Assembly: GCF_026109735.1 (NCBI RefSeq)
Contig: NZ_CP069620.1
Coordinates: 3,224,001 to 3,288,000, forward strand
Reading direction: 5' to 3'
DNA from: Salinimicrobium tongyeongense
Lineage (GTDB): Bacteria; Bacteroidota; Bacteroidia; Flavobacteriales; Flavobacteriaceae
Length of the DNA stretch: 64,000 nucleotides
The notes under the pieces are model-generated. The model had not been told where the DNA came from. It worked only from the letters and a program-made list of their open reading frames with translations, and ran no database searches. The position numbers and the translations under genes were made by a program. Positions within the stretch are counted from its first letter, which is position 1. Every line of letters starts with the position of its first letter. This document shows positions 1 through 64,000 of the stretch, piece by piece.

Positions 1-817
1 CATAATTATAATATTGTATGTATTCTGTTATATCGCGTTTTAATTGCTCGACAGAGGTGTATTGGTTTAGATAATACAGCTCAGATTTTAATGTTCCAAA
101 GAAGTTTTCTGCTATAGCGTTGTCTAAGCAGTTTCCTTTTCTGGACATACTTTGTGTGATGTTCTTTTCCTTTAGGGTATTTTGGTATTGCTTCATTTGA
201 TACTGCCAACCTTGATCAGAATGAAGGATAAGCCCTGGTTTCTTCTGTTTGCTGCACTTATTAATCATATCCATTACCTGTTTAAAATTAGGTTTTTCGG
301 AGATTGTAAAACTCAGCACTTCTCCATTAAAGAGATCTATAACAGGCGATAAATAGAGCTTTTTGTCCTTGACTTTAAACTCTGTGACGTCAGTTGCCCA
401 CTTCAAATTAGGCCTATCAGCTTTAAAATTTTGCTTTAGTAAATTAGCCGCTATTTTCCCCTCGGAGCCTCTATAGGATGAGTATTTTTTGACCCTTATC
501 AGGCTACTTATCCCGAGCTCCTGCATAAGCCTAAAGACAGTCTTATGATTAATTACATAGCCTTTCCTCCTGAGATCCAAGTTGATTCTCCTATACCCGT
601 AACGACCTTTGTGGAAGTCATAAACAGATTTAATCTCCTCACGTAATGTTTCGTATTTATCATTCTTACCGGCTTTTAAATGATAATAGAAAGTGCTTCG
701 TGCCATCCCTGCATGCTTTAGTAGCTTTTCTAATGCATGCTCTTGCCTTAATTCCTGGATGATTTGCGTTTTTCTTCTTTCTCTTTTTCTGATTGAACTA
801 AGGCATGAAGCTTTTTT
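1..817 (-). CDS. IS3-family transposase OrfB (DDE integrase core), partial
   Basis: Catalytic part of the transposase, read in the -1 frame relative to orfA and incomplete at the window edge. The translation contains an HTH_21-like segment (GRYGYRRI) and then the rve core with TDVTEF (first Asp, codon near 391), HSDQGW (second Asp, codon near 217) and NAIAENFF (Glu, codon near 109). The second Asp and the Glu are separated by 35 residues, the DD35E spacing of the IS3 family. No stop interrupts the frame from the frameshift site to base 1. It is expected to be made mainly as an OrfAB fusion through the slippery site at 811-817; the start given is the slip point, not an initiation codon. Confidence 0.93.
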
Positions 818-1266
818 AGGTAAGCATTTTCTGCTTTAAGATCAGCTAACTCATCCAAGAGTTGCTCCTCTCTGGTCATAGGTTTTTTGGGCTTTCTAGG
901 CATAGATTTAATTCTTCCTCTATTTTCTATTGATAAACCTTCCCGCCCTTTCTCATTATAAACCTTTACCCATTTCACTAAAGTTTCCGAAGAAGGAATC
1001 TTAAAGAGCACACAAGTCTGCTGAAAAGATAAAGAATTCTCTTTCATCTTTTGTATCACCTTTACCTTAAATTTTGGAGAATATTTGTTTCTAATTGGCT
1101 TCAGTCCTTTTGACCCATGAGCTCTGTAAAAGGAAACCCATCTTCGAACCATTGATTCACCCAGGTTGTACTTCAAGCTAACAGCATAGGCTGATAAACC
1201 TTCATTTACCACTTCTTTGACTACCGCCTTTTTAAAGTTGTAATCGTGTTTGATTTTTCTACTCAT
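748..1266 (-). CDS. IS3-family transposase OrfA (helix-turn-helix protein)
   Basis: 172-residue DNA-binding subunit that recognises the IS ends. Two helix-turn-helix units are visible, around residues 15-45 (ending in the MVRRWVSFYRAHG segment) and 65-100 (SSETLVKWVKVYNEKG). A basic linker and a leucine/lysine-rich C-terminal coiled region follow (about 130-165). This is the two-HTH OrfA arrangement of the IS150 subgroup. The ATG lies 39 bases inside the IS tip. The 3' end overlaps OrfB, and the slippery heptamer falls at codons 150-152. Confidence 0.93.
   Translation of the reverse strand: MSRKIKHDYNFKKAVVKEVVNEGLSAYAVSLKYNLGESMVRRWVSFYRAHGSKGLKPIRNKYSPKFKVKVIQKMKENSLSFQQTCVLFKIPSSETLVKWVKVYNEKGREGLSIENRGRIKSMPRKPKKPMTREEQLLDELADLKAENAYLKKLHALVQSEKEKEEKRKSSRN
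811..817 (-). promoter_or_regulatory. Programmed -1 ribosomal frameshift site A AAA AAG (orfA to orfB)
   Basis: On the minus strand the heptamer AAAAAAG sits in the orfA frame as ctA AAA AAG, the canonical X XXY YYZ phase. After a -1 slip the frame stays open straight into the OrfB catalytic domain. A AAA AAG is the well-known slip site of IS150/IS911-type elements. No stimulatory pseudoknot was modelled. Confidence 0.85.
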
Positions 1267-1271
1267 AAAAA

Positions 1272-1305
1272 TGCCCCCAATAAAGTGTCTAACTTTTTGG
1301 GGGCA
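1272..1305. repeat. IS tip with internal short inverted repeat
   Basis: The IS end contains TGCCCCC at 1272-1278 and its exact complement GGGGGCA at 1299-1305, separated by 20 bases that include GTGTCTAAC. The outer copy is the element tip. The inner copy lies just before the orfA start and could serve as a transposase or promoter-control site. The partner terminal repeat is outside the window. Confidence 0.7.
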
Positions 1306-1308
1306 CTC

Positions 1309-1330
1309 TATTAGGGCAGCCTCTTTTTTT
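1309..1330 (-). terminator. Half of a terminator hairpin, probably split by the IS
   Basis: Just outside the IS tip, 1309-1330 reads TATTAGGGCAGCCTC followed by seven T. This looks like the descending arm plus T-tract of an intrinsic terminator; compare the complete hairpin at 4701-4741, whose right arm is TTTTAGGGCAGC plus T-tract. No matching left arm lies inside the IS end. The simplest reading is that the IS inserted in or near the loop and the other arm lies beyond the left window edge. Confidence 0.5.
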
Positions 1331-1347
1331 GGTTTCTATTTTTAAGA

Positions 1348-1689
1348 TTAAAGATCTTCAGGATCCTCGTCTTCTTCAGCGTCATCCATATCGTCCATGT
1401 CTTCCTCTACATCTTCATTTTTCTCCGGAAGGTCTACAATAGGCTCATTGAAGTCGGAATCATCATAATCTTCTTCATCATAATTTGCCATTGTATTTTC
1501 AAGACGGGTGCTCACCTTAACAAGGTAGATACTGTCTTCGGTTCTTACCTCTACAGCTTCAACCGTTTCGTTTTTTGCATTTTTAAAAGAGATGATTTGA
1601 TCATCATCATATCCGTCAGGATATTTTTCAACAAGTAGCCCCAAAATCTCGGGGGTAAGCTTTTTGTAATCAACAATGATTCTTTTCAT
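1348..1689 (-). CDS. Conserved acidic hypothetical protein
   Basis: 113 residues. The first 75 form a compact mixed alpha/beta segment (MKRIIVDYKKLTPEILGLL...). The tail is extremely acidic, mostly D and E from about residue 70 to the end. Acidic tails of this kind are common in Flavobacteriia small proteins and may bind a basic partner. No catalytic motif is visible. It lies 89 bases downstream of aroB on the same strand, so it may be cotranscribed with it. I recall homologues carrying an unsupported 'DNA primase' label, but nothing here supports that function. Confidence 0.75.
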   Translation of the reverse strand: MKRIIVDYKKLTPEILGLLVEKYPDGYDDDQIISFKNAKNETVEAVEVRTEDSIYLVKVSTRLENTMANYDEEDYDDSDFNEPIVDLPEKNEDVEEDMDDMDDAEEDEDPEDL

Positions 1690-1778
1690 AAGTAAGTTTT
1701 AAGGCCTCCTTCTAAGCGAAAATAAGGATTCATTATTCCGCCACCGTTAAAATAAATAAAAAATTTACACTATGTTTT

Positions 1779-2867
1779 TTAGTCTGCGTCTACATCTTCT
1801 TGAGGTGCAAGGTAATACCTGAAAGCCTCAAGAAGGAATGTATTTGGTACTTCACGATCAATGACCGGTTCTCCAATTTGTCGCAAAAGAACAAAATTTA
1901 TTTTTCCCCCCTCATTTTTTTTATCAAATTTCAGCAGGTCGATGATCTTTTTTTGATCTTCCTCCGTAAAATCGGTTTTTCCGTATATTGAGGTGATAAT
2001 ACGATTGATATCATCCCTTTTCTCCTTCGGAAACCCTTCCAGTTCTGTTGATAAGTATGCTGCAAGTACCATTCCTGCCGCAACGGCTTCTCCATGCAGC
2101 AGTTTTTGCTTTTCAGGATTTTCCAAGAAATAAGATTCTATCCCGTGCCCCAGCGTATGGCCAAAATTCAGGCTCTTCCGCAGGCCTTTTTCATAAGGAT
2201 CCTGTGCAACTACGTTTTCTTTGATCTCAATAGATTCGCTGATAAGATCTTCTAGATCGGTAAGATCAAGATCTTTCAAAGATTTTAGCCTGTTCCAGTA
2301 ATCTTCATCTGCAATTAATCCGTGCTTCAGCATTTCTGCGAGTCCGCTGCGCATTTCGCTTGGGGGCAGACTTGCTAAAAAAGATATGTCTACAACCACC
2401 ATTTCAGGTTTTTTAATGATGCCCACCTGGTTCTTCAATGCCCCAAGGTTCACCCCGTTTTTTCCTCCCAGCGCGGCATCAACCATAGAGAGCAGGGTAG
2501 TAGGAAAGTGAACACAGGCGATACCTCTTTTAAACGCTGCCGCCACAAATCCGCCCAGATCGGTCACTACGCCGCCGCCAAGGTTCACCAACAGGCTCCT
2601 GCGGTCGCCTCCCAATTCAGATAAAGCCTCCCACAGGGAATTACAGGTCTCTATCGTCTTGTGTTCTTCGCCAGCTTCAATCTCCAAAACTTCAATTTCA
2701 ACATTGGTTTCCAGCTTTTGAAGAAACGAAGAAAGGCAGTGAACATGGGTGTTGGAGTCTACTAGAACAAAGATCTTGGTAAAGTTTTCCTGCCTTAAAA
2801 ATTCATGGAAGTGGTCATAACCTTTTTGGTTAAAAAGTACGGGAGATTCTGTAGAGGTTTTAGTCAT
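1779..2867 (-). CDS. aroB: 3-dehydroquinate synthase
   Basis: Converts DAHP to 3-dehydroquinate in the shikimate pathway; cytosolic, NAD- and metal-dependent. The NAD-binding stretch GGGVVTDLGGFVAA is visible, as are the downstream FPTTLLSMVDAALGGKNGVN segment and the zinc-ligand region with E (GLAEMLKHGLI) and two His segments (NFGHTLGHGIE, LHGEAVAAGM). The frame stays open to an ATG at 2933, but I prefer the ATG at 2867 (MTKTSTESP): it gives 362 residues, close to the usual family length, and the extra N-terminal 22 residues look like read-through of the divergent promoter region. It is divergent from proline dehydrogenase. Confidence 0.95.
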   Translation of the reverse strand: MTKTSTESPVLFNQKGYDHFHEFLRQENFTKIFVLVDSNTHVHCLSSFLQKLETNVEIEVLEIEAGEEHKTIETCNSLWEALSELGGDRRSLLVNLGGGVVTDLGGFVAAAFKRGIACVHFPTTLLSMVDAALGGKNGVNLGALKNQVGIIKKPEMVVVDISFLASLPPSEMRSGLAEMLKHGLIADEDYWNRLKSLKDLDLTDLEDLISESIEIKENVVAQDPYEKGLRKSLNFGHTLGHGIESYFLENPEKQKLLHGEAVAAGMVLAAYLSTELEGFPKEKRDDINRIITSIYGKTDFTEEDQKKIIDLLKFDKKNEGGKINFVLLRQIGEPVIDREVPNTFLLEAFRYYLAPQEDVDAD

Positions 2868-2941
2868 GGATCCTTTTGATAAATGCACGTTAAAGGCTTC
2901 GAAAATAAGGAGAAAAATCCTAACTATCTCCATCCAATAAT

Positions 2942-2949
2942 TATCTTTG
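2942..2949 (+). promoter_or_regulatory. Bacteroidetes -7 promoter element for proline dehydrogenase
   Basis: TATCTTTG matches TAnnTTTG exactly and lies 18 bases before the ATG at 2968. No clear TTG -33 element is seen, so this is a -7-only call. Confidence 0.55.
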
Positions 2950-2967
2950 TAAACCCAATTTTAAGAA

Positions 2968-4179
2968 ATGATCACACAGAAGATATTTAATGATACTGAG
3001 ACAGCTTTTAAACTTAAAACTGATTCAGAATTAAACCGGGCCATCTTTCTTTTCGAGATGATTGACCGGCCATTATTGGTCAAAACAGGTACTGCAATGA
3101 CCAACCTTGCTCTTAAAGCACATTTGCCGGTAGAGGGGCTCATCAAAAAGACCATTTTTAACCAGTTTTGTGGCGGGGTGACCGAGAAGGACTGCCTTCC
3201 CACCATAGAAAAAATGTACAGCAAAAACCTTCACAGCATTCTCGATTATTCTGTTGAAGGAAAAGAGAAAGAAAGTGAATTTGAGAAGGCTATTGAACGC
3301 AAGACCAATATTGTAAAATTTATTTCAAAACGTGACGAGCTTCCGTTTGCGGTTTTTAAACCCACGGGTATTGGCCGTTTTGAACTCTGGCAAAAAGTTT
3401 CTGCCAATGCCAACCTTTCCCTCGAAGAGGAAGAAGAGTGGCAACGAGTAAAAAACCGGGTGAACAAGATTTGCGATGAGGCGTACAAACAGGGCGTAAG
3501 ATTGCTTGCCGATGCCGAAGAAAGCTGGATGCAGGATGCTGCCGATGTGCTTATTGAAGAAATGATGTTCAAGTACAACCGAGAACGGGCAATAATCTTC
3601 AACACGCTGCAATGCTACCGCTGGGACAGGATGCAGTATCTTAAAGACCTGCACAGCCGTGCCAAAGAACAGGGCTTTATTGTGGGTGCCAAGGTTGTGC
3701 GAGGGGCATATCTTGAAAAGGAAAATGAAAGGGCTTCAAAAATGGGATATTTGTCGCCCATTTGTGAGAACAAAGAAGCAACCGATGTAAATTACAACGG
3801 CGTGCTTACTTACTGCCTGGCACATATAGAAGATATTTCGGTGTTTATCGGTACGCACAACGAAATGAGCAACTACCTGGCCCTGCAGGTTATGGAAGAT
3901 AAGGGCATTGAAAAGAATGACGACAGGGTGTGGTTTTCCCAGCTCTTCGGAATGAGCGAGCACATTAGCTATAATCTTGCTGAAGCCGGTTATAATGTGG
4001 CCAAGCTCGTGCCCTTTGGCCCGGTAAAGGAAGTTGTGCCTTATCTTATTAGAAGGGCCGAAGAAAATACCTCTGTAAAAGGGCAAACCGGAAGGGAATT
4101 AGGGCTGCTTTACGAAGAAAGAAAAAGAAGGGCAGGAGAGATCACCAAGAGTAACAGGGAGAGTGAACTGGCTGGCTAG
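2968..4179 (+). CDS. Proline dehydrogenase (FAD-dependent)
   Basis: 403-residue monofunctional PRODH that oxidises proline to pyrroline-5-carboxylate, passing electrons to the quinone pool. The FAD-binding TIM-barrel signatures are clear: KVVRGAYLEKE (about residue 232), FIGTHNEMS, and the C-terminal substrate-binding block VPYLIRRAEENTS (about residue 360), corresponding to the YxxRRxxE-N motif. No P5C dehydrogenase domain is fused. A Bacteroidetes -7 box precedes it. Its 3' end overlaps the start of the next frame by 17 bases, suggesting translational coupling to the acyltransferase-like gene. Confidence 0.93.
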   Translation: MITQKIFNDTETAFKLKTDSELNRAIFLFEMIDRPLLVKTGTAMTNLALKAHLPVEGLIKKTIFNQFCGGVTEKDCLPTIEKMYSKNLHSILDYSVEGKEKESEFEKAIERKTNIVKFISKRDELPFAVFKPTGIGRFELWQKVSANANLSLEEEEEWQRVKNRVNKICDEAYKQGVRLLADAEESWMQDAADVLIEEMMFKYNRERAIIFNTLQCYRWDRMQYLKDLHSRAKEQGFIVGAKVVRGAYLEKENERASKMGYLSPICENKEATDVNYNGVLTYCLAHIEDISVFIGTHNEMSNYLALQVMEDKGIEKNDDRVWFSQLFGMSEHISYNLAEAGYNVAKLVPFGPVKEVVPYLIRRAEENTSVKGQTGRELGLLYEERKRRAGEITKSNRESELAG

Positions 4180-4701
4180 ATTCATCTATTTCAGGATAAT
4201 GGGCTGGAAATTCTACGGAAGCTGGCCCCCCGCACTAAAAAAAGCAGTTGTGATCGTAGTGCCGCATACCAGCTGGCACGATTTCTACCTGGGGCTTTTA
4301 GTGCGCAGGATTCTTGGGGTAGATATAAAATATGTCGCTAAAAAGGAACTTTTCAAACCTCCTTTTGGGTGGTACTTTAAGTGGATGGGCGGTACGGCTT
4401 TAGACCGAACTCCCGGCCAGAAAAAGTAGAAGCCATTGCAGGCCTCTTTAAGGAGAGAGAAGAATTTAGACTGGCCATTGCGCCCGAAGGTACCCGAAAA
4501 AAAGTAGGGGAGTGGAAAACCGGATTTTATTATATCGCAAAAAAAGCGGAAGTACCCATCGTAATGGTGGCTTTCGACTTTGGAAGTAAAAGCGTCAAGG
4601 TTTCCGAACCTCTGTTCCCTTCAGATGATAAGGATCGGGATTTTCTCAAGATCAAAGATTTCTACAAAGAAGTGACGGGAAAAGTTGCCCGTTACACCTA
4701 A
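4163..4701 (+). pseudogene. PlsC-like 1-acyl-glycerol-phosphate acyltransferase, frameshifted
   Basis: The family acylates lysophosphatidic acid or a related acceptor at the membrane. Two overlapping frames make one protein. The first (GTG 4163 to stop 4429) carries the HX4D block as PHTSWHDF. The second (in frame with 4381-4701) continues with VEAIAGLF and the APEGTRKK block. The break is at the A-run 4421-4425: one extra A would give an uninterrupted protein of about 179 residues, normal for this short family. The lesion is either a real single-base deletion or an assembly indel. An internal ATG at 4199 is an alternative start, but the upstream residues (LARFIYFRI) resemble family N-termini. 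Confidence 0.85.
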
Positions 4702-4741
4702 AAAAAGCTGCCCTAAAAAAATCTTTTAGGGCAGCTTTTTT
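4701..4741. terminator. Bidirectional intrinsic terminator
   Basis: A perfect 18-base-pair stem: arms 4701-4718 (AAAAAAGCTGCCCTAAAA) and 4724-4741, with a 5-base loop. A-run and T-run on the two sides let it work in both directions, between convergent genes ending at 4701 and 4766. Confidence 0.95.
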
Positions 4742-4765
4742 TATAACAATCCTGGTTATTTAAAG

Positions 4766-5938
4766 TTAATATCTGTAAACGGCGTTTAGCTTGGAATCTT
4801 TGTTTGGCATAAACTCTCTTTCAATAAGATAAGCCTTTCCGTTTTGCTGAATCACTTTTACAGCGGCCAGGTTCATCAGGGAAATACTGCCGTTCCTTTT
4901 TTCGTCATGCACATCTACCGAAGCCATTTTTTCATTGTAATCTCCCCAGATGTCTTCGCGGTTTTGCAGGAAAAGCGTATCAACCTTCCCTTCAAAAATA
5001 GCAGGGATGATCTCCGAAACCTGTGTGGAAGTTCGGGAAGGATTCAAATCATTGAACTGCTTCATTTTCTCGTCTTTTTCTTTTCTAAAGTGTGGCTCAA
5101 GGGTTTCAAGGGCCGCGGCATGTAGCCCGAAAATACTGTCATGGTCGGCTTCAGGGTTTCCCGGCACCGGTTTTGGGTACAGGTTCTTGTAGCGGCTGGC
5201 TTCCTGGTAAATTGGGAAGTGTGAATCCTGGCATGCCACTATAAGGGGTACGTTATCGTTGTGCAGAATTTCATAGATCCCTTTGTCCACCGCGCGAAAG
5301 AAGCGTAGAATCTCGTTTTTGCGATCGCGGGTCGCAGCTTCATAGCCGTGCTGGGTAGAAGTGCCCTGCGGGTTTGCCCCCACGCTGTTTCTCTGGGTTT
5401 TGTGCTTGCTGTTCTTTTCTTCATAATCGTAGCCAACCCGGTCTTCAAGCCTTTCGGGCGTGAGATCGTCAATTTTCACCTCTCCTATGGAATATTGAGT
5501 GGCTTCATACAGTTTTACCTCGTCAAGCTGTAGGTGCAGCAAATAAAATCTGCCATCTCCATTAAACATTGGCACCAGTGGTTTTAAGTAAAAATGATCG
5601 GCTACATAGGTAAAAGCCTCAAAATAAATGGGGAGAGTGTACTGCCGGGAAAAACCGTCGGCCAAAAACAGGGCCAGGCCGTCGCTTTGATGCCGCCAAA
5701 AATCACTGTCATCCATCAGGTCGTTCACCGGTTTCCCCATTTTATCTATTTTATCCTGCGGATATCCCATTGCTTTTAACTCCTCTACGGCCTTTTTCCA
5801 CTGACTTTTTAGATTGATCTTATCCTTTTCTTCCAAAACGTCTTTTCCGGCCCTCACGGTAGGGATAAAAATGGAGACGCAGGGATTGCTGTCAAATTTT
5901 GCTAAGTCCTCAAATTGTTCTTTTGTCAAAATTGGCAT
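4766..5938 (-). CDS. baeRF-type (eRF1-like) protein
   Basis: 390-residue protein with the layout of bacterial/archaeal eRF1-like (baeRF) proteins. It has an N-terminal domain with VSIFIPTVRAGKD (about residue 22), a middle domain opening with GRFYLLHLQLDEVKLYEA (about 130), and a C-terminal L7Ae/pelota-like segment with FEGKVDTLFLQN. By analogy with eRF1/Dom34 it may act on stalled or stress-modified ribosomes; this is inference, and no GGQ-like loop is obvious. The segment 183-203 is low complexity and rich in N, S, T and Q. It shares the bidirectional terminator with the upstream convergent gene and has about 160 bases of non-coding DNA behind its start. Confidence 0.7.
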   Translation of the reverse strand: MPILTKEQFEDLAKFDSNPCVSIFIPTVRAGKDVLEEKDKINLKSQWKKAVEELKAMGYPQDKIDKMGKPVNDLMDDSDFWRHQSDGLALFLADGFSRQYTLPIYFEAFTYVADHFYLKPLVPMFNGDGRFYLLHLQLDEVKLYEATQYSIGEVKIDDLTPERLEDRVGYDYEEKNSKHKTQRNSVGANPQGTSTQHGYEAATRDRKNEILRFFRAVDKGIYEILHNDNVPLIVACQDSHFPIYQEASRYKNLYPKPVPGNPEADHDSIFGLHAAALETLEPHFRKEKDEKMKQFNDLNPSRTSTQVSEIIPAIFEGKVDTLFLQNREDIWGDYNEKMASVDVHDEKRNGSISLMNLAAVKVIQQNGKAYLIEREFMPNKDSKLNAVYRY

Positions 5939-6100
5939 GATCTGTCGGTTTTTTACGGAAATAATCCTTCAAAAAAGGCATTTTTCCTCGATTCATAAAT
6001 GTGAACTTAAGATACTAAGATGCCAAAAAAGCCGTAGGGCTGCTGGTCATAATTTTTCCTTAATGAGAAGGCTTTTTGCCGTTAATTTTCTGCTAAGGAA

Positions 6101-6925
6101 TTACCACCATACCACAAAAAGCCTCTGGTAGCTGCCATTTAGCGTTTTCATCCAGAGAAGGGGAGAGAATTTTTCAGAGAGCAGCGGTGCTATTTGTACT
6201 TTGATCTCTTCAAACGAATACCAGCTGTGGTTTTGCCCCGGGAGCACCGGCCAAAACTTCTTTTTGGGGCTAAAAAAAGTATTTTGGCCATAGTCTTCAA
6301 AAGTGAATTCTGAAGCTTTTATCCAGAAACCTGCCACGCATTCAGGATTGATATTTCTTAAAGCTGAAGCCCGCATTTTCTTCGGAAGAAAAACCGAAGC
6401 CTTAAAACACATTTTTTGAACCACCCGCTGCACATCAATCCCTTTTGCCTGAAGCACATTTTGAGCAGCCTCGTGAAAGAGCAGCGGAAATTGCCTTTTT
6501 TGAAGCCTTTCCAGTTTCCGGTTCAGGTTGTCGCGTTTGTTGGGCCCAATTAAATGGTCTTTTTCCGAAATACCCGTGTCGGGATCGTAGATATAGAACT
6601 TGAAGACCAGTTCTATATGAAAAATTTCTTCTGAAGCAGTGTCTTTCAGCAAAAAATCGATTTCTCCAAGCGTTTCTTTCTCCTGAATGACCTGCTGGTT
6701 CTGTAGCAGGATTTCTTCCGAAGTAAAATGCGAAACATAACAGGCAAAAAAGTGTTCCATGCGCTTTCCCAGCACCCTTGCCCGTGGCGCAGGGATTTCA
6801 GGAAAATTTTCTTCCGAAATGGCCTTTAAGGTTCGATAGAGCGGGTAGTCAAAAATGGCATTTTCAGCAAAGATTTCGGAAGTGCTTAAAAAGCCTTTAA
6901 ATTGATCGGCTAGGGTAAATTCCAT
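6101..6925 (-). CDS. DUF1853 family protein (PD-(D/E)XK-like fold)
   Basis: 274 residues. The core GEIDFLLKD ... FHIELVFKF (about residues 88-110) matches the D-x(n)-E-x-K pattern of the restriction-endonuclease-like fold found in DUF1853. The spacing suggests a nuclease-type active site (E/D, E, K), but no substrate is known. The C-terminus ends in a tryptophan-rich segment. It starts one base from the stop of the AI-2E-type permease gene, so the two are probably one transcript. A recurring dyad (6850-6866) lies inside the coding region. Confidence 0.75.
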   Translation of the reverse strand: MEFTLADQFKGFLSTSEIFAENAIFDYPLYRTLKAISEENFPEIPAPRARVLGKRMEHFFACYVSHFTSEEILLQNQQVIQEKETLGEIDFLLKDTASEEIFHIELVFKFYIYDPDTGISEKDHLIGPNKRDNLNRKLERLQKRQFPLLFHEAAQNVLQAKGIDVQRVVQKMCFKASVFLPKKMRASALRNINPECVAGFWIKASEFTFEDYGQNTFFSPKKKFWPVLPGQNHSWYSFEEIKVQIAPLLSEKFSPLLWMKTLNGSYQRLFVVWW

Positions 6926-8011
6926 TTATTCCTTTTCATCATCATCGTCCTTGCTTAGCAGGAACCCGAAGGGTTTTAGTGGTGAAATATTGCTGAAGAC
7001 CACGTTGATAATGGCCAGGATGGGGATAGACAGCACCATGCCTGCAATGCCCCACACCATGCCCCCAATAATGACCGCCAAAATGACGAAAAATGGGTGC
7101 AAATCTACCTGGTCTCCCACTATATAAGGCTCCAAAATATAACTTTCTACAAATTGTGCCACCCCAAAGGTGATGATAATGCCCACCAGTACGCCGGTTT
7201 CCCCCGATACCAGGTACCCGAAGATCATTGCCAGCCCAAAGCCTACAATATTACCAATGTAGGGCAGGAGGCTTAACACGGCGGCCAGTATACTTATTAA
7301 AATAAAATTATTCACACCCGAGATGCCCAGGCCAACGGCATACAGAACTGCCAGGAACCCGATGAGGATCAGCTTTCCCACCAGGTACCTGCGCGTGACC
7401 TCAGCCGATTTTTCGATAACTTTTTTTACTTCATGCCGCCGGGAATCGGGGAAAAGCAACAACAAAAAGTTTTTAAACCTGTGCCTGTAGTTGAGCAGGA
7501 AAAAGATGTAAATAAAGGTAATAAGGTAGTCGCCAAAAAAGCTGATGGCGCTGTTGAGAAAAGAAGCTGCTTTTTGACCGGCATTGGAGTCTGAACTCAT
7601 AAAAGGAAGGCTGCCGCCATCTTCTGAACTTTCGAGATCCTGCTCCTCCAGCGGCGTGTGCTCAAACAGGAAAGCCTTTACCTGCGCAATTTTGGGTGCC
7701 ATGGTTTCCCTGATCTTGGGCCAGTCATCAACCACGGTTTTTACCTGCATAGAAATGATCGCAAAAAAGCCAACCGAAGCCAGGAAAATGATAAAAGTAT
7801 TCACCAGCGAGGAGGCCATTCTATTCATAAACGAATTTTCCATTTTTCGGCAGAGTGGGATCATGAGTAAAGAAAGCACTACCGCAGTGGTCAATGGAAT
7901 AAAGAAACCGCTTGCCTCTGCAAGGCCCTGAAACAGAAAATACAATCCCAGTATAGTTAGCGTTACATAAAGAAGTATTTGTTTCCCTTTTGAGTTGATC
8001 GTTTTTTCCAT
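6926..8011 (-). CDS. AI-2E family (PerM-like) integral membrane transporter
   Basis: 361 residues with about seven or eight hydrophobic segments. The soluble insert of this family (about residues 90-150) is followed by YLITFIYIFFLLNYRHRF and the C-terminal block with LLPYIGNIVGFGLAM and VGDQVDLHPFFVILAVIIGG, typical of TqsA/PerM/YdiK proteins. The family's substrates vary (AI-2, Na+/H+ exchange in some), so no specific substrate is proposed. It sits directly upstream of the DUF1853 gene. Confidence 0.88.
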   Translation of the reverse strand: MEKTINSKGKQILLYVTLTILGLYFLFQGLAEASGFFIPLTTAVVLSLLMIPLCRKMENSFMNRMASSLVNTFIIFLASVGFFAIISMQVKTVVDDWPKIRETMAPKIAQVKAFLFEHTPLEEQDLESSEDGGSLPFMSSDSNAGQKAASFLNSAISFFGDYLITFIYIFFLLNYRHRFKNFLLLLFPDSRRHEVKKVIEKSAEVTRRYLVGKLILIGFLAVLYAVGLGISGVNNFILISILAAVLSLLPYIGNIVGFGLAMIFGYLVSGETGVLVGIIITFGVAQFVESYILEPYIVGDQVDLHPFFVILAVIIGGMVWGIAGMVLSIPILAIINVVFSNISPLKPFGFLLSKDDDDEKE

Positions 8012-8079
8012 GAAAGTGAAGATACAAAACCTGCAGCCATTCTGTTCTAACTAAAAGTTAAAGACTTGGTACAAAGCTC

Positions 8080-8113
8080 TTGTTCATGGGGTCCAAAACC
8101 AGTTTTATCTTTA
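8080..8113 (+). promoter_or_regulatory. Promoter of the TruA-like gene
   Basis: TATCTTTA at 8106-8113 (TAnnTTTG with one change), with TTG at 8080-8082, 23 bases upstream. It places transcription start near 8120 and so favours the GTG at 8134 as start codon over the longer open frame beginning at 8080. Confidence 0.45.
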
Positions 8114-8133
8114 AATTCGTACAAATTGTAATT

Positions 8134-8919
8134 GTGAAGCAGCAACGCTACTACTACCTTATAAAAATTCAGTACCTGGGATACCGGCTGCACGGCTGGC
8201 AAAGGCAACCCGGACTAAAAACGGTTGAAGGCCTGGTAAAAAAAACGCTCAGGTTTGTGCTGGGAGAGCTAAGCTTCAAGATATTGGGCTCCAGCCGTAC
8301 CGACGCCATGGTCTCAGCCCACGAGTCGGCTTTTGAGCTGTTCATAGACAAAGAACCTTTAGAGAATATGGCCGATTTCCTGGTGCTGTTCAACCAGAAT
8401 CTACCCCCCGATATCAGGGCTTTAAGCATCAAAGAAGTAGATGCCGGTTTCAATATCATTCAGCATCCAAAAAAGAAAGAATATTTGTATCTGTTTTCCT
8501 TCGGAAGAAAAAGCCATCCGTTTGCAGCACCTCTTATGGCTACTTTTCCTGAAGATTTGGATATTGACCTCATGATGCAGGGTGCACGGATGTTTGAAGG
8601 CCATCATTCCTTTCATAATTTTTGTACAAAACCCACGCCTCATACAGTAGTGGAACGGGAAATCGAATTTTGCGAAATAATACTGAACACAAAAATCACC
8701 GCGAGTTTCTTTCCCGAAAGGTCTTACCTGCTAAGGGTGACCGGCACCGGATTTTTACGCAACCAGATAAGGCTGATGATGGGAACGCTGGTACAGCTGG
8801 GAAGGGGAGAACTCTCTTTGGCCGATCTTGAAAAAAGCCTGGACCCCAATATTAAAATGCCCGTGAACTACATCGCCCCCGGCAGCGGGCTCATCCTGAA
8901 CAAAGTGGATTTTACCTGA
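8134..8919 (+). CDS. TruA-like tRNA pseudouridine synthase
   Basis: 261 residues from GTG 8134 (VKQQRYYYLIKIQYLGY). It isomerises uridine to pseudouridine, in TruA at positions 38-40 of the anticodon arm. Visible motifs are LGYRLHGWQRQPG near the N-terminus, the catalytic loop GSSRTDAMVSA with the essential Asp, and the C-terminal GTGFLRNQIRLMMGTL block. The catalytic loop deviates from classic TruA (GSGRTDAGVHA): G is replaced by S, and the H after V is replaced by S. This fits the second, divergent TruA-like paralogue found in many Bacteroidetes, so the exact target may differ. Its 3' end abuts the heptanucleotide array. Confidence 0.88.
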   Translation: MKQQRYYYLIKIQYLGYRLHGWQRQPGLKTVEGLVKKTLRFVLGELSFKILGSSRTDAMVSAHESAFELFIDKEPLENMADFLVLFNQNLPPDIRALSIKEVDAGFNIIQHPKKKEYLYLFSFGRKSHPFAAPLMATFPEDLDIDLMMQGARMFEGHHSFHNFCTKPTPHTVVEREIEFCEIILNTKITASFFPERSYLLRVTGTGFLRNQIRLMMGTLVQLGRGELSLADLEKSLDPNIKMPVNYIAPGSGLILNKVDFT

Positions 8920-8920
8920 A

Positions 8921-9109
8921 GGTTCAAGGTTCAAGGTTCAAGATTTAAGATTCAAGATTCAAGATTCAAGATTCAAGATTCAAGATTCAAGATTCAAGAT
9001 TCAAGATTCAAGATTCAAGGTACGAAGTTCAAAATTCATTGTTTAAGATTTAAAGTGTAAAGTATAGAGTTTCAAGTTCTAACTTCGTAACTCGTACCTC
9101 GTATTTCGT
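8921..9109. repeat. In-phase heptanucleotide tandem array (27 units)
   Basis: Starting 2 bases after the TruA-like stop, the sequence divides into consecutive 7-mers without a phase slip: three GGTTCAA, one GATTTAA, ten perfect GATTCAA (8949-9018). Thirteen diverged units follow, drifting through AGTTCAA, AATTCAT and GATTTAA to ACTTCGT, AACTCGT, ACCTCGT and ATTTCGT (ending at 9109). The perfect centre and graded decay suggest expansion by slippage with old units at the right. It lies between the 3' ends of two convergent genes. No open frame or promoter is visible. Confidence 0.9.
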
Positions 9110-9117
9110 TTTGTGCT

Positions 9118-11220
9118 TCAACTTTCCTTATTCAGTATCGTCAATGCTACGCGAATGGTACCATAATCCATTTCTTCTTTAAAATGTTCGAAGTAGGGTT
9201 TTAACGCATCGGGCTTGGCGAGTTCTTTCCTTGCTTTGCGCACCGATTCAAGATCTGCTTCTGAAATATATTTTTTGAGATCTACCTCTTCGCCGGTTTC
9301 GTAAAGTTTAGAGAGGTGTGAAAAAATAGTGGTTGCAGCCAGGTTTCGGGCCTGTGCCATTTCTTCTATACTCATTCCCTCGCGGTACAACTTCAGGGTT
9401 TCCTTATAAGTATTCCCTTTTTTTCGGGTTTTCTTCTCCCGTTTCTCCTTGCTGTGAGCGATGATCTCCTTGATGAACCTGTACCCGTAATTCTGCATTT
9501 TTTGGCGTCCAACTCCACTTATTTGCATAAAATCCTCATCGGTCATGGGGCGCTCTTTTTCCATTTCTTTGAGGGTGACATCGTTAAAGATCAGGTAAGC
9601 CGGGATGTCTTCTTCCCTCGAAATTTCAAGTCTCAGTTTTCTCAACCTCTCAAAAAGGCTGTTTTCCGAAGTTTTTTCGGCAAGCGCGGGTTGTTTCTTT
9701 AATTCGGCCTGTGCGACATCGGCCAGGGAAACTTTTTCCTGCTCAAAAAGCACATTTTTGGCAAGGCTTGTGAGCCTGATCTTGTTTTGATCGTGAAAGG
9801 CAATCTCAAGGTAGCCCTGGTTGATCAGCTGGATCATGTACTGCTGCCAGTCCCGCCATGCCACATCGCCGGCAATGCCATAGGTAGAGAGCTTTTGGTA
9901 GCCTTTTTCAAGCACCTGCGCATTTTGGGCTCCCCGCAGCACGTCTATAACCGTAGAGATGGGTTCCTGTTCCCTGAGCCGGAAAACCGTAGAGAGGGCT
10001 TTTTGAGCTAAAATAGTGCCGTCAAAAAATTCAGGCGGATTCTTACATACATCGCAGTTGCCGCAATCTTCAGAAATCAGTTCTCCAAAGTAACTCAGCA
10101 GGATCTTTCGGCGGCAGCTCAAAGCTTCAGAATATTGCTTCATGCGGTCGAGTTTTGCCAGCTGAATTTCGGCGTTTCCCGAGCCTTCAGCAAACTTCTG
10201 CAGCTGCACCACATCGGCATAACTGTGAAAGAGGAGCGTAGAGGAAGGCAGGCCGTCACGCCCGGCGCGGCCAATTTCCTGGTAGTAACCTTCAAGGTTC
10301 TTGGGCATGTTGTAATGAATCACCCAGCGCACATTCGACTTGTCTATGCCCATGCCAAAGGCAATCGTAGCGCAGATGATCTCTTTGGTGTCATTGATGA
10401 AATCTTCCTGGATCTGGATCCTTTCCTCATGGGACAGGCCGGCGTGATAAGCTTCGGCCTTATAGCCCTTAGCCTGAAGTTTTACGGCCAGTTCTTCGGT
10501 ATTCTTTCGGCTTAAACAGTAGATGATGCCGCTTTCAGACTTCCTGCCTTTCAAAAATGCCAGAATCTGTTCAAATTTTTTGGTGCCGGGCCGTACTTCC
10601 AGGCTCAGGTTCTTCCTGTCAAAAGAAGAGAGGTGCTGCATGGCATTGGGGATATTGAGCTGTTCGCAAATATCCTGGCGCGTGGCTTTATCGGCTGTAG
10701 CGGTGAGGGCGATGATGGGCGTTTCGGGATGGCGGTTCTTAAGATACCCCAGCTGCGTATAGGCCGGCCTGAAATCGTGCCCCCAACTTGAGATACAATG
10801 CGCTTCATCTATGGCAATGAGGCTGATATTGCCTGCGGAAAAGACCGCATCTATGTACTGAAGGCTCTCGGGCGCCACGTAAAGCAGCTTGATCTCATTT
10901 TTCCCGATCTTCCGGAAGATTTCCTGCTGCTCTTCTTCTTTCTGACTGCTGTTAAGGAATGCTGCCGAAATTCCGTTAGCACTAAGCCCGTCTACCTGAT
11001 CTTTCATAAGGGCGATGAGCGGAGAAATCACAATGGTAATACCCGGAAGCAGGATTGCCGGTAGCTGGAAACAAATTGATTTTCCGCCGCCTGTGGGCAT
11101 GATCACAAGGTTGTCACGACCTTCAAAAACAGCTTCTATAATTTGCTTTTGCAGCGGCCTGAAGCTGTCATAACCAAAATATTCCTTTAATGTGCCTAGT
11201 AATTTTGCCTCTTCAACCAT
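9118..11220 (-). CDS. recQ: ATP-dependent DNA helicase RecQ
   Basis: 700 residues from ATG 11220 (MVEEAKLLGTL); the open frame extends nine codons further, without likely meaning. A 3'-5' helicase for recombinational repair and fork restart. Order of domains: SF2 helicase core with MPTGGGKS (Walker A) and IDEAHCISSWGHDFR (DEAH plus RecQ aromatic-rich loop), QEIGRAGRDG (motif VI), the zinc-binding region (CRRKILLSYFGE ... CGNCDVC), a winged helix, an HRDC domain (ISGVGRQKMQNYG), and a C-terminal helix-turn-helix extension (MSIEEMAQARNLAATTIFSH) usual for the Bacteroidetes/Firmicutes long form. Confidence 0.97.
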   Translation of the reverse strand: MVEEAKLLGTLKEYFGYDSFRPLQKQIIEAVFEGRDNLVIMPTGGGKSICFQLPAILLPGITIVISPLIALMKDQVDGLSANGISAAFLNSSQKEEEQQEIFRKIGKNEIKLLYVAPESLQYIDAVFSAGNISLIAIDEAHCISSWGHDFRPAYTQLGYLKNRHPETPIIALTATADKATRQDICEQLNIPNAMQHLSSFDRKNLSLEVRPGTKKFEQILAFLKGRKSESGIIYCLSRKNTEELAVKLQAKGYKAEAYHAGLSHEERIQIQEDFINDTKEIICATIAFGMGIDKSNVRWVIHYNMPKNLEGYYQEIGRAGRDGLPSSTLLFHSYADVVQLQKFAEGSGNAEIQLAKLDRMKQYSEALSCRRKILLSYFGELISEDCGNCDVCKNPPEFFDGTILAQKALSTVFRLREQEPISTVIDVLRGAQNAQVLEKGYQKLSTYGIAGDVAWRDWQQYMIQLINQGYLEIAFHDQNKIRLTSLAKNVLFEQEKVSLADVAQAELKKQPALAEKTSENSLFERLRKLRLEISREEDIPAYLIFNDVTLKEMEKERPMTDEDFMQISGVGRQKMQNYGYRFIKEIIAHSKEKREKKTRKKGNTYKETLKLYREGMSIEEMAQARNLAATTIFSHLSKLYETGEEVDLKKYISEADLESVRKARKELAKPDALKPYFEHFKEEMDYGTIRVALTILNKES

Positions 11221-11337
11221 GCTACAAATAAAATGAAAGCAGGCCAATGCTCAATGGCCGAAGTTTGTTAAATACAAGATTTTTACCAGTAGCCCCAGCT
11301 ACGCATAAATTCTTACTTTTAAAGAAATTATACTTCT

Positions 11338-12420
11338 ATGGTTAAAAGAACCCGCTACCTCTCCAAAAGGCCAAAATCGAATAAAGCTTTGCACCAGGCT
11401 CCTGGAACCGTCACTTACGTGGGGCGAAAGGAGCAGGTTGAAACGCTGCTGGAAGTAATAGATTATAATGCAGGTAATTATGAAAGGATCACTTCAAAGA
11501 ACCCCGGAGATGCTTTTCAGTTTGAAGAAGAAGACCGCACCACCTGGATCAATATTGACGGATTAAGCAATACGGCTGAAATTGAGAAGATTGGGAAGTA
11601 TTACGACCTGCACCCCCTAATTATTGAAGATATTGTAAACACCAACCAGCGGCCAAAAATTGATGAATACAAAGATTACTTCTTTATAGTGGCAAAAATG
11701 CTATACTTTAGGGAGGATGGGCGGCTGGAAAATGAGCACATCAGCATGGTGCTGGGAAAAAATTATGTGCTCACCTTCCAGGAAGCCGGAGGGGATGTCT
11801 TTGACGGCGTGCGCGAAAGGCTTTCCAAAGCAAAAGGCCGTATAAGGAGCAGGGGGGCAGATTATCTGGTTTTTGCACTTTTAGATGCTATTGTAGATCA
11901 CTATTTTTTGGTGGTAGACGATATGAGCGATAAAATAGAAGCCATGGAAGAACGGCTTTTTGACGCGCAGCCAAAAGATGATACCATACTTGAGATCCAG
12001 GAATTAAAGCGCACCATGTTGAGAATAAGGCGGGCTGTAAACCCGCTGCGCGAAGTGGTGAGCCGTCTTGAAAAACTAGATCACGACCTGGTGCAGGAGC
12101 AAACCCTCAATTATATTAGAGACCTTTACGACCACATGCTGCAGGTTTCGGAAAATATTGAGATCTACAGGGAAATGACCTGGGGCCTTATGGATATGTA
12201 CATGACCACAATAAGCAATAAGATGAACGAAGTCATGAAGGTGCTCACCATAATGGCTTCCATATTCATTCCGCTTACATTTCTTGCGGGTATCTACGGG
12301 ATGAATTTTGAATACATGCCCGAGCTGGAATACAAATACAGCTACCCGGTATTATTGATCGCCATGTTGTTTCTTATCCTTGCGATGCTGGTGTATTTTA
12401 GGCGAAAGCGGTGGCTTTAA
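11338..12420 (+). CDS. corA: CorA-type magnesium/cobalt transporter
   Basis: 360 residues. A large cytoplasmic funnel domain is followed by two C-terminal membrane helices; the signature YGMNFEYMPE places GMN at residues 321-323, at the pore mouth. The tail ends in the basic sequence RRKRW facing the cytoplasm. TACTTTTA at 11314-11321 resembles a -7 promoter box. The stop codon overlaps the stop of the convergent hemerythrin-like gene by four bases. Confidence 0.95.
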   Translation: MVKRTRYLSKRPKSNKALHQAPGTVTYVGRKEQVETLLEVIDYNAGNYERITSKNPGDAFQFEEEDRTTWINIDGLSNTAEIEKIGKYYDLHPLIIEDIVNTNQRPKIDEYKDYFFIVAKMLYFREDGRLENEHISMVLGKNYVLTFQEAGGDVFDGVRERLSKAKGRIRSRGADYLVFALLDAIVDHYFLVVDDMSDKIEAMEERLFDAQPKDDTILEIQELKRTMLRIRRAVNPLREVVSRLEKLDHDLVQEQTLNYIRDLYDHMLQVSENIEIYREMTWGLMDMYMTTISNKMNEVMKVLTIMASIFIPLTFLAGIYGMNFEYMPELEYKYSYPVLLIAMLFLILAMLVYFRRKRWL

Positions 12421-12899
12421 GCTTTTGACGTTTCCTGCCAGAATTTATCATCCCAATCGTCTGGATCTGGGGTGATAATCTCTTCCTCTTTATTGGTGAT
12501 GTTCTGCAGCTTTTCTTCGGAAACAGTTTCCTGCAGCTCCCTGAACAGCTCCCGCTCTTCAAACCTTATGTGCCGGTTCAATTCCTTTTCTATGGAATGA
12601 AAGCCTGCTTCACCAGCTTCTTCTTTGAACAAAGACTCAAGCCGGGAGTGTTCATTGATTGCCCTTTGCGCCATGGGGTGATCTTCTCCTAAAAGGGGAA
12701 ATATTTCTGCCTCTTCAAACCTGAAGTGGGGCCTTAGTTGAGAAGTAAAGAAAAAATCGGTGTATTTTTTAATGCGCTCCAGGGAAACACCTCTTTTTAA
12801 TCCTTCTCTAATTTTCCAGCACAAGAGCAACCCGTGGTGGTGGTCGCGGCTTAACGGCTTCAATGCTTCGTGCCTTTTTATAGGTGTAGGTTTTTCCAT
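12417..12899 (-). CDS. Hemerythrin HHE domain protein
   Basis: 160 residues, cytosolic four-helix bundle expected to carry a non-heme di-iron centre. Ligand candidates are regularly spaced: LSRDHHHGLL (about residue 20), HFRFEEAEIF (about 58), NEHSRLE (about 82) and HIRFEERELF (about 110), each HxxxE block opening or closing a helix. Proteins of this type bind oxygen or NO, or act in iron/redox stress. The C-terminal 35 residues (ITNKEEEIITPDPDDWDD...) form an acidic tail outside the bundle. Tail-to-tail with corA. Confidence 0.88.
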   Translation of the reverse strand: MEKPTPIKRHEALKPLSRDHHHGLLLCWKIREGLKRGVSLERIKKYTDFFFTSQLRPHFRFEEAEIFPLLGEDHPMAQRAINEHSRLESLFKEEAGEAGFHSIEKELNRHIRFEERELFRELQETVSEEKLQNITNKEEEIITPDPDDWDDKFWQETSKA

Positions 12900-13091
12900 A
12901 GCTTCTTGAAATTAGGATACAAAGCTAAGCCTATGATCTTCGGAAGGCTATGATGCAGGTCATGTTCTTTAGATGATGTTAAGGTTAACTGACATTTTAT
13001 CTTTTTTTTAATAACAAAAATCCTGTATATCGTGTAAAGCTTTATAATTTAGGAGGAAGCAGTAATTCTCCTTAAATCAAACCCGTATGTC

Positions 13092-14057
13092 ATGAAAATA
13101 GGATATCACGCTTCCCATGAACAATTTACGCCCCGCCATTTGCTCAAACTGGTTCAACAAGCCGAAGATGCTGGCTTTAAAGCCGTGTTGTCTTCAGATC
13201 ATTTTCACCCGTGGAGTGACACCCAGGGGGAAAGCGGGTTTGCCTGGAGCTGGCTTGGAGCAGCCATGCAGGCTACCAACCTTGAATTTGGAATTGTTAA
13301 TGCGCCGGGCCAGAGATATCATCCCGCGATTATTGCCCAGGCTGTAGCTACGCTAGATCAAATGTTTCCGGGAAGGTTTTTCTTGTGTTCGGGGAGCGGC
13401 CAGCTGCTCAATGAGAATATTACAGGTGAAAAATGGCCTGCAAAAAGAGACAGGAATAAAAGGCTCCAAGAGTCGGTCGAGGTGATGCAACGCCTGTGGC
13501 GGGAAGACGATTATCTTAATCACAAGGGAATGTTCACTGTTGAACGTGCAAAACTTTTCACCAAACCTGCTAAAATCCCAACGGTATTTGGCGCAGCCAT
13601 TACCGAAAAAACTGCAGCCTGGTTATCTACATGGGCCGATGCCATGATTACCATTTCCAAGCCTAAAGAGGAACTTGAAAAAATGGTTAAAGCCTTTAGG
13701 AATGGCGGAGGAAAAAAGAAACCCATGGCGTTAAAAGTACAGATCTCATATGCAAGAAACAGGGACAAAGCACTTGATGGGGCATGGGAGCAATGGAAGA
13801 ACAACATCTATCCAAGCAAGGTGATTGCCGATATAGACAGCCCCGAAAAATTTGATGCCATGGGGCAGAATACCAGGAAAGAAGATGTGGAGAAACATGT
13901 GATCGTAGGGAGTGATGCAGATACTTTTATCGAAAAGATCAAAGAATATGAAAGCCTGGGATTCGAAAAAATTGTGATCCACAATGTAAATAAACAGCAG
14001 GAAGATTATATAGACTTCTTTAAAAAAGAAGTATTGCCCAATTTTAACCAGAATTAG
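13092..14057 (+). CDS. LLM-class flavin-dependent oxidoreductase (non-F420 type)
   Basis: 321-residue TIM-barrel of the luciferase-like monooxygenase superfamily, close to the 'F420-like but in non-F420 organisms' group (TIGR03885-type), expected to use FMN. Family marks are MKIGYHASHEQFTP, SSDHFHPW, FGIVNAPGQRYHPAIIAQAVATLDQMFPGRF, LCSGSGQLLNE and a C-terminal IHNVNKQQEDYIDFF. No substrate can be assigned. It is first in a run of co-directional genes with 8 bases to the next start. A short leader inverted repeat (AGGAG 13051-13055 / CTCCT 13068-13072) lies between a likely promoter and the start. Confidence 0.85.
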   Translation: MKIGYHASHEQFTPRHLLKLVQQAEDAGFKAVLSSDHFHPWSDTQGESGFAWSWLGAAMQATNLEFGIVNAPGQRYHPAIIAQAVATLDQMFPGRFFLCSGSGQLLNENITGEKWPAKRDRNKRLQESVEVMQRLWREDDYLNHKGMFTVERAKLFTKPAKIPTVFGAAITEKTAAWLSTWADAMITISKPKEELEKMVKAFRNGGGKKKPMALKVQISYARNRDKALDGAWEQWKNNIYPSKVIADIDSPEKFDAMGQNTRKEDVEKHVIVGSDADTFIEKIKEYESLGFEKIVIHNVNKQQEDYIDFFKKEVLPNFNQN

Positions 14058-14065
14058 TATAAAAG

Positions 14066-15706
14066 ATGAACAAATTCTGGTATAAAAATGCGGTGATCTA
14101 TTCGCTGGACGTTGAAACTTTTAAAGATGCTAACGGAGATGGCACCGGCGATTTTGAAGGCTTAAAGAATGCCCTTCCTTACCTGTCAAGCCTGGGGGTA
14201 ACCTGTATCTGGCTTCTGCCAATTTTTGACACTCCAAATCGCGACAACGGCTATGATGTAAAAGATTACTACAAGATAGACCCGCGCCTGGGAGATCTGG
14301 GCCATTTTGCCCAATTAATAGACGCGGCCGAAGAAGTGGGAATACGGGTGTTGATAGATCTGGCGGTAAACCATACTTCTTCTGAACATTTCTGGTTCCA
14401 GGAATCGCGAAAGAACAGGAACTCAAAATACAGGGACTATTATATTTGGGTAGATGAAAAACCCGAAGATCCTGCGCCAAATATGATGGCCGAAGAAGGT
14501 GAAAAAAGCACGAGCTGGAAGTACGATCGCACTGCAAAGGCATATTATTTCCACTCCTTCTATCCGCATCAGCCAGACCTTAATATCGCCAACCCGCAGG
14601 TGCAAAAAGAGATCTTCAGGATCATGCATTTCTGGTTAAAAATGGGGGTTTCGGGTTTCAGAATTGATGCTGCGCCCCACATGTTCAAGGAAAAAGGCAG
14701 GATGGATTTTGAAGGTGACCCGCACCAGATCTTCCGCAACTTCAGGGAATTTGTTGAAACTCAAAAACCCGATGCCATTTTACTGGCCGAAGTTGACCTT
14801 GATCCCAACCAGTACAATAAATACCTGGGAAATGAAGACCAGATGCACATGCTCTTCAATTTTTATGTTAATAACTTCACTTTCCTGGCTTTTGCACGGG
14901 AAGAAGCAACACCGCTTGCCCGGGCCTTACAACGAATGCCCGAAGAAATTACTGAAAAAGAGCAGCTGGCCACTTTTCTTCGGAATCATGATGAACTCAA
15001 CCTCGACAAGCTTAGCCGAAACGAAAGAGAGGAAGTGTTTAAGGCCTTTGCACCACAGGAGAACATGCAGATCTTTGGCCGCGGTATAAGGCGAAGGTTA
15101 GCTTCTATCTTGGGTAATGACCGGAAGAAAATGGAGCTGGCGCACAGCCTCTTGTTCACCCTGCCCGGCACTCCGGTATTGCGCTATGGCGAAGAGATAG
15201 GAATGGGAGAGGACCTTTCTATGGAAGGCCGCTCCAGCGTTCGTACCGTTATGCAGTGGGCTAATGAAAAAAACGGTGGATTCTCTACTGCGGCTACTGA
15301 AAACCTCATCAGAAATGTCATTTCTGAAGGGGAATACGGCTATGAGAAAATAAACGTGAGTGACCAGCTGCGCGATCCCGACTCTTTTCTCACCTGGATC
15401 TCTAAGGCTATAGACTACCGCAAAGAATTTCCCGAATTTGGCTGGGGCCGCAATCGAATTATAGATACCGGGAGCCCTCACGTGCTGGGGCATTTTTCAA
15501 AATCGGAAAAAGGGATGGGGATAGCTTTCCACAATTTTTCAGGAAAAGAAATAACCGTAAAACTGGAGATAGACGAGGATGAATTCAAAGATGTAGTTGA
15601 TGTCTTCGGAAATATAAGATATGAACAATTTGATCCTAAGAACCCAAAGGTGAAATTAACGCCATACGGGTACAGGTGGATGCATAAAAAACACAACTTT
15701 TTATGA
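14066..15706 (+). CDS. GH13 alpha-amylase family enzyme, trehalose-synthase-like
   Basis: 546 residues. The opening FWYKNAVIYSLDVETFKDANGDGTGDFEGL resembles the TreS/maltose glucosyltransferase branch of GH13. The catalytic triad is in place: nucleophile D201 in GFRIDAA, acid/base E242 in LAEVD, and D309 in LRNHDEL. Residues 133-155 contain an acidic insert (PAPNMMAEEGEK). The C-terminal beta domain (about 460-546) is complete. No signal peptide, so it acts on cytosolic alpha-glucosides, maltose or trehalose. The stop overlaps the next GH13 start by four bases (ATGA), showing translational coupling. Substrate is inferred from family only. Confidence 0.88.
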   Translation: MNKFWYKNAVIYSLDVETFKDANGDGTGDFEGLKNALPYLSSLGVTCIWLLPIFDTPNRDNGYDVKDYYKIDPRLGDLGHFAQLIDAAEEVGIRVLIDLAVNHTSSEHFWFQESRKNRNSKYRDYYIWVDEKPEDPAPNMMAEEGEKSTSWKYDRTAKAYYFHSFYPHQPDLNIANPQVQKEIFRIMHFWLKMGVSGFRIDAAPHMFKEKGRMDFEGDPHQIFRNFREFVETQKPDAILLAEVDLDPNQYNKYLGNEDQMHMLFNFYVNNFTFLAFAREEATPLARALQRMPEEITEKEQLATFLRNHDELNLDKLSRNEREEVFKAFAPQENMQIFGRGIRRRLASILGNDRKKMELAHSLLFTLPGTPVLRYGEEIGMGEDLSMEGRSSVRTVMQWANEKNGGFSTAATENLIRNVISEGEYGYEKINVSDQLRDPDSFLTWISKAIDYRKEFPEFGWGRNRIIDTGSPHVLGHFSKSEKGMGIAFHNFSGKEITVKLEIDEDEFKDVVDVFGNIRYEQFDPKNPKVKLTPYGYRWMHKKHNFL

Positions 15707-17298
15707 AATACGGCGATTATTTGTGGTGGCATAAAGGAGTGATTTATCAAATCTATCCGCGTTCCTATAAAGATAGTGACGGCGATGGGGTAGGAGACCT
15801 GCGCGGAATTACAGAGAAACTAGATTACCTAAAATACCTAGGGGTTGATGCGTTATGGATCTCTCCAATCTATCCATCTCCCATGGCCGATTTTGGGTAT
15901 GATGTGAGCAATTATACCGGAATTCACCCTCTCTTTGGGGATATGGAAGACTTTGATGACCTCTTAAAGGCGGTCCATAAACGGGAAATGAAGCTGATAT
16001 TGGACCTGGTACCCAACCATTCCTCTAATGAACACCAATGGTTCAGGGAATCCAGAAGTTCAAAAGATAACCCAAAGCGCGACTGGTATATCTGGAGAGA
16101 TCCCGCTGCCGACGGTGGCCCTCCCAATAACTGGCTGAGTGTTTTTGGCGGCCCGGGCTGGGAATATGATGAAACTACCGGACAATACTATTATCATTCT
16201 TTTTTGAAGGAACAGCCCGATCTTAACTGGCGCAATCTTGAGGTACAAAAAGCCATGCTCGATGTGATGAGGTTCTGGCTCGAGAAAGGGGTAGATGGTT
16301 TTAGGGTAGATGTGATGTGGCACATGATCAAAGATGACCAGTTTAGGGATGACCCGCCCAACCCCAATTATCATGAGAACATGAATTCCTATAGCAGGCA
16401 AATCCCTGCTTATTCTACAGACCAGGACGAGGTGCACGAGATTGTACATAAGATGCGCCGGGTAATAGATGATTATGATGAGAGACTGCTTATTGGTGAA
16501 ATATACCTGCCCATTAGCAAGCTCGTGCGCTATTACGGTGAAGATAACCGCGGGGCGCATTTGCCTTTCAATTTTCAGCTTTTGCAGTTGCCCTGGGAAG
16601 CCGCAAAAATTAAAGCTGCAATAAGCGAATATGAAGGAGCACTGCCCGAACATGGTTGGCCCAATTGGGTGCTGGGAAATCACGACAATTCAAGAATTGC
16701 CAGCCGGGTAGGAAAGGAGCAGGCTAAAATTGCGGCCATGCTTTTGCTGAGCCTTCGCGGAACACCCACTATTTACTACGGAGACGAATTGGGAATGGAA
16801 GACGTCAATATTCCGGAGGAAAAAATTCAGGATCCGCAGGCGCTTAACGAACCCGGAGTGGGTCGCAGCCGTGATCCCGAGCGCACACCCATGCAGTGGA
16901 ATGACGCTTTAAATGGAGGGTTTACAACAGGAGATCCCTGGCTGCCGCTTATGGAAAACTACCGCGAAATCAACGTGAAAAATCAGAGAGGCACAAAAGG
17001 TTCTATGCTCGAGTTTCACAAGAGGCTTCTGGAATTACGGGCTAAAGAACCCGCCCTGTATATAGGAAAATACACTCCGGTGCCTTCTACCGGAAATATC
17101 CTGGCATACCTGCGGGAGTTTGATGCTGATAAATTTCTAATGATCCTGAATTTAGGCGCTTCCGAAGAAACCTTTGCACCCAAACTTCAGTGGAGAGGGA
17201 CAGTAAAAATTGCCACTCATAATGAACTTGAGGGAGTGCATCTTGAACAAAGCACGAATATAGCCGCCAACCAGGGGCTTATAATTAAAATAGACTGA
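15703..17298 (+). CDS. GH13 alpha-glucosidase-type enzyme
   Basis: 531 residues, opening WWHKGVIYQIYPRSYKDSDGDG, typical of oligo-1,6-glucosidase, alpha-glucosidase and trehalose-6-phosphate-hydrolase subfamilies. The triad is D203 (GFRVDVMWHM), E266 (LIGEIYLP) and D328 (LGNHDNSR). Full-length with C-terminal beta domain; no signal peptide. It is distinct from the preceding GH13 enzyme, not a recent duplicate. The two may cover glucosyl transfer and hydrolysis in one cytosolic alpha-glucan or trehalose pathway. It is followed after one base by an ASRT-family gene. Confidence 0.9.
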   Translation: MKYGDYLWWHKGVIYQIYPRSYKDSDGDGVGDLRGITEKLDYLKYLGVDALWISPIYPSPMADFGYDVSNYTGIHPLFGDMEDFDDLLKAVHKREMKLILDLVPNHSSNEHQWFRESRSSKDNPKRDWYIWRDPAADGGPPNNWLSVFGGPGWEYDETTGQYYYHSFLKEQPDLNWRNLEVQKAMLDVMRFWLEKGVDGFRVDVMWHMIKDDQFRDDPPNPNYHENMNSYSRQIPAYSTDQDEVHEIVHKMRRVIDDYDERLLIGEIYLPISKLVRYYGEDNRGAHLPFNFQLLQLPWEAAKIKAAISEYEGALPEHGWPNWVLGNHDNSRIASRVGKEQAKIAAMLLLSLRGTPTIYYGDELGMEDVNIPEEKIQDPQALNEPGVGRSRDPERTPMQWNDALNGGFTTGDPWLPLMENYREINVKNQRGTKGSMLEFHKRLLELRAKEPALYIGKYTPVPSTGNILAYLREFDADKFLMILNLGASEETFAPKLQWRGTVKIATHNELEGVHLEQSTNIAANQGLIIKID

Positions 17299-17299
17299 G

Positions 17300-17671
17300 A
17301 TGAGAACACTGGGAAAAAAGACATGGGTAATTGCCGAAGGCTACATCCCCAAATACGGCACGGGGAAAGAACCCGAATTCACCAGCCATGAAACGGCCTG
17401 TATCTTAAACACTTCAAATGAAAATGCAGAAGTTGAGCTCACCATTTTCTTTGCAGATAAAGATCCTGTGGGGCCATACAGAGTAAGCGTTGAGGCGCAG
17501 CGTACAAAGCATTTACGCTTCAACGACCTCAAAGATCCCGAGCCTGTTCCTTTGGGGACAGATTATGCCTGTGTGATCGAATCTTCGGTTCCCGTGGTGG
17601 TACAGCACACCCGGCTTGATTCCAGGCAGGCAGAAAATGCACTTTTGACCACTATAGCCTATTCAGAATAA
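17300..17671 (+). CDS. Sensory-rhodopsin-transducer-like (ASRT, PF07100) protein, copy 1
   Basis: 123-residue small beta-sandwich protein of the Anabaena sensory rhodopsin transducer family. Visible family features are the N-terminal GKKTWVIAEGYIP, the ILNTSNENAEVELTIFF strand pair, VEAQRTKHLRFNDL and SSVPVVVQHTRLDS. Bioinformatic work on the family proposed that it is a small-molecule, probably carbohydrate-binding fold often found beside sugar enzymes; the context here agrees. No rhodopsin gene is seen in the window, so a photosensory role is unlikely. The stop codon abuts the next ATG directly. Confidence 0.85.
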   Translation: MRTLGKKTWVIAEGYIPKYGTGKEPEFTSHETACILNTSNENAEVELTIFFADKDPVGPYRVSVEAQRTKHLRFNDLKDPEPVPLGTDYACVIESSVPVVVQHTRLDSRQAENALLTTIAYSE

Positions 17672-18859
17672 ATGGAGGTCTTTAAGAATTGGAGTGGCAG
17701 TATGAGCTTTAAGCCGGGACAAATTATTGCTCTCGAGAGTGAAGAACAGCTTTGCGAGCTGGTCAAAAAAGCCACTTCTGAAGGAAAAAAAGTACGGGTT
17801 GCAGGTGCCGGGCATTCCTCGTCGCCATTGGTGCACACAAAAGATTACCTGCTTTCCCTGAAGCATTTTAGAGGCGTAGAAGATCCCGATCTCAAAACAA
17901 AGCGCGCCACGGTGCCCGCCGGCATGACGGTAAAAGAGGCCGGAAAAGACCTTTATCGATACGGGCTGGCCATGCACAACACCGGGGATGTAGATGTTCA
18001 AACCCTGGCCGGGGCCATAGGCACCGGCACGCACGGTACGGGAAAGGAACTGCCAAACCTTTCGGCCATGCTTTATGGGCTGAGAATGATTAACGGGAAA
18101 GGGGAAATTGTGGAAATAAACCGCGAAAATGATCCTGAAACTATGCAGGCCCTGCAGGTTTCTATGGGTTCCTGCGGAATTTTCCTAAAAATGCGGCTTC
18201 AGCTCGAGCCCGCTTACCAGCTCTACAGGAAAGAATATTGTGTTTCATTTAAAGATTGCATGCAAAATTTTGAGGAGCTCAAAAAGAACCGGAATTTTGA
18301 TTTTTACTGGTACCCGCGCACAGATCTCTGCAAGATAAGGATCATGAATACCGATAAAGAAAAGATGCCCCATATTTCTTATGGAAGCCCTGAACTGGAA
18401 AGGGAAGGGCCAAGCCACGAGATCCTGCCGCGTTCCCGCGACCTTAAATTTGATGAAATGGAGTATGTGCTTCCGCAGGAAAAAGCCATGGAATGTTTTT
18501 ACGAAGTGCGGAAACAGGTAAAGGAAAAATGGAGGCGTACTGTAGCCTGGCGGCTCTTAATTCGCACCATAAAAAAGGATGACGCACTTATAAGCCCAAT
18601 GAGTGGGAGGGAATCTGTCACTATTTCGCTTCATCACAACGCGGGCCTCAGGTTCTGGGATTATTTTAAGGCCATAGAGCCCCTTTTTCTGAAGTACGGC
18701 GGCCGACCCCACTGGGGAAAAAAGCACACTCTAAAAGCCGGTACGCTTAAGGAGCTTTACCCGCACTGGGATCGCTTTCAAAAAATCAGGAAAAAATTTG
18801 ATCCTGAAAGCACCTTTTTGACACCTTATATGAATGAACTCTTTAACTTTGAGAAATGA
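17672..18859 (+). CDS. FAD-linked aldonolactone oxidase-like enzyme (ALO/GULO family)
   Basis: 395-residue vanillyl-alcohol-oxidase-superfamily flavoprotein. The FAD-binding PP loop reads AGAGHSSSP with H48 placed like the covalent flavin His of gulonolactone and arabinonolactone oxidases. AGAIGTGTHGTG is the second FAD contact. The C-terminal HWGK (347-350) is the ALO-domain signature, and the protein ends in the family-typical FDPESTFLTPYMNELF. It likely oxidises a sugar lactone or an alditol, giving H2O2 or feeding a carrier. It has no signal peptide. It is sandwiched between two ASRT-like genes. Confidence 0.85.
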   Translation: MEVFKNWSGSMSFKPGQIIALESEEQLCELVKKATSEGKKVRVAGAGHSSSPLVHTKDYLLSLKHFRGVEDPDLKTKRATVPAGMTVKEAGKDLYRYGLAMHNTGDVDVQTLAGAIGTGTHGTGKELPNLSAMLYGLRMINGKGEIVEINRENDPETMQALQVSMGSCGIFLKMRLQLEPAYQLYRKEYCVSFKDCMQNFEELKKNRNFDFYWYPRTDLCKIRIMNTDKEKMPHISYGSPELEREGPSHEILPRSRDLKFDEMEYVLPQEKAMECFYEVRKQVKEKWRRTVAWRLLIRTIKKDDALISPMSGRESVTISLHHNAGLRFWDYFKAIEPLFLKYGGRPHWGKKHTLKAGTLKELYPHWDRFQKIRKKFDPESTFLTPYMNELFNFEK

Positions 18860-19230
18860 GGAAAATAGGGAAACTTGACTGGGCTTTTTCCGGCGGAAGG
18901 ATTCCGTTTGAATCAACAGGGGAGGAACCTGAGTTCAACAGCCACGATAAGATTTCGGTGCTCAATACTTCCGAAGAAGCAGCAAAGATCGGGATCTTTA
19001 TATTTTATGAAGATCAGGCACCGGTGGGCAATTATGAAGTTGAAGTTGAGCCAAAACGACTCCGCAAGATCAGGATTAACGACCTTATAGACCCCGAAGC
19101 AGTGGCGCTGGAGAGGAATTATGGCTGCTATATTCGTTCGAACATCCCTGTGGTGGTACAATTCAGCAGAATGGCCACCGGTCAACAAGCGAATGGCATC
19201 ATGGGAAGCATGGCTTTCCCGGCCGATTAA
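18856..19230 (+). CDS. Sensory-rhodopsin-transducer-like (ASRT, PF07100) protein, copy 2
   Basis: 124 residues, clearly paralogous to the copy at 17300. It keeps the same order of blocks: GKLDWAFSGGRIP, EPEFNSHDKISVLNTSEEAAKIGIFIF, VEPKRLRKIRINDLIDPEAVAL and SNIPVVVQFSRMAT. Differences cluster in the N-terminal loop (AEGYIPKYGT versus SGGRIPFEST) and after VVVQ, which may change ligand or partner. The start overlaps the oxidase stop by four bases (ATGA). The two ASRT proteins could form heteromers, as the family is oligomeric. Confidence 0.85.
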   Translation: MRKIGKLDWAFSGGRIPFESTGEEPEFNSHDKISVLNTSEEAAKIGIFIFYEDQAPVGNYEVEVEPKRLRKIRINDLIDPEAVALERNYGCYIRSNIPVVVQFSRMATGQQANGIMGSMAFPAD

Positions 19231-19241
19231 AAAATGACAGC

Positions 19242-20108
19242 ATGCTAGGATTTTTACTGGCTTTTGGAACCGCTATTTCTGAAGCTTTAAAAGATATTAC
19301 CAGTAAGCACAACCTTCATCACATAGATGAATACACGGCGGCTTTTTCGATGCACCTGGTACAAAGCCTTCTTTTGATCCCGGTGGTTTATTTCTTCGGA
19401 TTTGAATCTGTATCAACACGCTATTTGTGGGCATTACTGAGTTGTTCCTTGCTTCAGTTAATGGTGATCCTGCTCTATTTTAAAGCCATTAAGAGATCAG
19501 AAATTTCGGTAACGCTTCCGCTTATTACTTTAACCCCGCTTTTTATGCTCATTACTTCCCCTATTATGCTGGGAGAATTCCCCAATACCCTGGGCTTAAT
19601 AGGGATTGTGCTAATTGTGCTGGGAACTTACATCTCAAATTTAAGCGAAGACCCAAAAAAGGTATTTGCGCCCTTCGTTTCCCTGCTAAAGAACCAGGGT
19701 GCGAGATACATGCTGGGGGTGGCGTTTATCTGGAGTATCACGGCAAACCTCGATAAGATAGGAGTGGAGGAGACCTCACCGGTTTTCTGGGCCTTCACTA
19801 AAGATTTTACGATCCTGCTTTACCTGCTGCCCATTTTGCTCTGGAAATCAAAGAAACCCTGGCTACAAATCAGGAACCGCAAAGGTCCGCTGTTCATGGT
19901 AGGTTTTTTTAGGACCACCAGTGTGCTGGCCCACATGTTTGCAATTCAGCTTATCCTGGTGCCTTACGTGGTCACTATTAAAAGGTCGAGCGCGGTTTTT
20001 ATTATTCTCTATGCCTTTTTCTTTCTGAATGAAAAGAAGAACTTCAGGAACAGGATCATAGGTATTAGCATCATCCTTACCGGCCTTTTCATTATTGCCA
20101 TTTCCTAA
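19242..20108 (+). CDS. EamA/DMT-family transporter
   Basis: 288 residues with about ten predicted membrane helices in two EamA repeats (residues 1-135 and 150-288). Typical blocks are LYFKAIKRSEISVTLPLITLTPLF at the end of helix 3-4 and VVTIKRSSAVFIILYAFFFLNEK in the second repeat. The family exports or imports small metabolites. Starting 11 bases after the ASRT gene, it may move the product or substrate of the preceding sugar enzymes, but that is inference. Confidence 0.87.
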   Translation: MLGFLLAFGTAISEALKDITSKHNLHHIDEYTAAFSMHLVQSLLLIPVVYFFGFESVSTRYLWALLSCSLLQLMVILLYFKAIKRSEISVTLPLITLTPLFMLITSPIMLGEFPNTLGLIGIVLIVLGTYISNLSEDPKKVFAPFVSLLKNQGARYMLGVAFIWSITANLDKIGVEETSPVFWAFTKDFTILLYLLPILLWKSKKPWLQIRNRKGPLFMVGFFRTTSVLAHMFAIQLILVPYVVTIKRSSAVFIILYAFFFLNEKKNFRNRIIGISIILTGLFIIAIS

Positions 20109-20158
20109 ATAAAAGCTGGGGTTCTCACAAAAAGTTTTATTTTTAAACAAACCTAATT

Positions 20159-21331
20159 ATGAGAATTTCTATTACCAGATTATTTGCTGTGGGGCTGCTT
20201 GCTGCTTTTGCCTCTTGTAAAGAGGGGAAAAAGCAGGCGGAGAATATTGCTCCCAAAGATCCTGAAACCAAAAACATGAACGTCATTTTTGTAGGCTCCT
20301 ACACCCGGAAAGAAGGTCATGTAGACGGAAAGGCTGAAGGCATTTACACGCTCTACCAGAACCAGGAAACCGGGGAGCTCAAAAATGGCAAAACAGTAGC
20401 AAAGCTTACCAACCCTTCGTTTGTGAAAACATCCAAAGACGGCAAATATCTTTTTGCCGTGAGTGAATTGGGCCCCGGGGGCGATGCCGAATCTGGTTTT
20501 GTTTATTCCTATAAGATCACTGAAAATGACTCGTTAGAAGAGCTTTCCAGAATCTCTACGGAAGGTTTTGCACCGGCCCACGTAACTATAGACGAATCGG
20601 GTAAGTATGTGTTGGTCGCAAATTATTCAGGCGGGGTGGTGATGCTTTATAAGCTTGCTGAAAACGGTATTCTGAAAAAGCAGCAGCGAATAGATCTCGA
20701 AAATCCGGAAGGATCTCATGCACATTCAATTACAGTTTCAGCCGATAATGAGCACGCCTACATTGCCGATCTTGGCAATGATAAGATCTGGATCTATGAT
20801 TTCAATGAAAGCGAAGGAAAATTAACTCCTGGAGAGCAGGCTTTTGTGGACCTGGAAAATGGCGCCGGCCCCAGGCATTTCACACTTTCCAAAAAAGGCC
20901 GTTTTGCCTATTCAATTAATGAACTTAACAGCAGTGTAAGCGCTTTTAAGGTGCTTGAAAACGGGGGACTGGAGCTCATCCAGAATATTTCTTCCCTTCC
21001 CGAAGGTTTTTCAGAAAATAATTCGGGTGCCGATATACATTTGCATCCTTCAGGAAAATTCCTCTACGCATCTAACCGCGGCCATAATAGTATTGTTTCT
21101 TATGAAGTAGATACTGCTTCAGGAGAACTTGGCAATCCAAATTTCACTTCTACCCTTGGAAAAACCCCCCGAAATTTTGCCATTTCCCCTGATGGAGCCT
21201 TTTTGTATGCAGCTAACCAGGATTCGGGGAATATTTCAGTATATAAAATTGGGGAGGATGGAACTTTGGAACAAAAAGGAGAGCCTGTAGCTGCAAAAAC
21301 CCCGGTTTCTCTGGAATTTTCGAACCGCTAA
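20159..21331 (+). CDS. Lipoprotein lactonase (6-phosphogluconolactonase/YbhE-like beta-propeller)
   Basis: 390 residues. A lipoprotein signal ends in FAS-C (C20), predicting envelope anchoring. The remainder is a seven-bladed propeller of the lactonase family: FVGSYTRKEGHVDGKAEGIYTL, the repeated HPSGKFLYASNRGHNSIVSY and SPDGAFLYAANQDSGNISVYKI. Lactone hydrolysis is plausible beside the aldonolactone-type oxidase, but the lipoprotein location argues against a pentose-phosphate role. TATTTTTA at 20139-20146 could be its own -7 box, 12 bases before the ATG. Confidence 0.85.
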   Translation: MRISITRLFAVGLLAAFASCKEGKKQAENIAPKDPETKNMNVIFVGSYTRKEGHVDGKAEGIYTLYQNQETGELKNGKTVAKLTNPSFVKTSKDGKYLFAVSELGPGGDAESGFVYSYKITENDSLEELSRISTEGFAPAHVTIDESGKYVLVANYSGGVVMLYKLAENGILKKQQRIDLENPEGSHAHSITVSADNEHAYIADLGNDKIWIYDFNESEGKLTPGEQAFVDLENGAGPRHFTLSKKGRFAYSINELNSSVSAFKVLENGGLELIQNISSLPEGFSENNSGADIHLHPSGKFLYASNRGHNSIVSYEVDTASGELGNPNFTSTLGKTPRNFAISPDGAFLYAANQDSGNISVYKIGEDGTLEQKGEPVAAKTPVSLEFSNR

Positions 21332-21366
21332 CAGGCTCTCTCTTCTGAAATAAATTATTTTTTTAT

Positions 21367-21397
21367 CCCCTGTCAAAAATGGCATTTTTGGCAGGTG
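21367..21397. terminator. Hairpin terminator containing a perfect CAAAAATG-N-CATTTTTG dyad
   Basis: Between convergent genes ending at 21331 and 21401. CCTG at 21369-21372 pairs with CAGG at 21392-21395, outside the perfect dyad at 21374-21390, and TGTTTTT follows. It can serve as a terminator, but the dyad itself also recurs elsewhere, including inside genes. Confidence 0.6.
21374..21390. repeat. Recurring 17-base dyad, perfect copy
   Basis: CAAAAATG-G-CATTTTTG, an exact inverted repeat of 8-base arms around one base. Other copies with no more than 2 mismatches: 5970-5986, 6850-6866, 26523-26539, 32161-32177, 38683-38699, 41360-41376 (perfect), 55256-55272, 59945-59961, 60120-60136 and 62380-62396. 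Confidence 0.75.
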
Positions 21398-21400
21398 TTT

Positions 21401-22297
21401 TTATACTTCTTCAATGATGAAGAATCCGTCGTTGCCCTGTGATTGATACAGGGGCATAAAGATGTAGGCATCCCACTCGCTTTTTATTTCGCCGCCATTA
21501 CTGGTGGCCAGCAGTTGCCCCTTTTTTATTTTCTGAAAATTTTTAAAGCCGGGTTCCATTTTGAAGCTGTCGCCTTTTTTGATCTCGTGCCGGTAAACGA
21601 TTTCAAAGGTTTTTTGCGAAGGAGCATTCTTTTCGGTGAATCGCTCTACACATTCGGGATAGCAGGAGACTTTTTCGACATCAAGCCCGTTAGCATGTTT
21701 TAAGGCCAGCCAGATCATTCCCTCGTGGTTGTCTACAGAAGCCTGGCTTGTGTGCTGGCCGGCCTCAAAGACAAATCCGGTTAAGCCCGTTCGGCTCATA
21801 TAGTGGTCTATGGCGCCATATACAATATCGCTGAAGCCTTTCACGATGTAGGTGGGGAACCTCTGGGCCCAATCTACATTATCGTTTACATCCTGTACCG
21901 AAATGTAAGGCAGGCTGTCTGAAGAGGTGGTGTGACAGTCTAAAAAATAGCGTTTTGTGTAATGAGTTTTGGGATGCCCCTCAAGAATGTTGATGATCTC
22001 GTGCATTTCACGCTGTTCCTGAGTTTCGGGATCCTGGTTTTTCACGTTCTCTTCGGTCCAGGTGCGGTTGAGATCTTCATCAATATATCGCTGCGCTTTA
22101 TCGAGGGCGGCTTTATTTCCCATGACACCCACAATAGTTCCCTTAATTTCAGGTTTGGTTTTTTCAAGTTCAGAAAATACCTTTTTTAAAGCTTTTACTC
22201 CGCTGGGTTCATTACCGTGAACCCCGGCAGTTACAAACAGTAAAGGCCCTTCTTTATTACTGGTGTATTCTCCTATGATTCGGGTTTTCTCTTTCAT
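21401..22297 (-). CDS. Succinylglutamate desuccinylase/aspartoacylase-family zinc hydrolase
   Basis: 298 residues of the M14-like AstE/AspA branch. The zinc site is visible: GVHGNEPSG (H25 and E28 of the HxxE motif) and the third ligand in FLDCHTTSSDS. Also present are DLNR and the catalytic-Glu region GFVFEAGQH. These enzymes cleave an N-acyl amino acid or an amide of aspartate/glutamate. The C-terminal beta domain (EIKKGDSFKMEPGFKNFQKIKKGQLLA) is typical. Last gene of the operon that starts with the DUF1704 gene and carries two ATP-grasp ligases; 11 bases separate it from the upstream ligase. The likely substrate is the amide product of those ligases (inference). Confidence 0.87.
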   Translation of the reverse strand: MKEKTRIIGEYTSNKEGPLLFVTAGVHGNEPSGVKALKKVFSELEKTKPEIKGTIVGVMGNKAALDKAQRYIDEDLNRTWTEENVKNQDPETQEQREMHEIINILEGHPKTHYTKRYFLDCHTTSSDSLPYISVQDVNDNVDWAQRFPTYIVKGFSDIVYGAIDHYMSRTGLTGFVFEAGQHTSQASVDNHEGMIWLALKHANGLDVEKVSCYPECVERFTEKNAPSQKTFEIVYRHEIKKGDSFKMEPGFKNFQKIKKGQLLATSNGGEIKSEWDAYIFMPLYQSQGNDGFFIIEEV

Positions 22298-22308
22298 TTT
22301 TCCTTTTT

Positions 22309-23358
22309 TTATTCCATTGTTGCCAATACCTGGTTGGATATCTGGCCTTTATACAGTTTTTTGTACTCCACTTTCTTTTCGATGGCATCGATAACCACAT
22401 CTGAAAAATCGGGCAGGCCTATTTCTTCAAAGTGATCCATACCACCCGGGCTAAGCACATTGATCTCGATAAGTTTATCTTTTACGATATCAAGCCCTAC
22501 AAAGAACAATCCGTCCCTTATCAGTTTTGGAGCGGTAATTTCTATGATTCGCTTCATCTCATCGGTAAGCGGACTTTTATCTCCTGTACCCCCCTGATTA
22601 AAATTACTTCGGAATTCTCCTTCGCCGGTGACCCTTTTAATGATCCCGTATTTTCCGTCTTTTTCCATAACCCGGCCATTCAGGAGTAAAACCCGTACAT
22701 CACCTTCTTTTGCTGCCGGAAGATATTCCTGGGCAATGATATACCCCTGATTAGAGAGATTTTCTATAATCTGGTTCAGGTTCTTTTCATTCTTATCGAT
22801 AAGGTAAACATCTCTGCCTCCCGAGCCTTCAAGAGGTTTGAGCACCATCTTTTTCTTGTGGTTCTCAAAGAACTCCATAACGTCTTCCTTTTTCCTTGTA
22901 ATAATAGAGTAGGGCTTAATACTGGCCGGCAATTCCTCAAAATACAATTTGTCTATAAAGGCATTAGAAAGGGCATAGGCATCATTGAGCACGAGCACGC
23001 CTTCCTGCTGCACCATACGGCCAAAAGCTACCCCTGCCTGTTCTGCCCACTGGCGGGAAGAACCTTCTTCGGTAGGGTTGTTTCTGATAAAAAGGACATC
23101 AAGATCTGTAGCCGTAATCCGCTCTTTTTTAGCTTTATTGCTTTGCAACAGCTCGATATACTCTTTTGGGCTTTTAGTTTCAATTTTCTTAGGAAGATAT
23201 GTAGAGTCGATGCACAATTCTTTGTCTTGTTCAAAGAAAAAATCTCCCACGCCCATGGCATACACATCGTGTTTGCGTTTGCGGGCTTCGTGCATAAGGT
23301 ATACTGTGGTACCACAGGTTTCGGTATCGACACTATTTACTACAAAACATATTTTCAT
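22309..23358 (-). CDS. Glutathione-synthase-like ATP-grasp ligase, copy A
   Basis: 349 residues. Layout as in glutathione synthetase/RimK: pre-ATP-grasp Rossmann part (MKICFVVNSVDTE, LFIRNNPTEEGSSRQWAE), the nucleotide-binding KKMVLKPLEGSGGRDVYLI, the EYLP...EGDVRVLLLNG strand, GEFRSNFNQGG, and the Mg-binding GLDIVKDKLIEINVLSPGG. The ligase couples a carboxylate to an amine through an acyl-phosphate. The glycine-rich loop has GGRD where copy B has GGRG. Despite the fold, the neighbourhood does not match glutathione synthesis (no gamma-glutamylcysteine ligase). Third gene of a four-gene operon. Confidence 0.88.
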   Translation of the reverse strand: MKICFVVNSVDTETCGTTVYLMHEARKRKHDVYAMGVGDFFFEQDKELCIDSTYLPKKIETKSPKEYIELLQSNKAKKERITATDLDVLFIRNNPTEEGSSRQWAEQAGVAFGRMVQQEGVLVLNDAYALSNAFIDKLYFEELPASIKPYSIITRKKEDVMEFFENHKKKMVLKPLEGSGGRDVYLIDKNEKNLNQIIENLSNQGYIIAQEYLPAAKEGDVRVLLLNGRVMEKDGKYGIIKRVTGEGEFRSNFNQGGTGDKSPLTDEMKRIIEITAPKLIRDGLFFVGLDIVKDKLIEINVLSPGGMDHFEEIGLPDFSDVVIDAIEKKVEYKKLYKGQISNQVLATME

Positions 23359-23412
23359 TCATGATTAATTTAAGGGATCACTCCCGGTTAATTTATAAGT
23401 GTTTAAAAGGTT

Positions 23413-24462
23413 CTATTCCATGGTTGCAAGTTCGCGGTTGGAAATCCCCGAACCATAATGCTTCTTGTATTCAATTTTTCTTTCGATGGCCTCAATAATG
23501 ACATCCGAAAAATTCTCTACCCCAATTTTTGAGAGTCCGTCGAGGCCGCCTGGACTTAGCACATTGATCTCAATGAGTTTATTCTTCACTACATCGAGAC
23601 CTACAAAAAAATGTCCGTCCCTTTTCAGTTTGGGGCCAATAACCTCAATTATCTTTTTGATATCATGGGTGTACTCACTGGCTTCGGGCCTTCCGCCCTG
23701 GGAAATATTACTCCGGAAATCCCCCTCGCCACTCACACGTTTAATGATCCCGTATTTGCCGTTTTTCTGAAGGATATTTCCGTTAAGCAAAAGCACGCGT
23801 ACATCGCCTTCTTTTGCTGCAGGTAAATATTGCTGAGCGATGATATAACCCTGGGCTGACAGGTTTTCTATGATCTGGTTTAGGTTTTTCTCATTCTTAT
23901 CTATAAGGTAAACCCCCCGCCCGCCTGAGCCTTCGAGGGGCTTTAGGATCATTTTTTTCTTATGGGTTTCAAAAAACTCTAAAATTTCGCTTTTATCACG
24001 GGTGATGAGGGATGCAGGTTTAATATGCGCCGGCAACTCTTCAAAATACAGTTTGTCTATAAATGCATTGGAGAGGGCAAAGGCATCATTGAGCACGAGC
24101 ACGCCTTCCTGTTGAACCATGCGTCCAAACGCCACCCCGGCAGATTCGGCCCACTGCCTGCCTTTATCTTCTTCAGTTGGGTTATTCCGAATAAATAATA
24201 CATCGAGCTGTTTGGCTTCCAGTTTTTTTGTAGCGGCTTTTTCCCCCTGCAGCATTTCGAGGTGTTCTTCGGGAGTTCCGGGCTTTGAACTTTTTGGAAG
24301 CGATCTCGTAATGATGCTTAGAGCTTCGGTCTGGGTAAAGCTAAAATCGCCCACCCCCATTAAATAGACCTCATGATTCCTTTTCCAGGCCTCATGCATC
24401 ATGTAGACCGTGGTGCCGGCACCTTCAGATTCAACACTATTTACTACAAAACATATTTTCAT
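23413..24462 (-). CDS. Glutathione-synthase-like ATP-grasp ligase, copy B
   Basis: Also 349 residues and a tandem paralogue of copy A: both begin MKICFVVNSV and both end in ISN-x-x-LATME, with long identical blocks in the ATP-binding half. The N-terminal substrate-binding half diverges most (residues 10-80), which suggests different acceptors. The glycine loop is GSGGRGVYLI and the Mg site is EINVLSPGG. Its ATG overlaps the DUF1704 stop by four bases, so the two are coupled; 54 bases separate it from copy A. The duplicate pair implies two successive ligations, or a heteromer. Confidence 0.88.
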   Translation of the reverse strand: MKICFVVNSVESEGAGTTVYMMHEAWKRNHEVYLMGVGDFSFTQTEALSIITRSLPKSSKPGTPEEHLEMLQGEKAATKKLEAKQLDVLFIRNNPTEEDKGRQWAESAGVAFGRMVQQEGVLVLNDAFALSNAFIDKLYFEELPAHIKPASLITRDKSEILEFFETHKKKMILKPLEGSGGRGVYLIDKNEKNLNQIIENLSAQGYIIAQQYLPAAKEGDVRVLLLNGNILQKNGKYGIIKRVSGEGDFRSNISQGGRPEASEYTHDIKKIIEVIGPKLKRDGHFFVGLDVVKNKLIEINVLSPGGLDGLSKIGVENFSDVIIEAIERKIEYKKHYGSGISNRELATME

Positions 24463-26342
24463 GCATTGATCAATTGTGAAAGAGGAATTCCCTTCCTGAT
24501 TTGTTCAAGTTTGGTTTTTGTTTCTTCAGTATGTAAATATCTTGGCGTAAGTTTTTGAGGAGAAAGAACCCGTCTTTCCTGTAATTCCTTGATTATTGGC
24601 ATGTGCTCAAGAGAAAATTTTCCGGTGAGCAGGGGAGCCAGTTCCCCGCCTTCTTCAAGATGTTGTTTTAGCTGTACCAGGCCTTTTAGGTACGAAATGT
24701 CTTTTGTGAATCCACCACCCTGCATGATTCGGGAGGTGATATTAAATGCCCTTTGAGCCGTAAAGTTATAGTCGTTATAGAGCAGGCGGAAGATCTCCTG
24801 GAAATCGGCCCCGTGCATTCTGGCAGAGGCAGCCACAACACGCCCGGCCAGCGTTCTCATCCTGTTGCCAGTAAGGCCACCCACCAGGTACTCAGATAAA
24901 ACTGCCAGGCCTTCCTGCAGGGTGTCATAATCTGTAAGGCCAATGGAAAGTAACCTGAGAGGTTGGGTATTGCCGTTATAGTAGGTGAGTACGTGTGTGC
25001 CAATCTCGTGTTGTATCAAAGCTTTGGTCTCATTGGCATTGAGCTTATAATCACTGGGCAGGTAAAGTTCGCCGCGGGAAACCATGAGGATGTTCACATC
25101 ATCACGCACATGTACCTTGCTGGAAAAATGTTCATCCTGCCCCCGGAAATAGTCAAATTCCTTATTGGCCAGCACTTCAAAATCTTCCGCCCTAAGGATG
25201 CTTTCAAAATCCTGCTGCTCTTGTTCGGGCACATCTTTGAGTATAGTTTCAGCTTCCCTTTGCAGCTCTTTGCTTATTTTACCGTAAAGCATCATGCTGT
25301 TGTAGAAAAAGCTATCCAGGCCTCTTTCAGTCAGCATGCTTATCTGTAGGTCGAGTTCTTCGCGTTTCTCCCGGAAGATATAAGACAATGCAGGGTCATC
25401 AACTTCCTCTATTTTTAAGTTGTAGAGCTTTCTCTTGAGCACGTCGGGATCAAAAGGTAAAAGCCTGTAGTGGTAGTTGAGTACTTTTTTATAGTCGCTT
25501 TTAAAAAAAGTGTCTTTGATGTTCCGGATGTTGGAAGGGGAAACCAGCCATAGAAATTGATAGGAAGATTCTATTTCGGCTAACTCGCGATCAATTTCAA
25601 TAACTTTTTCCTGAAGGTTTTTTTGTCCCAGTGCCCTGTAGCTCTTCACGCCACTGGAAGTTTGAATCCTGATAAAATGGTAAATGGTCTTATGAAGCGC
25701 CACTACAAAATTATCTTTAAAACTTCTAAAGAAAACGGGGTACTCTTCCCCTTCACGACTGCGGTACACGGGTGGCACTTCAAGCCCTATGAGCAAACAC
25801 CCGGCATCTTTTAACTGTTCCAGGCTCAAAAGAGGTTGCTGCCCGGGAGGTTGCCGCTCCAGGGTATCCTCCACCTGGGTGTCGGTGAAATTCAAAGCGC
25901 GGTAACCCGCATTCATTTCATCCAGTTCTTCTTTAAATTCTTTTATAGTGGTCGATAATTTTTGAGCAGGGCCCTTGATTTTGAATCCGCGGCTGCCAGA
26001 TTCTCCTGCATAGATCTCAATGAGAAGGAAAGACTTGAATTTTGAAGACATAGCTTCACTCAGGCTAAACATGAGCCGCTGGTAACCTTCAAAATCTTTA
26101 TTGCCAATAACCAGAAAAGAAGCTTCACTAAGAATTAAGCGAACGGTCGCCTGGTCTCTTTCCCCGTCATCCTTATCAAGATCCCGGTAAATTACCAGGT
26201 AAGGAAGTTCGTCGCTCATATGAAGGTAGCCGCCCCCGGGTAAATGCTTCTCAATTTCGCATTCTTCCTCAAGTTCCTGAATTATTTTTTGAATGGAGTT
26301 TTCATCAAATGCTTGTGTTTCTTTAGATGTGCTTACTTCCAT
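24459..26342 (-). CDS. DUF1704 (QEGLA-motif, MATCAP-like) metallopeptidase
   Basis: 627 residues. The zincin-like core has HEIGTH (H445, E446, H450) and the family motif QEGLA (476-480, with E477 the probable third ligand side) followed by VLSEYLVGG. The DUF1704 family was once named 'flavohemoglobin expression-modulating QEGLA protein'; eukaryotic members (MATCAP/KIAA0895L) remove a C-terminal tyrosine from tubulin, so carboxypeptidase action is the best guess. The first 400 residues are a long, mostly helical extension; residues 1-30 have no signal peptide, so the protein is cytosolic. First gene of the operon with two ATP-grasp ligases and an AspA-like hydrolase. Confidence 0.87.
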   Translation of the reverse strand: MEVSTSKETQAFDENSIQKIIQELEEECEIEKHLPGGGYLHMSDELPYLVIYRDLDKDDGERDQATVRLILSEASFLVIGNKDFEGYQRLMFSLSEAMSSKFKSFLLIEIYAGESGSRGFKIKGPAQKLSTTIKEFKEELDEMNAGYRALNFTDTQVEDTLERQPPGQQPLLSLEQLKDAGCLLIGLEVPPVYRSREGEEYPVFFRSFKDNFVVALHKTIYHFIRIQTSSGVKSYRALGQKNLQEKVIEIDRELAEIESSYQFLWLVSPSNIRNIKDTFFKSDYKKVLNYHYRLLPFDPDVLKRKLYNLKIEEVDDPALSYIFREKREELDLQISMLTERGLDSFFYNSMMLYGKISKELQREAETILKDVPEQEQQDFESILRAEDFEVLANKEFDYFRGQDEHFSSKVHVRDDVNILMVSRGELYLPSDYKLNANETKALIQHEIGTHVLTYYNGNTQPLRLLSIGLTDYDTLQEGLAVLSEYLVGGLTGNRMRTLAGRVVAASARMHGADFQEIFRLLYNDYNFTAQRAFNITSRIMQGGGFTKDISYLKGLVQLKQHLEEGGELAPLLTGKFSLEHMPIIKELQERRVLSPQKLTPRYLHTEETKTKLEQIRKGIPLSQLINA

Positions 26343-26640
26343 AATTTGTGTTTGCTTTTATTGGGAGCAAAAAAAATTGAGTCCTCTATCTCCCGGTAAA
26401 ATGCCTTACAGGTAAATTTAACCGATTCATGAGTTTTTGAAGAATAAAAGCCTTTGGTTTAGCTGAAGTTTAGCAAAGATTTAGTAGTACTTTTAGATAT
26501 TCCTGAAAGGGGGACAAAGCTTCTGAAATGCCATTTTTGAAAGAAATAATTGGAAAATACAGAAGGAGCAAAAAAATACCTTCTGAAATAAGATGCTGAA
26601 GCTCTTTTACTTAAATAAAAAGGCAGAATTAAATAATATT
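26343..26640. other. Non-coding region upstream of the DUF1704/ATP-grasp operon
   Basis: About 300 bases without a gene. It holds a near-perfect copy of the recurring dyad at 26523-26539 and an inverted repeat CAGAAGG (26560-26566) / CCTTCTG (26579-26585) with a 12-base spacer and no T-run. The 10-mer CTTCTGAAAT occurs beside the dyad and again in the right arm of the inverted repeat. These are candidate operator sites for the operon. No clear TAnnTTTG promoter was found on the minus strand. Confidence 0.5.
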
Positions 26641-26645
26641 TTTGC

Positions 26646-26675
26646 TTGTGTTTTTTAAAAAGCTCATTATATTTG
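26646..26675 (+). promoter_or_regulatory. tRNA-Arg promoter (TTG-N19-TATATTTG)
   Basis: TTG at 26646-26648 and TATATTTG at 26668-26675, an exact TAnnTTTG with the canonical 19-base spacing. Predicted start of transcription is just before the tRNA 5' end at 26688. Confidence 0.75.
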
Positions 26676-26687
26676 CACCGCTTTAAT

Positions 26688-26761
26688 GGTCGCGTAGCTC
26701 AGTTGGATAGAGCATCTGCCTTCTAAGCAGACGGTCAGAGGTTCGAATCCTCTCGCGATCA
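26688..26761 (+). tRNA. tRNA-Arg (anticodon TCT)
   Basis: Complete cloverleaf of 74 bases. The acceptor arms GGTCGCG and CGCGATC pair (one G-T), the D-arm is GCTCAGTTGGATAGAGC, and the anticodon stem TCTGC/GCAGA encloses loop CTTCTAA with TCT at 26722-26724. The T-arm has the conserved GGTTCGAATCC, with discriminator A at 26761. CCA is not encoded. It reads AGA and probably AGG codons. It stands alone with its own promoter and terminator. Confidence 0.97.
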
Positions 26762-26770
26762 CAAAGACAA

Positions 26771-26806
26771 AAAAAGGGGTTAAACCTGTTGGTTTAACCC
26801 CTTTTT
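26771..26806. terminator. Bidirectional terminator after tRNA-Arg
   Basis: Perfect 16-base-pair stem (26771-26786 with 26791-26806, AAAAAGGGGTTAAACC arm, TGTT loop). It ends the tRNA transcript and, on the minus strand, the universal stress protein gene ending at 26833. Confidence 0.93.
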
Positions 26807-26832
26807 CCTTTAAACTCAATTTCAAATAATTT

Positions 26833-27648
26833 TTATACGGTGGCCGGGAATGTGAGCAGGGGAGAAGGACTGCAAGATTGCATTCTTTTAATCCTGTCCC
26901 TTACAATTCCTCTTTTAAAGAGGTTCATATTCCGTTTTTCGGGCATTAGGACGATATCGGGCTCTTCTTTTTCTATGGCTTTTCGCAGGGTGTCAAAAAC
27001 TTCCGAAGAATAAAGCGTTCTGTAGGAAATTTTAGGATAGGGGATTTCCTGTTCCACTTTTTCCTGGAAATCCTGAAGTTTTTGAAGTGCCTCATCTTCC
27101 TTGCGGTGGGTAATGTGAACAACTTCAATATTGGCCTCTAAAGATTGGGCCATAGGGATCAATTCCTTGAGATAAATAAGTTCCTGATCGTCTAAAGTGC
27201 TGGCAAAAAGGATCTTTTGAGGCTGTTTAAAACGGTATTGTGGCGGTACGGCCAGCACAGGCAAAGAAGATTTTCCAATCATTTCGCTGGTGGTGGTGCC
27301 CACAAGTTTATCCTTTAGTTTACTGGCGCCACAAGCCCCCATAACGATCATTCTTACCTGAAGGTCTTTGGTAAATTTCAGGATCTCTTCGGCTATACTG
27401 GAGCCAGAAACCACAGCAGGGGAAATGGCTTGGGGCTGATAGTTTTCTTTTAGATGCAGCTTGCAAAACTCCTGAAGCTCTTTTTGGTGATCTTTTAAAA
27501 AATCCCCTTTAGGTCTATCTACTTCATAAGAAGGATAAACATGAAGAGCAATTAGGTCGTCTCCCATGATCCGGGCCAGTTCGGCAGCATACTTAAGGGC
27601 TGCCACAGAGTTGCTCGAAAAATCGGTTGCGTAGATTATCTTTTTCAT
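26833..27648 (-). CDS. Universal stress protein, tandem two-domain
   Basis: 271 residues with two UspA-like halves. The first (1-145) has the ATP-binding signature region MGACGASKLKDKLVGTTTSEMIGKSSLPVLAVP. The second (about 147-271) is degenerate, with VLMPEKRNMNLFKRGIVRDRIKR in the corresponding place. Double-domain Usps act as cytosolic stress and energy sensors. TACCTTTA on the minus strand (27668-27675) is a likely -7 element, 20 bases before the ATG. Confidence 0.9.
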   Translation of the reverse strand: MKKIIYATDFSSNSVAALKYAAELARIMGDDLIALHVYPSYEVDRPKGDFLKDHQKELQEFCKLHLKENYQPQAISPAVVSGSSIAEEILKFTKDLQVRMIVMGACGASKLKDKLVGTTTSEMIGKSSLPVLAVPPQYRFKQPQKILFASTLDDQELIYLKELIPMAQSLEANIEVVHITHRKEDEALQKLQDFQEKVEQEIPYPKISYRTLYSSEVFDTLRKAIEKEEPDIVLMPEKRNMNLFKRGIVRDRIKRMQSCSPSPLLTFPATV

Positions 27649-28007
27649 GATCTTAAATTTACCTGTTTAAAGGTAAGACCATAGATACCAATAAAGTATG
27701 ATTATTATCAGGTTATAAATATAGTGGCTTTAAAATCAGGTCCCAAAAATGTGCTTTTAGAGATCATTTATTTCCGCTGAAAAAACCGGTCTGTTTTCCG
27801 TATTTCCGAAGCTGTTTGTATGTTGAAACTGACTTTAAAATACTCTTCAGGAAGTGTTTCTGCTGAAAAAATCTGCTAAAAATGGCAAAAAACCTGCCTT
27901 ACCGTCCAATTTCCATAGAAAACTGAAGCTCTTTACCACAAATTAACGCGTGGTATTCTGCGTTAGCTGAAACTTCCCTTATTTTTGCCTTTTTCAAGAA
28001 GTAAAAT
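27649..28007. other. Divergent intergenic region between Usp and HAD genes
   Basis: About 360 bases with no open frame of note. It contains the Usp promoter box (27668-27675, minus) and TATTTTTG at 27980-27987 (plus), an exact TAnnTTTG 20 bases before the HAD gene ATG. A half-site of the recurring dyad (AAAAATGGCA) is near 27878. Nothing else was recognised. Confidence 0.5.
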
Positions 28008-28823
28008 ATGGATTATTCAAAGATAAAGCTCGTGGTGAGCGACATGGACGGGACTTTGCTGAACAGCAAACACGAGGTGAGTCCGCAGTTTTTAAAAATT
28101 TTCAAAGAGCTCAGGGAACAGGATATAAAATTTGCCGTAGCCAGCGGCAGGCAATACTACAGTCTCAGGGAACGCATGGACCCCATTAAGGATGAGCTTA
28201 TTTACATAGCCGAAAACGGGGCAATTGTAATGCAGCATGAGAAAGAATTGCACGTTGTGCCCATGCAAAAAGAAGTAGTGCATGAACTTATTCGCGAAGT
28301 GCGAAAACTTGACAATAAGTACCTCATTCTCTGCGGAAGGGAACAAGCCTACATTGAAAGTACAGCGCCCGAATTTATGGAACCCTTTCTCAATCATTAC
28401 GCAAAATACAAAGTAGTTGATGACCTGATGGAGGTAGAAGACGACCTGTTCCTCAAATTCACGATTTGTGACCTTTCTGGGGCCGAAGAAAACTCCCTGC
28501 CACATTTAAAGCATTTTGAAGATCGCCTGCAGGTGAAACTTTCCGGAGAAATTTGGATAGATTTTAATCACAAAGAGGCTCAAAAAGGCAATGCGCTAAT
28601 TGCCGTGCAGGAACAAATGGAGATTCAAAAAGGAGAAACTGTGGCTTTTGGCGATTATTTGAACGACCTGGAGCTATTCGAACATTCGGGTTACAGTTAC
28701 GCCATGCAAAATGCTCACAAAGAAGTGAAAGCTGTGGCTACACATCATGCCGGCAGCAATGACGAGCTGGGTGTGGAAAAAGTACTGGAAGAGCTCCTCG
28801 ATGGGCTCAAAGCTGCGAAATAG
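28008..28823 (+). CDS. Cof-type HAD-superfamily phosphatase
   Basis: 271 residues, cytosolic sugar-phosphate or nucleotide phosphatase type. HAD motif I is SDMDGTLLNS (nucleophile D13, acid D15), motif II ASGRQYYS, and motif III/IV FGDYLNDLELFEHSGYSYAMQNA. The large C2B cap domain lies between residues 85 and 195. Substrates of this family are broad. It has its own -7 box. Confidence 0.92.
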   Translation: MDYSKIKLVVSDMDGTLLNSKHEVSPQFLKIFKELREQDIKFAVASGRQYYSLRERMDPIKDELIYIAENGAIVMQHEKELHVVPMQKEVVHELIREVRKLDNKYLILCGREQAYIESTAPEFMEPFLNHYAKYKVVDDLMEVEDDLFLKFTICDLSGAEENSLPHLKHFEDRLQVKLSGEIWIDFNHKEAQKGNALIAVQEQMEIQKGETVAFGDYLNDLELFEHSGYSYAMQNAHKEVKAVATHHAGSNDELGVEKVLEELLDGLKAAK

Positions 28824-28908
28824 GTTTTACTGATAGTTTCAGCTATTATTCATAAGAATAGAAATTGCTGTTGCTGCTATTTTTTGTGTATTATTTCAGA
28901 ATAAAAAA

Positions 28909-28975
28909 ATCGCCTAAAAAGCTTTAGCACACCCGGTAAGTGTTCCAGAGTGTCAAAAATGGCTTTTTAGGCGAT
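28909..28975. terminator. 14-bp inverted repeat with long spacer between convergent genes
   Basis: ATCGCCTAAAAAGC (28909-28922) and its exact complement (28962-28975) are separated by 39 bases. An A-run precedes the left arm, and CTTTT follows the right arm. The spacer contains a possible inner stem ACAC (28929-28932) / GTGT (28940-28943) and half of the recurring dyad (CAAAAATGG). It probably ends both convergent genes, but the loop is unusually long for a terminator. Confidence 0.65.
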
Positions 28976-28997
28976 CTTTTCAGCAGAAGTAAACCGG

Positions 28998-30491
28998 CTA
29001 ATATGTTGCGGGTGCCCCCGGCTTTGGCAATGAGCTTTCAATAAATTGGCGCAGGTCATCATTGGCCTTTTTAAGATCTTCATTTCGAAGATACATCATG
29101 TGCCCGCTGCGGTAGCCTTTAAAGCTCAACCTGTCGCGCATTTTTCCGCTTGGGTCAAGCTGCCACATGGTATATTTCGCATCAAAATAAGTGGTTGCCC
29201 CATCAAAATACCCGCTCTGAATAAGCACATCCAAATTAGGGTTCTGAGCCATGGCCTGGCGCAGGTTTTCTCCGGTATTATCGCGGCTTCGGTCCCATGG
29301 GTGTACGGGTCCGAACATATAATAGGTAAGATCGGTTTTAAAATTAAGATCATTCCTAAGATAATGATTGATTGCCGGGGTAAAGGAGTGCAGCCAGGAG
29401 GTAAGTTCAGCGTTGTAATCGGGGGAATCTCCGGCTTCTTTTCGGTCTAAGCCCACATAGCGGGAATCGAGCCTTCCCACGGTCATCCCTTTTTGATCTC
29501 TCAGCAAATCTTTCCAGAAGTAACTGTATGGTACTTCCAAATTATGCTGAAGGATTTCTTCCCTGGAAATCCCGGAATAACGGGCCATGGTTGAAGCTAC
29601 TTCTTCCTTTTTATCTTGCTCCAGGAATCCTCCTTTGGCAAGAGCAGGAAGCAATTCATTTATTGCGTATTGCTCAACTTCCGGAAGCAGCTCTTCCAAA
29701 TCCCTTTTTTGAAGGTCTTGCGGAAGAAGGTTGTGATACCAGGCAGCGGCGGTGAAATAGGGGAGACGGTTCGCAACTTCTACGGGGCCATCACGATCTA
29801 TCCCAATATCTGTGGGAGAAACCAGGATCACCCCGTTTAGATACATCCACTGGGAATTCTGAAGCTCCAGCGCCAAGCCAGAAACTCTTGTGGTTCCATA
29901 ACTTTCTCCAATTAAATATTTTGGTGATAACCACCTATTGTTGCGGGTAACAAAGGTGTTGATCCATTTTGCGAGATAACTTACATCGGCATTCACGCCA
30001 AAGAATTGATCCCTGTCTCTTTTCTTTTCTCCTTTTGGCTCAATGATCCTGGAATAACCAGTGTTTACCGGGTTCACGTAAACAATATCGGCGATGTCGA
30101 GAATGGAATGTGGATTCTCCTTGGTTCCATATGGCTGAATGGGAAAACCTTCGGGATCAATTTCAAGAACACGGGGGCCGGTGTAGGCAATGTGCATCCA
30201 TACCGAAGCAGACCCCGGTCCTCCATTAAAAGAGATCACCAAGGGACGATTTTTTACATCCTTTATTCCTTCTCTTTGATAATAGGTGTAGAAAAGACTT
30301 GCAATGGGTTCCCCGTCATTATTCCAAACAGGTTGCATTCCAGTGGTCGCAGTATAGTCAATTCTTTGCCCCTTAATATTGACCCTGTGGGAAGTAACTA
30401 CCGTAGTATCAACCGGAATCTTTACATTTTGTGCATTAACTTCAGCATGTAATAAAGCGAGAAGAACCGCCAAAAAAGAAATTTTTTTCAT
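28998..30491 (-). CDS. Secreted S10-family serine carboxypeptidase-like peptidase
   Basis: 497 residues with signal peptide (MKKISFLAVLLALLHAEVNA-Q). Alpha/beta-hydrolase of the S10 family: FNGGPGSASVWMH oxyanion segment near residue 90, nucleophile Ser in GESYGTTR, Asp in IQSGYFDGATTY and His in YRSGHMMYL. Bacteroidetes members of this family are periplasmic peptidases. It is a single gene with no obvious partner. Confidence 0.9.
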   Translation of the reverse strand: MKKISFLAVLLALLHAEVNAQNVKIPVDTTVVTSHRVNIKGQRIDYTATTGMQPVWNNDGEPIASLFYTYYQREGIKDVKNRPLVISFNGGPGSASVWMHIAYTGPRVLEIDPEGFPIQPYGTKENPHSILDIADIVYVNPVNTGYSRIIEPKGEKKRDRDQFFGVNADVSYLAKWINTFVTRNNRWLSPKYLIGESYGTTRVSGLALELQNSQWMYLNGVILVSPTDIGIDRDGPVEVANRLPYFTAAAWYHNLLPQDLQKRDLEELLPEVEQYAINELLPALAKGGFLEQDKKEEVASTMARYSGISREEILQHNLEVPYSYFWKDLLRDQKGMTVGRLDSRYVGLDRKEAGDSPDYNAELTSWLHSFTPAINHYLRNDLNFKTDLTYYMFGPVHPWDRSRDNTGENLRQAMAQNPNLDVLIQSGYFDGATTYFDAKYTMWQLDPSGKMRDRLSFKGYRSGHMMYLRNEDLKKANDDLRQFIESSLPKPGAPATY

Positions 30492-30543
30492 CTTAGGTTA
30501 TAATTAAAGGCCTAAAATAGAAAATTTCCTTCAGAATGGCGGT

Positions 30544-31389
30544 TTAGAAAGAATACTGGAGGGAAAGTCCCTGGTATTCATTGCCCTCTATATCTATTCC
30601 CATAGTAGGTGCTACATCAATACTGCGATCTTTCTTTTTGTGCAGTTCCGGAATGAGTATTCCACTTGCGGCTCCTACAGCATAACCTACAATATTGTCG
30701 GTCAAAAAGTGTTTTCCGGCTTCGGCTCTTAAATATGCCACCCAGGCGGGCACTAAAGCCGCTGCAGTCCAAACGTAGGGCTTTGCTGCAGAATCGGGAT
30801 AAAAGTCGTGGTAAATTTTCGCTGCAAAAAAGGAAGCTGAAGCAGTAGCCGCAGTATGGCCTGCAAAAAAGGAGCGCTGGGCCCCGGCTTCCCTGCGTTC
30901 CCCTTCGGGTACAGAGCTGTTATAAGCCAGAGGCCTTGCCCTGTCTACCACACCGGCAGTGATGGTAAAAAGAGCTCCGGTGGTAGCCATACTTTCTACA
31001 AACATCACAGAAATCTGGCCGGCGTTGGAGCGCATATTTTTATCTGCTACCATCATAATTACAGGAACAGCGAATGAACCATAAAAAGGGTAGTAGCTTA
31101 CTTTATCGGCATTTTCACTATAGTTTCCTGCCAGAAACCGGTCTATTCCCGGCACATCATCTTTAGAAAGGTCGTTTAACTCTTCAAGGCTCAGGTCATC
31201 TTTATCCTGAATCAGTTTTAATCCCAGTACGTTTAGGCCTAAACCCACGCCCACCCAGGGAGCGTCAAGCTTCCAGCTTATCTTGTATGGAGATCTGGAG
31301 GTGTCGTTATTATAATTTGTATATGATTGGGAGTAAGTAGAAAAAGTAAAACAAAAAAGTAAAATTAAGACAACAATTGATTTCTTCAT
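30544..31389 (-). CDS. PAP2-family membrane-associated phosphatase
   Basis: 281 residues from ATG 31389 (MKKSIVVLILLF, then TYSQS, a cleavable signal); the 18 codons further upstream look untranslated. The PAP2 motifs are RARP (about 140), FFAGHTAATAS (PSGH-type, with His) and RAEAGKHFLTDNIVG (R-x6-H-x3-D). The first motif lacks the usual Lys. Probably dephosphorylates an isoprenoid or lipid phosphate in the periplasm. It lies 52 bases upstream of the S10 peptidase gene on the same strand. Confidence 0.85.
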   Translation of the reverse strand: MKKSIVVLILLFCFTFSTYSQSYTNYNNDTSRSPYKISWKLDAPWVGVGLGLNVLGLKLIQDKDDLSLEELNDLSKDDVPGIDRFLAGNYSENADKVSYYPFYGSFAVPVIMMVADKNMRSNAGQISVMFVESMATTGALFTITAGVVDRARPLAYNSSVPEGERREAGAQRSFFAGHTAATASASFFAAKIYHDFYPDSAAKPYVWTAAALVPAWVAYLRAEAGKHFLTDNIVGYAVGAASGILIPELHKKKDRSIDVAPTMGIDIEGNEYQGLSLQYSF

Positions 31390-31643
31390 CTTTTGGGAGT
31401 TTTGATCAAATCTCGGATTTTTGCTCCTTACAACCTGAAGCATTAACGCAATTATAAGAGTGGTAGCAAGGCTTTTCAGAAAATTTTGAGAAAAAATGAC
31501 TCAAAATATGGCAGGTCTTAACCCGGTATGCCAACTGTTGAATTTTCCGGCTCCCGGGGTATTCCCCGCTCTGATCAACAAATTTTTTATTTATGTAATT
31601 CCTTGCATTCTGAAATTTGCAGGTAAATTATTTGTTTAAATAA

Positions 31644-31676
31644 TTGCTATAAAATTGAAACAAATAATTATTTTTG
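31644..31676 (+). promoter_or_regulatory. Promoter of the SRPBCC gene
   Basis: TTG at 31644-31646 and TATTTTTG (exact TAnnTTTG) at 31669-31676, 22 bases apart; the ATG at 31688 follows 11 bases later, giving a very short leader. Confidence 0.6.
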
Positions 31677-31687
31677 ATTAAAAAACT

Positions 31688-32164
31688 ATGAAATTATATC
31701 AGCTGCATACCATTCAGAAATTGCCTGTGTCTTTAGACGAAGCCTGGAAGTTCTTTTCCAGTCCTGCAAACCTGAAAGTGATCACACCTTCTTATATGGG
31801 CTTTGACATCACTTCGGGAGGAAATGAGCCCATGTATGCCGGACAAATTATTCAGTATATGGTAACTCCTGTAGCCGGAATTAAAACCAAATGGGTCACG
31901 GAAATCACCCATGTAAAAGAACCTTATTATTTTGTGGATGAACAGCGGTTTGGACCTTATGCTCTGTGGCACCACAAACACTTCTTCAGGGAAATAGAAG
32001 GGGGCGTAGAGATGGAAGATATTGTAGATTACAAGCTGCCCTTCGGAATACTGGGGCAGGCGGTGCACCCTCTCATGGTAAGGCCTAAACTTGAGGAAAT
32101 CTTCAACTTCAGAAGAAAAAAACTTGTAGAACTTTTTGGCAGCTACAAAAAAGAAACCGCCTAA
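31688..32164 (+). CDS. SRPBCC (START/Bet v1-like) ligand-binding protein
   Basis: 158 residues. The helix-grip pattern is visible: KLPVSLDEAWKFFSSPANLKVITP at the start, the ligand-cavity strands GQIIQYMVTPVAGIKTKWVTEI, then EDIVDYKLPFGILGQAVHPLMVRPKL and a long C-terminal helix. Members of this subgroup are called cyclase-like or cell-division-inhibitor-like, but no reaction is established. Monocistronic with its own promoter. The stop codon lies in a copy of the recurring dyad (32161-32177). Confidence 0.83.
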   Translation: MKLYQLHTIQKLPVSLDEAWKFFSSPANLKVITPSYMGFDITSGGNEPMYAGQIIQYMVTPVAGIKTKWVTEITHVKEPYYFVDEQRFGPYALWHHKHFFREIEGGVEMEDIVDYKLPFGILGQAVHPLMVRPKLEEIFNFRRKKLVELFGSYKKETA

Positions 32165-32241
32165 AATGCCATTTTTAACACTTCTGCCCGAGAAGTAATG
32201 CGCATTTTAAACGGTTCTTTTACAGTTTATTAAATCTTTAT

Positions 32242-33702
32242 TTAAGACTGGATCTTTTGAGCCGATTTCTGCTTATAATGGCTGAATAGATCGTGCTCCT
32301 TGATCATAGCGGTGGTCTTTTCGGGCAACATATCTTCCCATCCACCTTTACCTTCAGCAATTAACTGCAGCACTTCCCTGGAGAAAATATCAAGGATTTC
32401 GGGATCGTAGTTGGTGATATCGACAACTTTTCCGTTGTACTTGAAGAACTTGTACAGCTCTTTCATTCTTGGATGTACTTTGAGGTTGTCACTGGTGGTG
32501 ATCTCTCCGGTCTCGCGATCTTTAAACGGATACAGGTAAACCTTGAGGTCCTTGAAGAACAATTTACCAAAAGCTTCAAGAATTCCGCCGCTAAGGTGCC
32601 TGTAGTACTTCTCGTCAAATATGTCTACCAGGTTGTTTACACCCATGGCAAGACCCATGCGTTCTTTCGTATAACGAGAGAAATATTCCACCACTTTATA
32701 GTATTCCTGGAAGTTTGAGATCATCACGGTTTGGCCTAGGGAACAAAGCAGTTCTGCCCGGTCCATAAAATCCCTTTCATCTATTTCCCCTTCGGCCCGA
32801 AGGTTGGAAAGGGTGATCTCGAAAATAACTTCAGTATTCTCTTCTGAAACCCTGTTCTCATTTAGGAAAAGCTCCAGTGAGCGTTTGTACATGTCCATGT
32901 TCACCTTGGTCACAGGCCTAAAGCTACCGCGCAGGGCAAGGATGTTCTTTTTGTAAAGGATCTTGGCCGGCAGCACGTTATTCCCGTCGGGCGCAAACAT
33001 TACCGCCTCGGTCATTCCGTTTTTAACCAGTTGTAAACTCATCAGGCGGTTATCTACCCTTTCAAACCTTGGGCCGGAGAAATTTATGGTGTCAATTTCT
33101 ATCTGATCTTTATCTATATGATCGTAAAGATAGCGGAGTAACTTTTTTGGGTTATCATATTTGTAATAAGCGCCGTAGATCAGGTTCACTCCCAGGATCC
33201 CTAGGGTGTTTTGCTGCAAGCGAGCATCGTTTTCGTGAAAACGCACATGAAGGATGATTTCATTGTAATCTTCTTCCGGGTGCACCTGATATTTTATCCC
33301 TACCCAGCCATGGCCTTTGTATTTTTTTGCAAAATCTATGGTGGCAACGGTATTGGCGTAGGTGAAAAATAATTTATTGGGGTGTTTTTCGCGGGATATT
33401 CTTTGCTCTATGAGATTGGTTTCGTGGGTGAGCATTTTTTTAAGGCGCTCTTCGGTAACATACCTTCTGTCATCTTCAATACCGTAAATGGCATCACTAA
33501 AGTCTTTGTCGTAGGCACTCATCGCTTTCGCAATAGTTCCTGAGGCTCCACCGGCCCTAAAGAAGTTTCGGACAGTTTCCTGCCCGGCACCTATTTCAGA
33601 AAAAGTTCCGTAGATATTTTCGTTCAGGTTGATGCGCAGAGCTTTACTCTTAATTGACGGGACATTTTCAAATTCCCTGTCACCCATTATGGTTATTGGC
33701 AT
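32242..33702 (-). CDS. Conserved protein of unknown function, about 486 residues
   Basis: I do not recognise a characterised family. From ATG 33702 (MPITIMGDREFENVP) the protein is cytosolic, with no membrane segment or signal. Motif-like blocks are FSEIGAGQETVRNFFRAGGASGT (about 30-52), GHGWVGIKYQVHP, ILHVRFHENDARLQQNTLGILGVNL, and RAELLCSLGQTVMISNFQEYY. Homologues of this size are widespread in Flavobacteriia, and I recall unsupported labels such as 'nicotinate-nucleotide adenylyltransferase'; no nucleotidyltransferase HxGH motif is seen. A canonical promoter lies 54 bases upstream. The six codons before ATG 33702 are probably leader. Confidence 0.7.
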   Translation of the reverse strand: MPITIMGDREFENVPSIKSKALRINLNENIYGTFSEIGAGQETVRNFFRAGGASGTIAKAMSAYDKDFSDAIYGIEDDRRYVTEERLKKMLTHETNLIEQRISREKHPNKLFFTYANTVATIDFAKKYKGHGWVGIKYQVHPEEDYNEIILHVRFHENDARLQQNTLGILGVNLIYGAYYKYDNPKKLLRYLYDHIDKDQIEIDTINFSGPRFERVDNRLMSLQLVKNGMTEAVMFAPDGNNVLPAKILYKKNILALRGSFRPVTKVNMDMYKRSLELFLNENRVSEENTEVIFEITLSNLRAEGEIDERDFMDRAELLCSLGQTVMISNFQEYYKVVEYFSRYTKERMGLAMGVNNLVDIFDEKYYRHLSGGILEAFGKLFFKDLKVYLYPFKDRETGEITTSDNLKVHPRMKELYKFFKYNGKVVDITNYDPEILDIFSREVLQLIAEGKGGWEDMLPEKTTAMIKEHDLFSHYKQKSAQKIQS

Positions 33703-33755
33703 AGCTGTTTTTTTGTACAAATGAATTCCTGTCTAGGAATGGCTCAGTTTGTAGT

Positions 33756-33785
33756 CAAAGGTACTAAAATGGAGGGCTAAACAAA
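33756..33785 (-). promoter_or_regulatory. Canonical promoter for the 486-residue conserved protein
   Basis: Minus-strand TTTG (33785-33782), an 18-base spacer, then TACCTTTG (33763-33756). Both elements match the Bacteroidetes consensus. Confidence 0.7.
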
Positions 33786-33796
33786 AAAATAATACT

Positions 33797-33804
33797 TAGT
33801 TTTG
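33797..33804 (+). promoter_or_regulatory. -7 element for the MBL-fold gene; sets its start codon
   Basis: TAGTTTTG (exact TAnnTTTG). Transcription would begin near 33811, so the GTG at 33804 cannot be the start; TTG at 33822 fits. Confidence 0.55.
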
Positions 33805-33821
33805 TGGTAAAATTAAGAGCA

Positions 33822-34583
33822 TTGAGAGTTACTTTTTTAGGTACTGGAACATCGCAGGGAGTGCCCGTAATAGGCAGTGACCACCCGGTTTGTAAAAGCG
33901 AAGATCCCAAAGATAAAAGGCTGCGGGTATCGGTTCTTGTAGAGGTAGACCAGCGTAATATTCTCATTGATTGCGGGCCCGACTTTAGGCAGCAAATGCT
34001 TTCAAACAACGTGCAGCGCATTGATGCCATACTTTACACTCACGAACACAGTGACCATACTATAGGCCTCGATGACATTAGGCCGTATTTCTTCAGGCAG
34101 GGAGACATTCCCATCTATGCCCATAAAAGGGTAATGGCTTCTTTGAGCAAGCGCTTTGAATATATTTTTGCTTCAGAAAATAAATACCCCGGCGCGCCCA
34201 GTGTGCAGGAGCATGTTATTGAAAATAAAACCTTCACGGTACAAGGGGTCAATGTTGTGCCTGTTAATGTGATGCATAACCGCGTGCAGGTTTTTGGGTT
34301 CAGGATCAGGGATTTCGCTTATATCACCGATGCGAAGACCATAGAAGATGAAGAAGCCGAAAAACTCAAAGGAGTAGATGTGCTGGTGCTAAATGCACTG
34401 CGGAAGGAACCTCACCATTCACATTTTAACCTGCAGGAAGCCTTAGATTTCATTGAGAAAATAAAACCCGAAAAAGCTTACCTCACCCATATAAGTCACC
34501 TGCTGGGCTTTCATGAAGAAGTACAGGCCACACTTCCTGAAAACGTATTTTTGGCCTACGATAATCTTCAAATAGAAATTTAA
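33822..34583 (+). CDS. MBL-fold metallo-hydrolase (PhnP/lactamase_B type)
   Basis: 253 residues from a TTG start (reading RVTFLGTGTSQGVPVIG), chosen because the promoter -7 box covers the earlier GTG and because family members begin right at VTFLGTGTSQG. The metal site is THEHSDH with further ligands at VMHNR, ITDA and THISH; it resembles PhnP phosphodiesterases. A conserved Cys/His patch (SDHPVCKS) near residue 25 also fits PhnP-like proteins. The likely reaction is hydrolysis of a cyclic phosphodiester or similar. The next gene starts inside its stop codon (TAATG). Confidence 0.85.
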   Translation: MRVTFLGTGTSQGVPVIGSDHPVCKSEDPKDKRLRVSVLVEVDQRNILIDCGPDFRQQMLSNNVQRIDAILYTHEHSDHTIGLDDIRPYFFRQGDIPIYAHKRVMASLSKRFEYIFASENKYPGAPSVQEHVIENKTFTVQGVNVVPVNVMHNRVQVFGFRIRDFAYITDAKTIEDEEAEKLKGVDVLVLNALRKEPHHSHFNLQEALDFIEKIKPEKAYLTHISHLLGFHEEVQATLPENVFLAYDNLQIEI

Positions 34584-35077
34584 TGCGCAAGAGTTTTTTA
34601 ATGTACCTGTTTGTTTTCACCGCTTTACTCGCAGTGGTCTTTTACATGAATGGTTCTAAGGTTTTGGCAGCTAAAGAAAAAGAGATTGCTCACTTGCAAA
34701 AGGAGCTGGAAGAGCAAAAGGCTAATGCTGAAGCTCTCACCAATCACTCTCAGGAAAGTGCCTTTTCGCTGGTTTCAAACGAGGAAGCCCTTTCTTACCT
34801 TGAAGAAAGGGGACTTGAGCCTCAAAAAGTTATAAGCAGGGTAGAAGAAGCACTTATAAGCAGAAATGCTGCAGATGCCGATAATGACCTCATACCTTAT
34901 GAAGGCATGAATGGGCCTTTCAGGATAAATAAGGTGAAACTGCTTAACCACAAATGGGCGATCGCAAGTTTCACCGATGGTCTTTACTGGGGTGACCTCT
35001 TTGTTAGTTTTGAAATTGACGAGGCCGGGACAGTAGAGGTGTTTTCAGAAAAAGCTGTGCTGTACCCCAAAAATTAG
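34583..35077 (+). CDS. Membrane-anchored hypothetical protein with coiled coil
   Basis: 164 residues. An N-terminal membrane anchor (FLMYLFVFTALLAVVFYM) is followed by a short coiled coil (AAKEKEIAHLQKELEEQKA, about 29-48). A globular C-terminal part contains EEALSYLEERGL and the strand-rich WAIASFTDGLYWGDLFVSFEI. It is coupled to the MBL-fold gene by a 1-base overlap. No known family recognised; homologues appear restricted to Flavobacteriia. The globular part faces the periplasm if the anchor is in the usual orientation. Confidence 0.72.
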   Translation: MRKSFLMYLFVFTALLAVVFYMNGSKVLAAKEKEIAHLQKELEEQKANAEALTNHSQESAFSLVSNEEALSYLEERGLEPQKVISRVEEALISRNAADADNDLIPYEGMNGPFRINKVKLLNHKWAIASFTDGLYWGDLFVSFEIDEAGTVEVFSEKAVLYPKN

Positions 35078-35736
35078 AGGTGCTTGCTCAGCCATGCTTT
35101 AATTTCCATTAAATTTTGTGGCGCAACGCCATGCCCAACTGGAAATTCTGAATAAGTATTGTCAACATTTAATGCATCCAAGAACGGTGCTGTCTTTCGT
35201 GCCCATGCCACCGGAATCACCTGGTCTGCCGTGCCGTGAGAACTATAAACTGAAAGATTTGAAAAATCATTGTTTTCATAGCCTTTTTTCAGGATTTCCT
35301 GATTGATATATCCACTAAGGCCAACTACATTTTTAATCTTTTCGGGATATGAAAGCGCCACACTAAAGCTGAGGATACACCCCTGGCTAAAGCCGAGCAA
35401 AGTGACATTTTTGGGATCTACAGGGTAATTTTCGGTTACTTCATTTAAAAACTGGACAATCTTTTCCCTTGAGATCACCGCCTGGTCATCATCACTGAAC
35501 TTTCCGTTGTTACTGCCATCCCAATGAATCGCATACCATGCATTTCCGTAGGGAGGCAGGGGATAAGGTGCTCTCACCGAAATGATAAAAAACTCATCGG
35601 GCAATTCGTCTGCAAAAGAGAAAAGATCTTCTTCATTGCTTCCGTAGCCGTGAAGCATGATAAGCAAAGGGGCCTTGTCTACAGGTTTTTTGGGTTTTCT
35701 GACTAAGTGATGTAAAGTGAATGTTTCTGCTTCCAT
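35074..35736 (-). CDS. Phospholipase/carboxylesterase-type alpha/beta hydrolase
   Basis: 220 residues. Nucleophile elbow GFSQGCIL (Ser about 116), Asp in SSHGTADQVIPV and His in PVGHGVAPQN; LIMLHGYGSNEEDLF carries the oxyanion HG. Typical of the small Abhydrolase_2 esterases acting on short acyl esters or lysophospholipids. Its stop overlaps that of the convergent upstream gene by four bases, and its ATG overlaps the neighbouring DUF4870-type stop by one base. Confidence 0.9.
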   Translation of the reverse strand: MEAETFTLHHLVRKPKKPVDKAPLLIMLHGYGSNEEDLFSFADELPDEFFIISVRAPYPLPPYGNAWYAIHWDGSNNGKFSDDDQAVISREKIVQFLNEVTENYPVDPKNVTLLGFSQGCILSFSVALSYPEKIKNVVGLSGYINQEILKKGYENNDFSNLSVYSSHGTADQVIPVAWARKTAPFLDALNVDNTYSEFPVGHGVAPQNLMEIKAWLSKHL

Positions 35737-36062
35737 TAATTAATTGTGCTAAACCATTTTTGAAATTGCTTTCCCAGAATAGGAACTTCGTTTCTTTCGC
35801 CCTGTATGGCAGCAAGTAAGCCATATCCCCATAAAATGATGATAAAGAGGTAAAACGGTGCCGAAATAAGCCAGGTATCGAACCAGGAAACGATTATTCC
35901 GAGTAAATAAAAGGTAATATGAATTCCCAGCCCCTGCCTGATGTGAAATGAGGCAAACGGGTTCTTTGAATCGTTGTTGAGAAAGTATGCAATAATGGTG
36001 CCTATAATGGTAAGATAGGCCCAAATTGCTGCTGCTTTCCCCTGGTTGGCTACACTGTCCAT
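35736..36062 (-). CDS. DUF4870-like small membrane protein
   Basis: 108 residues with three hydrophobic segments (IWAYLTIIGTIIAYFL, IHITFYLLGIIVSWF, FYLFIIILWGYGLLAAI) and the ASFHIRQGLGIHI block of DUF4870/'import component' proteins. Function unknown. It is translationally coupled to the esterase downstream. Confidence 0.78.
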   Translation of the reverse strand: MDSVANQGKAAAIWAYLTIIGTIIAYFLNNDSKNPFASFHIRQGLGIHITFYLLGIIVSWFDTWLISAPFYLFIIILWGYGLLAAIQGERNEVPILGKQFQKWFSTIN

Positions 36063-36104
36063 AAGAGATAATTTATTGTGTAAAATTACAAATTTCCCGC
36101 CTGT

Positions 36105-37367
36105 TTACAGGCCCTTAATGGTCAAATATTCCTGGCCCACCATGATCCCGTAGACCTTTCCTTTTAACTGTTTCCCCAGGAACAGGCTGTTTTTAGAGGT
36201 GCTCAAAATATGCTCTTTTTGAAAGGTGTATTCTCCCTCGGGATTGAAGAAACTGAAATTTGCCGGCTGGCCCTCATCTATAACGCCTTCCCCAAGCCCA
36301 AACCTCCATTTGCCCGATGTAAGCAGCTTAACTGCCGTCTTCACCGAGAACAACTGAAGCAAAGCTCCCAAAGCCGATTCCAGCCCCAGGCTGCCAAAAA
36401 GGGCATTATCAAACTCCACTTTTTTGTGCTCAGAATCTATAGGGGTGTGGTCGCAGGTCACCATATCTATGGTCTCGTCTTTTAAGCCTGCAATTAGTGC
36501 TTTAACGTCGTTTTTTGTGCGTAAAGGCGGCAGCACCTTGGCATTGGTGTCAAATTCATGCAGCATGTCATCTGTAAAGAAAAGGTTGTGGATGGCCACG
36601 CTGCACGACACATCCAGGCCTCTTTCTTTGGCATCGCGTATCAATTCTACCGATCTTGCGGTTGAAATGGTAGGAATATGCAGTTTCCCGCCCGTGTATT
36701 CGAGGATATAAAGATCGCGGGTGATTTGTAATTCTTCAGCCAGTGCCGGAATTCCTTTAAGGCCCAGCTGCGTACTGTTCTCGTGCTCGTTAACCTGCCC
36801 GTTAAGTGCTATTCTGTCTTCCTGCGGAAAAGACATTACCAGTCCGTCAAAATTCTGGGAATACTGAAGCGCCAGTTTTAAGAGATTGGGATTGGAAACC
36901 GCTTTTTTGAAATCCCCGAAAGCTACCGCGCCGGCCTGCTGCATATCGTAAAGCTCGGCCATATCCCGGCCTTCACTTTTACGGGTAAGAGCGCCAATGG
37001 GAAGTACACTTACCGGCTGTTGTTCAGCTTTGTTCTTTAAGTAAGTTACCGCCCCGGTATTATCGGTCACGGGGTCGTTTCCGGGGTTAAGGGCTATGGC
37101 AGTAAACCCGCTCAAAGCAGCCGTTCTCAACCCGTTTTTCAGGTTTTCCCTTTCTTCAAATCCCGGCTCCCCAAAAGATACACTACTGTCAAACCAGCCT
37201 TGCGAAACATGAAGGTTTTCAAATTTTATCTCAAGATCTGGGTTTTTGACCTTGATCACCGGCGCAATTTCTGCAATGAGCCCGTTCTCTACCAGGAGGT
37301 CCATCACTTTGTTGTTGTACGGACTTTCATTATCAATGATCCGGGCAGATTTGATAAGTATTTTCAT
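36105..37367 (-). CDS. Dihydroorotase paralogue lacking metal ligands (probably non-catalytic)
   Basis: 420-residue amidohydrolase-fold protein of the PyrC type. Where active enzymes read D-x-H-x-H-x-R-E-P-G, this protein has FDSSVSFGEPG (residues 59-69): both metal-binding His are Ser (62, 64) and the substrate Arg is Gly (66). Later positions look kept (GKLHIP, VAIHNLFF, VTCDHTPID). It may be a scaffold, as inactive DHOase partners are for aspartate transcarbamoylase, or have a new role. It overlaps the BatA-like gene by four bases, so its expression is tied to an envelope protein rather than to pyr genes. Confidence 0.85.
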   Translation of the reverse strand: MKILIKSARIIDNESPYNNKVMDLLVENGLIAEIAPVIKVKNPDLEIKFENLHVSQGWFDSSVSFGEPGFEERENLKNGLRTAALSGFTAIALNPGNDPVTDNTGAVTYLKNKAEQQPVSVLPIGALTRKSEGRDMAELYDMQQAGAVAFGDFKKAVSNPNLLKLALQYSQNFDGLVMSFPQEDRIALNGQVNEHENSTQLGLKGIPALAEELQITRDLYILEYTGGKLHIPTISTARSVELIRDAKERGLDVSCSVAIHNLFFTDDMLHEFDTNAKVLPPLRTKNDVKALIAGLKDETIDMVTCDHTPIDSEHKKVEFDNALFGSLGLESALGALLQLFSVKTAVKLLTSGKWRFGLGEGVIDEGQPANFSFFNPEGEYTFQKEHILSTSKNSLFLGKQLKGKVYGIMVGQEYLTIKGL

Positions 37368-39289
37368 TTGAGGAATTTTAGAATTAGTATTTCAGCAAGT
37401 AGGAAAACAAGGGTAAAAATAACAAACCATTTCCAAAGGTTGTTGACTTCATTGACCGATTTAATGTAGGAAATTGCATTGGGAACAGAGGTGTGAACTA
37501 AAATGCCCTCCTGTTCCTTCAGCCTTGTATCTACAAGGTCGCTTTCTGTTCTGGGTACGTTGAAACTAAGGCTTCTCAGAATTTTTTTGTCCTGCAGCAG
37601 GTCGTAATGCCCGGGATTTTTCGGCAGTTCTTCAAGCCTGAGTTCAACTTTATTGCTGAAGCTTTGCTGCTGCGGAATAAAAGTACTTTCAGAAGAAGAC
37701 AATTTCAGGATCTCATCTTTCTGAAGTTCGGCCTGAAGTGAAATCTTCTGAAGTTTGCCCAGCTCGTTGTAGAGTTGCGGGCGGGAAATGGCAGTATTCC
37801 CAATGTTGTAAAAAGTGGGAACGATTAGCGGAGAATTCTTAAAATTGGAATTTTCGCGGTTGAGGGCTGCCGTGAACACAAAAATATTGTCCTGCTGCAA
37901 CAAAAAAGCAGCTCCGTTTTGATATTCCAGAATGCCGGGCAGGCTTCGCTTCAAATCATAAGAAGTTTGAACGGCCGGATATTCAAAATTAGAGACTTTT
38001 TCATTGAAAACACTCCGGTAAAGCGGATGTTCAAAACTAATATCTGTAATGAGGTTTTCAGCTTTACTTAAGCTGCCAAAAAGGGGTAGATCAAGCTTGC
38101 GCAACAGCAGGTTGTAATCTTCGATTTCTCCTTCTGCAGGCGGGATGATCACAATCACTGCACGATCTTCCATTAACTGCTCCAGGCTGCTCACCAGCGA
38201 AAAAGGGAGCTCTTCAGGTTCATTCAGGAAAACCAGGTTTGCGCGGGAAAGGGCGTTATAATCAAGATTATTTTCCGGAAGTATACTGAGTTCAAATTCT
38301 GAAGGGCCAAAGATCCTTTGCAGGTACTCACTTTCTTTATCTCCAACTACCACTACTTTTACCGGCGCAACTTCATTAATACTGAAATACAGCCGGTTGT
38401 CAAACTGAAGGCCGTTGTCTTCAATTTCAATCCTTCCGTAGGGAATTACATCGGTATCCAGGTTGAATGTGGTCTTTCCGGTATTTTCCCCCTGCAAATC
38501 CACCGTTTTCCGTGCAAGCATGCGGTTAGCATTGTATATTCCCACGGCAACTTCTTCCTGCCTGTCTCCAATGACCGATAAAGTAATTTCAAGGCTGGTT
38601 TTGTTGAGTCCCGCATTGGTAATCCAGGCAGTGTCGATGGTCACGTTATCGATCTGTTCAGGGCTTAGCTGAACAAGATGCGTCAAAATGCCATTTTTGA
38701 GAGGAACAACAGAATCCTGAAGATGTTGAAAATCGGAAATTGCGATGAAATTTTTCTGAAGGTTGTTCCGGGCACCCAAAAGGTTTTGGGCTTTTAAACT
38801 TACCGCTTCCCATGAAAGTTCTGAAGGGGAAAATTCGGTTTCCTGAAGTTTTTGGCGCAGCAAACCTGCAGTAATATCGCGATATTCTTCGGTGTTGGTA
38901 AACAAAGTGACCTCTTCGTTTTCAGGAATATTCTCAAGCAGGTCCTGCACGCTTCGCTTTAAGAGGATTCCGTTGCTGCCACGCGCCTGCATGCTATAAG
39001 AATTATCGAGATAGATAAGGGTTTTGGTCTCCTCAACGGCCCCCGAAGCAGGAGGGAAGTAGGGCTGCGCAAAAGCCAGAACCAGGCATGCGAGCATAAG
39101 CAGCCGCGTACAGAGTACCAGAAATTTCTTTAAGCGTGAACTTTTTCGGGTCTGTAAAACGGCCTTTTTGAGAAACCTCACATTGGTAAAAGGCGTGCTC
39201 CTGAATTTTCTTAACTGAAACAGGTGCACCAGGATTGGGATCACCAGTACAGCCAGGGCGTAAAGCAGTTCAGGGTGTTTAAAGTACAT
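37364..39289 (-). CDS. BatA/von Willebrand-like membrane protein
   Basis: 641 residues from ATG 39289 (MYFKHPELLYAL). The N-terminus is the two-helix BatA-type region (ALAVLVIPILVHLFQLRKF, then FLVLCTRLLMLACLVLAFAQPYF). A VWA-like segment with LIYLDNSYSMQ (DxSxS metal site) follows, then a long periplasmic beta-rich region and one C-terminal membrane helix (KWFVIFTLVFLLAEILIL). Bacteroidetes BatA-like proteins are linked to envelope integrity and stress. A near-perfect copy of the recurring dyad lies in its coding region (38683-38699). Confidence 0.82.
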   Translation of the reverse strand: MYFKHPELLYALAVLVIPILVHLFQLRKFRSTPFTNVRFLKKAVLQTRKSSRLKKFLVLCTRLLMLACLVLAFAQPYFPPASGAVEETKTLIYLDNSYSMQARGSNGILLKRSVQDLLENIPENEEVTLFTNTEEYRDITAGLLRQKLQETEFSPSELSWEAVSLKAQNLLGARNNLQKNFIAISDFQHLQDSVVPLKNGILTHLVQLSPEQIDNVTIDTAWITNAGLNKTSLEITLSVIGDRQEEVAVGIYNANRMLARKTVDLQGENTGKTTFNLDTDVIPYGRIEIEDNGLQFDNRLYFSINEVAPVKVVVVGDKESEYLQRIFGPSEFELSILPENNLDYNALSRANLVFLNEPEELPFSLVSSLEQLMEDRAVIVIIPPAEGEIEDYNLLLRKLDLPLFGSLSKAENLITDISFEHPLYRSVFNEKVSNFEYPAVQTSYDLKRSLPGILEYQNGAAFLLQQDNIFVFTAALNRENSNFKNSPLIVPTFYNIGNTAISRPQLYNELGKLQKISLQAELQKDEILKLSSSESTFIPQQQSFSNKVELRLEELPKNPGHYDLLQDKKILRSLSFNVPRTESDLVDTRLKEQEGILVHTSVPNAISYIKSVNEVNNLWKWFVIFTLVFLLAEILILKFLK

Positions 39290-39398
39290 GCGTAGGCATT
39301 CTTTTGTCAAATATATAAAAAGGCTGCAGCAAGAGCTTTTTATTTATGCCTTAAAACTTCCAAAGGGAACCAGATTTTTGAATTTCCTGCTGTTTTGG

Positions 39399-40163
39399 TC
39401 AGTAATTTTCAAAAACCCCGAGTCCAAACAACGCGAAATCGTACTTCACGGGATCATGCGGGTCTAATTTTTTAAGGCTGTTATCAAGCTCCAGCAAGGC
39501 TTTGGCATCATTCTGTTTGCGTTTTAAAAGCCCGAGTTTCCTGGCCACGTTGCCCGAATGTACGTCTAAAGGGCAACTCAATTGGGCCGGCGAAATGCTG
39601 TTCCAAATTCCAAGATCAACATTCCTGCTGTCTTTTCTCACCATCCAGCGCAAAAACATATTGATCCTTTTTGCTGCGGAATTCTTCAACGGATCGCTAA
39701 CGTGTTTTTCAGTCCTTGTCTCGTGAGGCAGCTCAAAAAATATTTTCTTAAACTCATGGATTGCAGTCTGTAAGCTGTATTTACCTGAATGTTTACTGAA
39801 GATATTTTCCAGCCCCTGGTGCGTCCTGTAAATATGCTGAAACGCCCTTATGAAATAGATAAGGTCGCCGCCGTTGAAGGTACGGTGTACGAATTTTTGA
39901 AGCTTTTCCAGTTCTGCTTCGGAATGATTCTGCACAAAATCATAGGGCGCAAATTCCAGCAATTCCATCAAATAATTGGCATTTTTCAATATACTCTTGC
40001 GGTTGCCCCAGGAAATTGTGGCAGTCAAAAATCCCGAAATTTCCATGTCTTCCTTCCTGCTGAACATATGCGGGATTTGTACTGGATCTGTTGCTATAAA
40101 TTCTGAAGTGTTGTACTGGTCAACCTTGAAGTCAAGAAATTCTTTAAGTTCTGTTGAATTCAT
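39399..40163 (-). CDS. TIGR02757 (DUF2400) family protein
   Basis: 254 residues, helical, with TATISWGNRKSILKNANYLM, RWMVRKDSRNVDLGIWN and CPLDVHSGNVARKLGLLKRK. The latter blocks resemble HhH-GPD-like DNA glycosylase folds, to which DUF2400 has been related, but the catalytic function is not known. A heptanucleotide array lies directly upstream of its start. Confidence 0.88.
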   Translation of the reverse strand: MNSTELKEFLDFKVDQYNTSEFIATDPVQIPHMFSRKEDMEISGFLTATISWGNRKSILKNANYLMELLEFAPYDFVQNHSEAELEKLQKFVHRTFNGGDLIYFIRAFQHIYRTHQGLENIFSKHSGKYSLQTAIHEFKKIFFELPHETRTEKHVSDPLKNSAAKRINMFLRWMVRKDSRNVDLGIWNSISPAQLSCPLDVHSGNVARKLGLLKRKQNDAKALLELDNSLKKLDPHDPVKYDFALFGLGVFENY

Positions 40164-40170
40164 TTGCCAG

Positions 40171-40254
40171 GTGTTAGACGTGAGATGTTAGACGTGAGAT
40201 GTGAGATGTGAGACGTGAGACGTAAGATTTGAGATTTGAGGATTGAACCTTGAA
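40171..40254. repeat. Second in-phase heptanucleotide array (12 units)
   Basis: Twelve consecutive 7-mers without a phase slip: GTGTTAG, ACGTGAG, ATGTTAG, ACGTGAG, ATGTGAG twice, ACGTGAG, ACGTAAG, ATTTGAG twice, GATTGAA, CCTTGAA. The last units are the complement of the TTCAA-type units of the array at 8921-9109, so the two arrays are related. It fills the gap between the DUF2400 start and the lolD-like stop. Confidence 0.85.
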
Positions 40255-40255
40255 C

Positions 40256-40915
40256 TTAAATGATCTTACCGTCTACCATGGTCAGTTTTTTGTCGGCCAT
40301 GTCGGCCAGCTCTTCATTGTGGGTAACGATCACAAAGGTTTGCCCGAATTCTTCCCGAAGATCGAAGAAGAGCCGGTGTAAATTTTCAGCCGACTCAGAG
40401 TCGAGGTTTCCGGAAGGTTCATCGGCAAAGATCACGCCCGGATTATTGATAAGCGACCGGGCCACCGCCACGCGCTGTTGCTCCCCGCCACTCATTTCGG
40501 CCGGCTTGTGACCGGCCCTTTGGGAAAGCCCCAGAAAACCAAGGAGTTCTTTCGCCCTCTTTTCTGTTTCAGCCTTATTTTTATTGCCTATAAACGCCGG
40601 GATACAAACATTTTCAAGGGCTGTGAATTCAGGCAGCAGCTGGTGAAACTGAAATATGAACCCAATATTCTCATTTCTGAACTTCGCCAAATCCTTTGCG
40701 TTGAGCGAGTACACATCAACCCCATTTACCTTAAGAACACTGCTGGTGTTGCGATCGGGTTTTTCAAGGGTTCCAAGAATTTGAAGCAAAGTGGTCTTTC
40801 CCGCGCCCGAGGCCCCTACAATAGAGACAATTTCGCTCTTTGGAATGTGCAGATCCACGCCTTTTAGCACGTGCAGGTCATTGTAACTTTTATGGATGTT
40901 TTTTGCTTCTATCAT
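40256..40915 (-). CDS. LolD-like ABC transporter ATPase
   Basis: 219 residues of the MacB/LolD/FtsE group. Walker [10 protein letters not shown]-loop [16 protein letters not shown], signature [15 protein letters not shown], Walker [13 protein letters not shown] and H-loop VIVTHNEEL. In other bacteria LolD powers lipoprotein release from the inner membrane; the permease (LolC/E) is not in the window, so the assignment to Lol rather than MacB-type export is provisional. Confidence 0.88.
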
Positions 40916-40940
40916 GGTGTTTGTTGTTACAATATTAGGT

Positions 40941-43376
40941 TTAAATTATACTGTTTATGCTATTGTAATCCAGGTAATATACAAGTCTTAACGAAAGATT
41001 ATGTCTTGCGGGTTGTTTAAACAGGTTGTCTACACTTTCTAAATAAGCCAGTTCGCTCTGTTTATCTACATTAAATAGAGAATTTCTATAAAGCAGGATC
41101 ATTTCGCTGCCGGGGGCAAAACGCCACTGGTAGCTAAGATCGAGGTTCCAGATGTTGAAGTTGGCATCGGGATTATTTTCTTCGCTCAGGTTACCATCGT
41201 AAGAAACCAATTCGCCGTTATCCTGCAATCGACTAAAACTGTCATCGGCAAAATTTGCTGAAGACCAGAAGTTCCTGAAGCTCAGGTTCAACGCCTGCCT
41301 GTTGGTGAAGTTGTAGCTGCCCTGCAGGGAATTTTCGATACTCTTCATATCCCGGGTGCCAAAAATGACATTTTTGGGAAGTAATCCTACAAAACTTTCC
41401 CGGTTATTTTCTTCCATGAACTCGAAGGAATAAATGAGCATAAACCGGTTGCTAATCCTCAAACGGGGGCTAAAACTGAAGTTGAGCTGCCCGTGCGGGC
41501 TTCCCAGGTACTTGTTGTACCCAAGGCGGGAATCTATGGCGATCCTTTTTCGGTAATCTGAAGAGATCCAGGCTTCAGCCAGAGCATTTTCAGGATATTT
41601 TATAAAAGTATTATCGCGACGGGGTTCAAAAAAGTCTTTAAAAGGAGTGCTGTAGTTAACATTTCCTCCAAAAGCAAACCTTTCGCGGGTCATTCCGAAG
41701 AAACTTGATCCGAAATTATTGGTAACGGCAATATCGGGATCATAGCGGCGCTGGTGGTCGCCGTAAAACTGGATATTGTACTCGTTAAATATCCCGCGGG
41801 GCTCAAAAATGCGGTAAGAGGCTTCCCAGTTGAAGTTGCTGTAGTTGTTCACAAAATTCACCCCAAGGTCGTTGATATCGTAGGTTTTATTGGCAAATTC
41901 GTGAGAGATCCCATACCTGAATTTTCCTTTTGTCCTTGAAAAAGCCAGTTGGGAGGCAAATCCTGTCTTGTTACTTTCAGCATAATTGATGCGGCTCATC
42001 TTGGCTTCCCCCGAAAAATTAAAGGAACTGCCGCGGTTGTACACATCAAACAAAAAGCCGGTCACATTGGCATCCCTAAAATGGCCTTCGCGAATTACGT
42101 TGGTATTGATGAGGGAAACAGAAGATTTCTGGTCAAACTGCTGGTCGAGCACAAAAATATTGTAGTTGGCCAGGGGCTCGGTAATTAGTTCTCTTTGTTC
42201 GCCGGTAATCTGGTTGTAGTAAACTGCCTTCTGGCGTTCGGTGATGGCGTTAAAAAATCCAATGCCCAGGCCGCCTTTAGTTCTTCCGGAGATCTTCAGG
42301 GCGTTGAGAAGGTTGGTGGTTTCAGGATTTTCGAGGATTTCTTCATTTTCCAGACGGGCATCCTGCGCATCATTAAAACCCAAAGGCGTGTCGCCTATTC
42401 GGCGGGAATAAAAAAGATCTCCTTTGGTAAAGAGTTCTGTTCCTTCAGTAAAAAAGGCCCTGTTCTCACCAAACGTCTGCTCGAAGGGGCCAAGATTCAA
42501 TTCCACTTCATCATAAGCCGTTTGGCCAAAATCGGGGATCAAAGTGGCATCCAGGGTAAAGGCATCGTTAATTCCGTATTTTAGGTCCATCCCGGCATTA
42601 AAAGCCGTGCTGGTCTCATTGTCAATATGGTCTACTTCTCCCGAAATGTAGGGATAAAAACTGAGCCTAACGGGCGCATCTATATTTTCTACCCCCTCTA
42701 AAATGCCATTATAGTGGGTGCTTTCGCCAACCGACTTGTTGATGTAATTCCAAACGTAGGTCTCATTGAGGTGGCTAATATGCCTTCCCAGCTGCATGCT
42801 CCACAACTGATCTTTACCTCCCGGAAACCGAATGGCCGAGTAGGGGATCTGCATTTCTACGTACCAGCCATTGGCATCTGTAGATACCCTGGCTTCCCAA
42901 ACCGCGTTAAAGGCAAAATCTTCGTTCTCCCTTTTCATTTTTGCATCGGCAAGTGTCCCGGCGGCAGTCACGTAAAAGCGCGTCTGGTTCTCGCCATCAT
43001 TATAGGTGTTGAGATCAAAAAAGAAATAATCGGCAGTTGGCAAATTATCTCGCTGGGCAAATTCACGCCTTATTTTTGCAGGTTCATGGTCGTAGAGAAA
43101 AGCGGCCAGGTAAATGGCTTCATTAGTATAAGCTATTTTGACCTTTGTGGGATGTGTGCTGCGGGAGGGTGTGCCATCGCCAGGTTCGTACATCACAAAA
43201 TTACCCGCACCGGGAACATCTTCCCAGACTTCATCATTCAAAATACCATCAACCTGAGGTTTGGTTGCAATTCTTGTAGCGGTGTAGGTTTTTTTCTTCG
43301 GAAGTTCAGTTTGTTGGCCAAAAAGGGAGCCTGTAATCAAAAGAAATAATGGTAACAGCAGATATTTACAGAGCAT
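40941..43376 (-). CDS. DUF5916 outer-membrane protein with CBM9-like domain
   Basis: 811 residues. Signal peptide ([17 protein letters not shown]), then a carbohydrate-binding-family-9-like domain (about 30-220) with [16 protein letters not shown] and [18 protein letters not shown]5916 beta-barrel follows (about 240-811), rich in alternating aromatic strands and ending in [15 protein letters not shown]. Common in marine Bacteroidetes, with unknown ligand. Twenty-five bases separate it from the lolD-like gene. It contains a perfect copy of the recurring dyad (41360-41376). Confidence 0.85.
41360..41376. repeat. Recurring 17-base dyad, perfect copy inside a gene
   Basis: CAAAAATG-A-CATTTTTG, flanked by a further C/G pair on each side (CCAAA...TTTGG). 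It is within the DUF5916 coding region, where it encodes part of PKNVIFG. Confidence 0.75.
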
Positions 43377-43484
43377 AGGGTGTTATTAAAGGCAAATTTA
43401 TACCGCAATTGCAATGTTACGAAATCCTGAAATTTTATAATTGTAAGGTTCGTTGTTTTTCCCTATTTTTTGGAAAAACAAAAC

Positions 43485-44036
43485 ATGGAAGAAAAACAAT
43501 TGGAAAAGGCAACTTTGGCCGGAGGATGTTTTTGGTGTACCGAAGCTGTCTTTCAAAGGATAGAAGGTGTGAAACAGGTGACTTCGGGCTTTACCGGCGG
43601 GCATATTAAAAACCCGCCATACCGGGAAGTGGTTACCGGAAGAACCGGGCACGCCGAATCTATAGAGATAAAATTTGATCCCGAAGTTGTCACTTTTGAG
43701 GAACTACTGTATATGTTCTTTGCCACACATGATCCCACCACCTTAAACCGGCAGCAGAACGATGTGGGCACCCATTACCGAAGCGCTATTTTTTACCATT
43801 CTGAAGCTCAAAAAGAAACTGCTGAAAAAGTGGTGAAAAAACTGGAGGAAGAAGAAACTTTTAAAGATCCCATAGTAACTGAAATCGCCCCCGCCAAAGA
43901 ATTTTATGTGGCCGAGCAGGAACATCACGATTATTACAACCAAAACCGGAATCAGCCTTATTGCCGGGTGATCATTGACCCAAAAGTGCAGAAACTCAGG
44001 CATACCTTTTCCCAAAAGGTAAAAACCGAGGCTTAA
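43485..44036 (+). CDS. msrA: Peptide methionine sulfoxide reductase MsrA
   Basis: 183 residues from ATG 43485 (MEEKQLEKATLAGG). Reduces Met-S-sulfoxide in proteins and free Met. The active-site block GGCFWCTEAVF has the catalytic Cys, and YRSAIFYHS and EFYVAEQEHHDYY are the other signatures. The frame is open further upstream to a TTG, but TATTTTTTG at 43464-43472 resembles the promoter -7 box, so the ATG is preferred. No MsrB is fused. Confidence 0.95.
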   Translation: MEEKQLEKATLAGGCFWCTEAVFQRIEGVKQVTSGFTGGHIKNPPYREVVTGRTGHAESIEIKFDPEVVTFEELLYMFFATHDPTTLNRQQNDVGTHYRSAIFYHSEAQKETAEKVVKKLEEEETFKDPIVTEIAPAKEFYVAEQEHHDYYNQNRNQPYCRVIIDPKVQKLRHTFSQKVKTEA

Positions 44037-44080
44037 AAATGGCACCTTTCTTGTATTAGATCGTAAAAAGCAAAATACAG

Positions 44081-44389
44081 ATGAACACCAATAAAAAGAA
44101 GTTATTGATCAAAGGACTGGTTTACGACGCTATTGGTATGGCAAGTGGGGCAGTGCCGTTAGTTGGAGGATTTCTTGATCTTTTGTGGGCTCCTTACGCC
44201 GCAAAGAAAATGTCGGCCATGTACCCGGGCAAAAAGGGGAAATTAGCCTCTGCTCTGGTTTTTATTGAAGAGATACTGCCATTTAGTGATATCATTCCCA
44301 CATTTACACTTATGTGGCTTTATACTTTCTTATGGCAAAATGACGAGGAATTTGGAGAACTGCGTCCTATTGAAGTTAGAGTAAAGTAG
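44081..44389 (+). CDS. Small conserved membrane protein of unknown function
   Basis: 102 residues with hydrophobic stretches at 13-35 (YDAIGMASGAVPLVGGFLDLLW) and 58-85 (LVFIEEILPFSDIIPTFTLMW), a basic middle (KKMSAMYPGKKGK) and an acidic end. It resembles small flavobacterial proteins without an assigned family. It lies 44 bases after msrA and could be cotranscribed. Confidence 0.68.
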   Translation: MNTNKKKLLIKGLVYDAIGMASGAVPLVGGFLDLLWAPYAAKKMSAMYPGKKGKLASALVFIEEILPFSDIIPTFTLMWLYTFLWQNDEEFGELRPIEVRVK

Positions 44390-44407
44390 TTGAATTTTTA
44401 TAAATTG

Positions 44408-44442
44408 AAAAAGCCGGTTGTTTTTGAACAACCGGCTTTTTT
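44408..44442. terminator. Bidirectional intrinsic terminator
   Basis: Stem of 15 pairs, arms from AAAAAGCCGGTTGTT and its complement around TTTG, ending in a T-run. It separates the plus-strand small membrane gene from the convergent TonB receptor gene. Confidence 0.93.
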
Positions 44443-44458
44443 GTATTTGCTTCACAAT

Positions 44459-46747
44459 TTAGAACTTCACTCCCAAACCAAAAGATATATTTCTTCCCAT
44501 ATTGGGAATTCCGTCGGGTTTTAATCTTGAAAGATGTGAAATGTAGGTCTTGTTGAGCAGGTTGGTTCCGGCAAGTTTCACTTGCACCCGGGCTGTACCC
44601 ATAGCTATAGAAGTTCCTATTCCGGCGTTTAAAAGGGAATAGCCGGGAGTCTCGGTTTCAAAAAATCCGGTGTTGTTCTGATCAAAAACCGATTTCAAGC
44701 TAAGGCTTACATATGTGTCTTTTAATGTTTCTTTGTCAGCCAGTTCCACCCAAATAGTGTTCAGGACAGATTGTGCAGGGATTAAAGGAAGGTAATCTCC
44801 ATTGTCCTGTTCCCCAATAACCAGTTCATAGTTGCTTTCAAAGTGTAACCAGTCTAAAGGATGAGGGTGTATATGCAATCCAACTTCCCCACCATAGAGC
44901 TTCGCATTATTTTGCAGGTACTCAAAAACAGGATTTTCATCCATAAATTCCCCGGTAGGATTAAGGAAGATATAATTGTTTATGGAGTTGTAAAACGCAT
45001 TGGCAGAAAGCTCGAAATGCTGATTCCTGTATTCGAGAGCCAGGTCTAACTGATAATTCTGTTCATTTTCCAGATCGCGGTTTCCAATTTCAAACCTGTT
45101 GGTCCCATGGTGACTTCCGTAAGAAGTGAGTTCGGCAAGGTTAGGCGCCCTAAATCCGGTAGCGAGGTTAAGCCTGGAGGTAAGGTTGGGGGTAAGGTCA
45201 ACTTTTACACCTAAAGCACCGTTATAGCTGTTAAAATCCCTTTCTAGAGCTGCAACTTCAGTTTCGGTATCGTGATTTTCATAAGCTTCCGAAGAAATTC
45301 TCCTGAAGTCATAGCGCAGCCCGGCCTGAAAGTCGATTTTGTCAAGATGGTAATGAGTGGTGGCCAAAACACCTGCATCGGTGGTGCGGGCATTGGGGAT
45401 GAGGATCTCTTCGGCCATATTCTCATTAGTCTGGAACATTCCCTGTACTCCAACAATCGTAGAAAATTTACCACGGGCCGGAAAATGGTATTTTACATCA
45501 TAATTTATGGTTTCCAGGTGCATTTCGAGAGCAGGCTCACCTTCTGGGTGCTCTTCGTGTTCATCATGCCCCTCATGTTCATGCTCTTCTTCTTGCTCAT
45601 GTTCTTCTTCGTGCTCTTCATGGTGAGCATCTTCAAATTCTTTCCGGTTGTTAAAGAGGTAACCAATCTTTACATCAAGGCTGGATTCATTGAAGTAAAA
45701 AGAATTGTCAAGGCTCAAAATATGATTGTCTACCTGCTGGTAAGGCAGCATTTTACTTTTGGAAGTGCTCTGTACCCCAATTTCTTCCGGAATGCCCGAG
45801 CGGCTACTGTTAAGGTTGTAGCGCAGGTCTCCTTTGTAGTTTTCATCCCGGTATCCTATACCGCCCTTAAGATCGTATTCGGTGAAGCGGGTGTTGGTCA
45901 CTCTTCTTTCGTCGCCGGTCTCATAGTCGCTGTGCGTGGCAAGGTTAGCGCGAAGCAGGTATTTGAATTTTTCGCCAGATGTTTTCACCCCGGCGTTTGC
46001 TTCAAAACCTTCAGTATTGGAGTAATAGGCAGTTTGAGCATCAACAATGGTTTCACCGCCTGGTGCAAAACGTTCGGGGTTAAGGTATAAAACCCCGCCC
46101 AGGGCATCGCTTCCGTAGAGAAGGGAAGCAGGGCCTTTAATTACTTCTACGCTTTCTACACCAGAACTGCTCAATCCCAGCCCGTGTTCGTCTCCAAACT
46201 GCTGGTTCTCCAAACGAACACCCTGGGCATATACCAGCACGCGATTAGAACTTAAACCCCTAATAACGGGTTTCCCGATAGAAGTTCCTGTGGTTATGCT
46301 TTCTACTCCTGCAATCTGGCTCAAACCGTCGGTAAGGCCATTAACTCCGCCGCGCTCCAGGCTTTCCACAGTCATTCTTTCCACTTTCATGACGTTCTCG
46401 CTTTGCAGTTGATGAAAAGGGGTAGAGACAATGATTTCTTCCATCTCTATGGCGGTGGGCTCAAGTTCGATTTGAAGCCCTGTAGCCCCGGGAAGTTGAA
46501 ACTTAAAGGTTCGGGTGCCGTAACCCAGCGAAGAGATGACGATGGAATAAGTGCCTTCAGATAAATTATCCAGGGAAAAATTTCCTGAGAGGTCGGTAAT
46601 GGTACTGCGTTCCGGCTTTTGAAGCTGAATGGCAGCTCCAACAATGGGTCCGCCTGTGTTGGTATCTATGACTGTGCCGCTGGCTGAATACTGGCTATAG
46701 GTAGTTGTGGCCACTAATAATAGCAGCCCAAAAATGATATTTTTCAT
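44459..46747 (-). CDS. TonB-dependent receptor with histidine-rich loop, likely metal uptake
   Basis: 762 residues. Signal peptide (LLLLVATTTYS-Q), a CarboxypepD-type regulatory domain (25-95), plug (about 110-220; GVESITTGTSIGKPVIRGLSSNRV) and a 22-strand-type barrel ending in ISFGLGVKF. A loop at about 370-405 is packed with His and Glu (runs such as HHEEHEEEHEQEEEHEHEGH), as in zinc receptors of the ZnuD type. The substrate is therefore probably Zn2+ or another transition metal (inference). It is preceded by a small His-containing secreted protein on the same strand. Confidence 0.88.
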   Translation of the reverse strand: MKNIIFGLLLLVATTTYSQYSASGTVIDTNTGGPIVGAAIQLQKPERSTITDLSGNFSLDNLSEGTYSIVISSLGYGTRTFKFQLPGATGLQIELEPTAIEMEEIIVSTPFHQLQSENVMKVERMTVESLERGGVNGLTDGLSQIAGVESITTGTSIGKPVIRGLSSNRVLVYAQGVRLENQQFGDEHGLGLSSSGVESVEVIKGPASLLYGSDALGGVLYLNPERFAPGGETIVDAQTAYYSNTEGFEANAGVKTSGEKFKYLLRANLATHSDYETGDERRVTNTRFTEYDLKGGIGYRDENYKGDLRYNLNSSRSGIPEEIGVQSTSKSKMLPYQQVDNHILSLDNSFYFNESSLDVKIGYLFNNRKEFEDAHHEEHEEEHEQEEEHEHEGHDEHEEHPEGEPALEMHLETINYDVKYHFPARGKFSTIVGVQGMFQTNENMAEEILIPNARTTDAGVLATTHYHLDKIDFQAGLRYDFRRISSEAYENHDTETEVAALERDFNSYNGALGVKVDLTPNLTSRLNLATGFRAPNLAELTSYGSHHGTNRFEIGNRDLENEQNYQLDLALEYRNQHFELSANAFYNSINNYIFLNPTGEFMDENPVFEYLQNNAKLYGGEVGLHIHPHPLDWLHFESNYELVIGEQDNGDYLPLIPAQSVLNTIWVELADKETLKDTYVSLSLKSVFDQNNTGFFETETPGYSLLNAGIGTSIAMGTARVQVKLAGTNLLNKTYISHLSRLKPDGIPNMGRNISFGLGVKF

Positions 46748-46793
46748 GGGTATTTTTAAATACGTTTATAATTCAAAAAGTCTTCAATAGGTT

Positions 46794-47111
46794 TTAAGCC
46801 AGGGCAGGGGGTGCTCGCAGCGAAAAATGAAGTTTTTGAAACGTACTCAAATAGAGGTATTCCTTCTTTAGGTGAAGGCTTCTTACTTCGGGTTCATATA
46901 AAGACCACGAAGCTGGAGATGGAAATGAGAAAGGATTTTGCTGAAAGTGAAAGATATCACAGTCTACGCTATCCTGATGTATATGAGATTCGGCGTAATG
47001 GTTACAGGTGTAATGTTTGTGGCCCGCAAAAATATGCGCAAGGTCTACTGCCGAAGGAAACAGGATCAAACCTGTAAACAGCACCAGGGTTATTTTTTGC
47101 CACAGCTTCAT
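46794..47111 (-). CDS. Small secreted His/Cys-containing protein, partner of the TonB receptor
   Basis: 105 residues with an N-terminal hydrophobic segment (ITLVLFTGLILFPSAVDLAH). A metal-ligand-like cluster follows: H-x-F-x-x-H-x-H-x-x-C-N-H, then ESHIHQDSVDCDIFHF. The rest is of low complexity. Forty-six bases separate it from the TonB receptor. Proteins of this kind commonly sit before His-rich receptors in flavobacteria, so it may be a periplasmic metal carrier; the family is not named. Confidence 0.68.
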   Translation of the reverse strand: MKLWQKITLVLFTGLILFPSAVDLAHIFAGHKHYTCNHYAESHIHQDSVDCDIFHFQQNPFSFPSPASWSLYEPEVRSLHLKKEYLYLSTFQKLHFSLRAPPALA

Positions 47112-47112
47112 A

Positions 47113-47430
47113 TTACTTCAAAATTCTGCCTAAGCCCATTCGGGAAAGCATGTTTTTTTCGAATTGCCAAAAAAACCTGAACTGTCCAAAGAGCCAGCCA
47201 TACAGCACCAGAAGAACCTGGTAGACCGGGAATATCATGAGCAGGCGTAAAGCGTAATAACTTATTGCCCCTAAAATGTCTGCGGAAAAGCTCATGCGAT
47301 TGAGCCCTATGAACTCCAACACCGGCCTTGCCACAAACAGGGATGAGGAACCTGTAAGACCGAAGACGATGAAAATAATGAAAATTTGCCAGTTGGAAGA
47401 AATCCCCCAGCGTTGCTTCAATTTGTTCAT
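47113..47430 (-). CDS. DUF6787 family membrane protein
   Basis: 105 residues, opening with NKLKQRWGISSNWQIFIIFIVFG, two or three membrane segments and a basic amphipathic end (FRFFWQFEKNMLSRMG). The family is confined to Bacteroidetes; I recall it being mislabelled prolipoprotein diacylglyceryl transferase. No function known. An overlapping frame one base off (47108-47437) is not the real gene. Confidence 0.75.
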   Translation of the reverse strand: MNKLKQRWGISSNWQIFIIFIVFGLTGSSSLFVARPVLEFIGLNRMSFSADILGAISYYALRLLMIFPVYQVLLVLYGWLFGQFRFFWQFEKNMLSRMGLGRILK

Positions 47431-47493
47431 GCGGCAAATATAAAAAAGAATATTAATAAGTACGTCCCGCTCTCAGGTTTATACATTTCTGAC

Positions 47494-47919
47494 TCACAAT
47501 CTCGTAGGTACCGAAAACCGCTGATTGTATTTTTGGGAGAGGTAAACAAAGTAATTGTACAGCTTGTAATTCACGTCGTAACCGTAGTTGATGTCGGGGT
47601 CATAATTGATCTCCATCTCGTAAATATTCGGGTTGTAAAGCTGGGGGCTCCTCACCCTGTTATTGTAATCGGTAACCAGAAACCGGTTCTTATTTTCGAG
47701 GTAACTCAGCGAGTGGTAACCTTCGGGCCGTGCCACGGCATTGAGAAAATAGGAATAGCCGGGATCAATTATAATGATCTCATACTCAAGGCTGTCATTG
47801 GCAATTCGAACGGTATCATTCTGAACTGTAGCTGCTTGTGTATCAAAATTCCGCTCTTTGGTAGAAGAGCAGCTATAAATAGCCAGTCCTAAAAAAACTA
47901 TGTACAGCAGGTTTTTCAT
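47494..47919 (-). CDS. DUF6146 family lipoprotein
   Basis: 141 residues. Lipoprotein signal ending in AIYS-C (C17) predicts lipidation. The mature part begins with a polar linker, then the compact YEIIIIDPGYSYFLNAVARPEGYHS block and a Tyr/Asn-rich tail (YGYDVNYKLYNYFVYLSQKYNQRF). Function unknown; family typical of Flavobacteriia. Confidence 0.75.
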   Translation of the reverse strand: MKNLLYIVFLGLAIYSCSSTKERNFDTQAATVQNDTVRIANDSLEYEIIIIDPGYSYFLNAVARPEGYHSLSYLENKNRFLVTDYNNRVRSPQLYNPNIYEMEINYDPDINYGYDVNYKLYNYFVYLSQKYNQRFSVPTRL

Positions 47920-47922
47920 ATC

Positions 47923-48534
47923 TTATCCTTTAAAGAAATCGCCTAATCCTTTAGGCTTATCTTTATCACCAAAGATCTTGCCAGCTACATCTTTTGCAAT
48001 TTTTCCGCCTTTATCTGAATTCATAAAAGTCTCGAGCATAGATTGATCATGTGAAGAATTTGTTCCCAGCACAGAACCTACAAGGCTTGATATGCCGCTA
48101 CTGCTTTCAATGTTTTCTTTTCTTTTTTGCCTGCCCAGCAGCCCCATAACTACGGGTGCGGCCATCTGGAGAAGTTTGTTCACTTTAGCCGGGTCCATTC
48201 CTGTTGCCGAACCCACTGCCGACGCTATTTTTGACTGGCTGCCGCCCAAAACATGGCCTAAGATCCCCGAACCTTCTCCCAACAAACCTGAAAGTCTGCC
48301 ACTGCCAATCTTTTCGAGGACAGAGCCGTCATGTTTATCTTTGTCCAGTTCCTTTTTCAGGTTTTGGGCACCTTCGGGAGAATCGGTGTTTTTTTTAAGT
48401 GCCCCCATGATCATGGGAAGTGCCATCCCCAGCACCGATTTCACCTTATTGGGCGACTCGTTTACTTCTTCACTTGATTTCTGAATAAATTCCTTTCCTT
48501 TTTCAGTGTCTAAAAAATCTAATATTGAAGCCAT
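47923..48534 (-). CDS. DUF937 family protein
   Basis: 203 residues with glycine/serine-rich repeats. Two similar helical modules are seen, around MALPMIMGALKKNT (30-45) and LLQMAAPVVMGLLGRQ (110-125), each followed by a flexible GSG-type linker; this repetition is the hallmark of DUF937. Cytosolic, function unknown. It begins 4 bases upstream of the DUF6146 start region, so the two form one transcript. Confidence 0.83.
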   Translation of the reverse strand: MASILDFLDTEKGKEFIQKSSEEVNESPNKVKSVLGMALPMIMGALKKNTDSPEGAQNLKKELDKDKHDGSVLEKIGSGRLSGLLGEGSGILGHVLGGSQSKIASAVGSATGMDPAKVNKLLQMAAPVVMGLLGRQKRKENIESSSGISSLVGSVLGTNSSHDQSMLETFMNSDKGGKIAKDVAGKIFGDKDKPKGLGDFFKG

Positions 48535-48597
48535 CTTTTTCTTTTTAATTTACGAAAAATAAGATGCGCTCCTAAACGGAAATTGAGTTTTAACCAA

Positions 48598-48627
48598 AAA
48601 AAATGCTTCCTTTAACAGAAGCATTTT
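48598..48627 (-). terminator. Terminator downstream of the serA-like gene
   Basis: Inverted repeat AAAATGCTTC (48600-48609) / GAAGCATTTT (48618-48627) with an 8-base loop. Read on the minus strand, the second arm is followed by a run of T. Confidence 0.8.
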
Positions 48628-48650
48628 AAATATTTACACCTAATTATTAG

Positions 48651-49601
48651 TTACTTGAGCACCTTTATGATCTCATCGGCCAGTTCATAGCCAATCCTTT
48701 CCTGGGCTTCATTTGTAGCCGCACCAATGTGAGGACTTAAAGAGATCTTTCCGTTCATGAGTACTTTAATTGCCGGGCTGGGTTCCTCTTCAAAAGTATC
48801 GAGGCCAGCAAAAGCAACCTTCCCGCTGTCTAATGCTTCCACAAGGGCAACTTCGTCTACTACGCCGCCACGGGAGGCATTAATGATTCCCACCCCGTCT
48901 TTCATCTTCTCAATTTCTTCCCTTCCTAAAATGGGTTCTTTTTGAGCAGGCACATGGAGTGTGATAAAATCGGAATCTTCTATCAGCTGTTCTACAGGCT
49001 CAGTTTTTATGGGGATTTTTATTTCCTGATGGTTATAAAATTCTAAAGTGATCTCTGCTTCCCCTTCGGTACTGTCGCTGGCAATCACCTTCATGCCCAC
49101 TCCCAGGGCGATCTTTGCAACCTCCCGGCCTATACGCCCAAAGCCAATAATTCCAAGGGTTTTTCCGCGCAATTCACGGCCCCCTGCGTAACTCTTTTTT
49201 AGTTCCTTAAAGCGGGAATCTCCTTCAAGAGGCATATTCCGGTTAGAGTCGTGCAAAAACCGCACTCCGCCGTAAAGGTGGGCGAAAACAAGTTCGGCTA
49301 CAGAAGCCGATGAAGCTGCTGGCGTATTAAAAACATGTATGCCTTTGCTGCGGGCATATTCCACATCAATATTGTCCATTCCCACACCAGCACGACCAAT
49401 TATTTTTAACTGAGGGCAGGCGTTGATGATATCTTTGCGCACTTTGGTGCCACTGCGTACTATTAAACCCGAAATCTCATTCTCCTTGAGGAAATTAGCC
49501 AGTTGTTCCTGGGCTACTTTGGTAGTTATCACTTCAAATCCGGCTGCTTCGAGTTGTTTTTTTCCACCCGAAGCAATACCGTCGTTTGCTAAAATTTTCA
49601 T
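48651..49601 (-). CDS. serA: D-3-phosphoglycerate dehydrogenase-type 2-hydroxyacid dehydrogenase
   Basis: 316 residues, NAD-dependent, short form without an ACT domain. Rossmann signature GKTLGIIGFGRIGREVAKIA (about 143-162). Catalytic positions are Arg in SRGGVVDEVALV, Glu in EEEPSPA, and His in LSPHIGAATNEAQERI. Since serC lies directly upstream (16 bases), its role is the first step of serine synthesis from 3-phosphoglycerate. The short form is expected to lack serine feedback through ACT. Confidence 0.9.
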   Translation of the reverse strand: MKILANDGIASGGKKQLEAAGFEVITTKVAQEQLANFLKENEISGLIVRSGTKVRKDIINACPQLKIIGRAGVGMDNIDVEYARSKGIHVFNTPAASSASVAELVFAHLYGGVRFLHDSNRNMPLEGDSRFKELKKSYAGGRELRGKTLGIIGFGRIGREVAKIALGVGMKVIASDSTEGEAEITLEFYNHQEIKIPIKTEPVEQLIEDSDFITLHVPAQKEPILGREEIEKMKDGVGIINASRGGVVDEVALVEALDSGKVAFAGLDTFEEEPSPAIKVLMNGKISLSPHIGAATNEAQERIGYELADEIIKVLK

Positions 49602-49617
49602 TTAAAAGTTCTGTTTT

Positions 49618-50682
49618 TTAAGCTTTTCTTTCCAGTTCGCTCATCACGTCTACCAGCACCTGAACACTTTCCAGCGGCAAGGCATTGTAGATGGAAGCAC
49701 GATAACCTCCCACACTGCGGTGCCCGTTAAGGCCATTAATTCCGGCTTCCTTCCACATGGTGTCAAAAGTTTCCTTAAGATCGTCGTTCACCAGGTTAAA
49801 AGTAACGTTCATGGTAGATCGATCTTCCTTATCTGCATAGCCTTCAAAAAGCGGGTTTATATCAATTTCCGAATAAAGGAGGTTGGCTTTTTTCTCATTT
49901 TTTTCTTCAACTCCTGCAATCCCGCCGTTCTTTTTAAGCCACCTTAAAGTGAGCATAGACACATACACGGCATAAACAGCAGGGGTGTTGAACATGCTGG
50001 CTTTATTGAGGTGCACGCGGTAATCCATCATTGAAGGAACCGAACGCTCTACTTTCCCTAAAATATCTTCTTTTATGACCACCAGAGTAGTACCTGCAGG
50101 CCCCATGTTCTTTTGGGCACCGGCATAAATGAGGTCAAATTTTGAAAAATCCAACTGGCGAGAGAATATATCACTACTCATATCGCACACCATAGGTTTG
50201 GGCGTGTTCGGAAATTCCTTTATTTGGGTTCCGTAGATCGTGTTGTTGCTGGTACAATGAAAATAATCTACATCTGAAGGTATAAAATAACCTTTGGGGA
50301 TATACTTAAAATCCCTGTCGGCCGATGATGCCACTTCGGCAACCTCCCCAAAGAACTTAGCTTCTTTAATGGCTTTTGTGCTCCAGGTACCCGTATTGAG
50401 GTAAGCAGCTTTGGTTTTGAGCAGGTTGTATGGCGTCATGAGAAACTGCGTGCTTGCGCCGCCCTGCAGAAAAAGGGCTTTATAGCCTTTGCCTTCAAGC
50501 CCTAACAGTTCGAGGGCAAGGCTGCGGGCCTCTTCCATAACATCTACAAAATCTTTACTGCGGTGAGAGATCTCCAGGATAGATAAGCCTGAATTATTGA
50601 AATTTAATATTGCCTGTGATGCCTCCTCAAACACTTCCTGTGGAAGTATGCAGGGTCCGGCACTATAATTATGTTTTTTCAT
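49618..50682 (-). CDS. serC: Phosphoserine aminotransferase
   Basis: 354 residues, PLP-dependent class V. N-terminal KHNYSAGPCILPQEV, phosphate-binding LFLQGGASTQF, and the PLP-lysine in YAGAQKNMGPAGTTLV. The C-terminal GHRSVGGYRASIYNALPLESV is the SerC signature. It converts phosphohydroxypyruvate plus glutamate to phosphoserine. Operon with the serA-like gene. A CATATTTG box in minus orientation (50702-50709) may be the -7 element. Confidence 0.96.
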   Translation of the reverse strand: MKKHNYSAGPCILPQEVFEEASQAILNFNNSGLSILEISHRSKDFVDVMEEARSLALELLGLEGKGYKALFLQGGASTQFLMTPYNLLKTKAAYLNTGTWSTKAIKEAKFFGEVAEVASSADRDFKYIPKGYFIPSDVDYFHCTSNNTIYGTQIKEFPNTPKPMVCDMSSDIFSRQLDFSKFDLIYAGAQKNMGPAGTTLVVIKEDILGKVERSVPSMMDYRVHLNKASMFNTPAVYAVYVSMLTLRWLKKNGGIAGVEEKNEKKANLLYSEIDINPLFEGYADKEDRSTMNVTFNLVNDDLKETFDTMWKEAGINGLNGHRSVGGYRASIYNALPLESVQVLVDVMSELERKA

Positions 50683-50781
50683 ACTTGTTTTTTAACAGTT
50701 ACAAATATGAGAAAATCAAAAGCATTTTCTTGTTATTGAAATGATAATTTAGGGAATTTTACTGCGGAAAAATGCCGTTTT

Positions 50782-51861
50782 TCAGACTTTTTGGCTTAAA
50801 AAAGCAAGGGTGTCAACATCATCTGCATAATCCCAGAGTTGCGGATGCTGCGTTTGTCCAAAACTCACCTCATTTTCAACAACATGCTTCCCAACCACAC
50901 ACTGTATTTCCTCTTTCCTGCTGTCAAGCTCCTGTTGAAGGGCGTCCATATCTTCATAAGTTTCATAAAAGAGGGTCGCTATGGGGGAATTCAGCGATTT
51001 GTCTTCTTTGAGAATGAGAAAGCCATTTTCCAGCAATTTAAACTGGCTCATCAAATACACCGCCTTGTTATAGTCGTAGTTATTAGCGTATTTCGCCTGA
51101 TTTATAATAGGGTTCCAGGGGTATACGGCCTCAAAAAAGGCATTAAAATCATAGTTTTTTGGAACATATAATTTGGAAACATTTCTGCAGCCCAGGCCAT
51201 AATACCTGAAAATATCTTCAGCCAGGGCCAAAAGTTCTTCGGAAGTCTCATTTCCAGTAAGTACAGCTACCGAATTTCGGTTCTTCCTGATGATGGAAGG
51301 CTTTCCGGAGAAATAATATTCGAAATAGCGGGCAGTATTGTTACTTCCTGTAGCAATAACGGCATCGAAATTTGTCATTTTTGAGGCCCCATCAGTCGAA
51401 TCGGGGAGGAGTTCGATCTTATTTTGCCACTCGGGAGCAACTGCCTTTAGGTAATCGGCTATTACGGGCAAAAGCAGCTTATCGTTAGACGATTGCTTCA
51501 CCAGCACCCTGTGGCCACTCACCAGCACCGAAATAAAATCGTGAAAACCTACCAGCGGGATGTTCCCGGCCATAATAATGCCCACGGTTTTTGGTTCCAC
51601 TTCAGAAAAATCATAGCCCGAAAGCCATTTTTGAAGGTTATCAGAAGTGAGTGCCCCGCTCCATTGCTCAAGGCTAAAAAGCACATTTTCAAGGCTGAAC
51701 CAGCCGTTGTGGTGCACTGCACTTTCTATTTTTTCTTTCAGGATTTCAAAATAAGGATCGTTGTGTGGCAGGCTTTCATTTTTCTCAATTCCCTGTCTCT
51801 TGAACTGGCTTAAAAAACGTCCCAGGCTTTCCAACTTTTCTCTACGCTGCTCGATTGTCAT
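50782..51861 (-). CDS. LuxC-like acyl-CoA reductase
   Basis: 359 residues of the LuxC/aldehyde-dehydrogenase-like fold. The nucleotide-contact segment is GIIMAGNIPLVGFHDFISVL, and the active-site Cys lies in DIFRYYGLGCRNVSKLYVP; RNSVAVLTGNETSEELLALAED precedes it. Such enzymes reduce acyl-CoA or acyl-phosphate to aldehyde, and the family is common in Bacteroidetes without bioluminescence genes. It is divergent from a ferredoxin gene over a shared symmetric promoter, which suggests ferredoxin may be functionally linked. Confidence 0.85.
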   Translation of the reverse strand: MTIEQRREKLESLGRFLSQFKRQGIEKNESLPHNDPYFEILKEKIESAVHHNGWFSLENVLFSLEQWSGALTSDNLQKWLSGYDFSEVEPKTVGIIMAGNIPLVGFHDFISVLVSGHRVLVKQSSNDKLLLPVIADYLKAVAPEWQNKIELLPDSTDGASKMTNFDAVIATGSNNTARYFEYYFSGKPSIIRKNRNSVAVLTGNETSEELLALAEDIFRYYGLGCRNVSKLYVPKNYDFNAFFEAVYPWNPIINQAKYANNYDYNKAVYLMSQFKLLENGFLILKEDKSLNSPIATLFYETYEDMDALQQELDSRKEEIQCVVGKHVVENEVSFGQTQHPQLWDYADDVDTLAFLSQKV

Positions 51862-51868
51862 CTCCTTA

Positions 51869-51910
51869 TTTGTTTAAGAACTGATTTGGCTTTAAATTTG
51901 TGCAAATTTA
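51869..51910. promoter_or_regulatory. Divergent symmetric promoter, ferredoxin / acyl-CoA reductase
   Basis: TAAATTTG (51893-51900) and its complement CAAATTTA (51903-51910) form a perfect 8-base inverted repeat with a 2-base spacer. Each arm is an exact TAnnTTTG -7 box for the strand it is read on. Plus strand: TTTG at 51869-51872, 20 bases upstream, ferredoxin ATG at 51926. Minus strand: a TTG 19 bases before the box, acyl-CoA reductase ATG at 51861. Confidence 0.75.
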
Positions 51911-51925
51911 GAACAAAAATAAGCT

Positions 51926-52276
51926 ATGGCAATTATTATAACCGACGAATGCATTAACTGCGGCGCTTGTGAACCTGAATGTCCAAACACGGCTATTTAT
52001 GAAGGAGCAGATGACTGGAGGTATGCAGACGGAACAGATCTTAACGGCGACGTGGTATTACCCAGCGGTAAGGCAGCAAACGCCAACGAAGCAAATGAAC
52101 CGCTTAGCGATGAGATATATTATATAGTACCCGATAAATGTACCGAATGTGTTGGTTTTCACGATGAACCCCAGTGCGCGGCTGTGTGCCCGGTAGATTG
52201 TTGTGTACCCGATCCTGCCAATGAAGAATCACAGGAGCAGCTTACGGCAAAGCAAAAATTTATGCACCACGATTAA
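51926..52276 (+). CDS. Dicluster 4Fe-4S ferredoxin
   Basis: 116 residues. Cluster 1 ligands are in [13 protein letters not shown] (residues 10-22). Cluster 2 ligands are in [22 protein letters not shown], with an insert between the second and third Cys as in Alvin-type bacterial ferredoxins. Cytosolic electron carrier. The C-terminal tail ([15 protein letters not shown]) is polar. Transcribed from the symmetric divergent promoter. Confidence 0.94.
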
Positions 52277-52323
52277 TGAATTCAGTATCCGGGATCTAAG
52301 ATTCTGGATTATTTCACGCAAAT

Positions 52324-52358
52324 AAAAAAAGCCTGCAAAATTTGCAGGCTTTTTTTTA
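52324..52358. terminator. Bidirectional intrinsic terminator
   Basis: AAAAAAAGCCTGCAAA with its complement, followed by a run of T, between the convergent ferredoxin and FKBP genes. Confidence 0.92.
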
Positions 52359-52375
52359 TTATATAGAAAATATAA

Positions 52376-52804
52376 CTATTTGATCTCTACTACTTCAAGA
52401 TCAAAGATGAGATCTTTTCCTGCTAATGGATGATTACCATCAACAACAATAGAGTTCTCTTTTACTTCTTTTACCACAAGGTTCATTTCACGACCGTCGG
52501 GGCTTTTAGACACAAGGCCCATTCCCGGTTCCGGCTTAATTTCGTCGGGCAACTGGCTTTTGTCAACTTCCTGTATCAATTCTTCCCTTGGGGCGCCATA
52601 GGCTTCTTCAGAAGGAATTTCAATAGTTTTCTTTTCATTCACTTTCATATAGAGCAAACCTTTTTCAAACCCGGGAATTAACTGCCCCTGTCCCATAGTG
52701 AATTCGATTGGTTCTCTTTCCAAAGAACTGTCGAAAACCTGGCCATCGGTAAGTTTTCCGGTGTAGTGTACTCTTACAGTGTCATTTGCTTTAACCTGAC
52801 TCAT
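52376..52804 (-). CDS. FKBP-type peptidyl-prolyl isomerase (SlyD-like)
   Basis: 142 residues. FKBP core with VRVHYTGKLTDGQVFDSS, FTMGQGQLIPGFEKGL and an insert-in-flap domain (about 70-125), as in SlyD; VDGNHPLAGKDLIFDLEV closes the core. The His/Cys-rich metal-binding tail of E. coli SlyD is absent. Folding catalyst and chaperone in the cytosol. Promoter at 52909-52940 (minus) implies a leader of about 100 bases. Confidence 0.92.
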   Translation of the reverse strand: MSQVKANDTVRVHYTGKLTDGQVFDSSLEREPIEFTMGQGQLIPGFEKGLLYMKVNEKKTIEIPSEEAYGAPREELIQEVDKSQLPDEIKPEPGMGLVSKSPDGREMNLVVKEVKENSIVVDGNHPLAGKDLIFDLEVVEIK

Positions 52805-52908
52805 AATAAATGTTTGTTTATCAATTAAATATTCGGGAAATGGAAATTAAACAGAAAATAAAAAGGAAGGACCTTAACAGCGCTGAGTAATAACTCATTT
52901 CGAAAGTG

Positions 52909-52940
52909 CAAAGATACCATTAATAAGATGGACGACCAAA
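52909..52940 (-). promoter_or_regulatory. Canonical promoter for the FKBP gene
   Basis: On the minus strand TTTG (52940-52937), a 20-base spacer, and TATCTTTG (52916-52909). Exact match to both Bacteroidetes elements; the 5' leader to the ATG is about 100 bases. Confidence 0.7.
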
Positions 52941-53102
52941 GAAACAGGCTTTTAGTCTATTTCTTCGGAAAAAATGTAGCACAGCTGAAAATAATCAGCA
53001 AAAAATTGAGTTTACATCCCTAATTTTAAAACTCTCTTAAAGTAGGGTTAAGACTGAAGCTGAATATTGTAAAACGCCTTAATTTTTGTTATGTTGGTAA
53101 TT

Positions 53103-53540
53103 ATGTTCTCTGGAAAGCTTATTTTAAAGTTTATATTTATGCCTGTGACCATGATAATTGCGTTTACAGGTTGTGAAGAAACAGATGGTGAAAAGCTGGA
53201 TTTTGAAGACTGGCAAAAGATTACGGTAACCGCTTCGGCCTACAATTCGTCAAAGCACCAGGGGGAAGGTAACCCTTTGATTACTGCCTGGGGCGACACT
53301 TTAAACCCTGAAGTACAATCTATAGCCGTGTCGCGAGACCTTTTAAAAAAAGGACTTACCTACCAGACACCTGTGAAAATTGAAGGCTTTGAAGGAGTGT
53401 TTATAGTGAACGACAAAATGCACCCAAGATGGAAGAACAAGATCGATATCTATATGGGAGCCAACAAAGAGAAAGCCCTAAAATGGGGTAGAAGAAAAGT
53501 AGAAATAGCTTTTCCCGCCAAAATTGAGCCGGGAGGATAA
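53103..53540 (+). CDS. Lipoprotein with 3D domain
   Basis: 145 residues from ATG 53103 (MFSGKLILKF); another ATG four codons upstream is equally open. The signal ends in AFTG-C, a lipobox. The 3D (three-Asp) domain, related to the catalytic fold of MltA and resuscitation-promoting factors, has TASAYNSS, AWGDTLN, VNDKM and KIDIYMG. Expected to bind or cleave peptidoglycan in the periplasm. A TTAATTTTTG sequence at 53079-53088 may be the promoter, which argues for the later ATG. Confidence 0.82.
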   Translation: MFSGKLILKFIFMPVTMIIAFTGCEETDGEKLDFEDWQKITVTASAYNSSKHQGEGNPLITAWGDTLNPEVQSIAVSRDLLKKGLTYQTPVKIEGFEGVFIVNDKMHPRWKNKIDIYMGANKEKALKWGRRKVEIAFPAKIEPGG

Positions 53541-53552
53541 AAAATAAACCTA

Positions 53553-54319
53553 ATGGTACAGGTAACAAAGAAGTACATTGATGAATTTGTTGAATTTATT
53601 AAAACCCATGTTACCAGAAAACATCCTGATTTTCCTTTTTATCTTTTAATCTTTATTGCTTTTCTGGTCTTTGCACTGGGAATGAACCTTTTCGTTGAAT
53701 TAACCGAAGAAGTTCAGGGAGATACCATCACGGCCTTTGACGACAGTGTGACCAGTTATGTCACCTCTTTCAGGACACCTGCCCTTAATCATTTTTTCCA
53801 GTTTGTTACAGACCTGGGGATGTGTATGCGTACATCGTAGCCACTACTCTTGCCGCGATTTTCTTCTTTTTTAAACTCCGCAACAAGAAATTCATCCTGC
53901 AACTGCTGGGGGTATTAATTCTTTCGGCCCTGGCCAACCTCGCCCTTAAAGAAGCTTTTAACCGTGCCCGCCCAACCATAGATCATTTGGTGGTGGTAGA
54001 AACCTTAAGCTATCCCAGCGGCCACGCCATGAGTGCCATGGCCTTTTACGGGTTTCTTACCTACCTGGTGTTCCAGATTAAGATGAGCAGGTTGTTGCGC
54101 ACTTTTTTGACCCTTGTTTTCATATCCCTCATTTTCCTCATTGGCTTAAGCCGGATTTACCTGGGGGTTCACTTCCCTTCCGATGTGATTGGAGGCTTTG
54201 CTGCCGGACTTATCTGGATAGCTTTCTGTATCATTTTGTTCAATATTATAGACCTCCTGCGCCAAAAAAAGATGAGGAAGAACCAAGCTGAAGAGGAAGA
54301 AAACCTGGAAACCGGTTGA
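53553..54319 (+). pseudogene. PAP2-family phosphatase, frameshifted
   Basis: Two overlapping frames (53553-53840 and 53822-54319) make one PAP2 protein of about 255 residues. The break is at the G-run 53816-53819: one extra G restores ...VTDLGDVYAYIVATT... across it. The N-terminal part holds a membrane helix; the second holds the phosphatase motifs KEAFNRARP, SYPSGHAMSAM and SRIYLGVHFPSDV. As in the acyltransferase at 4163-4701, the lesion is a single missing base in a homopolymer: a real mutation or an assembly indel. Confidence 0.87.
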
Positions 54320-54387
54320 TCAATTTAAATTTTTTTAGAGCCGTAAAATCTCTGCCCCAGTTTCTCTATCTTTTACCAAAGTAATAA

Positions 54388-55020
54388 ATGAGCCCAAAGA
54401 TCATATATAATTCTACAACCTACATGGTAGTGGAATTCATTCTTTTTTACGTCTTTTTTCCTTTTTTGGCCACCGCCTTTCTAGACGGCTGGTACAAGAT
54501 CATTCCCCTGGTGCTCATCGCACTACTTTTCCTTTTTCTGCTGCTAAAAGACCCTGCCTTTGACCGGCAGGTGCTCACAAGGTTTAACAGGAAATACCTT
54601 GGCAGGAGTATAGGCCGAATGATCGTAATTACCATCCTGCTCGTGTGGTTCACCTTCTGGATATTCCCCGATCTGTTTTTTATGTATCCTGTAGAGAATT
54701 TGCAAAGTTATTTGGTCACTTTCTTTTTGTACCCGCTGGCTTCCGTTTTTCCGCAGGAGATTATTTACAGGGTGTATTTTTTTCACAGGTATCATGAGGT
54801 AGTCCCCGAAAAATATCTTTTAATGCTGAGTAACGCCATCGTATTTGGCCTGGCACATTTTATCTACGCCAACTGGGTAGCGCCAATCGCCACTTTCCTG
54901 GCCGGCTGGATCTTTATTTACAATTATTACCAAACAAGGAGCCTGCTCAATGTGAGCCTGGAGCATTATTTGTATGGCCTCATTATGTTTACCATAGGTT
55001 TTGGCTACTTTTTTCAGTGA
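54388..55020 (+). CDS. CPBP-family intramembrane metalloprotease
   Basis: 210 residues with about six membrane helices. The active-site motifs of CAAX/CPBP proteases are partly visible: FPQEIIYRVYFFHRY (EExxxR position reads QEIIYR, first Glu replaced by Gln), FGLAHFIYANW with His, and SLEHYLYGLIMF. The Gln in the first motif may weaken activity or mark a subgroup with a single Glu. Gap to the previous gene is 68 bases. Confidence 0.75.
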   Translation: MSPKIIYNSTTYMVVEFILFYVFFPFLATAFLDGWYKIIPLVLIALLFLFLLLKDPAFDRQVLTRFNRKYLGRSIGRMIVITILLVWFTFWIFPDLFFMYPVENLQSYLVTFFLYPLASVFPQEIIYRVYFFHRYHEVVPEKYLLMLSNAIVFGLAHFIYANWVAPIATFLAGWIFIYNYYQTRSLLNVSLEHYLYGLIMFTIGFGYFFQ

Positions 55021-55031
55021 AAAATAGATCA

Positions 55032-55166
55032 CTAGATCCCCAGGTTTGACAGGAGCCACCATAAAATAATAAAAACCACGATGGTGCCCAGGCAACCACA
55101 ACCGGTTTTTCCTCCCAGTTTCTTGGCTCCCCATCCCGCTAAAAGTGCTCTAATGATCTTTTTCAT
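55032..55166 (-). CDS. 44-residue glycine-rich membrane protein
   Basis: Small frame with ATG at 55166 and stop at 55032. It begins MKKIIRALLAGWGAKKLGGK, followed by TGCGCLGTIVVFIILWWLLSN and a hydrophobic end. The layout is a basic amphipathic start, a CGC turn and one membrane helix. Similar tiny proteins with a KKLGG...C...WWL pattern occur in other Flavobacteriia, which supports it being a gene. It lies convergent to the CPBP gene and within 11 bases of its stop. Function unknown. Confidence 0.6.
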   Translation of the reverse strand: MKKIIRALLAGWGAKKLGGKTGCGCLGTIVVFIILWWLLSNLGI

Positions 55167-55293
55167 AGCAATTTTTCTTTCCTTCAAAAATAATTGGAAG
55201 CCAGGCCACCACCATCAGGTTTAGCATATGTTTAATCAAAACCCATAAACCTTTATTAAAATGCCATTTTTGAGTATCTTGAAAACAAAAACC

Positions 55294-56115
55294 ATGAAAC
55301 CAGTATTAATTCTTTTAATTTTCTTCGGAAGCGTCTCCTATGCCCAACAAAAAGAACCCGATTTTAAACTTGAGGGCTTCAGTCACCCCGAATCTGTGGT
55401 CTATGATGAGCAAAGGCAGGAATATTATGTTTCCAACATTGGCGACAAACAGGAAGGAGATGGTTTTATCTCGAAGGTATCCAAAAATGGCAAAAAAACA
55501 GACCATTCTTGGATTACCGGGCTAAACGATCCAAAAGGGCTCCTCATTGCGGGTAACCACCTATATGTTAGCGATGTGAACCGGCTGGTGAAAATGGATA
55601 TGGAAAGCGGAAAAATTATTTCTGAAATTCCTGTACAAGGTTCAAAATCCCTGAACGACCTTACAAAAGACGAAGCCGGAAACATATATTTTTCAGACCT
55701 GGCCAAAAGCAGCATCTATGTTCTGAAACCTTCGGGAGAAATTGAAGAATGGCTGAACAGCGACCAACTTGAAAATCCTAACGGGCTTTTAATGACCCGC
55801 GATTACTTGCTGGTTGCGGCCTGGGGAAAAGAAGAACCCGGGCATTTTTTGCAGGTAGACAGGCAAACCAAAGAGATCGGCCAAATCTCGAAAGGTATAG
55901 GGAACCTCGACGGGCTTCAGCAAATAGAGGAGGGAGAGTACTATATTTCTGACTGGGCCTCGGGAAAGATCTACAAAATAAGCCTGGAGGGAACGCTTGA
56001 AGAAGTGCTTACCACCGCAAAAAGCTCTGGAGATATCTACTATGACAACAAAGATCAAAAACTTTACGTACCCATGAACCGACAGAACGAAGTCTGGATC
56101 TACACCCTGAAATGA
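55294..56115 (+). CDS. Secreted SMP-30/gluconolactonase-like beta-propeller
   Basis: 273 residues from ATG 55294 (MKPVLILLIFFGSVSYA-QQ, a signal peptide); the upstream start at 55261 would place the signal internally. The propeller signature is seen in HPESVVYDEQRQEYYVSNIGD, SLNDLTKDEAGNIYFSDLAKSSIY, NPNGLLMTRDYLLVAAWG and DGLQQIEEGEYYISDWASGKIY. Calcium-dependent lactonase-type fold in the periplasm; substrate unknown. A near-perfect copy of the recurring dyad (55256-55272) lies 22 bases before the start. Confidence 0.82.
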   Translation: MKPVLILLIFFGSVSYAQQKEPDFKLEGFSHPESVVYDEQRQEYYVSNIGDKQEGDGFISKVSKNGKKTDHSWITGLNDPKGLLIAGNHLYVSDVNRLVKMDMESGKIISEIPVQGSKSLNDLTKDEAGNIYFSDLAKSSIYVLKPSGEIEEWLNSDQLENPNGLLMTRDYLLVAAWGKEEPGHFLQVDRQTKEIGQISKGIGNLDGLQQIEEGEYYISDWASGKIYKISLEGTLEEVLTTAKSSGDIYYDNKDQKLYVPMNRQNEVWIYTLK

Positions 56116-56763
56116 TCAGGATGTTTTGATCTCGTTCATCAGCAAAAATGCCTGGTTAACATACTCCTTCTCAAGGAAAAGCGTGAAATAATTGGAGGTT
56201 GAAATAATTTCGTAGACCGGGATGCCTTCATAGGCCAGCAGCTTAAAAATGTAAAAATAGAGGCCGACGGTTTTGGTGTTTTTCTCGGGCAGGGCAATGG
56301 TGATAGACGAAAGTTCTTCAGAAATACTCACCAGTTGTTCCTCTTTAAAGATCTTTTCAATCATGGGTTGCAGGCTGGTAGAGACCAGGAAGTTGCTCTC
56401 CTGGAAGTTGCTGGAATAATTTAAGAAGATCCCGGTCTGGTACTTTATGGCGTGCAAAAGTTCGGCTTTCCTGGCAATAATGTTCTGAGAGTTTAAATAG
56501 GTGTATTCGGTAATACCCGATCTCACGATCATATCTCCCAGTTCCCTGAAATTTTTGGAGGTGAATTTGCTCCTTTTTGGATGGTACCGGCGCAGCGCCA
56601 TAATAATAGATCCCTGTTTTACCGGCTTCCTCATTTCTTTTTCCACCTGCGGTTGCAAATCGGCCGCCAGGGAACTAAAGTTAATGATGTTGCGGGCAAG
56701 GGCATCATCCAGGAAAGGCTGATGTTTAATAATATCATGGACGCAGGTACTTATCGTTTTCAT
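56116..56763 (-). CDS. ACT-domain protein divergent from aspartokinase
   Basis: 215 residues. The N-terminal 100 residues are helical with winged-helix character (DDALARNIINFSSLAADLQPQVEK, then QGSIIMALRRYHP). The C-terminal part has two stretches like ACT repeats: LVSISEELSSITIALPEKN and VGLYFYIFKLLAYEGIPVYEIISTSNYFTLFLE, resembling the regulatory end of aspartokinases. I recall similar proteins being labelled aspartate kinase, but no kinase domain is present. A divergent 5' end faces lysC, with a TACCTTTG promoter. A regulatory role for lysC is inference. Confidence 0.7.
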   Translation of the reverse strand: MKTISTCVHDIIKHQPFLDDALARNIINFSSLAADLQPQVEKEMRKPVKQGSIIMALRRYHPKRSKFTSKNFRELGDMIVRSGITEYTYLNSQNIIARKAELLHAIKYQTGIFLNYSSNFQESNFLVSTSLQPMIEKIFKEEQLVSISEELSSITIALPEKNTKTVGLYFYIFKLLAYEGIPVYEIISTSNYFTLFLEKEYVNQAFLLMNEIKTS

Positions 56764-56786
56764 TGTTAAATAATATACAATTTGTA

Positions 56787-56794
56787 CAAAGGTA
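56787..56794 (-). promoter_or_regulatory. -7 promoter element of the ACT-domain gene
   Basis: Minus-strand TACCTTTG (exact TAnnTTTG), 23 bases before the ATG at 56763. A -33 element was not clear. Confidence 0.55.
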
Positions 56795-56861
56795 TGAAAA
56801 AGAAGTCATTTTTTTTAATCTGCCTTTTTCATCTTGTAATTATGCAACTTCAATTTGGGAT

Positions 56862-58190
56862 ATGAAAGTTTTAAAATTTGGAGGTACATCTGTCGGCTCT
56901 GCGGAAAGCATTCGCAATGTAAAAAATATTATTCAGGGTCAAAAAGACCGTAAGATCGTGGTGGTCTCAGCCATGTCTGGGGTTACCAATAAGCTCGTGG
57001 AGCTCTACGAGGCCGCAAGATTGGGGAAATCTCAACAGGCAGATGGCCTGATGCTGGAATTAAAACTGAAGCACCTTCAGCTTATTGAAGAGCTAATTGT
57101 TTCTCCTGAGGCCAAACGTATGGCCGAAAACCAGTTCCTCGAATTGTATGAGCAGCTGGAAGAAGCACTGCAGCAAAAACCTCTTTCAGAAGCCGTCATC
57201 ATCACCTTTGGAGAATCGTTCCTGAGCCTGATTTTCTCGCATTTCCTAGAGCAGGAAGGCGTTTCTAACACGCTGCTGGACGCGAAGAATTTCATGCATG
57301 TTTCAAATGTTGAAAATCCTGAGGTTGGCAGTGTCCAAAAACTCCTTCACCACAGCCTGCAAAGGGAAGTTACCAATGAGGTATACGTAACGCAGGGCTT
57401 TATACGGATTGACCGCAACCGAAACATCAACACCCTTAAGCGCGGCGGAAGCGATTATACGGCCACCATCATTGGCGCGGCAGTGAATGCCACCGAAGTG
57501 CAGATATGGACCGATATTGACGGCTTCCACAACAACGATCCGCGTTATGTGGCCCAGACTTCGGCGCTTACGCACCTCACTTTTGAAGAAGCTGCCGAGC
57601 TGGCCTACTTTGGCGCCAAAATACTTCATCCGCAAACCGTGTCGCCGGTCAAGGAAAAAGGCATTCCTATCTACCTGAAGAACACCTTTACTCCAGATGC
57701 TCCCGGAACCTGTATATCAGATAAATACCATACAGAGGGTCTCAAGGCTATTTCGGCAAAAGACGGTATCACGGCTATCAAGATCAAGTCGAACCGCATG
57801 CTCATGGCCCATGGTTTTCTTAGAAAGATCTTTGATGTTTTTGACAAACACGAGACTTCTATAGATATGATCACGACCTCAGAGATTGCGATCTCCCTCA
57901 CTATAGACAATACCGGGAACCTAGATAAAATTCTTGCCGAACTAGATGAATACGGCGAGATCACGGTAGATTCCAACCACACGATTATTTGCGTGGTAGG
58001 CGAAGGCGTGATCAATGACCATGAGACCTTCAGGTTGTTTGAGCTGCTTAACGACCTGCCCGTAAGGATGATATCTTACGGTGGCAGCAGCAACAATATT
58101 TCGCTGCTGGTAGACACTCAAAATAAAGTAAGGGCACTGCAGCTTTTACACCAAAAACTTTTTGAAGAAAAGACATTGAAAGTAACCTAG
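56862..58190 (+). CDS. lysC: Aspartokinase (monofunctional)
   Basis: 442 residues from ATG 56862 (MKVLKFGGTSVGSA), the standard N-terminus; the 33 codons before it are untranslated leader in my view. Catalyses Asp to aspartyl-4-phosphate, first step of the lysine/threonine/methionine branch. Kinase part: KFGGTSVGSA, NTLKRGGSDYTATIIGAA and YFGAKILHPQTVSP. Two C-terminal ACT domains start near residue 300 (ITAIKIKSNRMLMAHGFL, HTIICVVGEGV). No homoserine dehydrogenase is fused. It is divergent from a stand-alone ACT protein. Confidence 0.95.
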   Translation: MKVLKFGGTSVGSAESIRNVKNIIQGQKDRKIVVVSAMSGVTNKLVELYEAARLGKSQQADGLMLELKLKHLQLIEELIVSPEAKRMAENQFLELYEQLEEALQQKPLSEAVIITFGESFLSLIFSHFLEQEGVSNTLLDAKNFMHVSNVENPEVGSVQKLLHHSLQREVTNEVYVTQGFIRIDRNRNINTLKRGGSDYTATIIGAAVNATEVQIWTDIDGFHNNDPRYVAQTSALTHLTFEEAAELAYFGAKILHPQTVSPVKEKGIPIYLKNTFTPDAPGTCISDKYHTEGLKAISAKDGITAIKIKSNRMLMAHGFLRKIFDVFDKHETSIDMITTSEIAISLTIDNTGNLDKILAELDEYGEITVDSNHTIICVVGEGVINDHETFRLFELLNDLPVRMISYGGSSNNISLLVDTQNKVRALQLLHQKLFEEKTLKVT

Positions 58191-58225
58191 TTGCTCACTT
58201 TGAGTTGTTAGTTTATTTGTTTGGA

Positions 58226-58257
58226 AGGAATCGCCTGTTATGGGCGATTCCTATTTT
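58226..58257 (+). terminator. Terminator after aspartokinase
   Basis: AGGAATCGCC (58226-58235) pairs with GGCGATTCCT (58243-58252), then ATTTTT. It overlaps the last codons of the convergent glycosyltransferase gene. Confidence 0.8.
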
Positions 58258-59482
58258 TCGCCTCTATGTATTTTGACAGGTATTTGGTGCTGTTCAAAGC
58301 ATGGTGCTGTAACATGAGTCCGGTGAAATTTGAATTTCTGTGTTGCTGAAGTCCGCTGTCCAAGGTTTTAAGTATATTCTGAAATCTTTTCCGGTGTTTT
58401 TCTTCGGAAAAGATCTCCTTCAGGATCCTGAAGCCATTTTCCTGCGTTTCCTGCCAAACAGCTTCGTTATCATGAAGCCTTACAGCCGCACTGGCAAATT
58501 CTGAAGGGGCATCGCTTATAAATCCGTTCCAGGGAAGATCTCGGGCCATGCTCTCTGCGCCAACAGAGGTGGTTACCGCAGGCGTCCCCACCTGCATGGC
58601 ATCGGTAAATTTCCCTTTAATACCCGCCCCAAACCTGATAGGAGCCAGAAGAACCCGTGCTTTGGCGATTTCTGTCTTTGCTGAAGCTGCCCGCCCGTGT
58701 ACCATAAAACCTTCCTGCTCATTGTGGAATTCCAGGATTTGCTGCGGAATATAAGCCCCAAAAATGTGGATTTTTGCCTCCTTCATTTCCTGCCTGATGA
58801 GTGGCCAGATCACGGTTTTTAAACGAATTACGGCATCCCGGTTAGGTTCATGTAAAAAATTCCCTATACTTATAAAGTCCTTTCGTGCTTCAAAAGTACG
58901 GAGTGCAGCTTTCTTTTCTTCGGAAATGTTCTTCAGCATAAATGGGAGGTAGAACAGAAGCTTTTCAGGAACACCAAAGCTGCTGCTGAGTAATTCTGCC
59001 TCGGCTTCAGAAATAATAAGGCTCAAATCACACCTGTAGATACTGGCGACCTCCCTTTTTGTCAGATCGGTGAACAAAGCTGAAGTGGAGAGTTCTTTTC
59101 CGGCTTTTACAGCCTCCTGCCTTGCCTTGCGCAAAAAGTGCAGATCTTCGGTATCTAAGATCCTGATGGCTTCAGGGCATACTTCGGCCACCCGCCAGCC
59201 AAACTGTTCTTCCATCATAAACCTGTCAAAAATGACAATTTTAGGAGATATTTTTGAAATAAATGCGTCGAAGCTCTTGTTGTTGAGCTCGATCTTTTCC
59301 GAAGCAATTCCGAAGGAAGAAAGATCGGCCATAAATCCGGTTTTTGTGGCCGTGGTAGCAAAGGTTACAGCATAACCTTCTGCAAGAAAGAATTCCAGCA
59401 GCTGCATCATTCTCGCGCCGGCAGCCGAAGATTTTGGTTCGGGCCAAACGTAGCCAATGACTAAAAGGTTCTTTTGAGACAT
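58238..59482 (-). CDS. GT4-type glycosyltransferase
   Basis: 414 residues, GT-B fold. N-terminal LLVIGYVWPEPKSSAAGARMMQLL. The C-terminal donor-binding half has FISIGNFLHEPNRDAV, KIHIFGAYIPQQI and the EX7E-like region LAPIRFGAGIKGKFTDAMQVGTPAVTTSVGAESM. No signal or membrane segment; it works at the cytosolic face. The acceptor is unknown. It is a single gene, not part of an O-antigen cluster in this window. Confidence 0.87.
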   Translation of the reverse strand: MSQKNLLVIGYVWPEPKSSAAGARMMQLLEFFLAEGYAVTFATTATKTGFMADLSSFGIASEKIELNNKSFDAFISKISPKIVIFDRFMMEEQFGWRVAEVCPEAIRILDTEDLHFLRKARQEAVKAGKELSTSALFTDLTKREVASIYRCDLSLIISEAEAELLSSSFGVPEKLLFYLPFMLKNISEEKKAALRTFEARKDFISIGNFLHEPNRDAVIRLKTVIWPLIRQEMKEAKIHIFGAYIPQQILEFHNEQEGFMVHGRAASAKTEIAKARVLLAPIRFGAGIKGKFTDAMQVGTPAVTTSVGAESMARDLPWNGFISDAPSEFASAAVRLHDNEAVWQETQENGFRILKEIFSEEKHRKRFQNILKTLDSGLQQHRNSNFTGLMLQHHALNSTKYLSKYIEAKNRNRP

Positions 59483-59556
59483 GTGCCAAAATTAACAGGA
59501 TTTAATAGACTTTTTGAATTGTGCCGCTAATTTGTGACCTTTAAAAAAACTGAAGC

Positions 59557-60069
59557 ATGAGCCGCGGATTTGTAAAAGAAGAAGACCAGGAAGAAGCACC
59601 ATTTATACCGCCACGGGCGTCTTTGCCTACAGGAGTGACCAATTATGTGACCCCAACCGGCCACAAACAGCTTTTGGACGAGCGGGAAATGCTTGAAAAT
59701 GACAGGAAAAACCTGGATATAAGCAGCGAGAAAGAGCGACGCCACGCCATCGCGGTACTTGATGGTAAATTAAACCTGCTGAACGAGCGGCTTGCTTCGG
59801 CCAGGATCCTGCAGTCTAAAGATCAACCTGAAAACGAGGTGAGGTTTGGTGCAACAGTTACTTTTAAAGGGCTCTCTGGGCCGCTAAAGGCCAAAGAACA
59901 GGTCTTTAGCATTGTGGGAGTAGATGAAGCCGATATCAAACAGCGAAAAATAGCATTTTTGGCACCTCTTGCACGAGCGCTTACAGGGAAAAAAGTAGGG
60001 GAGACGGCCCGGGTACAAATGGGCGGCGCCATGCAGGAGCTTGAGATCATAAACATCAGGTACGAGTAA
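59557..60069 (+). CDS. GreA/GreB-family transcription elongation factor
   Basis: 170 residues. An acidic, unstructured N-terminal segment (SRGFVKEEDQEEAPFIPP) precedes the Gre coiled coil (THKQLL-type region, about 34-85, VTPTGHKQLLDEREMLEND). The C-terminal FKBP-like domain has VRFGATVTFKG, FSIVGVDEADIKQRKIAFLAPLARAL and TARVQMGGAMQELEIINI. The SPLARAL motif reads APLARAL. It rescues backtracked RNA polymerase. Carries a copy of the recurring dyad at 59945-59961. Confidence 0.9.
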   Translation: MSRGFVKEEDQEEAPFIPPRASLPTGVTNYVTPTGHKQLLDEREMLENDRKNLDISSEKERRHAIAVLDGKLNLLNERLASARILQSKDQPENEVRFGATVTFKGLSGPLKAKEQVFSIVGVDEADIKQRKIAFLAPLARALTGKKVGETARVQMGGAMQELEIINIRYE

Positions 60070-60169
60070 CTCAATTTTTTCGGAATGTTTATCCAGAAAA
60101 CTGGCGCTAAAATCCCCTCCTAAAATGCCATTTTTGTCACCTGAAGATCCGGCTTTCCAGAAGAATTGA

Positions 60170-62740
60170 TTATTCGGCCGGGGAGAGGGTGAATTCGAGC
60201 GTATCTTCAATATCGCCGTATTCATCTATTTCGATCTCGAAGTTTATTTTTCCGGGAGCGGCTTTATAATTGAGGTTCTCGAGTTGTATCGGGTCTATTT
60301 CAGCAGTATATTTTCCGGGAGCAAGCCCCAGGTAACTAAAGTAGCCGTCGCCTTCACTCAGCAATTCCGCAGCTTTATTTCCGTTTTCATCCAGGATGTT
60401 TACAAGAATTCGGCCCTGCCCCCTAAGCGCATTCCCATCTTTGAAATAGACCATTCCGGCGACTTCCCCCATAACTTCTACCGGCACCATGATCTCTTTA
60501 AAATGGTTGGGCTGTGTTTTGACCAGGATCTTCGGATTCGGGATTTTCCAGGCGATATTGTCGAGGCTAAGAGGATCAAGCTCCACCATGAGGTCAATGT
60601 AAGGCTGCAGCTCGGTGATCCTGAGAATGGTCTGGTCTTCGTTGTAGCTCACCCGTCCGCTGCGGTTCTTAAGTTTAAGCCCGGTAACCCCCGGTTCCAT
60701 AGGATCTTTTATCCCGTTTTGATTGTAATCGAGGAAAGGAATGATGGTAAGCGCCGCACGCGACATAGCCGTGCGGTTGCCGGCCGCGATATAGCCGGTA
60801 TTGTCATCGAGCATGAGGCTACCCCTGGCCGATTGTACAAAAGAGGAATTCCTGTTCCCAATACGCGAAGTAGCCGAAGTTTGGGCAAAATTAAAGGCAT
60901 AGCGCAATCCCACTTCAAAGATGTGGGCTTCGCGCAGGAAGTTATTTTCATAGGCCAGGTTAAGAAACCCCTGTTTGAACAAAGGCCTTTCCAGTTCCAG
61001 GATTAGGTTGTTGAACCTGTCGCGGCTAAAATCGAACTGAATTTGAGGCGAAAACAGGAATTTGTACGGCATGCGGTAGGTTTGCGACAAAGAACTGTAG
61101 AGCGTGGGCTCATCCATCCTGTCATTGTACAAACCGTAAGTGGTAAAGTTGGTATTTATGCCGAAAACCGAACCCGATAACAAGAGCTGTGCAGTAGTGA
61201 ATTCGGAAGTGGGCATAATGATCTGGTTAAGGCTGAAGCGGCTGAACATCGATAAATTCCTTGTGCGAATAGGCGCAGAAATACTCAGCTTCCTCTCTTC
61301 CAGGTAATTAAAATTCACTGCCGTTTGATCTTCGTCATAATTGATATAATTGAGGTCTACCTGAAGGTTGCGCGGTGAACGGTAGCTCAAAAGCGCCTCG
61401 CCCTTTACTCCGTACATATATTCTCCTGAAAAAAGCAGGCCCGAAGCTATCCTGGCAGATGAATTCACGAAGGGCATCACTTCGCCGCTTTCAACTTCCG
61501 AAAGATATTCTACCCCACCACCAATAGTAATGGCATTATTCAATCCGTAATTTAAATTGAGGCGGCTAAAACGGTTCATATCTTCATTTTCTACAATTCC
61601 GGCGCTAAAGGTGTATTCCAGTTCATTTTTAGGCACAAAATTATACGGAATGTTTATGACCCGGTCTTCCGACTGTTCTTCTCCCCAGGGACCGTAAAAC
61701 CTGAGGCTTACTGCCGTATTCCCGTACATGAGCGGAACTTCAAAACTGTAAAACCCCGAGGCATCGGCCTCTGTAAATGCCACCAGGATGTTATTCACAT
61801 ACAGCTCAACCGTCCAGCGGGGCTGGGTGTAATCGCTGAGCAAATAGGTGCCAAAAGACCTTCGGTTTTGAAGCGGACTATTAGTTATTTGCACCCCGGA
61901 AACCGGCGCAAATAGGGAAGAAGTGGCACGGGTAAAAATCCTTCCGGCGGTAACCTGTGAGAGCTTTCGGCTGTCGGTATTCACATACCGCCACTGGTAA
62001 AACTGGTTGCGGGAAGAAAAAGGCAGCCTGCTGGAATAATTCAGCATCAAATTAGTTTCCCCTCCCAGAAACATGCTTCCCAGGCCCAGGCTTAGCCGGT
62101 TATCATCTTCAAAATTGGTTTGCTGTGTGGTAATCACACCCCAGTCGAGCGTTCCGGGTTTAAAGAACGGGTAGCGGGCCGGGATGAGCGTATCGGGAAC
62201 TTCAACGCCTTTCACGCGATCGAGGTTTTCGCGCATTCTTTGAAGCCGCATTTCTTTTATTACCGGAAGTTCCTTGTCGGTTTCGAGTTTCAGGGAAAGG
62301 CTTCGGAAGGAAAACCGGGTATCGAGTTCAAAAATACTTCCGAAGTAATTTGATTTGAGATACCTCCCGGAAGGAGTGATCAAAATGTCATTTTTGGAGA
62401 GGCTGAAGTTTTCCCCTTTATAGGTAATTTGTGGTGTGCTCCAGTTGATGGTATAGGTGGAGTCGGGGTGGATGATGAAGCCGCTTAAAATCTCGCCATT
62501 GGTTTCGTGTTTGATCTTGAGGATGTCAAATAGCACGGTTACCGGCACAAAGGCATCTTCTCCTTTTATGGCAATGGGGATTTCATAAGTTCCCAGCCGT
62601 GGAATGTTCATTTCAACCGCCAGTTCGTCGTAATCGGGAAAATCTGTCTGGGCGAACGCGCCTGTCACACTAAGGCACAGGATGAGTGTAACCCAGCACT
62701 TCAGAATTTCAGAAAAAGGGGGACGAAAAAGGGAAAGCAT
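60170..62740 (-). CDS. Usher-like outer-membrane protein
   Basis: 856 residues with signal peptide (ILCLSVTGAFA-Q). N-terminal periplasmic domain (about 35-180) with FVPVTVLFDILKIKHE, then a long beta-rich barrel (about 190-690). It includes ELYVNNILVAFTEADASGFYSFEVPL and YGNTAVSLRFYGPWGEEQS, the pattern of the pilus usher barrel (FimD/TcfC type). Two beta domains end it: a CarboxypepD-like repeat near 775-825 (GEVAGMVYFKDGNALRG) and DGYFSYLGLAPGKYTAEIDP. No periplasmic chaperone gene lies in the window. The next gene is a DUF4402 protein 13 bases upstream. A fibre-export role is inference. Confidence 0.72.
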   Translation of the reverse strand: MLSLFRPPFSEILKCWVTLILCLSVTGAFAQTDFPDYDELAVEMNIPRLGTYEIPIAIKGEDAFVPVTVLFDILKIKHETNGEILSGFIIHPDSTYTINWSTPQITYKGENFSLSKNDILITPSGRYLKSNYFGSIFELDTRFSFRSLSLKLETDKELPVIKEMRLQRMRENLDRVKGVEVPDTLIPARYPFFKPGTLDWGVITTQQTNFEDDNRLSLGLGSMFLGGETNLMLNYSSRLPFSSRNQFYQWRYVNTDSRKLSQVTAGRIFTRATSSLFAPVSGVQITNSPLQNRRSFGTYLLSDYTQPRWTVELYVNNILVAFTEADASGFYSFEVPLMYGNTAVSLRFYGPWGEEQSEDRVINIPYNFVPKNELEYTFSAGIVENEDMNRFSRLNLNYGLNNAITIGGGVEYLSEVESGEVMPFVNSSARIASGLLFSGEYMYGVKGEALLSYRSPRNLQVDLNYINYDEDQTAVNFNYLEERKLSISAPIRTRNLSMFSRFSLNQIIMPTSEFTTAQLLLSGSVFGINTNFTTYGLYNDRMDEPTLYSSLSQTYRMPYKFLFSPQIQFDFSRDRFNNLILELERPLFKQGFLNLAYENNFLREAHIFEVGLRYAFNFAQTSATSRIGNRNSSFVQSARGSLMLDDNTGYIAAGNRTAMSRAALTIIPFLDYNQNGIKDPMEPGVTGLKLKNRSGRVSYNEDQTILRITELQPYIDLMVELDPLSLDNIAWKIPNPKILVKTQPNHFKEIMVPVEVMGEVAGMVYFKDGNALRGQGRILVNILDENGNKAAELLSEGDGYFSYLGLAPGKYTAEIDPIQLENLNYKAAPGKINFEIEIDEYGDIEDTLEFTLSPAE

Positions 62741-62753
62741 TGTGGCTGGCTTG

Positions 62754-63257
62754 CTATTCGTGAATAAAGGTTAGGGAGAAAGTGCCGTTATAGTTACCTG
62801 CAGGGCCGGCGTCTCCGCTGGGAATGTATAATTTGCCGCCCACAAAAACTTCATGAGGATTGCTGGTTGTAATAAAGGTCTGGCCGGTGCTGATGTCAAA
62901 AAACGGATCAATGCTCAGGGTCACCCTGCTCCCCGAAGGGCCGTCAAGGATAATATCACTCACCGGCTGAATTTGCAAAAGGGTCCCCGGGTTGGCATAG
63001 ATGTCAAAAATGGCATAATGAGGGGTGCTTCCCAAATTGAGCAGATGCACACTGGTATCTCCCGAGCGGTCTCCATTTGGAGTGAGAATGACATTTCCTC
63101 CTGCATTTCCTACTATAAAAGCTCCAAAATTAAGGCCCTGCGCATTTCTAACCTCTACAGTTACGGGAATAGGCGGGTTCTCCTGGGCTGCCACTTTTGA
63201 AAAAGGGATCAATAGGAGGCTGAAGCTGATAAATAGAAAGAGGCTTTTTCCCGACAT
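62754..63257 (-). CDS. DUF4402 family secreted protein (pilin-like)
   Basis: 167 residues with signal peptide (LFISFSLLLIPFSKVAA-Q). The DUF4402 domain spans nearly all of the mature part: LNFGAFIVGNAGGNVILTPNG, GDTSVHLLNLGSTPHY, SDIILDGPSGSRVTLSIDP and the end block GKLYIPSGDAGPAGNYNGTFSLTF. DUF4402 proteins are small Ig-like beta proteins known beside fimbria-type systems. Gene order with the usher-like gene suggests it is the fibre subunit. Confidence 0.8.
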   Translation of the reverse strand: MSGKSLFLFISFSLLLIPFSKVAAQENPPIPVTVEVRNAQGLNFGAFIVGNAGGNVILTPNGDRSGDTSVHLLNLGSTPHYAIFDIYANPGTLLQIQPVSDIILDGPSGSRVTLSIDPFFDISTGQTFITTSNPHEVFVGGKLYIPSGDAGPAGNYNGTFSLTFIHE

Positions 63258-63260
63258 TTT

Positions 63261-64000
63261 CTACTCTTTAAAAATTACTTTTTTGGTTTGGCTTTCTTTT
63301 TCAGTTTGTAGGGTTACAAGGTAAATTCCGGCTGCCATACCACTAAAATTAAGCTCTTCTTTCCCCGAACCCGATTTGGTTTGAAGTACCTGGCCAGACA
63401 TACTGCTAAGAATAAGCCTGCCTTGGGCATGGTTTGGCAGGTTCAGTTTTACCCAAATCTCATCGTTTTTGGTGTACACGGTAAAATCTTCCATAGCCAG
63501 AGCCATTTGTGCTGGCGATAATCTTTCCGAAGAAAAGAGTAAAACAAAGCGGTCGTTGATTTGCCCTTTTTGAGAGGTAAAGCTGTACACACGGTCTTTG
63601 TCGAGGTCTTTGAGCAGGTTCTTCTTCCTGTCTTTAAGGTAAATGTAAAGCGAAGGGAAAAATGCGGTGGTCTCGGCAAGGGAAATCTTCATTTCTCCAG
63701 ATCTTTCGGCTGAAATTCCCAGCGGGATTTCGATAGTTTCAAAAGAAGTGGCCGAAATTGCATTGATAGAAAGTTTTTCCTGTTGCGAGCTGAGGCTATA
63801 AAAACTTGGCACGTTAACAGCGGTATTCAGCAGTTTTTGGGCGTCCATCTCCTTTTCGAACTGGGTGGTGGCCCCGGTACGGAAGTAGATCACTGTGGCA
63901 TCGGCCATTTCCTCTCCGGCAAAACCGGCCGTTAACCTTATTTGAGGAATTTCAGCTTTATTCCGCGTCATGTAATACTGCTGTCCATACGCGTTGCCCA
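63261..64000 (-). CDS. T9SS-secreted protein, C-terminal part (cut by right edge)
   Basis: The frame is open at the right edge: bases 63972-64000 read GNAYGQQYY in frame, so the gene continues upstream beyond the window and the ATG at 63971 is internal. The C-terminal 80 residues form a type IX sorting domain: DEIWVKLNLPNHAQGRLILSS, MSGQVLQTKSGSG, NFSGMAAGIYLVTLQTEKES and a basic TKKVIFKE end. It would be carried across the outer membrane by T9SS. It lies 3 bases from the DUF4402 gene, so the adhesin and fibre genes are probably one transcript. Confidence 0.83.
   Translation of the reverse strand, partial: GNAYGQQYYMTRNKAEIPQIRLTAGFAGEEMADATVIYFRTGATTQFEKEMDAQKLLNTAVNVPSFYSLSSQQEKLSINAISATSFETIEIPLGISAERSGEMKISLAETTAFFPSLYIYLKDRKKNLLKDLDKDRVYSFTSQKGQINDRFVLLFSSERLSPAQMALAMEDFTVYTKNDEIWVKLNLPNHAQGRLILSSMSGQVLQTKSGSGKEELNFSGMAAGIYLVTLQTEKESQTKKVIFKE

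Follow-up and report, generated by a model that had tools for sequence, protein, structure and literature searches.

Tubulin tyrosine ligase (TTL) is an ATP-grasp enzyme, and in the tubulin system such a ligase and a carboxypeptidase of the MATCAP/TMCP family work together. We know of no substrate assigned to the bacterial relatives of MATCAP/TMCP, and our literature searches turned up none. The eukaryotic family members are carboxypeptidases acting on tubulin tails and polyglutamate, according to excerpts of PMC10499314.

In bacteria, an ATP-grasp ligase adjoins an AstE/AspA hydrolase in the trio formed by RimK, a PF05618 zinc protease and AspA. The known target of RimK is the ribosomal protein S6. 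Another operon joins an RLAN-RimK protein to a GCS2 ligase and a hydrolase of the N-formylglutamate-amidohydrolase family (FGase, PF05013) and was reportedly predicted by Iyer et al. in 2009. On rhizobial plasmids (Aminobacter, Mesorhizobium, Shinella, and Sinorhizobium meliloti CP090105), genes for an FGase, a QEGLA protein and a 'glutathione synthetase' follow one another in one order on one strand; the records annotate them gene by gene and give no function for the set. In Photobacterium damselae at 1% versus 3% NaCl, a 38-fold induction of 'GshB' and a 27-fold induction of a QEGLA gene with the adjacent tag are given in excerpts of PMC10308900, where RimK is also strongly induced, the genes being taken here by their annotated names. 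In the open-licence literature we found no paper treating the gene set as a system, though the 2009 work may hold an earlier prediction, and none joining ATP-grasp with DUF1704 or MATCAP, or FGase with ATP-grasp and glutathione synthetase.

We analysed a stretch of 64,000 nucleotides from Salinimicrobium tongyeongense (the window; NZ_CP069620.1, positions 3,224,001 to 3,288,000). Four of its minus-strand genes look like one operon (Table 1) and lie where a sequence-only reading had placed them, with a 4-base overlap followed by gaps of 54 and 11 bases. As in the tubulin system, an ATP-grasp ligase is paired with a predicted carboxypeptidase, and the MATCAP is homologous by sequence; but the locus is bacterial, comes without tubulin, uses a ligase of the glutathione-synthetase branch and has an extra FGase/AspA partner. 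The rhizobial sets have FGase for AspA and one ligase instead of two. The RimK trio is also present in this genome (L053; Pfam). It shares the ATP-grasp ligase next to an AstE/AspA hydrolase, but RimK belongs to a different ATP-grasp family and the trio is without MATCAP; this further AspA-type hydrolase beside an ATP-grasp ligase was counted for the write-and-trim reading given below. The RLAN-RimK/GCS2/FGase operon (L068, about 70 kb away) likewise joins an ATP-grasp ligase to an FGase-family hydrolase, but it has a GCS2 ligase and no MATCAP, and its ATP-grasp protein comes from a different family.

Table 1. Features of the four-gene locus, in positions of the window.
Feature	Position	Strand	Remarks
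MATCAP/DUF1704 (QEGLA) predicted metallocarboxypeptidase	24459..26342	-	627 aa; first operon gene
MATCAP N-terminal domain, diverged, FGase-like	25599..26342	-	profile comparison
ATP-grasp ligase A	23413..24462	-	349 aa; PRK12458 subfamily of the glutathione synthetase family; longer-branch copy
ATP-grasp ligase B	22309..23358	-	349 aa; PRK12458 subfamily; copy nearer to the single ligase of relatives
AstE/AspA-type predicted zinc hydrolase	21401..22297	-	298 aa; FGase-family gene at the same place in most other lineages
Terminator-like stem-loop between Usp gene and operon	26769..26808	-	consensus scan only
Terminator-like stem-loop between convergent lactonase gene and AspA-type gene	21369..21395	+	consensus scan only

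The stem-loop scan gave a total of 11 terminator-like structures where 6.9 were expected, and the number of promoter-like sites did not exceed chance (7 seen, 10.4 expected), so the terminator evidence is weak. Between positions 20000 and 29000, no RNA element other than a tRNA-Arg reached its gathering score.

The core pairing of ligase and MATCAP is not due to chance. In a family sample of 149 genomes, drawn evenly and mostly with one per genus, 74 genomes had the ligase, 78 had MATCAP and 74 had both (hypergeometric P 3e-38), and 86 of 87 ligase genes lay on the same strand as a MATCAP gene at a distance of at most 6 kb. The corresponding numbers for a phylum sample of 247 genomes were 14, 15 and 14 (P 6e-22), with a ligase threshold of at least 390 bits and 13 of the 14 over the curated cut-off. 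The sequence-only reading had named gene order and co-occurrence as its check and rare adjacency as its weak point; the two genes are near-constant neighbours, and that objection therefore falls. Among the best 80 of 567 loci, ranked by likeness to the window MATCAP, the ligase follows MATCAP on the same strand with a gap below 400 bases in 76, including 20 with the 4-base overlap. The other four are L108, at a contig end, and L135, L149 and L150, with the ligase on the opposite strand. Records from eleven phyla, many of them metagenome-assembled, and rhizobial megaplasmids show the order usual in other lineages, FGase–MATCAP–ligase. At these 80 loci we observed no conserved flanking gene beyond lineage-level synteny (ORFs of at least 100 aa, families in at least six loci). 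When small ORFs within 700 bases were clustered at the 80 loci, no conserved precursor-peptide gene was seen: each group covered at most seven loci, all from related organisms, and several appear to be fragments of adjacent genes or of a tRNA. A precursor peptide was thus rejected as a part of the module, and a metabolite is favoured for the same reason.

The sequence-only reading had made an aspartoacylase-like hydrolase part of the system. Such a gene is present here, but elsewhere an FGase-family gene mostly stands in its place. The hydrolase partner at the best 80 of 567 loci was AspA in 38 and FGase in 34, with neither in seven, an incomplete locus in one and both in none. A MATCAP tree built by a quick method requires a single change for the exchange, in keeping with equivalent roles; it was made from 61 of the 82 long MATCAP sequences, with 19 of 40 AspA rows retained, and has two exceptionally long branches (L136, L150). 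From these comparisons the AspA-type gene is taken as a lineage-specific stand-in for the FGase-family gene. AspA and FGase presumably share a fold; comparison of their profiles found nothing usable (probability 1.4%). In both families the known members have N-acyl amino acids as small substrates, and the exchange is therefore a clue to the chemistry. The window protein passed PF24827 (75.2 bits, gathering score 25) and failed the equivalogs of the named enzymes, NF002601 aspartoacylase (63.8 vs 180) and TIGR03242 AstE (61.1 vs 305.65). Residues H27, E30, D75-L76-N77-R78, H122 and E178 are invariant in 22 aligned AspA rows; H27, E30, H122 and E178 are presumably zinc-site or functional residues, by their roles in human ASPA. 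In the 27 best-scoring family loci, all of the short type (L160-L186), FGase was present in 23, all with a nearby ligase, and the four loci without FGase were also without a nearby ligase. At these loci ligase and FGase were lost together, and FGase was not lost alone.

We tentatively favour, at somewhat less than even confidence, a cytosolic module that writes and trims an amide-linked amino acid. By the chemistry of its family, the ligase would spend ATP to form an amide between a carboxylate and the amino group of an amino acid, which we guess to be acidic. In the same compound, the FGase- or AspA-family hydrolase and MATCAP would cut amide bonds that adjoin a free carboxylate, to take off the added residue or to ready the end for joining. 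The compound would be a small peptide-like metabolite and not a protein, a small peptide being the more likely target than a protein tail. The analysis shows a gene set that is conserved, catalytic motifs that are intact, the mutual replacement of FGase and AspA, the joint loss of ligase and FGase, and the lack of a consistent partner for glutathione; that the enzymes share a substrate, which way the reactions run, what is made and that this happens in the cytosol are inferred. The FGase-MATCAP fusion, the FGase-like N-terminal domain, the match to a human MATCAP relative and the dN/dS values, all given below, were also counted for this reading. Since 'GshB' and the QEGLA gene are both induced at low salt in the Photobacterium excerpts, maker and cutter may act together and not in opposition.

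The MATCAP of the window passed PF08014 (287.1 bits, gathering score 27) and scored 321.6 bits with TIGR02421 QEGLA (NCBIfam), below the curated cut-off of 338.65. Both motifs noticed in the sequence-only reading were found, HEIGTH and QEGLA, corresponding to HExxxH and the subsequent E of QEG/EEG. In an alignment of the window protein with 58 of 73 long MATCAPs picked, H445, E446, H450 and Q476-E477-G478 were invariant in 59 of 59 rows. The catalytic motifs of the region (residues about 278-615) are intact, and a carboxypeptidase role is predicted. The extra domain (residues about 1-248) had no Pfam match and no convincing PDB match. Compared with FGase, its profile gave an hhalign score of 39.8 (100 column-shuffled controls, at most 22.5) with a probability of 68% in one match over 121 columns, a likeness that appears clear against the controls and weak in absolute terms. 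No histidine is among its conserved columns, and it resembles a dead or degenerate FGase-like domain. An FGase-MATCAP fusion protein occurs in G045.

The same genome has a second MATCAP at the ancestral locus, without catalytic residues. This apparently dead copy and the putative FGase-like domain are both new here. Catalytic loss as the fate of all orphan MATCAPs was rejected: only two Salinimicrobium orphans (G000, G251) are dead, and the orphans of G294, G363, G376, G345, G272 and G299 (the last split over contigs) keep the catalytic residues. In the family sample, an intact-residue MATCAP stands without a nearby ligase in G294, G363, G376, G345 and one G272 locus, and in the phylum sample G186 has MATCAP and no ligase. 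Because some genomes keep it without the ligase, MATCAP may also have an independent role.

An unlikely alternative that still deserves weight is the editing of a protein tail. By analogy with tubulin, MATCAP would remove the C-terminal residue of a host protein, the ligase would add a residue again and the FGase or AspA would recycle the acyl-amino acids released. The bacterial MATCAP profile matches human KIAA0895L (E 5.9e-16), of the family that trims tubulin tails and polyglutamate in the excerpts cited above; the bacterial protein is nearly always beside an ATP-grasp ligase, and RimK, 'GshB' and the QEGLA gene share the low-salt induction in the Photobacterium excerpts. However, no gene for a substrate protein was seen travelling with the module at the best 80 of 567 loci, the nearest relative of the ligase, glutathione synthetase, works on small molecules, and known members of the exchanged hydrolase families act on small N-acyl amino acids. 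We consider it rather improbable that the module is a bacterial cycle of the tubulin tyrosination/glutamylation type, with an ATP-grasp 'writer' and a MATCAP 'eraser' that edit a peptide or protein at its C-terminus, and that the eukaryotic eraser descended from such a partner; if true, this descent would make the write/erase pairing older than microtubules.

A role in glutathione metabolism seems clearly improbable. Here gamma-glutamylcysteine from another source would be extended by the ligases with glycine or a different amino acid, and the resulting glutathione or close gamma-glutamyl thiol would be recycled by the hydrolases. Both ligases passed the NF009110/PRK12458 'glutathione synthetase' cut-off of 408 (A 422.9, B 439.1 bits; NCBIfam), with GSH-S_ATP Pfam scores of 172 bits (A) and 167 bits (B), and in the PDB ligase A matches E. 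coli GshB best (1gsa, E 1.5e-34). The Photobacterium authors call the induced gene GshB and, in the excerpts, cite a V. cholerae mutant in 'this gene' as defective in colonisation (PMC10308900). Nevertheless, both ligases failed the GshB equivalogs TIGR01380 (A 193.4, B 188.1 vs 299.05) and NF003573 (A 202.7, B 199.3 vs 272). The operon itself lacks a glutathione partner gene, as the sequence-only reading had remarked, and a search of this genome for E. coli-type GshA (PF04262) gave no hit, but the genome does carry a GCS2-family ligase gene, in the L068 operon. Among the 14 module genomes of the phylum sample, GCS2 occurs in six (this genome included), compared with 136 of all 247 (no association, Fisher p 0.41), and PF04262 in none, so that eight have neither of the GshA-type families searched for. 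The sample also has two nearer GshB-like proteins (G194, G076) whose genes are instead close to a GCS2 gene; they keep a D-P-x-x-x-I-N stretch and an S-P-T, both missing from the window ligases. Ordinary glutathione synthesis was rejected as the main reading on the failed equivalogs, the partner counts and the lacking stretches, and kept as a rival; the ligases are unlikely to be ordinary glutathione synthetases, the other objection that the sequence-only reading had raised against itself.

The presence of two ligases, proposed as part of the system, was not borne out. A single ligase is found in 74 of the best 80 of 567 loci (split into two frames in one of them), five have two or three (L073, L074, L141, L143, L146) and one is incomplete. 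A tree of 100 ligase frames (300-380 aa) places the A/B doubling within Salinimicrobium, and G251, another genome of the genus, has a single ligase; the two-ligase reading is therefore not general. Two ligases as a conserved design were rejected, a single one being usual and the doubling genus-level. Copies A and B are each fixed for a different residue in eight columns where the family has a clear preference; the most conspicuous is E211 of B, Q in A (E in 99% of 85 other ligases). In 8 of 12 comparisons among three Salinimicrobium sets dN/dS was 0.018-0.048, with dS high or saturated; the other four gave no value. The doubled ligase and the AspA in the place of FGase set this locus apart from the usual gene set.

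As improbable as the glutathione role, if not slightly more so, is a catabolic or repair module whose hydrolases degrade N-acyl amino acids and peptides that are damaged or foreign while the ligase captures a released fragment: the excess of hydrolases (two, with a single ligase) at most loci, the MATCAPs persisting without ligase in some genomes, one Pseudoalteromonas record with a ligase-less MATCAP one gene from the arginine-catabolism genes astD and astA (opposite strand), and a sodium:dicarboxylate symporter gene (PF00375, one tested) upstream of the module in six family loci (L038-L043) agree with it, but at the best 80 of 567 loci no transporter or catabolic family was seen that exceeds lineage-level synteny (same ORF and family limits), and FGase goes with the ligase, not on its own.

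A ligase paired with hydrolases of the same bond type, as the sequence-only reading had it, remains the best account of the module. Where the module occurs, the 'glutathione synthetase' annotation of PRK12458 may mislead. The bacterial MATCAP relatives have a nearly constant ligase and a second hydrolase in the records from eleven phyla, and the QEGLA annotation ('flavohemoglobin expression-modulating') becomes testable through these conserved partners.

The four-gene operon that the sequence-only reading had described (a MATCAP of the DUF1704/QEGLA family, ATP-grasp ligases A and B, and the AstE/AspA-type hydrolase AspA) was borne out in its coordinates, overlap, gaps and family assignments. 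It is of the long MATCAP type. Over the catalytic region, its MATCAP shares 87% and 86% identity with the MATCAPs of two named Salinimicrobium records, both with the identical four-gene order including the two ligases. The features are listed in the table; between the two ASRT genes of the window lies a gene that encodes FAD-binding and lactone-oxidase domains.

Features located in the window (G000 C1:3224001-3288000), in the S. tongyeongense genome (G000, one contig, C1, of 3.51 Mb) and at two other module loci
Feature	Position	Strand	Remarks
Four-gene operon	window 26342-21401	minus	gene order, overlap, gaps and families checked
Second MATCAP paralogue, short	G000 C1:3338990-3340012 (L001, L071)		open frame, at the chorismate synthase-symporter-PF04134 locus
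Separate amidoligase operon	G000 C1:3174669-3177300 (L068, L070)		RLAN-RimK ATP-grasp, GCS2, FGase
RimK, PF05618 zinc protease, AstE/AspA	G000 C1:1880766-1882106 (L053)		adjacent
PF07100 ASRT (Anabaena sensory rhodopsin transducer)	window 17300-17671		
PF07100 ASRT	window 18856-19230		
Rhodanese-domain gene	L042:10316-11137 (G103)		within module
Rhodanese-domain gene	L043:10270-11109 (G088)		within module

To follow neighbouring genes across genomes had been the check proposed, and MATCAP and ligase did occur together in 14 of 15 MATCAP genomes of the phylum sample and 74 of 78 of the family sample. In the phylum sample (247 genomes) all 14 ligase genomes carried both genes, at most a few kb apart, when ligases were called at a threshold of at least 390 bits (13 of 14 exceed the NF009110 cut-off; G002 scored 396.5), and G186 was the sole genome with a MATCAP and no ligase. 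Ligases were found in 74 of the 149 family-sample genomes; 86 of the 87 lie at most 6 kb from a MATCAP on the same strand, the other being the second ligase of G312. Around eight of the MATCAP loci there is no ligase. A same-strand ligase follows the MATCAP by less than 400 bases in 76 of the 80 best of 567 candidate loci, a set ranked by likeness to the window MATCAP and therefore biased toward it. The ligase tree spans eleven phyla (Bacteroidota, Balneolota, Acidobacteriota, Gemmatimonadota, Planctomycetota, Calditrichota, Pseudomonadota, Myxococcota, Kiritimatiellota, Candidatus Poribacteria and Actinomycetota), and a large share of the named loci come from metagenome-assembled genomes, with binning taken as recorded. 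Among plasmids, 127 of 72,556 records matched; four of five regions inspected were rhizobial, with FGase, QEGLA and glutathione synthetase consecutive, and the fifth was a Pseudoalteromonas MATCAP without FGase or glutathione synthetase. The families themselves are already known and the trio can be seen in those rhizobial records; earlier work may have described the module. The unannotated Pseudomonas phage record OQ572403.1 (L155), marked UNVERIFIED, also contains a stretch resembling MATCAP (27% identity, E 2e-15).

The third partner varies. Among the same best 80 of 567 loci it is AspA in 38 (35 on the MATCAP strand), FGase in 34 (33 upstream on the MATCAP strand), neither in seven, truncated in one and never both; in three of the seven (L141, L142, L151) the sequence stops just upstream of MATCAP. 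Four module FGases sampled were all confirmed with Pfam. On the MATCAP tree, built by a quick method from thinned rows, all AspA types lie beyond one branch (one change, support 91). Three Cyclobacteriaceae AspA types stand apart from the others on the ligase tree with weak support, so the trees are compatible with one or possibly two exchanges. FGase and ligase are kept or missing together: FGase is present in 23 of the 27 best-scoring family loci (L160-L186), and the four lacking it are the only ones of the 27 in which MATCAP has no ligase close by. G345 lacks both, and G299, at a contig end, retains a partial FGase. No module-type AspA was found in 33 family loci scanned.

Long MATCAPs carry about 240 additional N-terminal residues, whose profile scored 39.8 against the FGase profile (100 shuffles, at most 22.5) and 13-16 against those of AspA, MATCAP and ligase. 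FGases have invariant histidines, and the conserved columns of this N-terminal domain contain none; together with an FGase-MATCAP fusion protein in G045, this suggests that long MATCAPs may be an old fusion of the two with a dead first half.

In the family sample 65 of 78 MATCAP genomes carry a short MATCAP (55 have this type alone and 10 have both types), which leaves 13 with the long type alone. FGase accompanied all 23 short MATCAPs examined that have a nearby ligase. Judged from one protein of each flanking family, modules L038-L042 are flanked on one side by genes for chorismate synthase and a sodium:dicarboxylate symporter, and on the other, at variable distance, by a PF04134 (DCC1-like) gene; L043 shares the symporter and PF04134 flanks. 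In S. tongyeongense and in the congeneric G251 (L187) these flanks enclose only a short MATCAP, which no longer has the second histidine of the HExxxH motif or the glutamate of QEG. These two genes are the only such cases among 148 MATCAP rows, some genes entered twice. Neither FGase nor ligase was found beside this degenerate gene in either genome. The site is the ancestral locus, where the degenerate MATCAP remains as a relic; in this lineage the long-type operon appears to have taken its place.

The ligase doubling arose inside Salinimicrobium. On the ligase tree A and B are sister groups (support 100/95), A with the longer stem (0.23 vs 0.10), and G251 has a single ligase with AspA at its long-type locus. 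Loci L141, L143 and L146 (Planctomycetota, Gemmatimonadota) have two or three ligases each, and duplication thus recurs outside this lineage; L141 and L143 also have two MATCAPs.

In Photobacterium damselae at 1% vs 3% NaCl, PMC10308900 gives A0J47_RS17020 "GshB" as up 38.4-fold, A0J47_RS17025 QEGLA 27.5-fold and RimK 52-fold; there the first is discussed as a glutathione synthetase and the second listed with uncharacterized proteins. The tag numbers of these two genes, identified by their annotation, suggest that they are neighbours. This co-induction and the orphan MATCAPs count against a simple opposition of ligase and MATCAP. Editing of protein tails ranks second among the readings and is rather unlikely. 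Synthesis of a glutathione-like thiol, ranked third, is improbable. The absence of a glutathione partner gene had been claimed, which holds for the operon. The genome does carry a GCS2 gene, in another operon with an RLAN-RimK ligase and FGase; E. coli-type GshA (PF04262) was not found in the genome. At L051 (G194) and L052 (G076) a GshB-like gene lies two genes from GCS2, within a larger common gene set including a protein of about 1800 aa. Catabolism ranks fourth and is the least probable. The module most likely has a function other than glutathione synthesis, and a small amide-metabolite cycle is the reading that we tentatively favour above the others.
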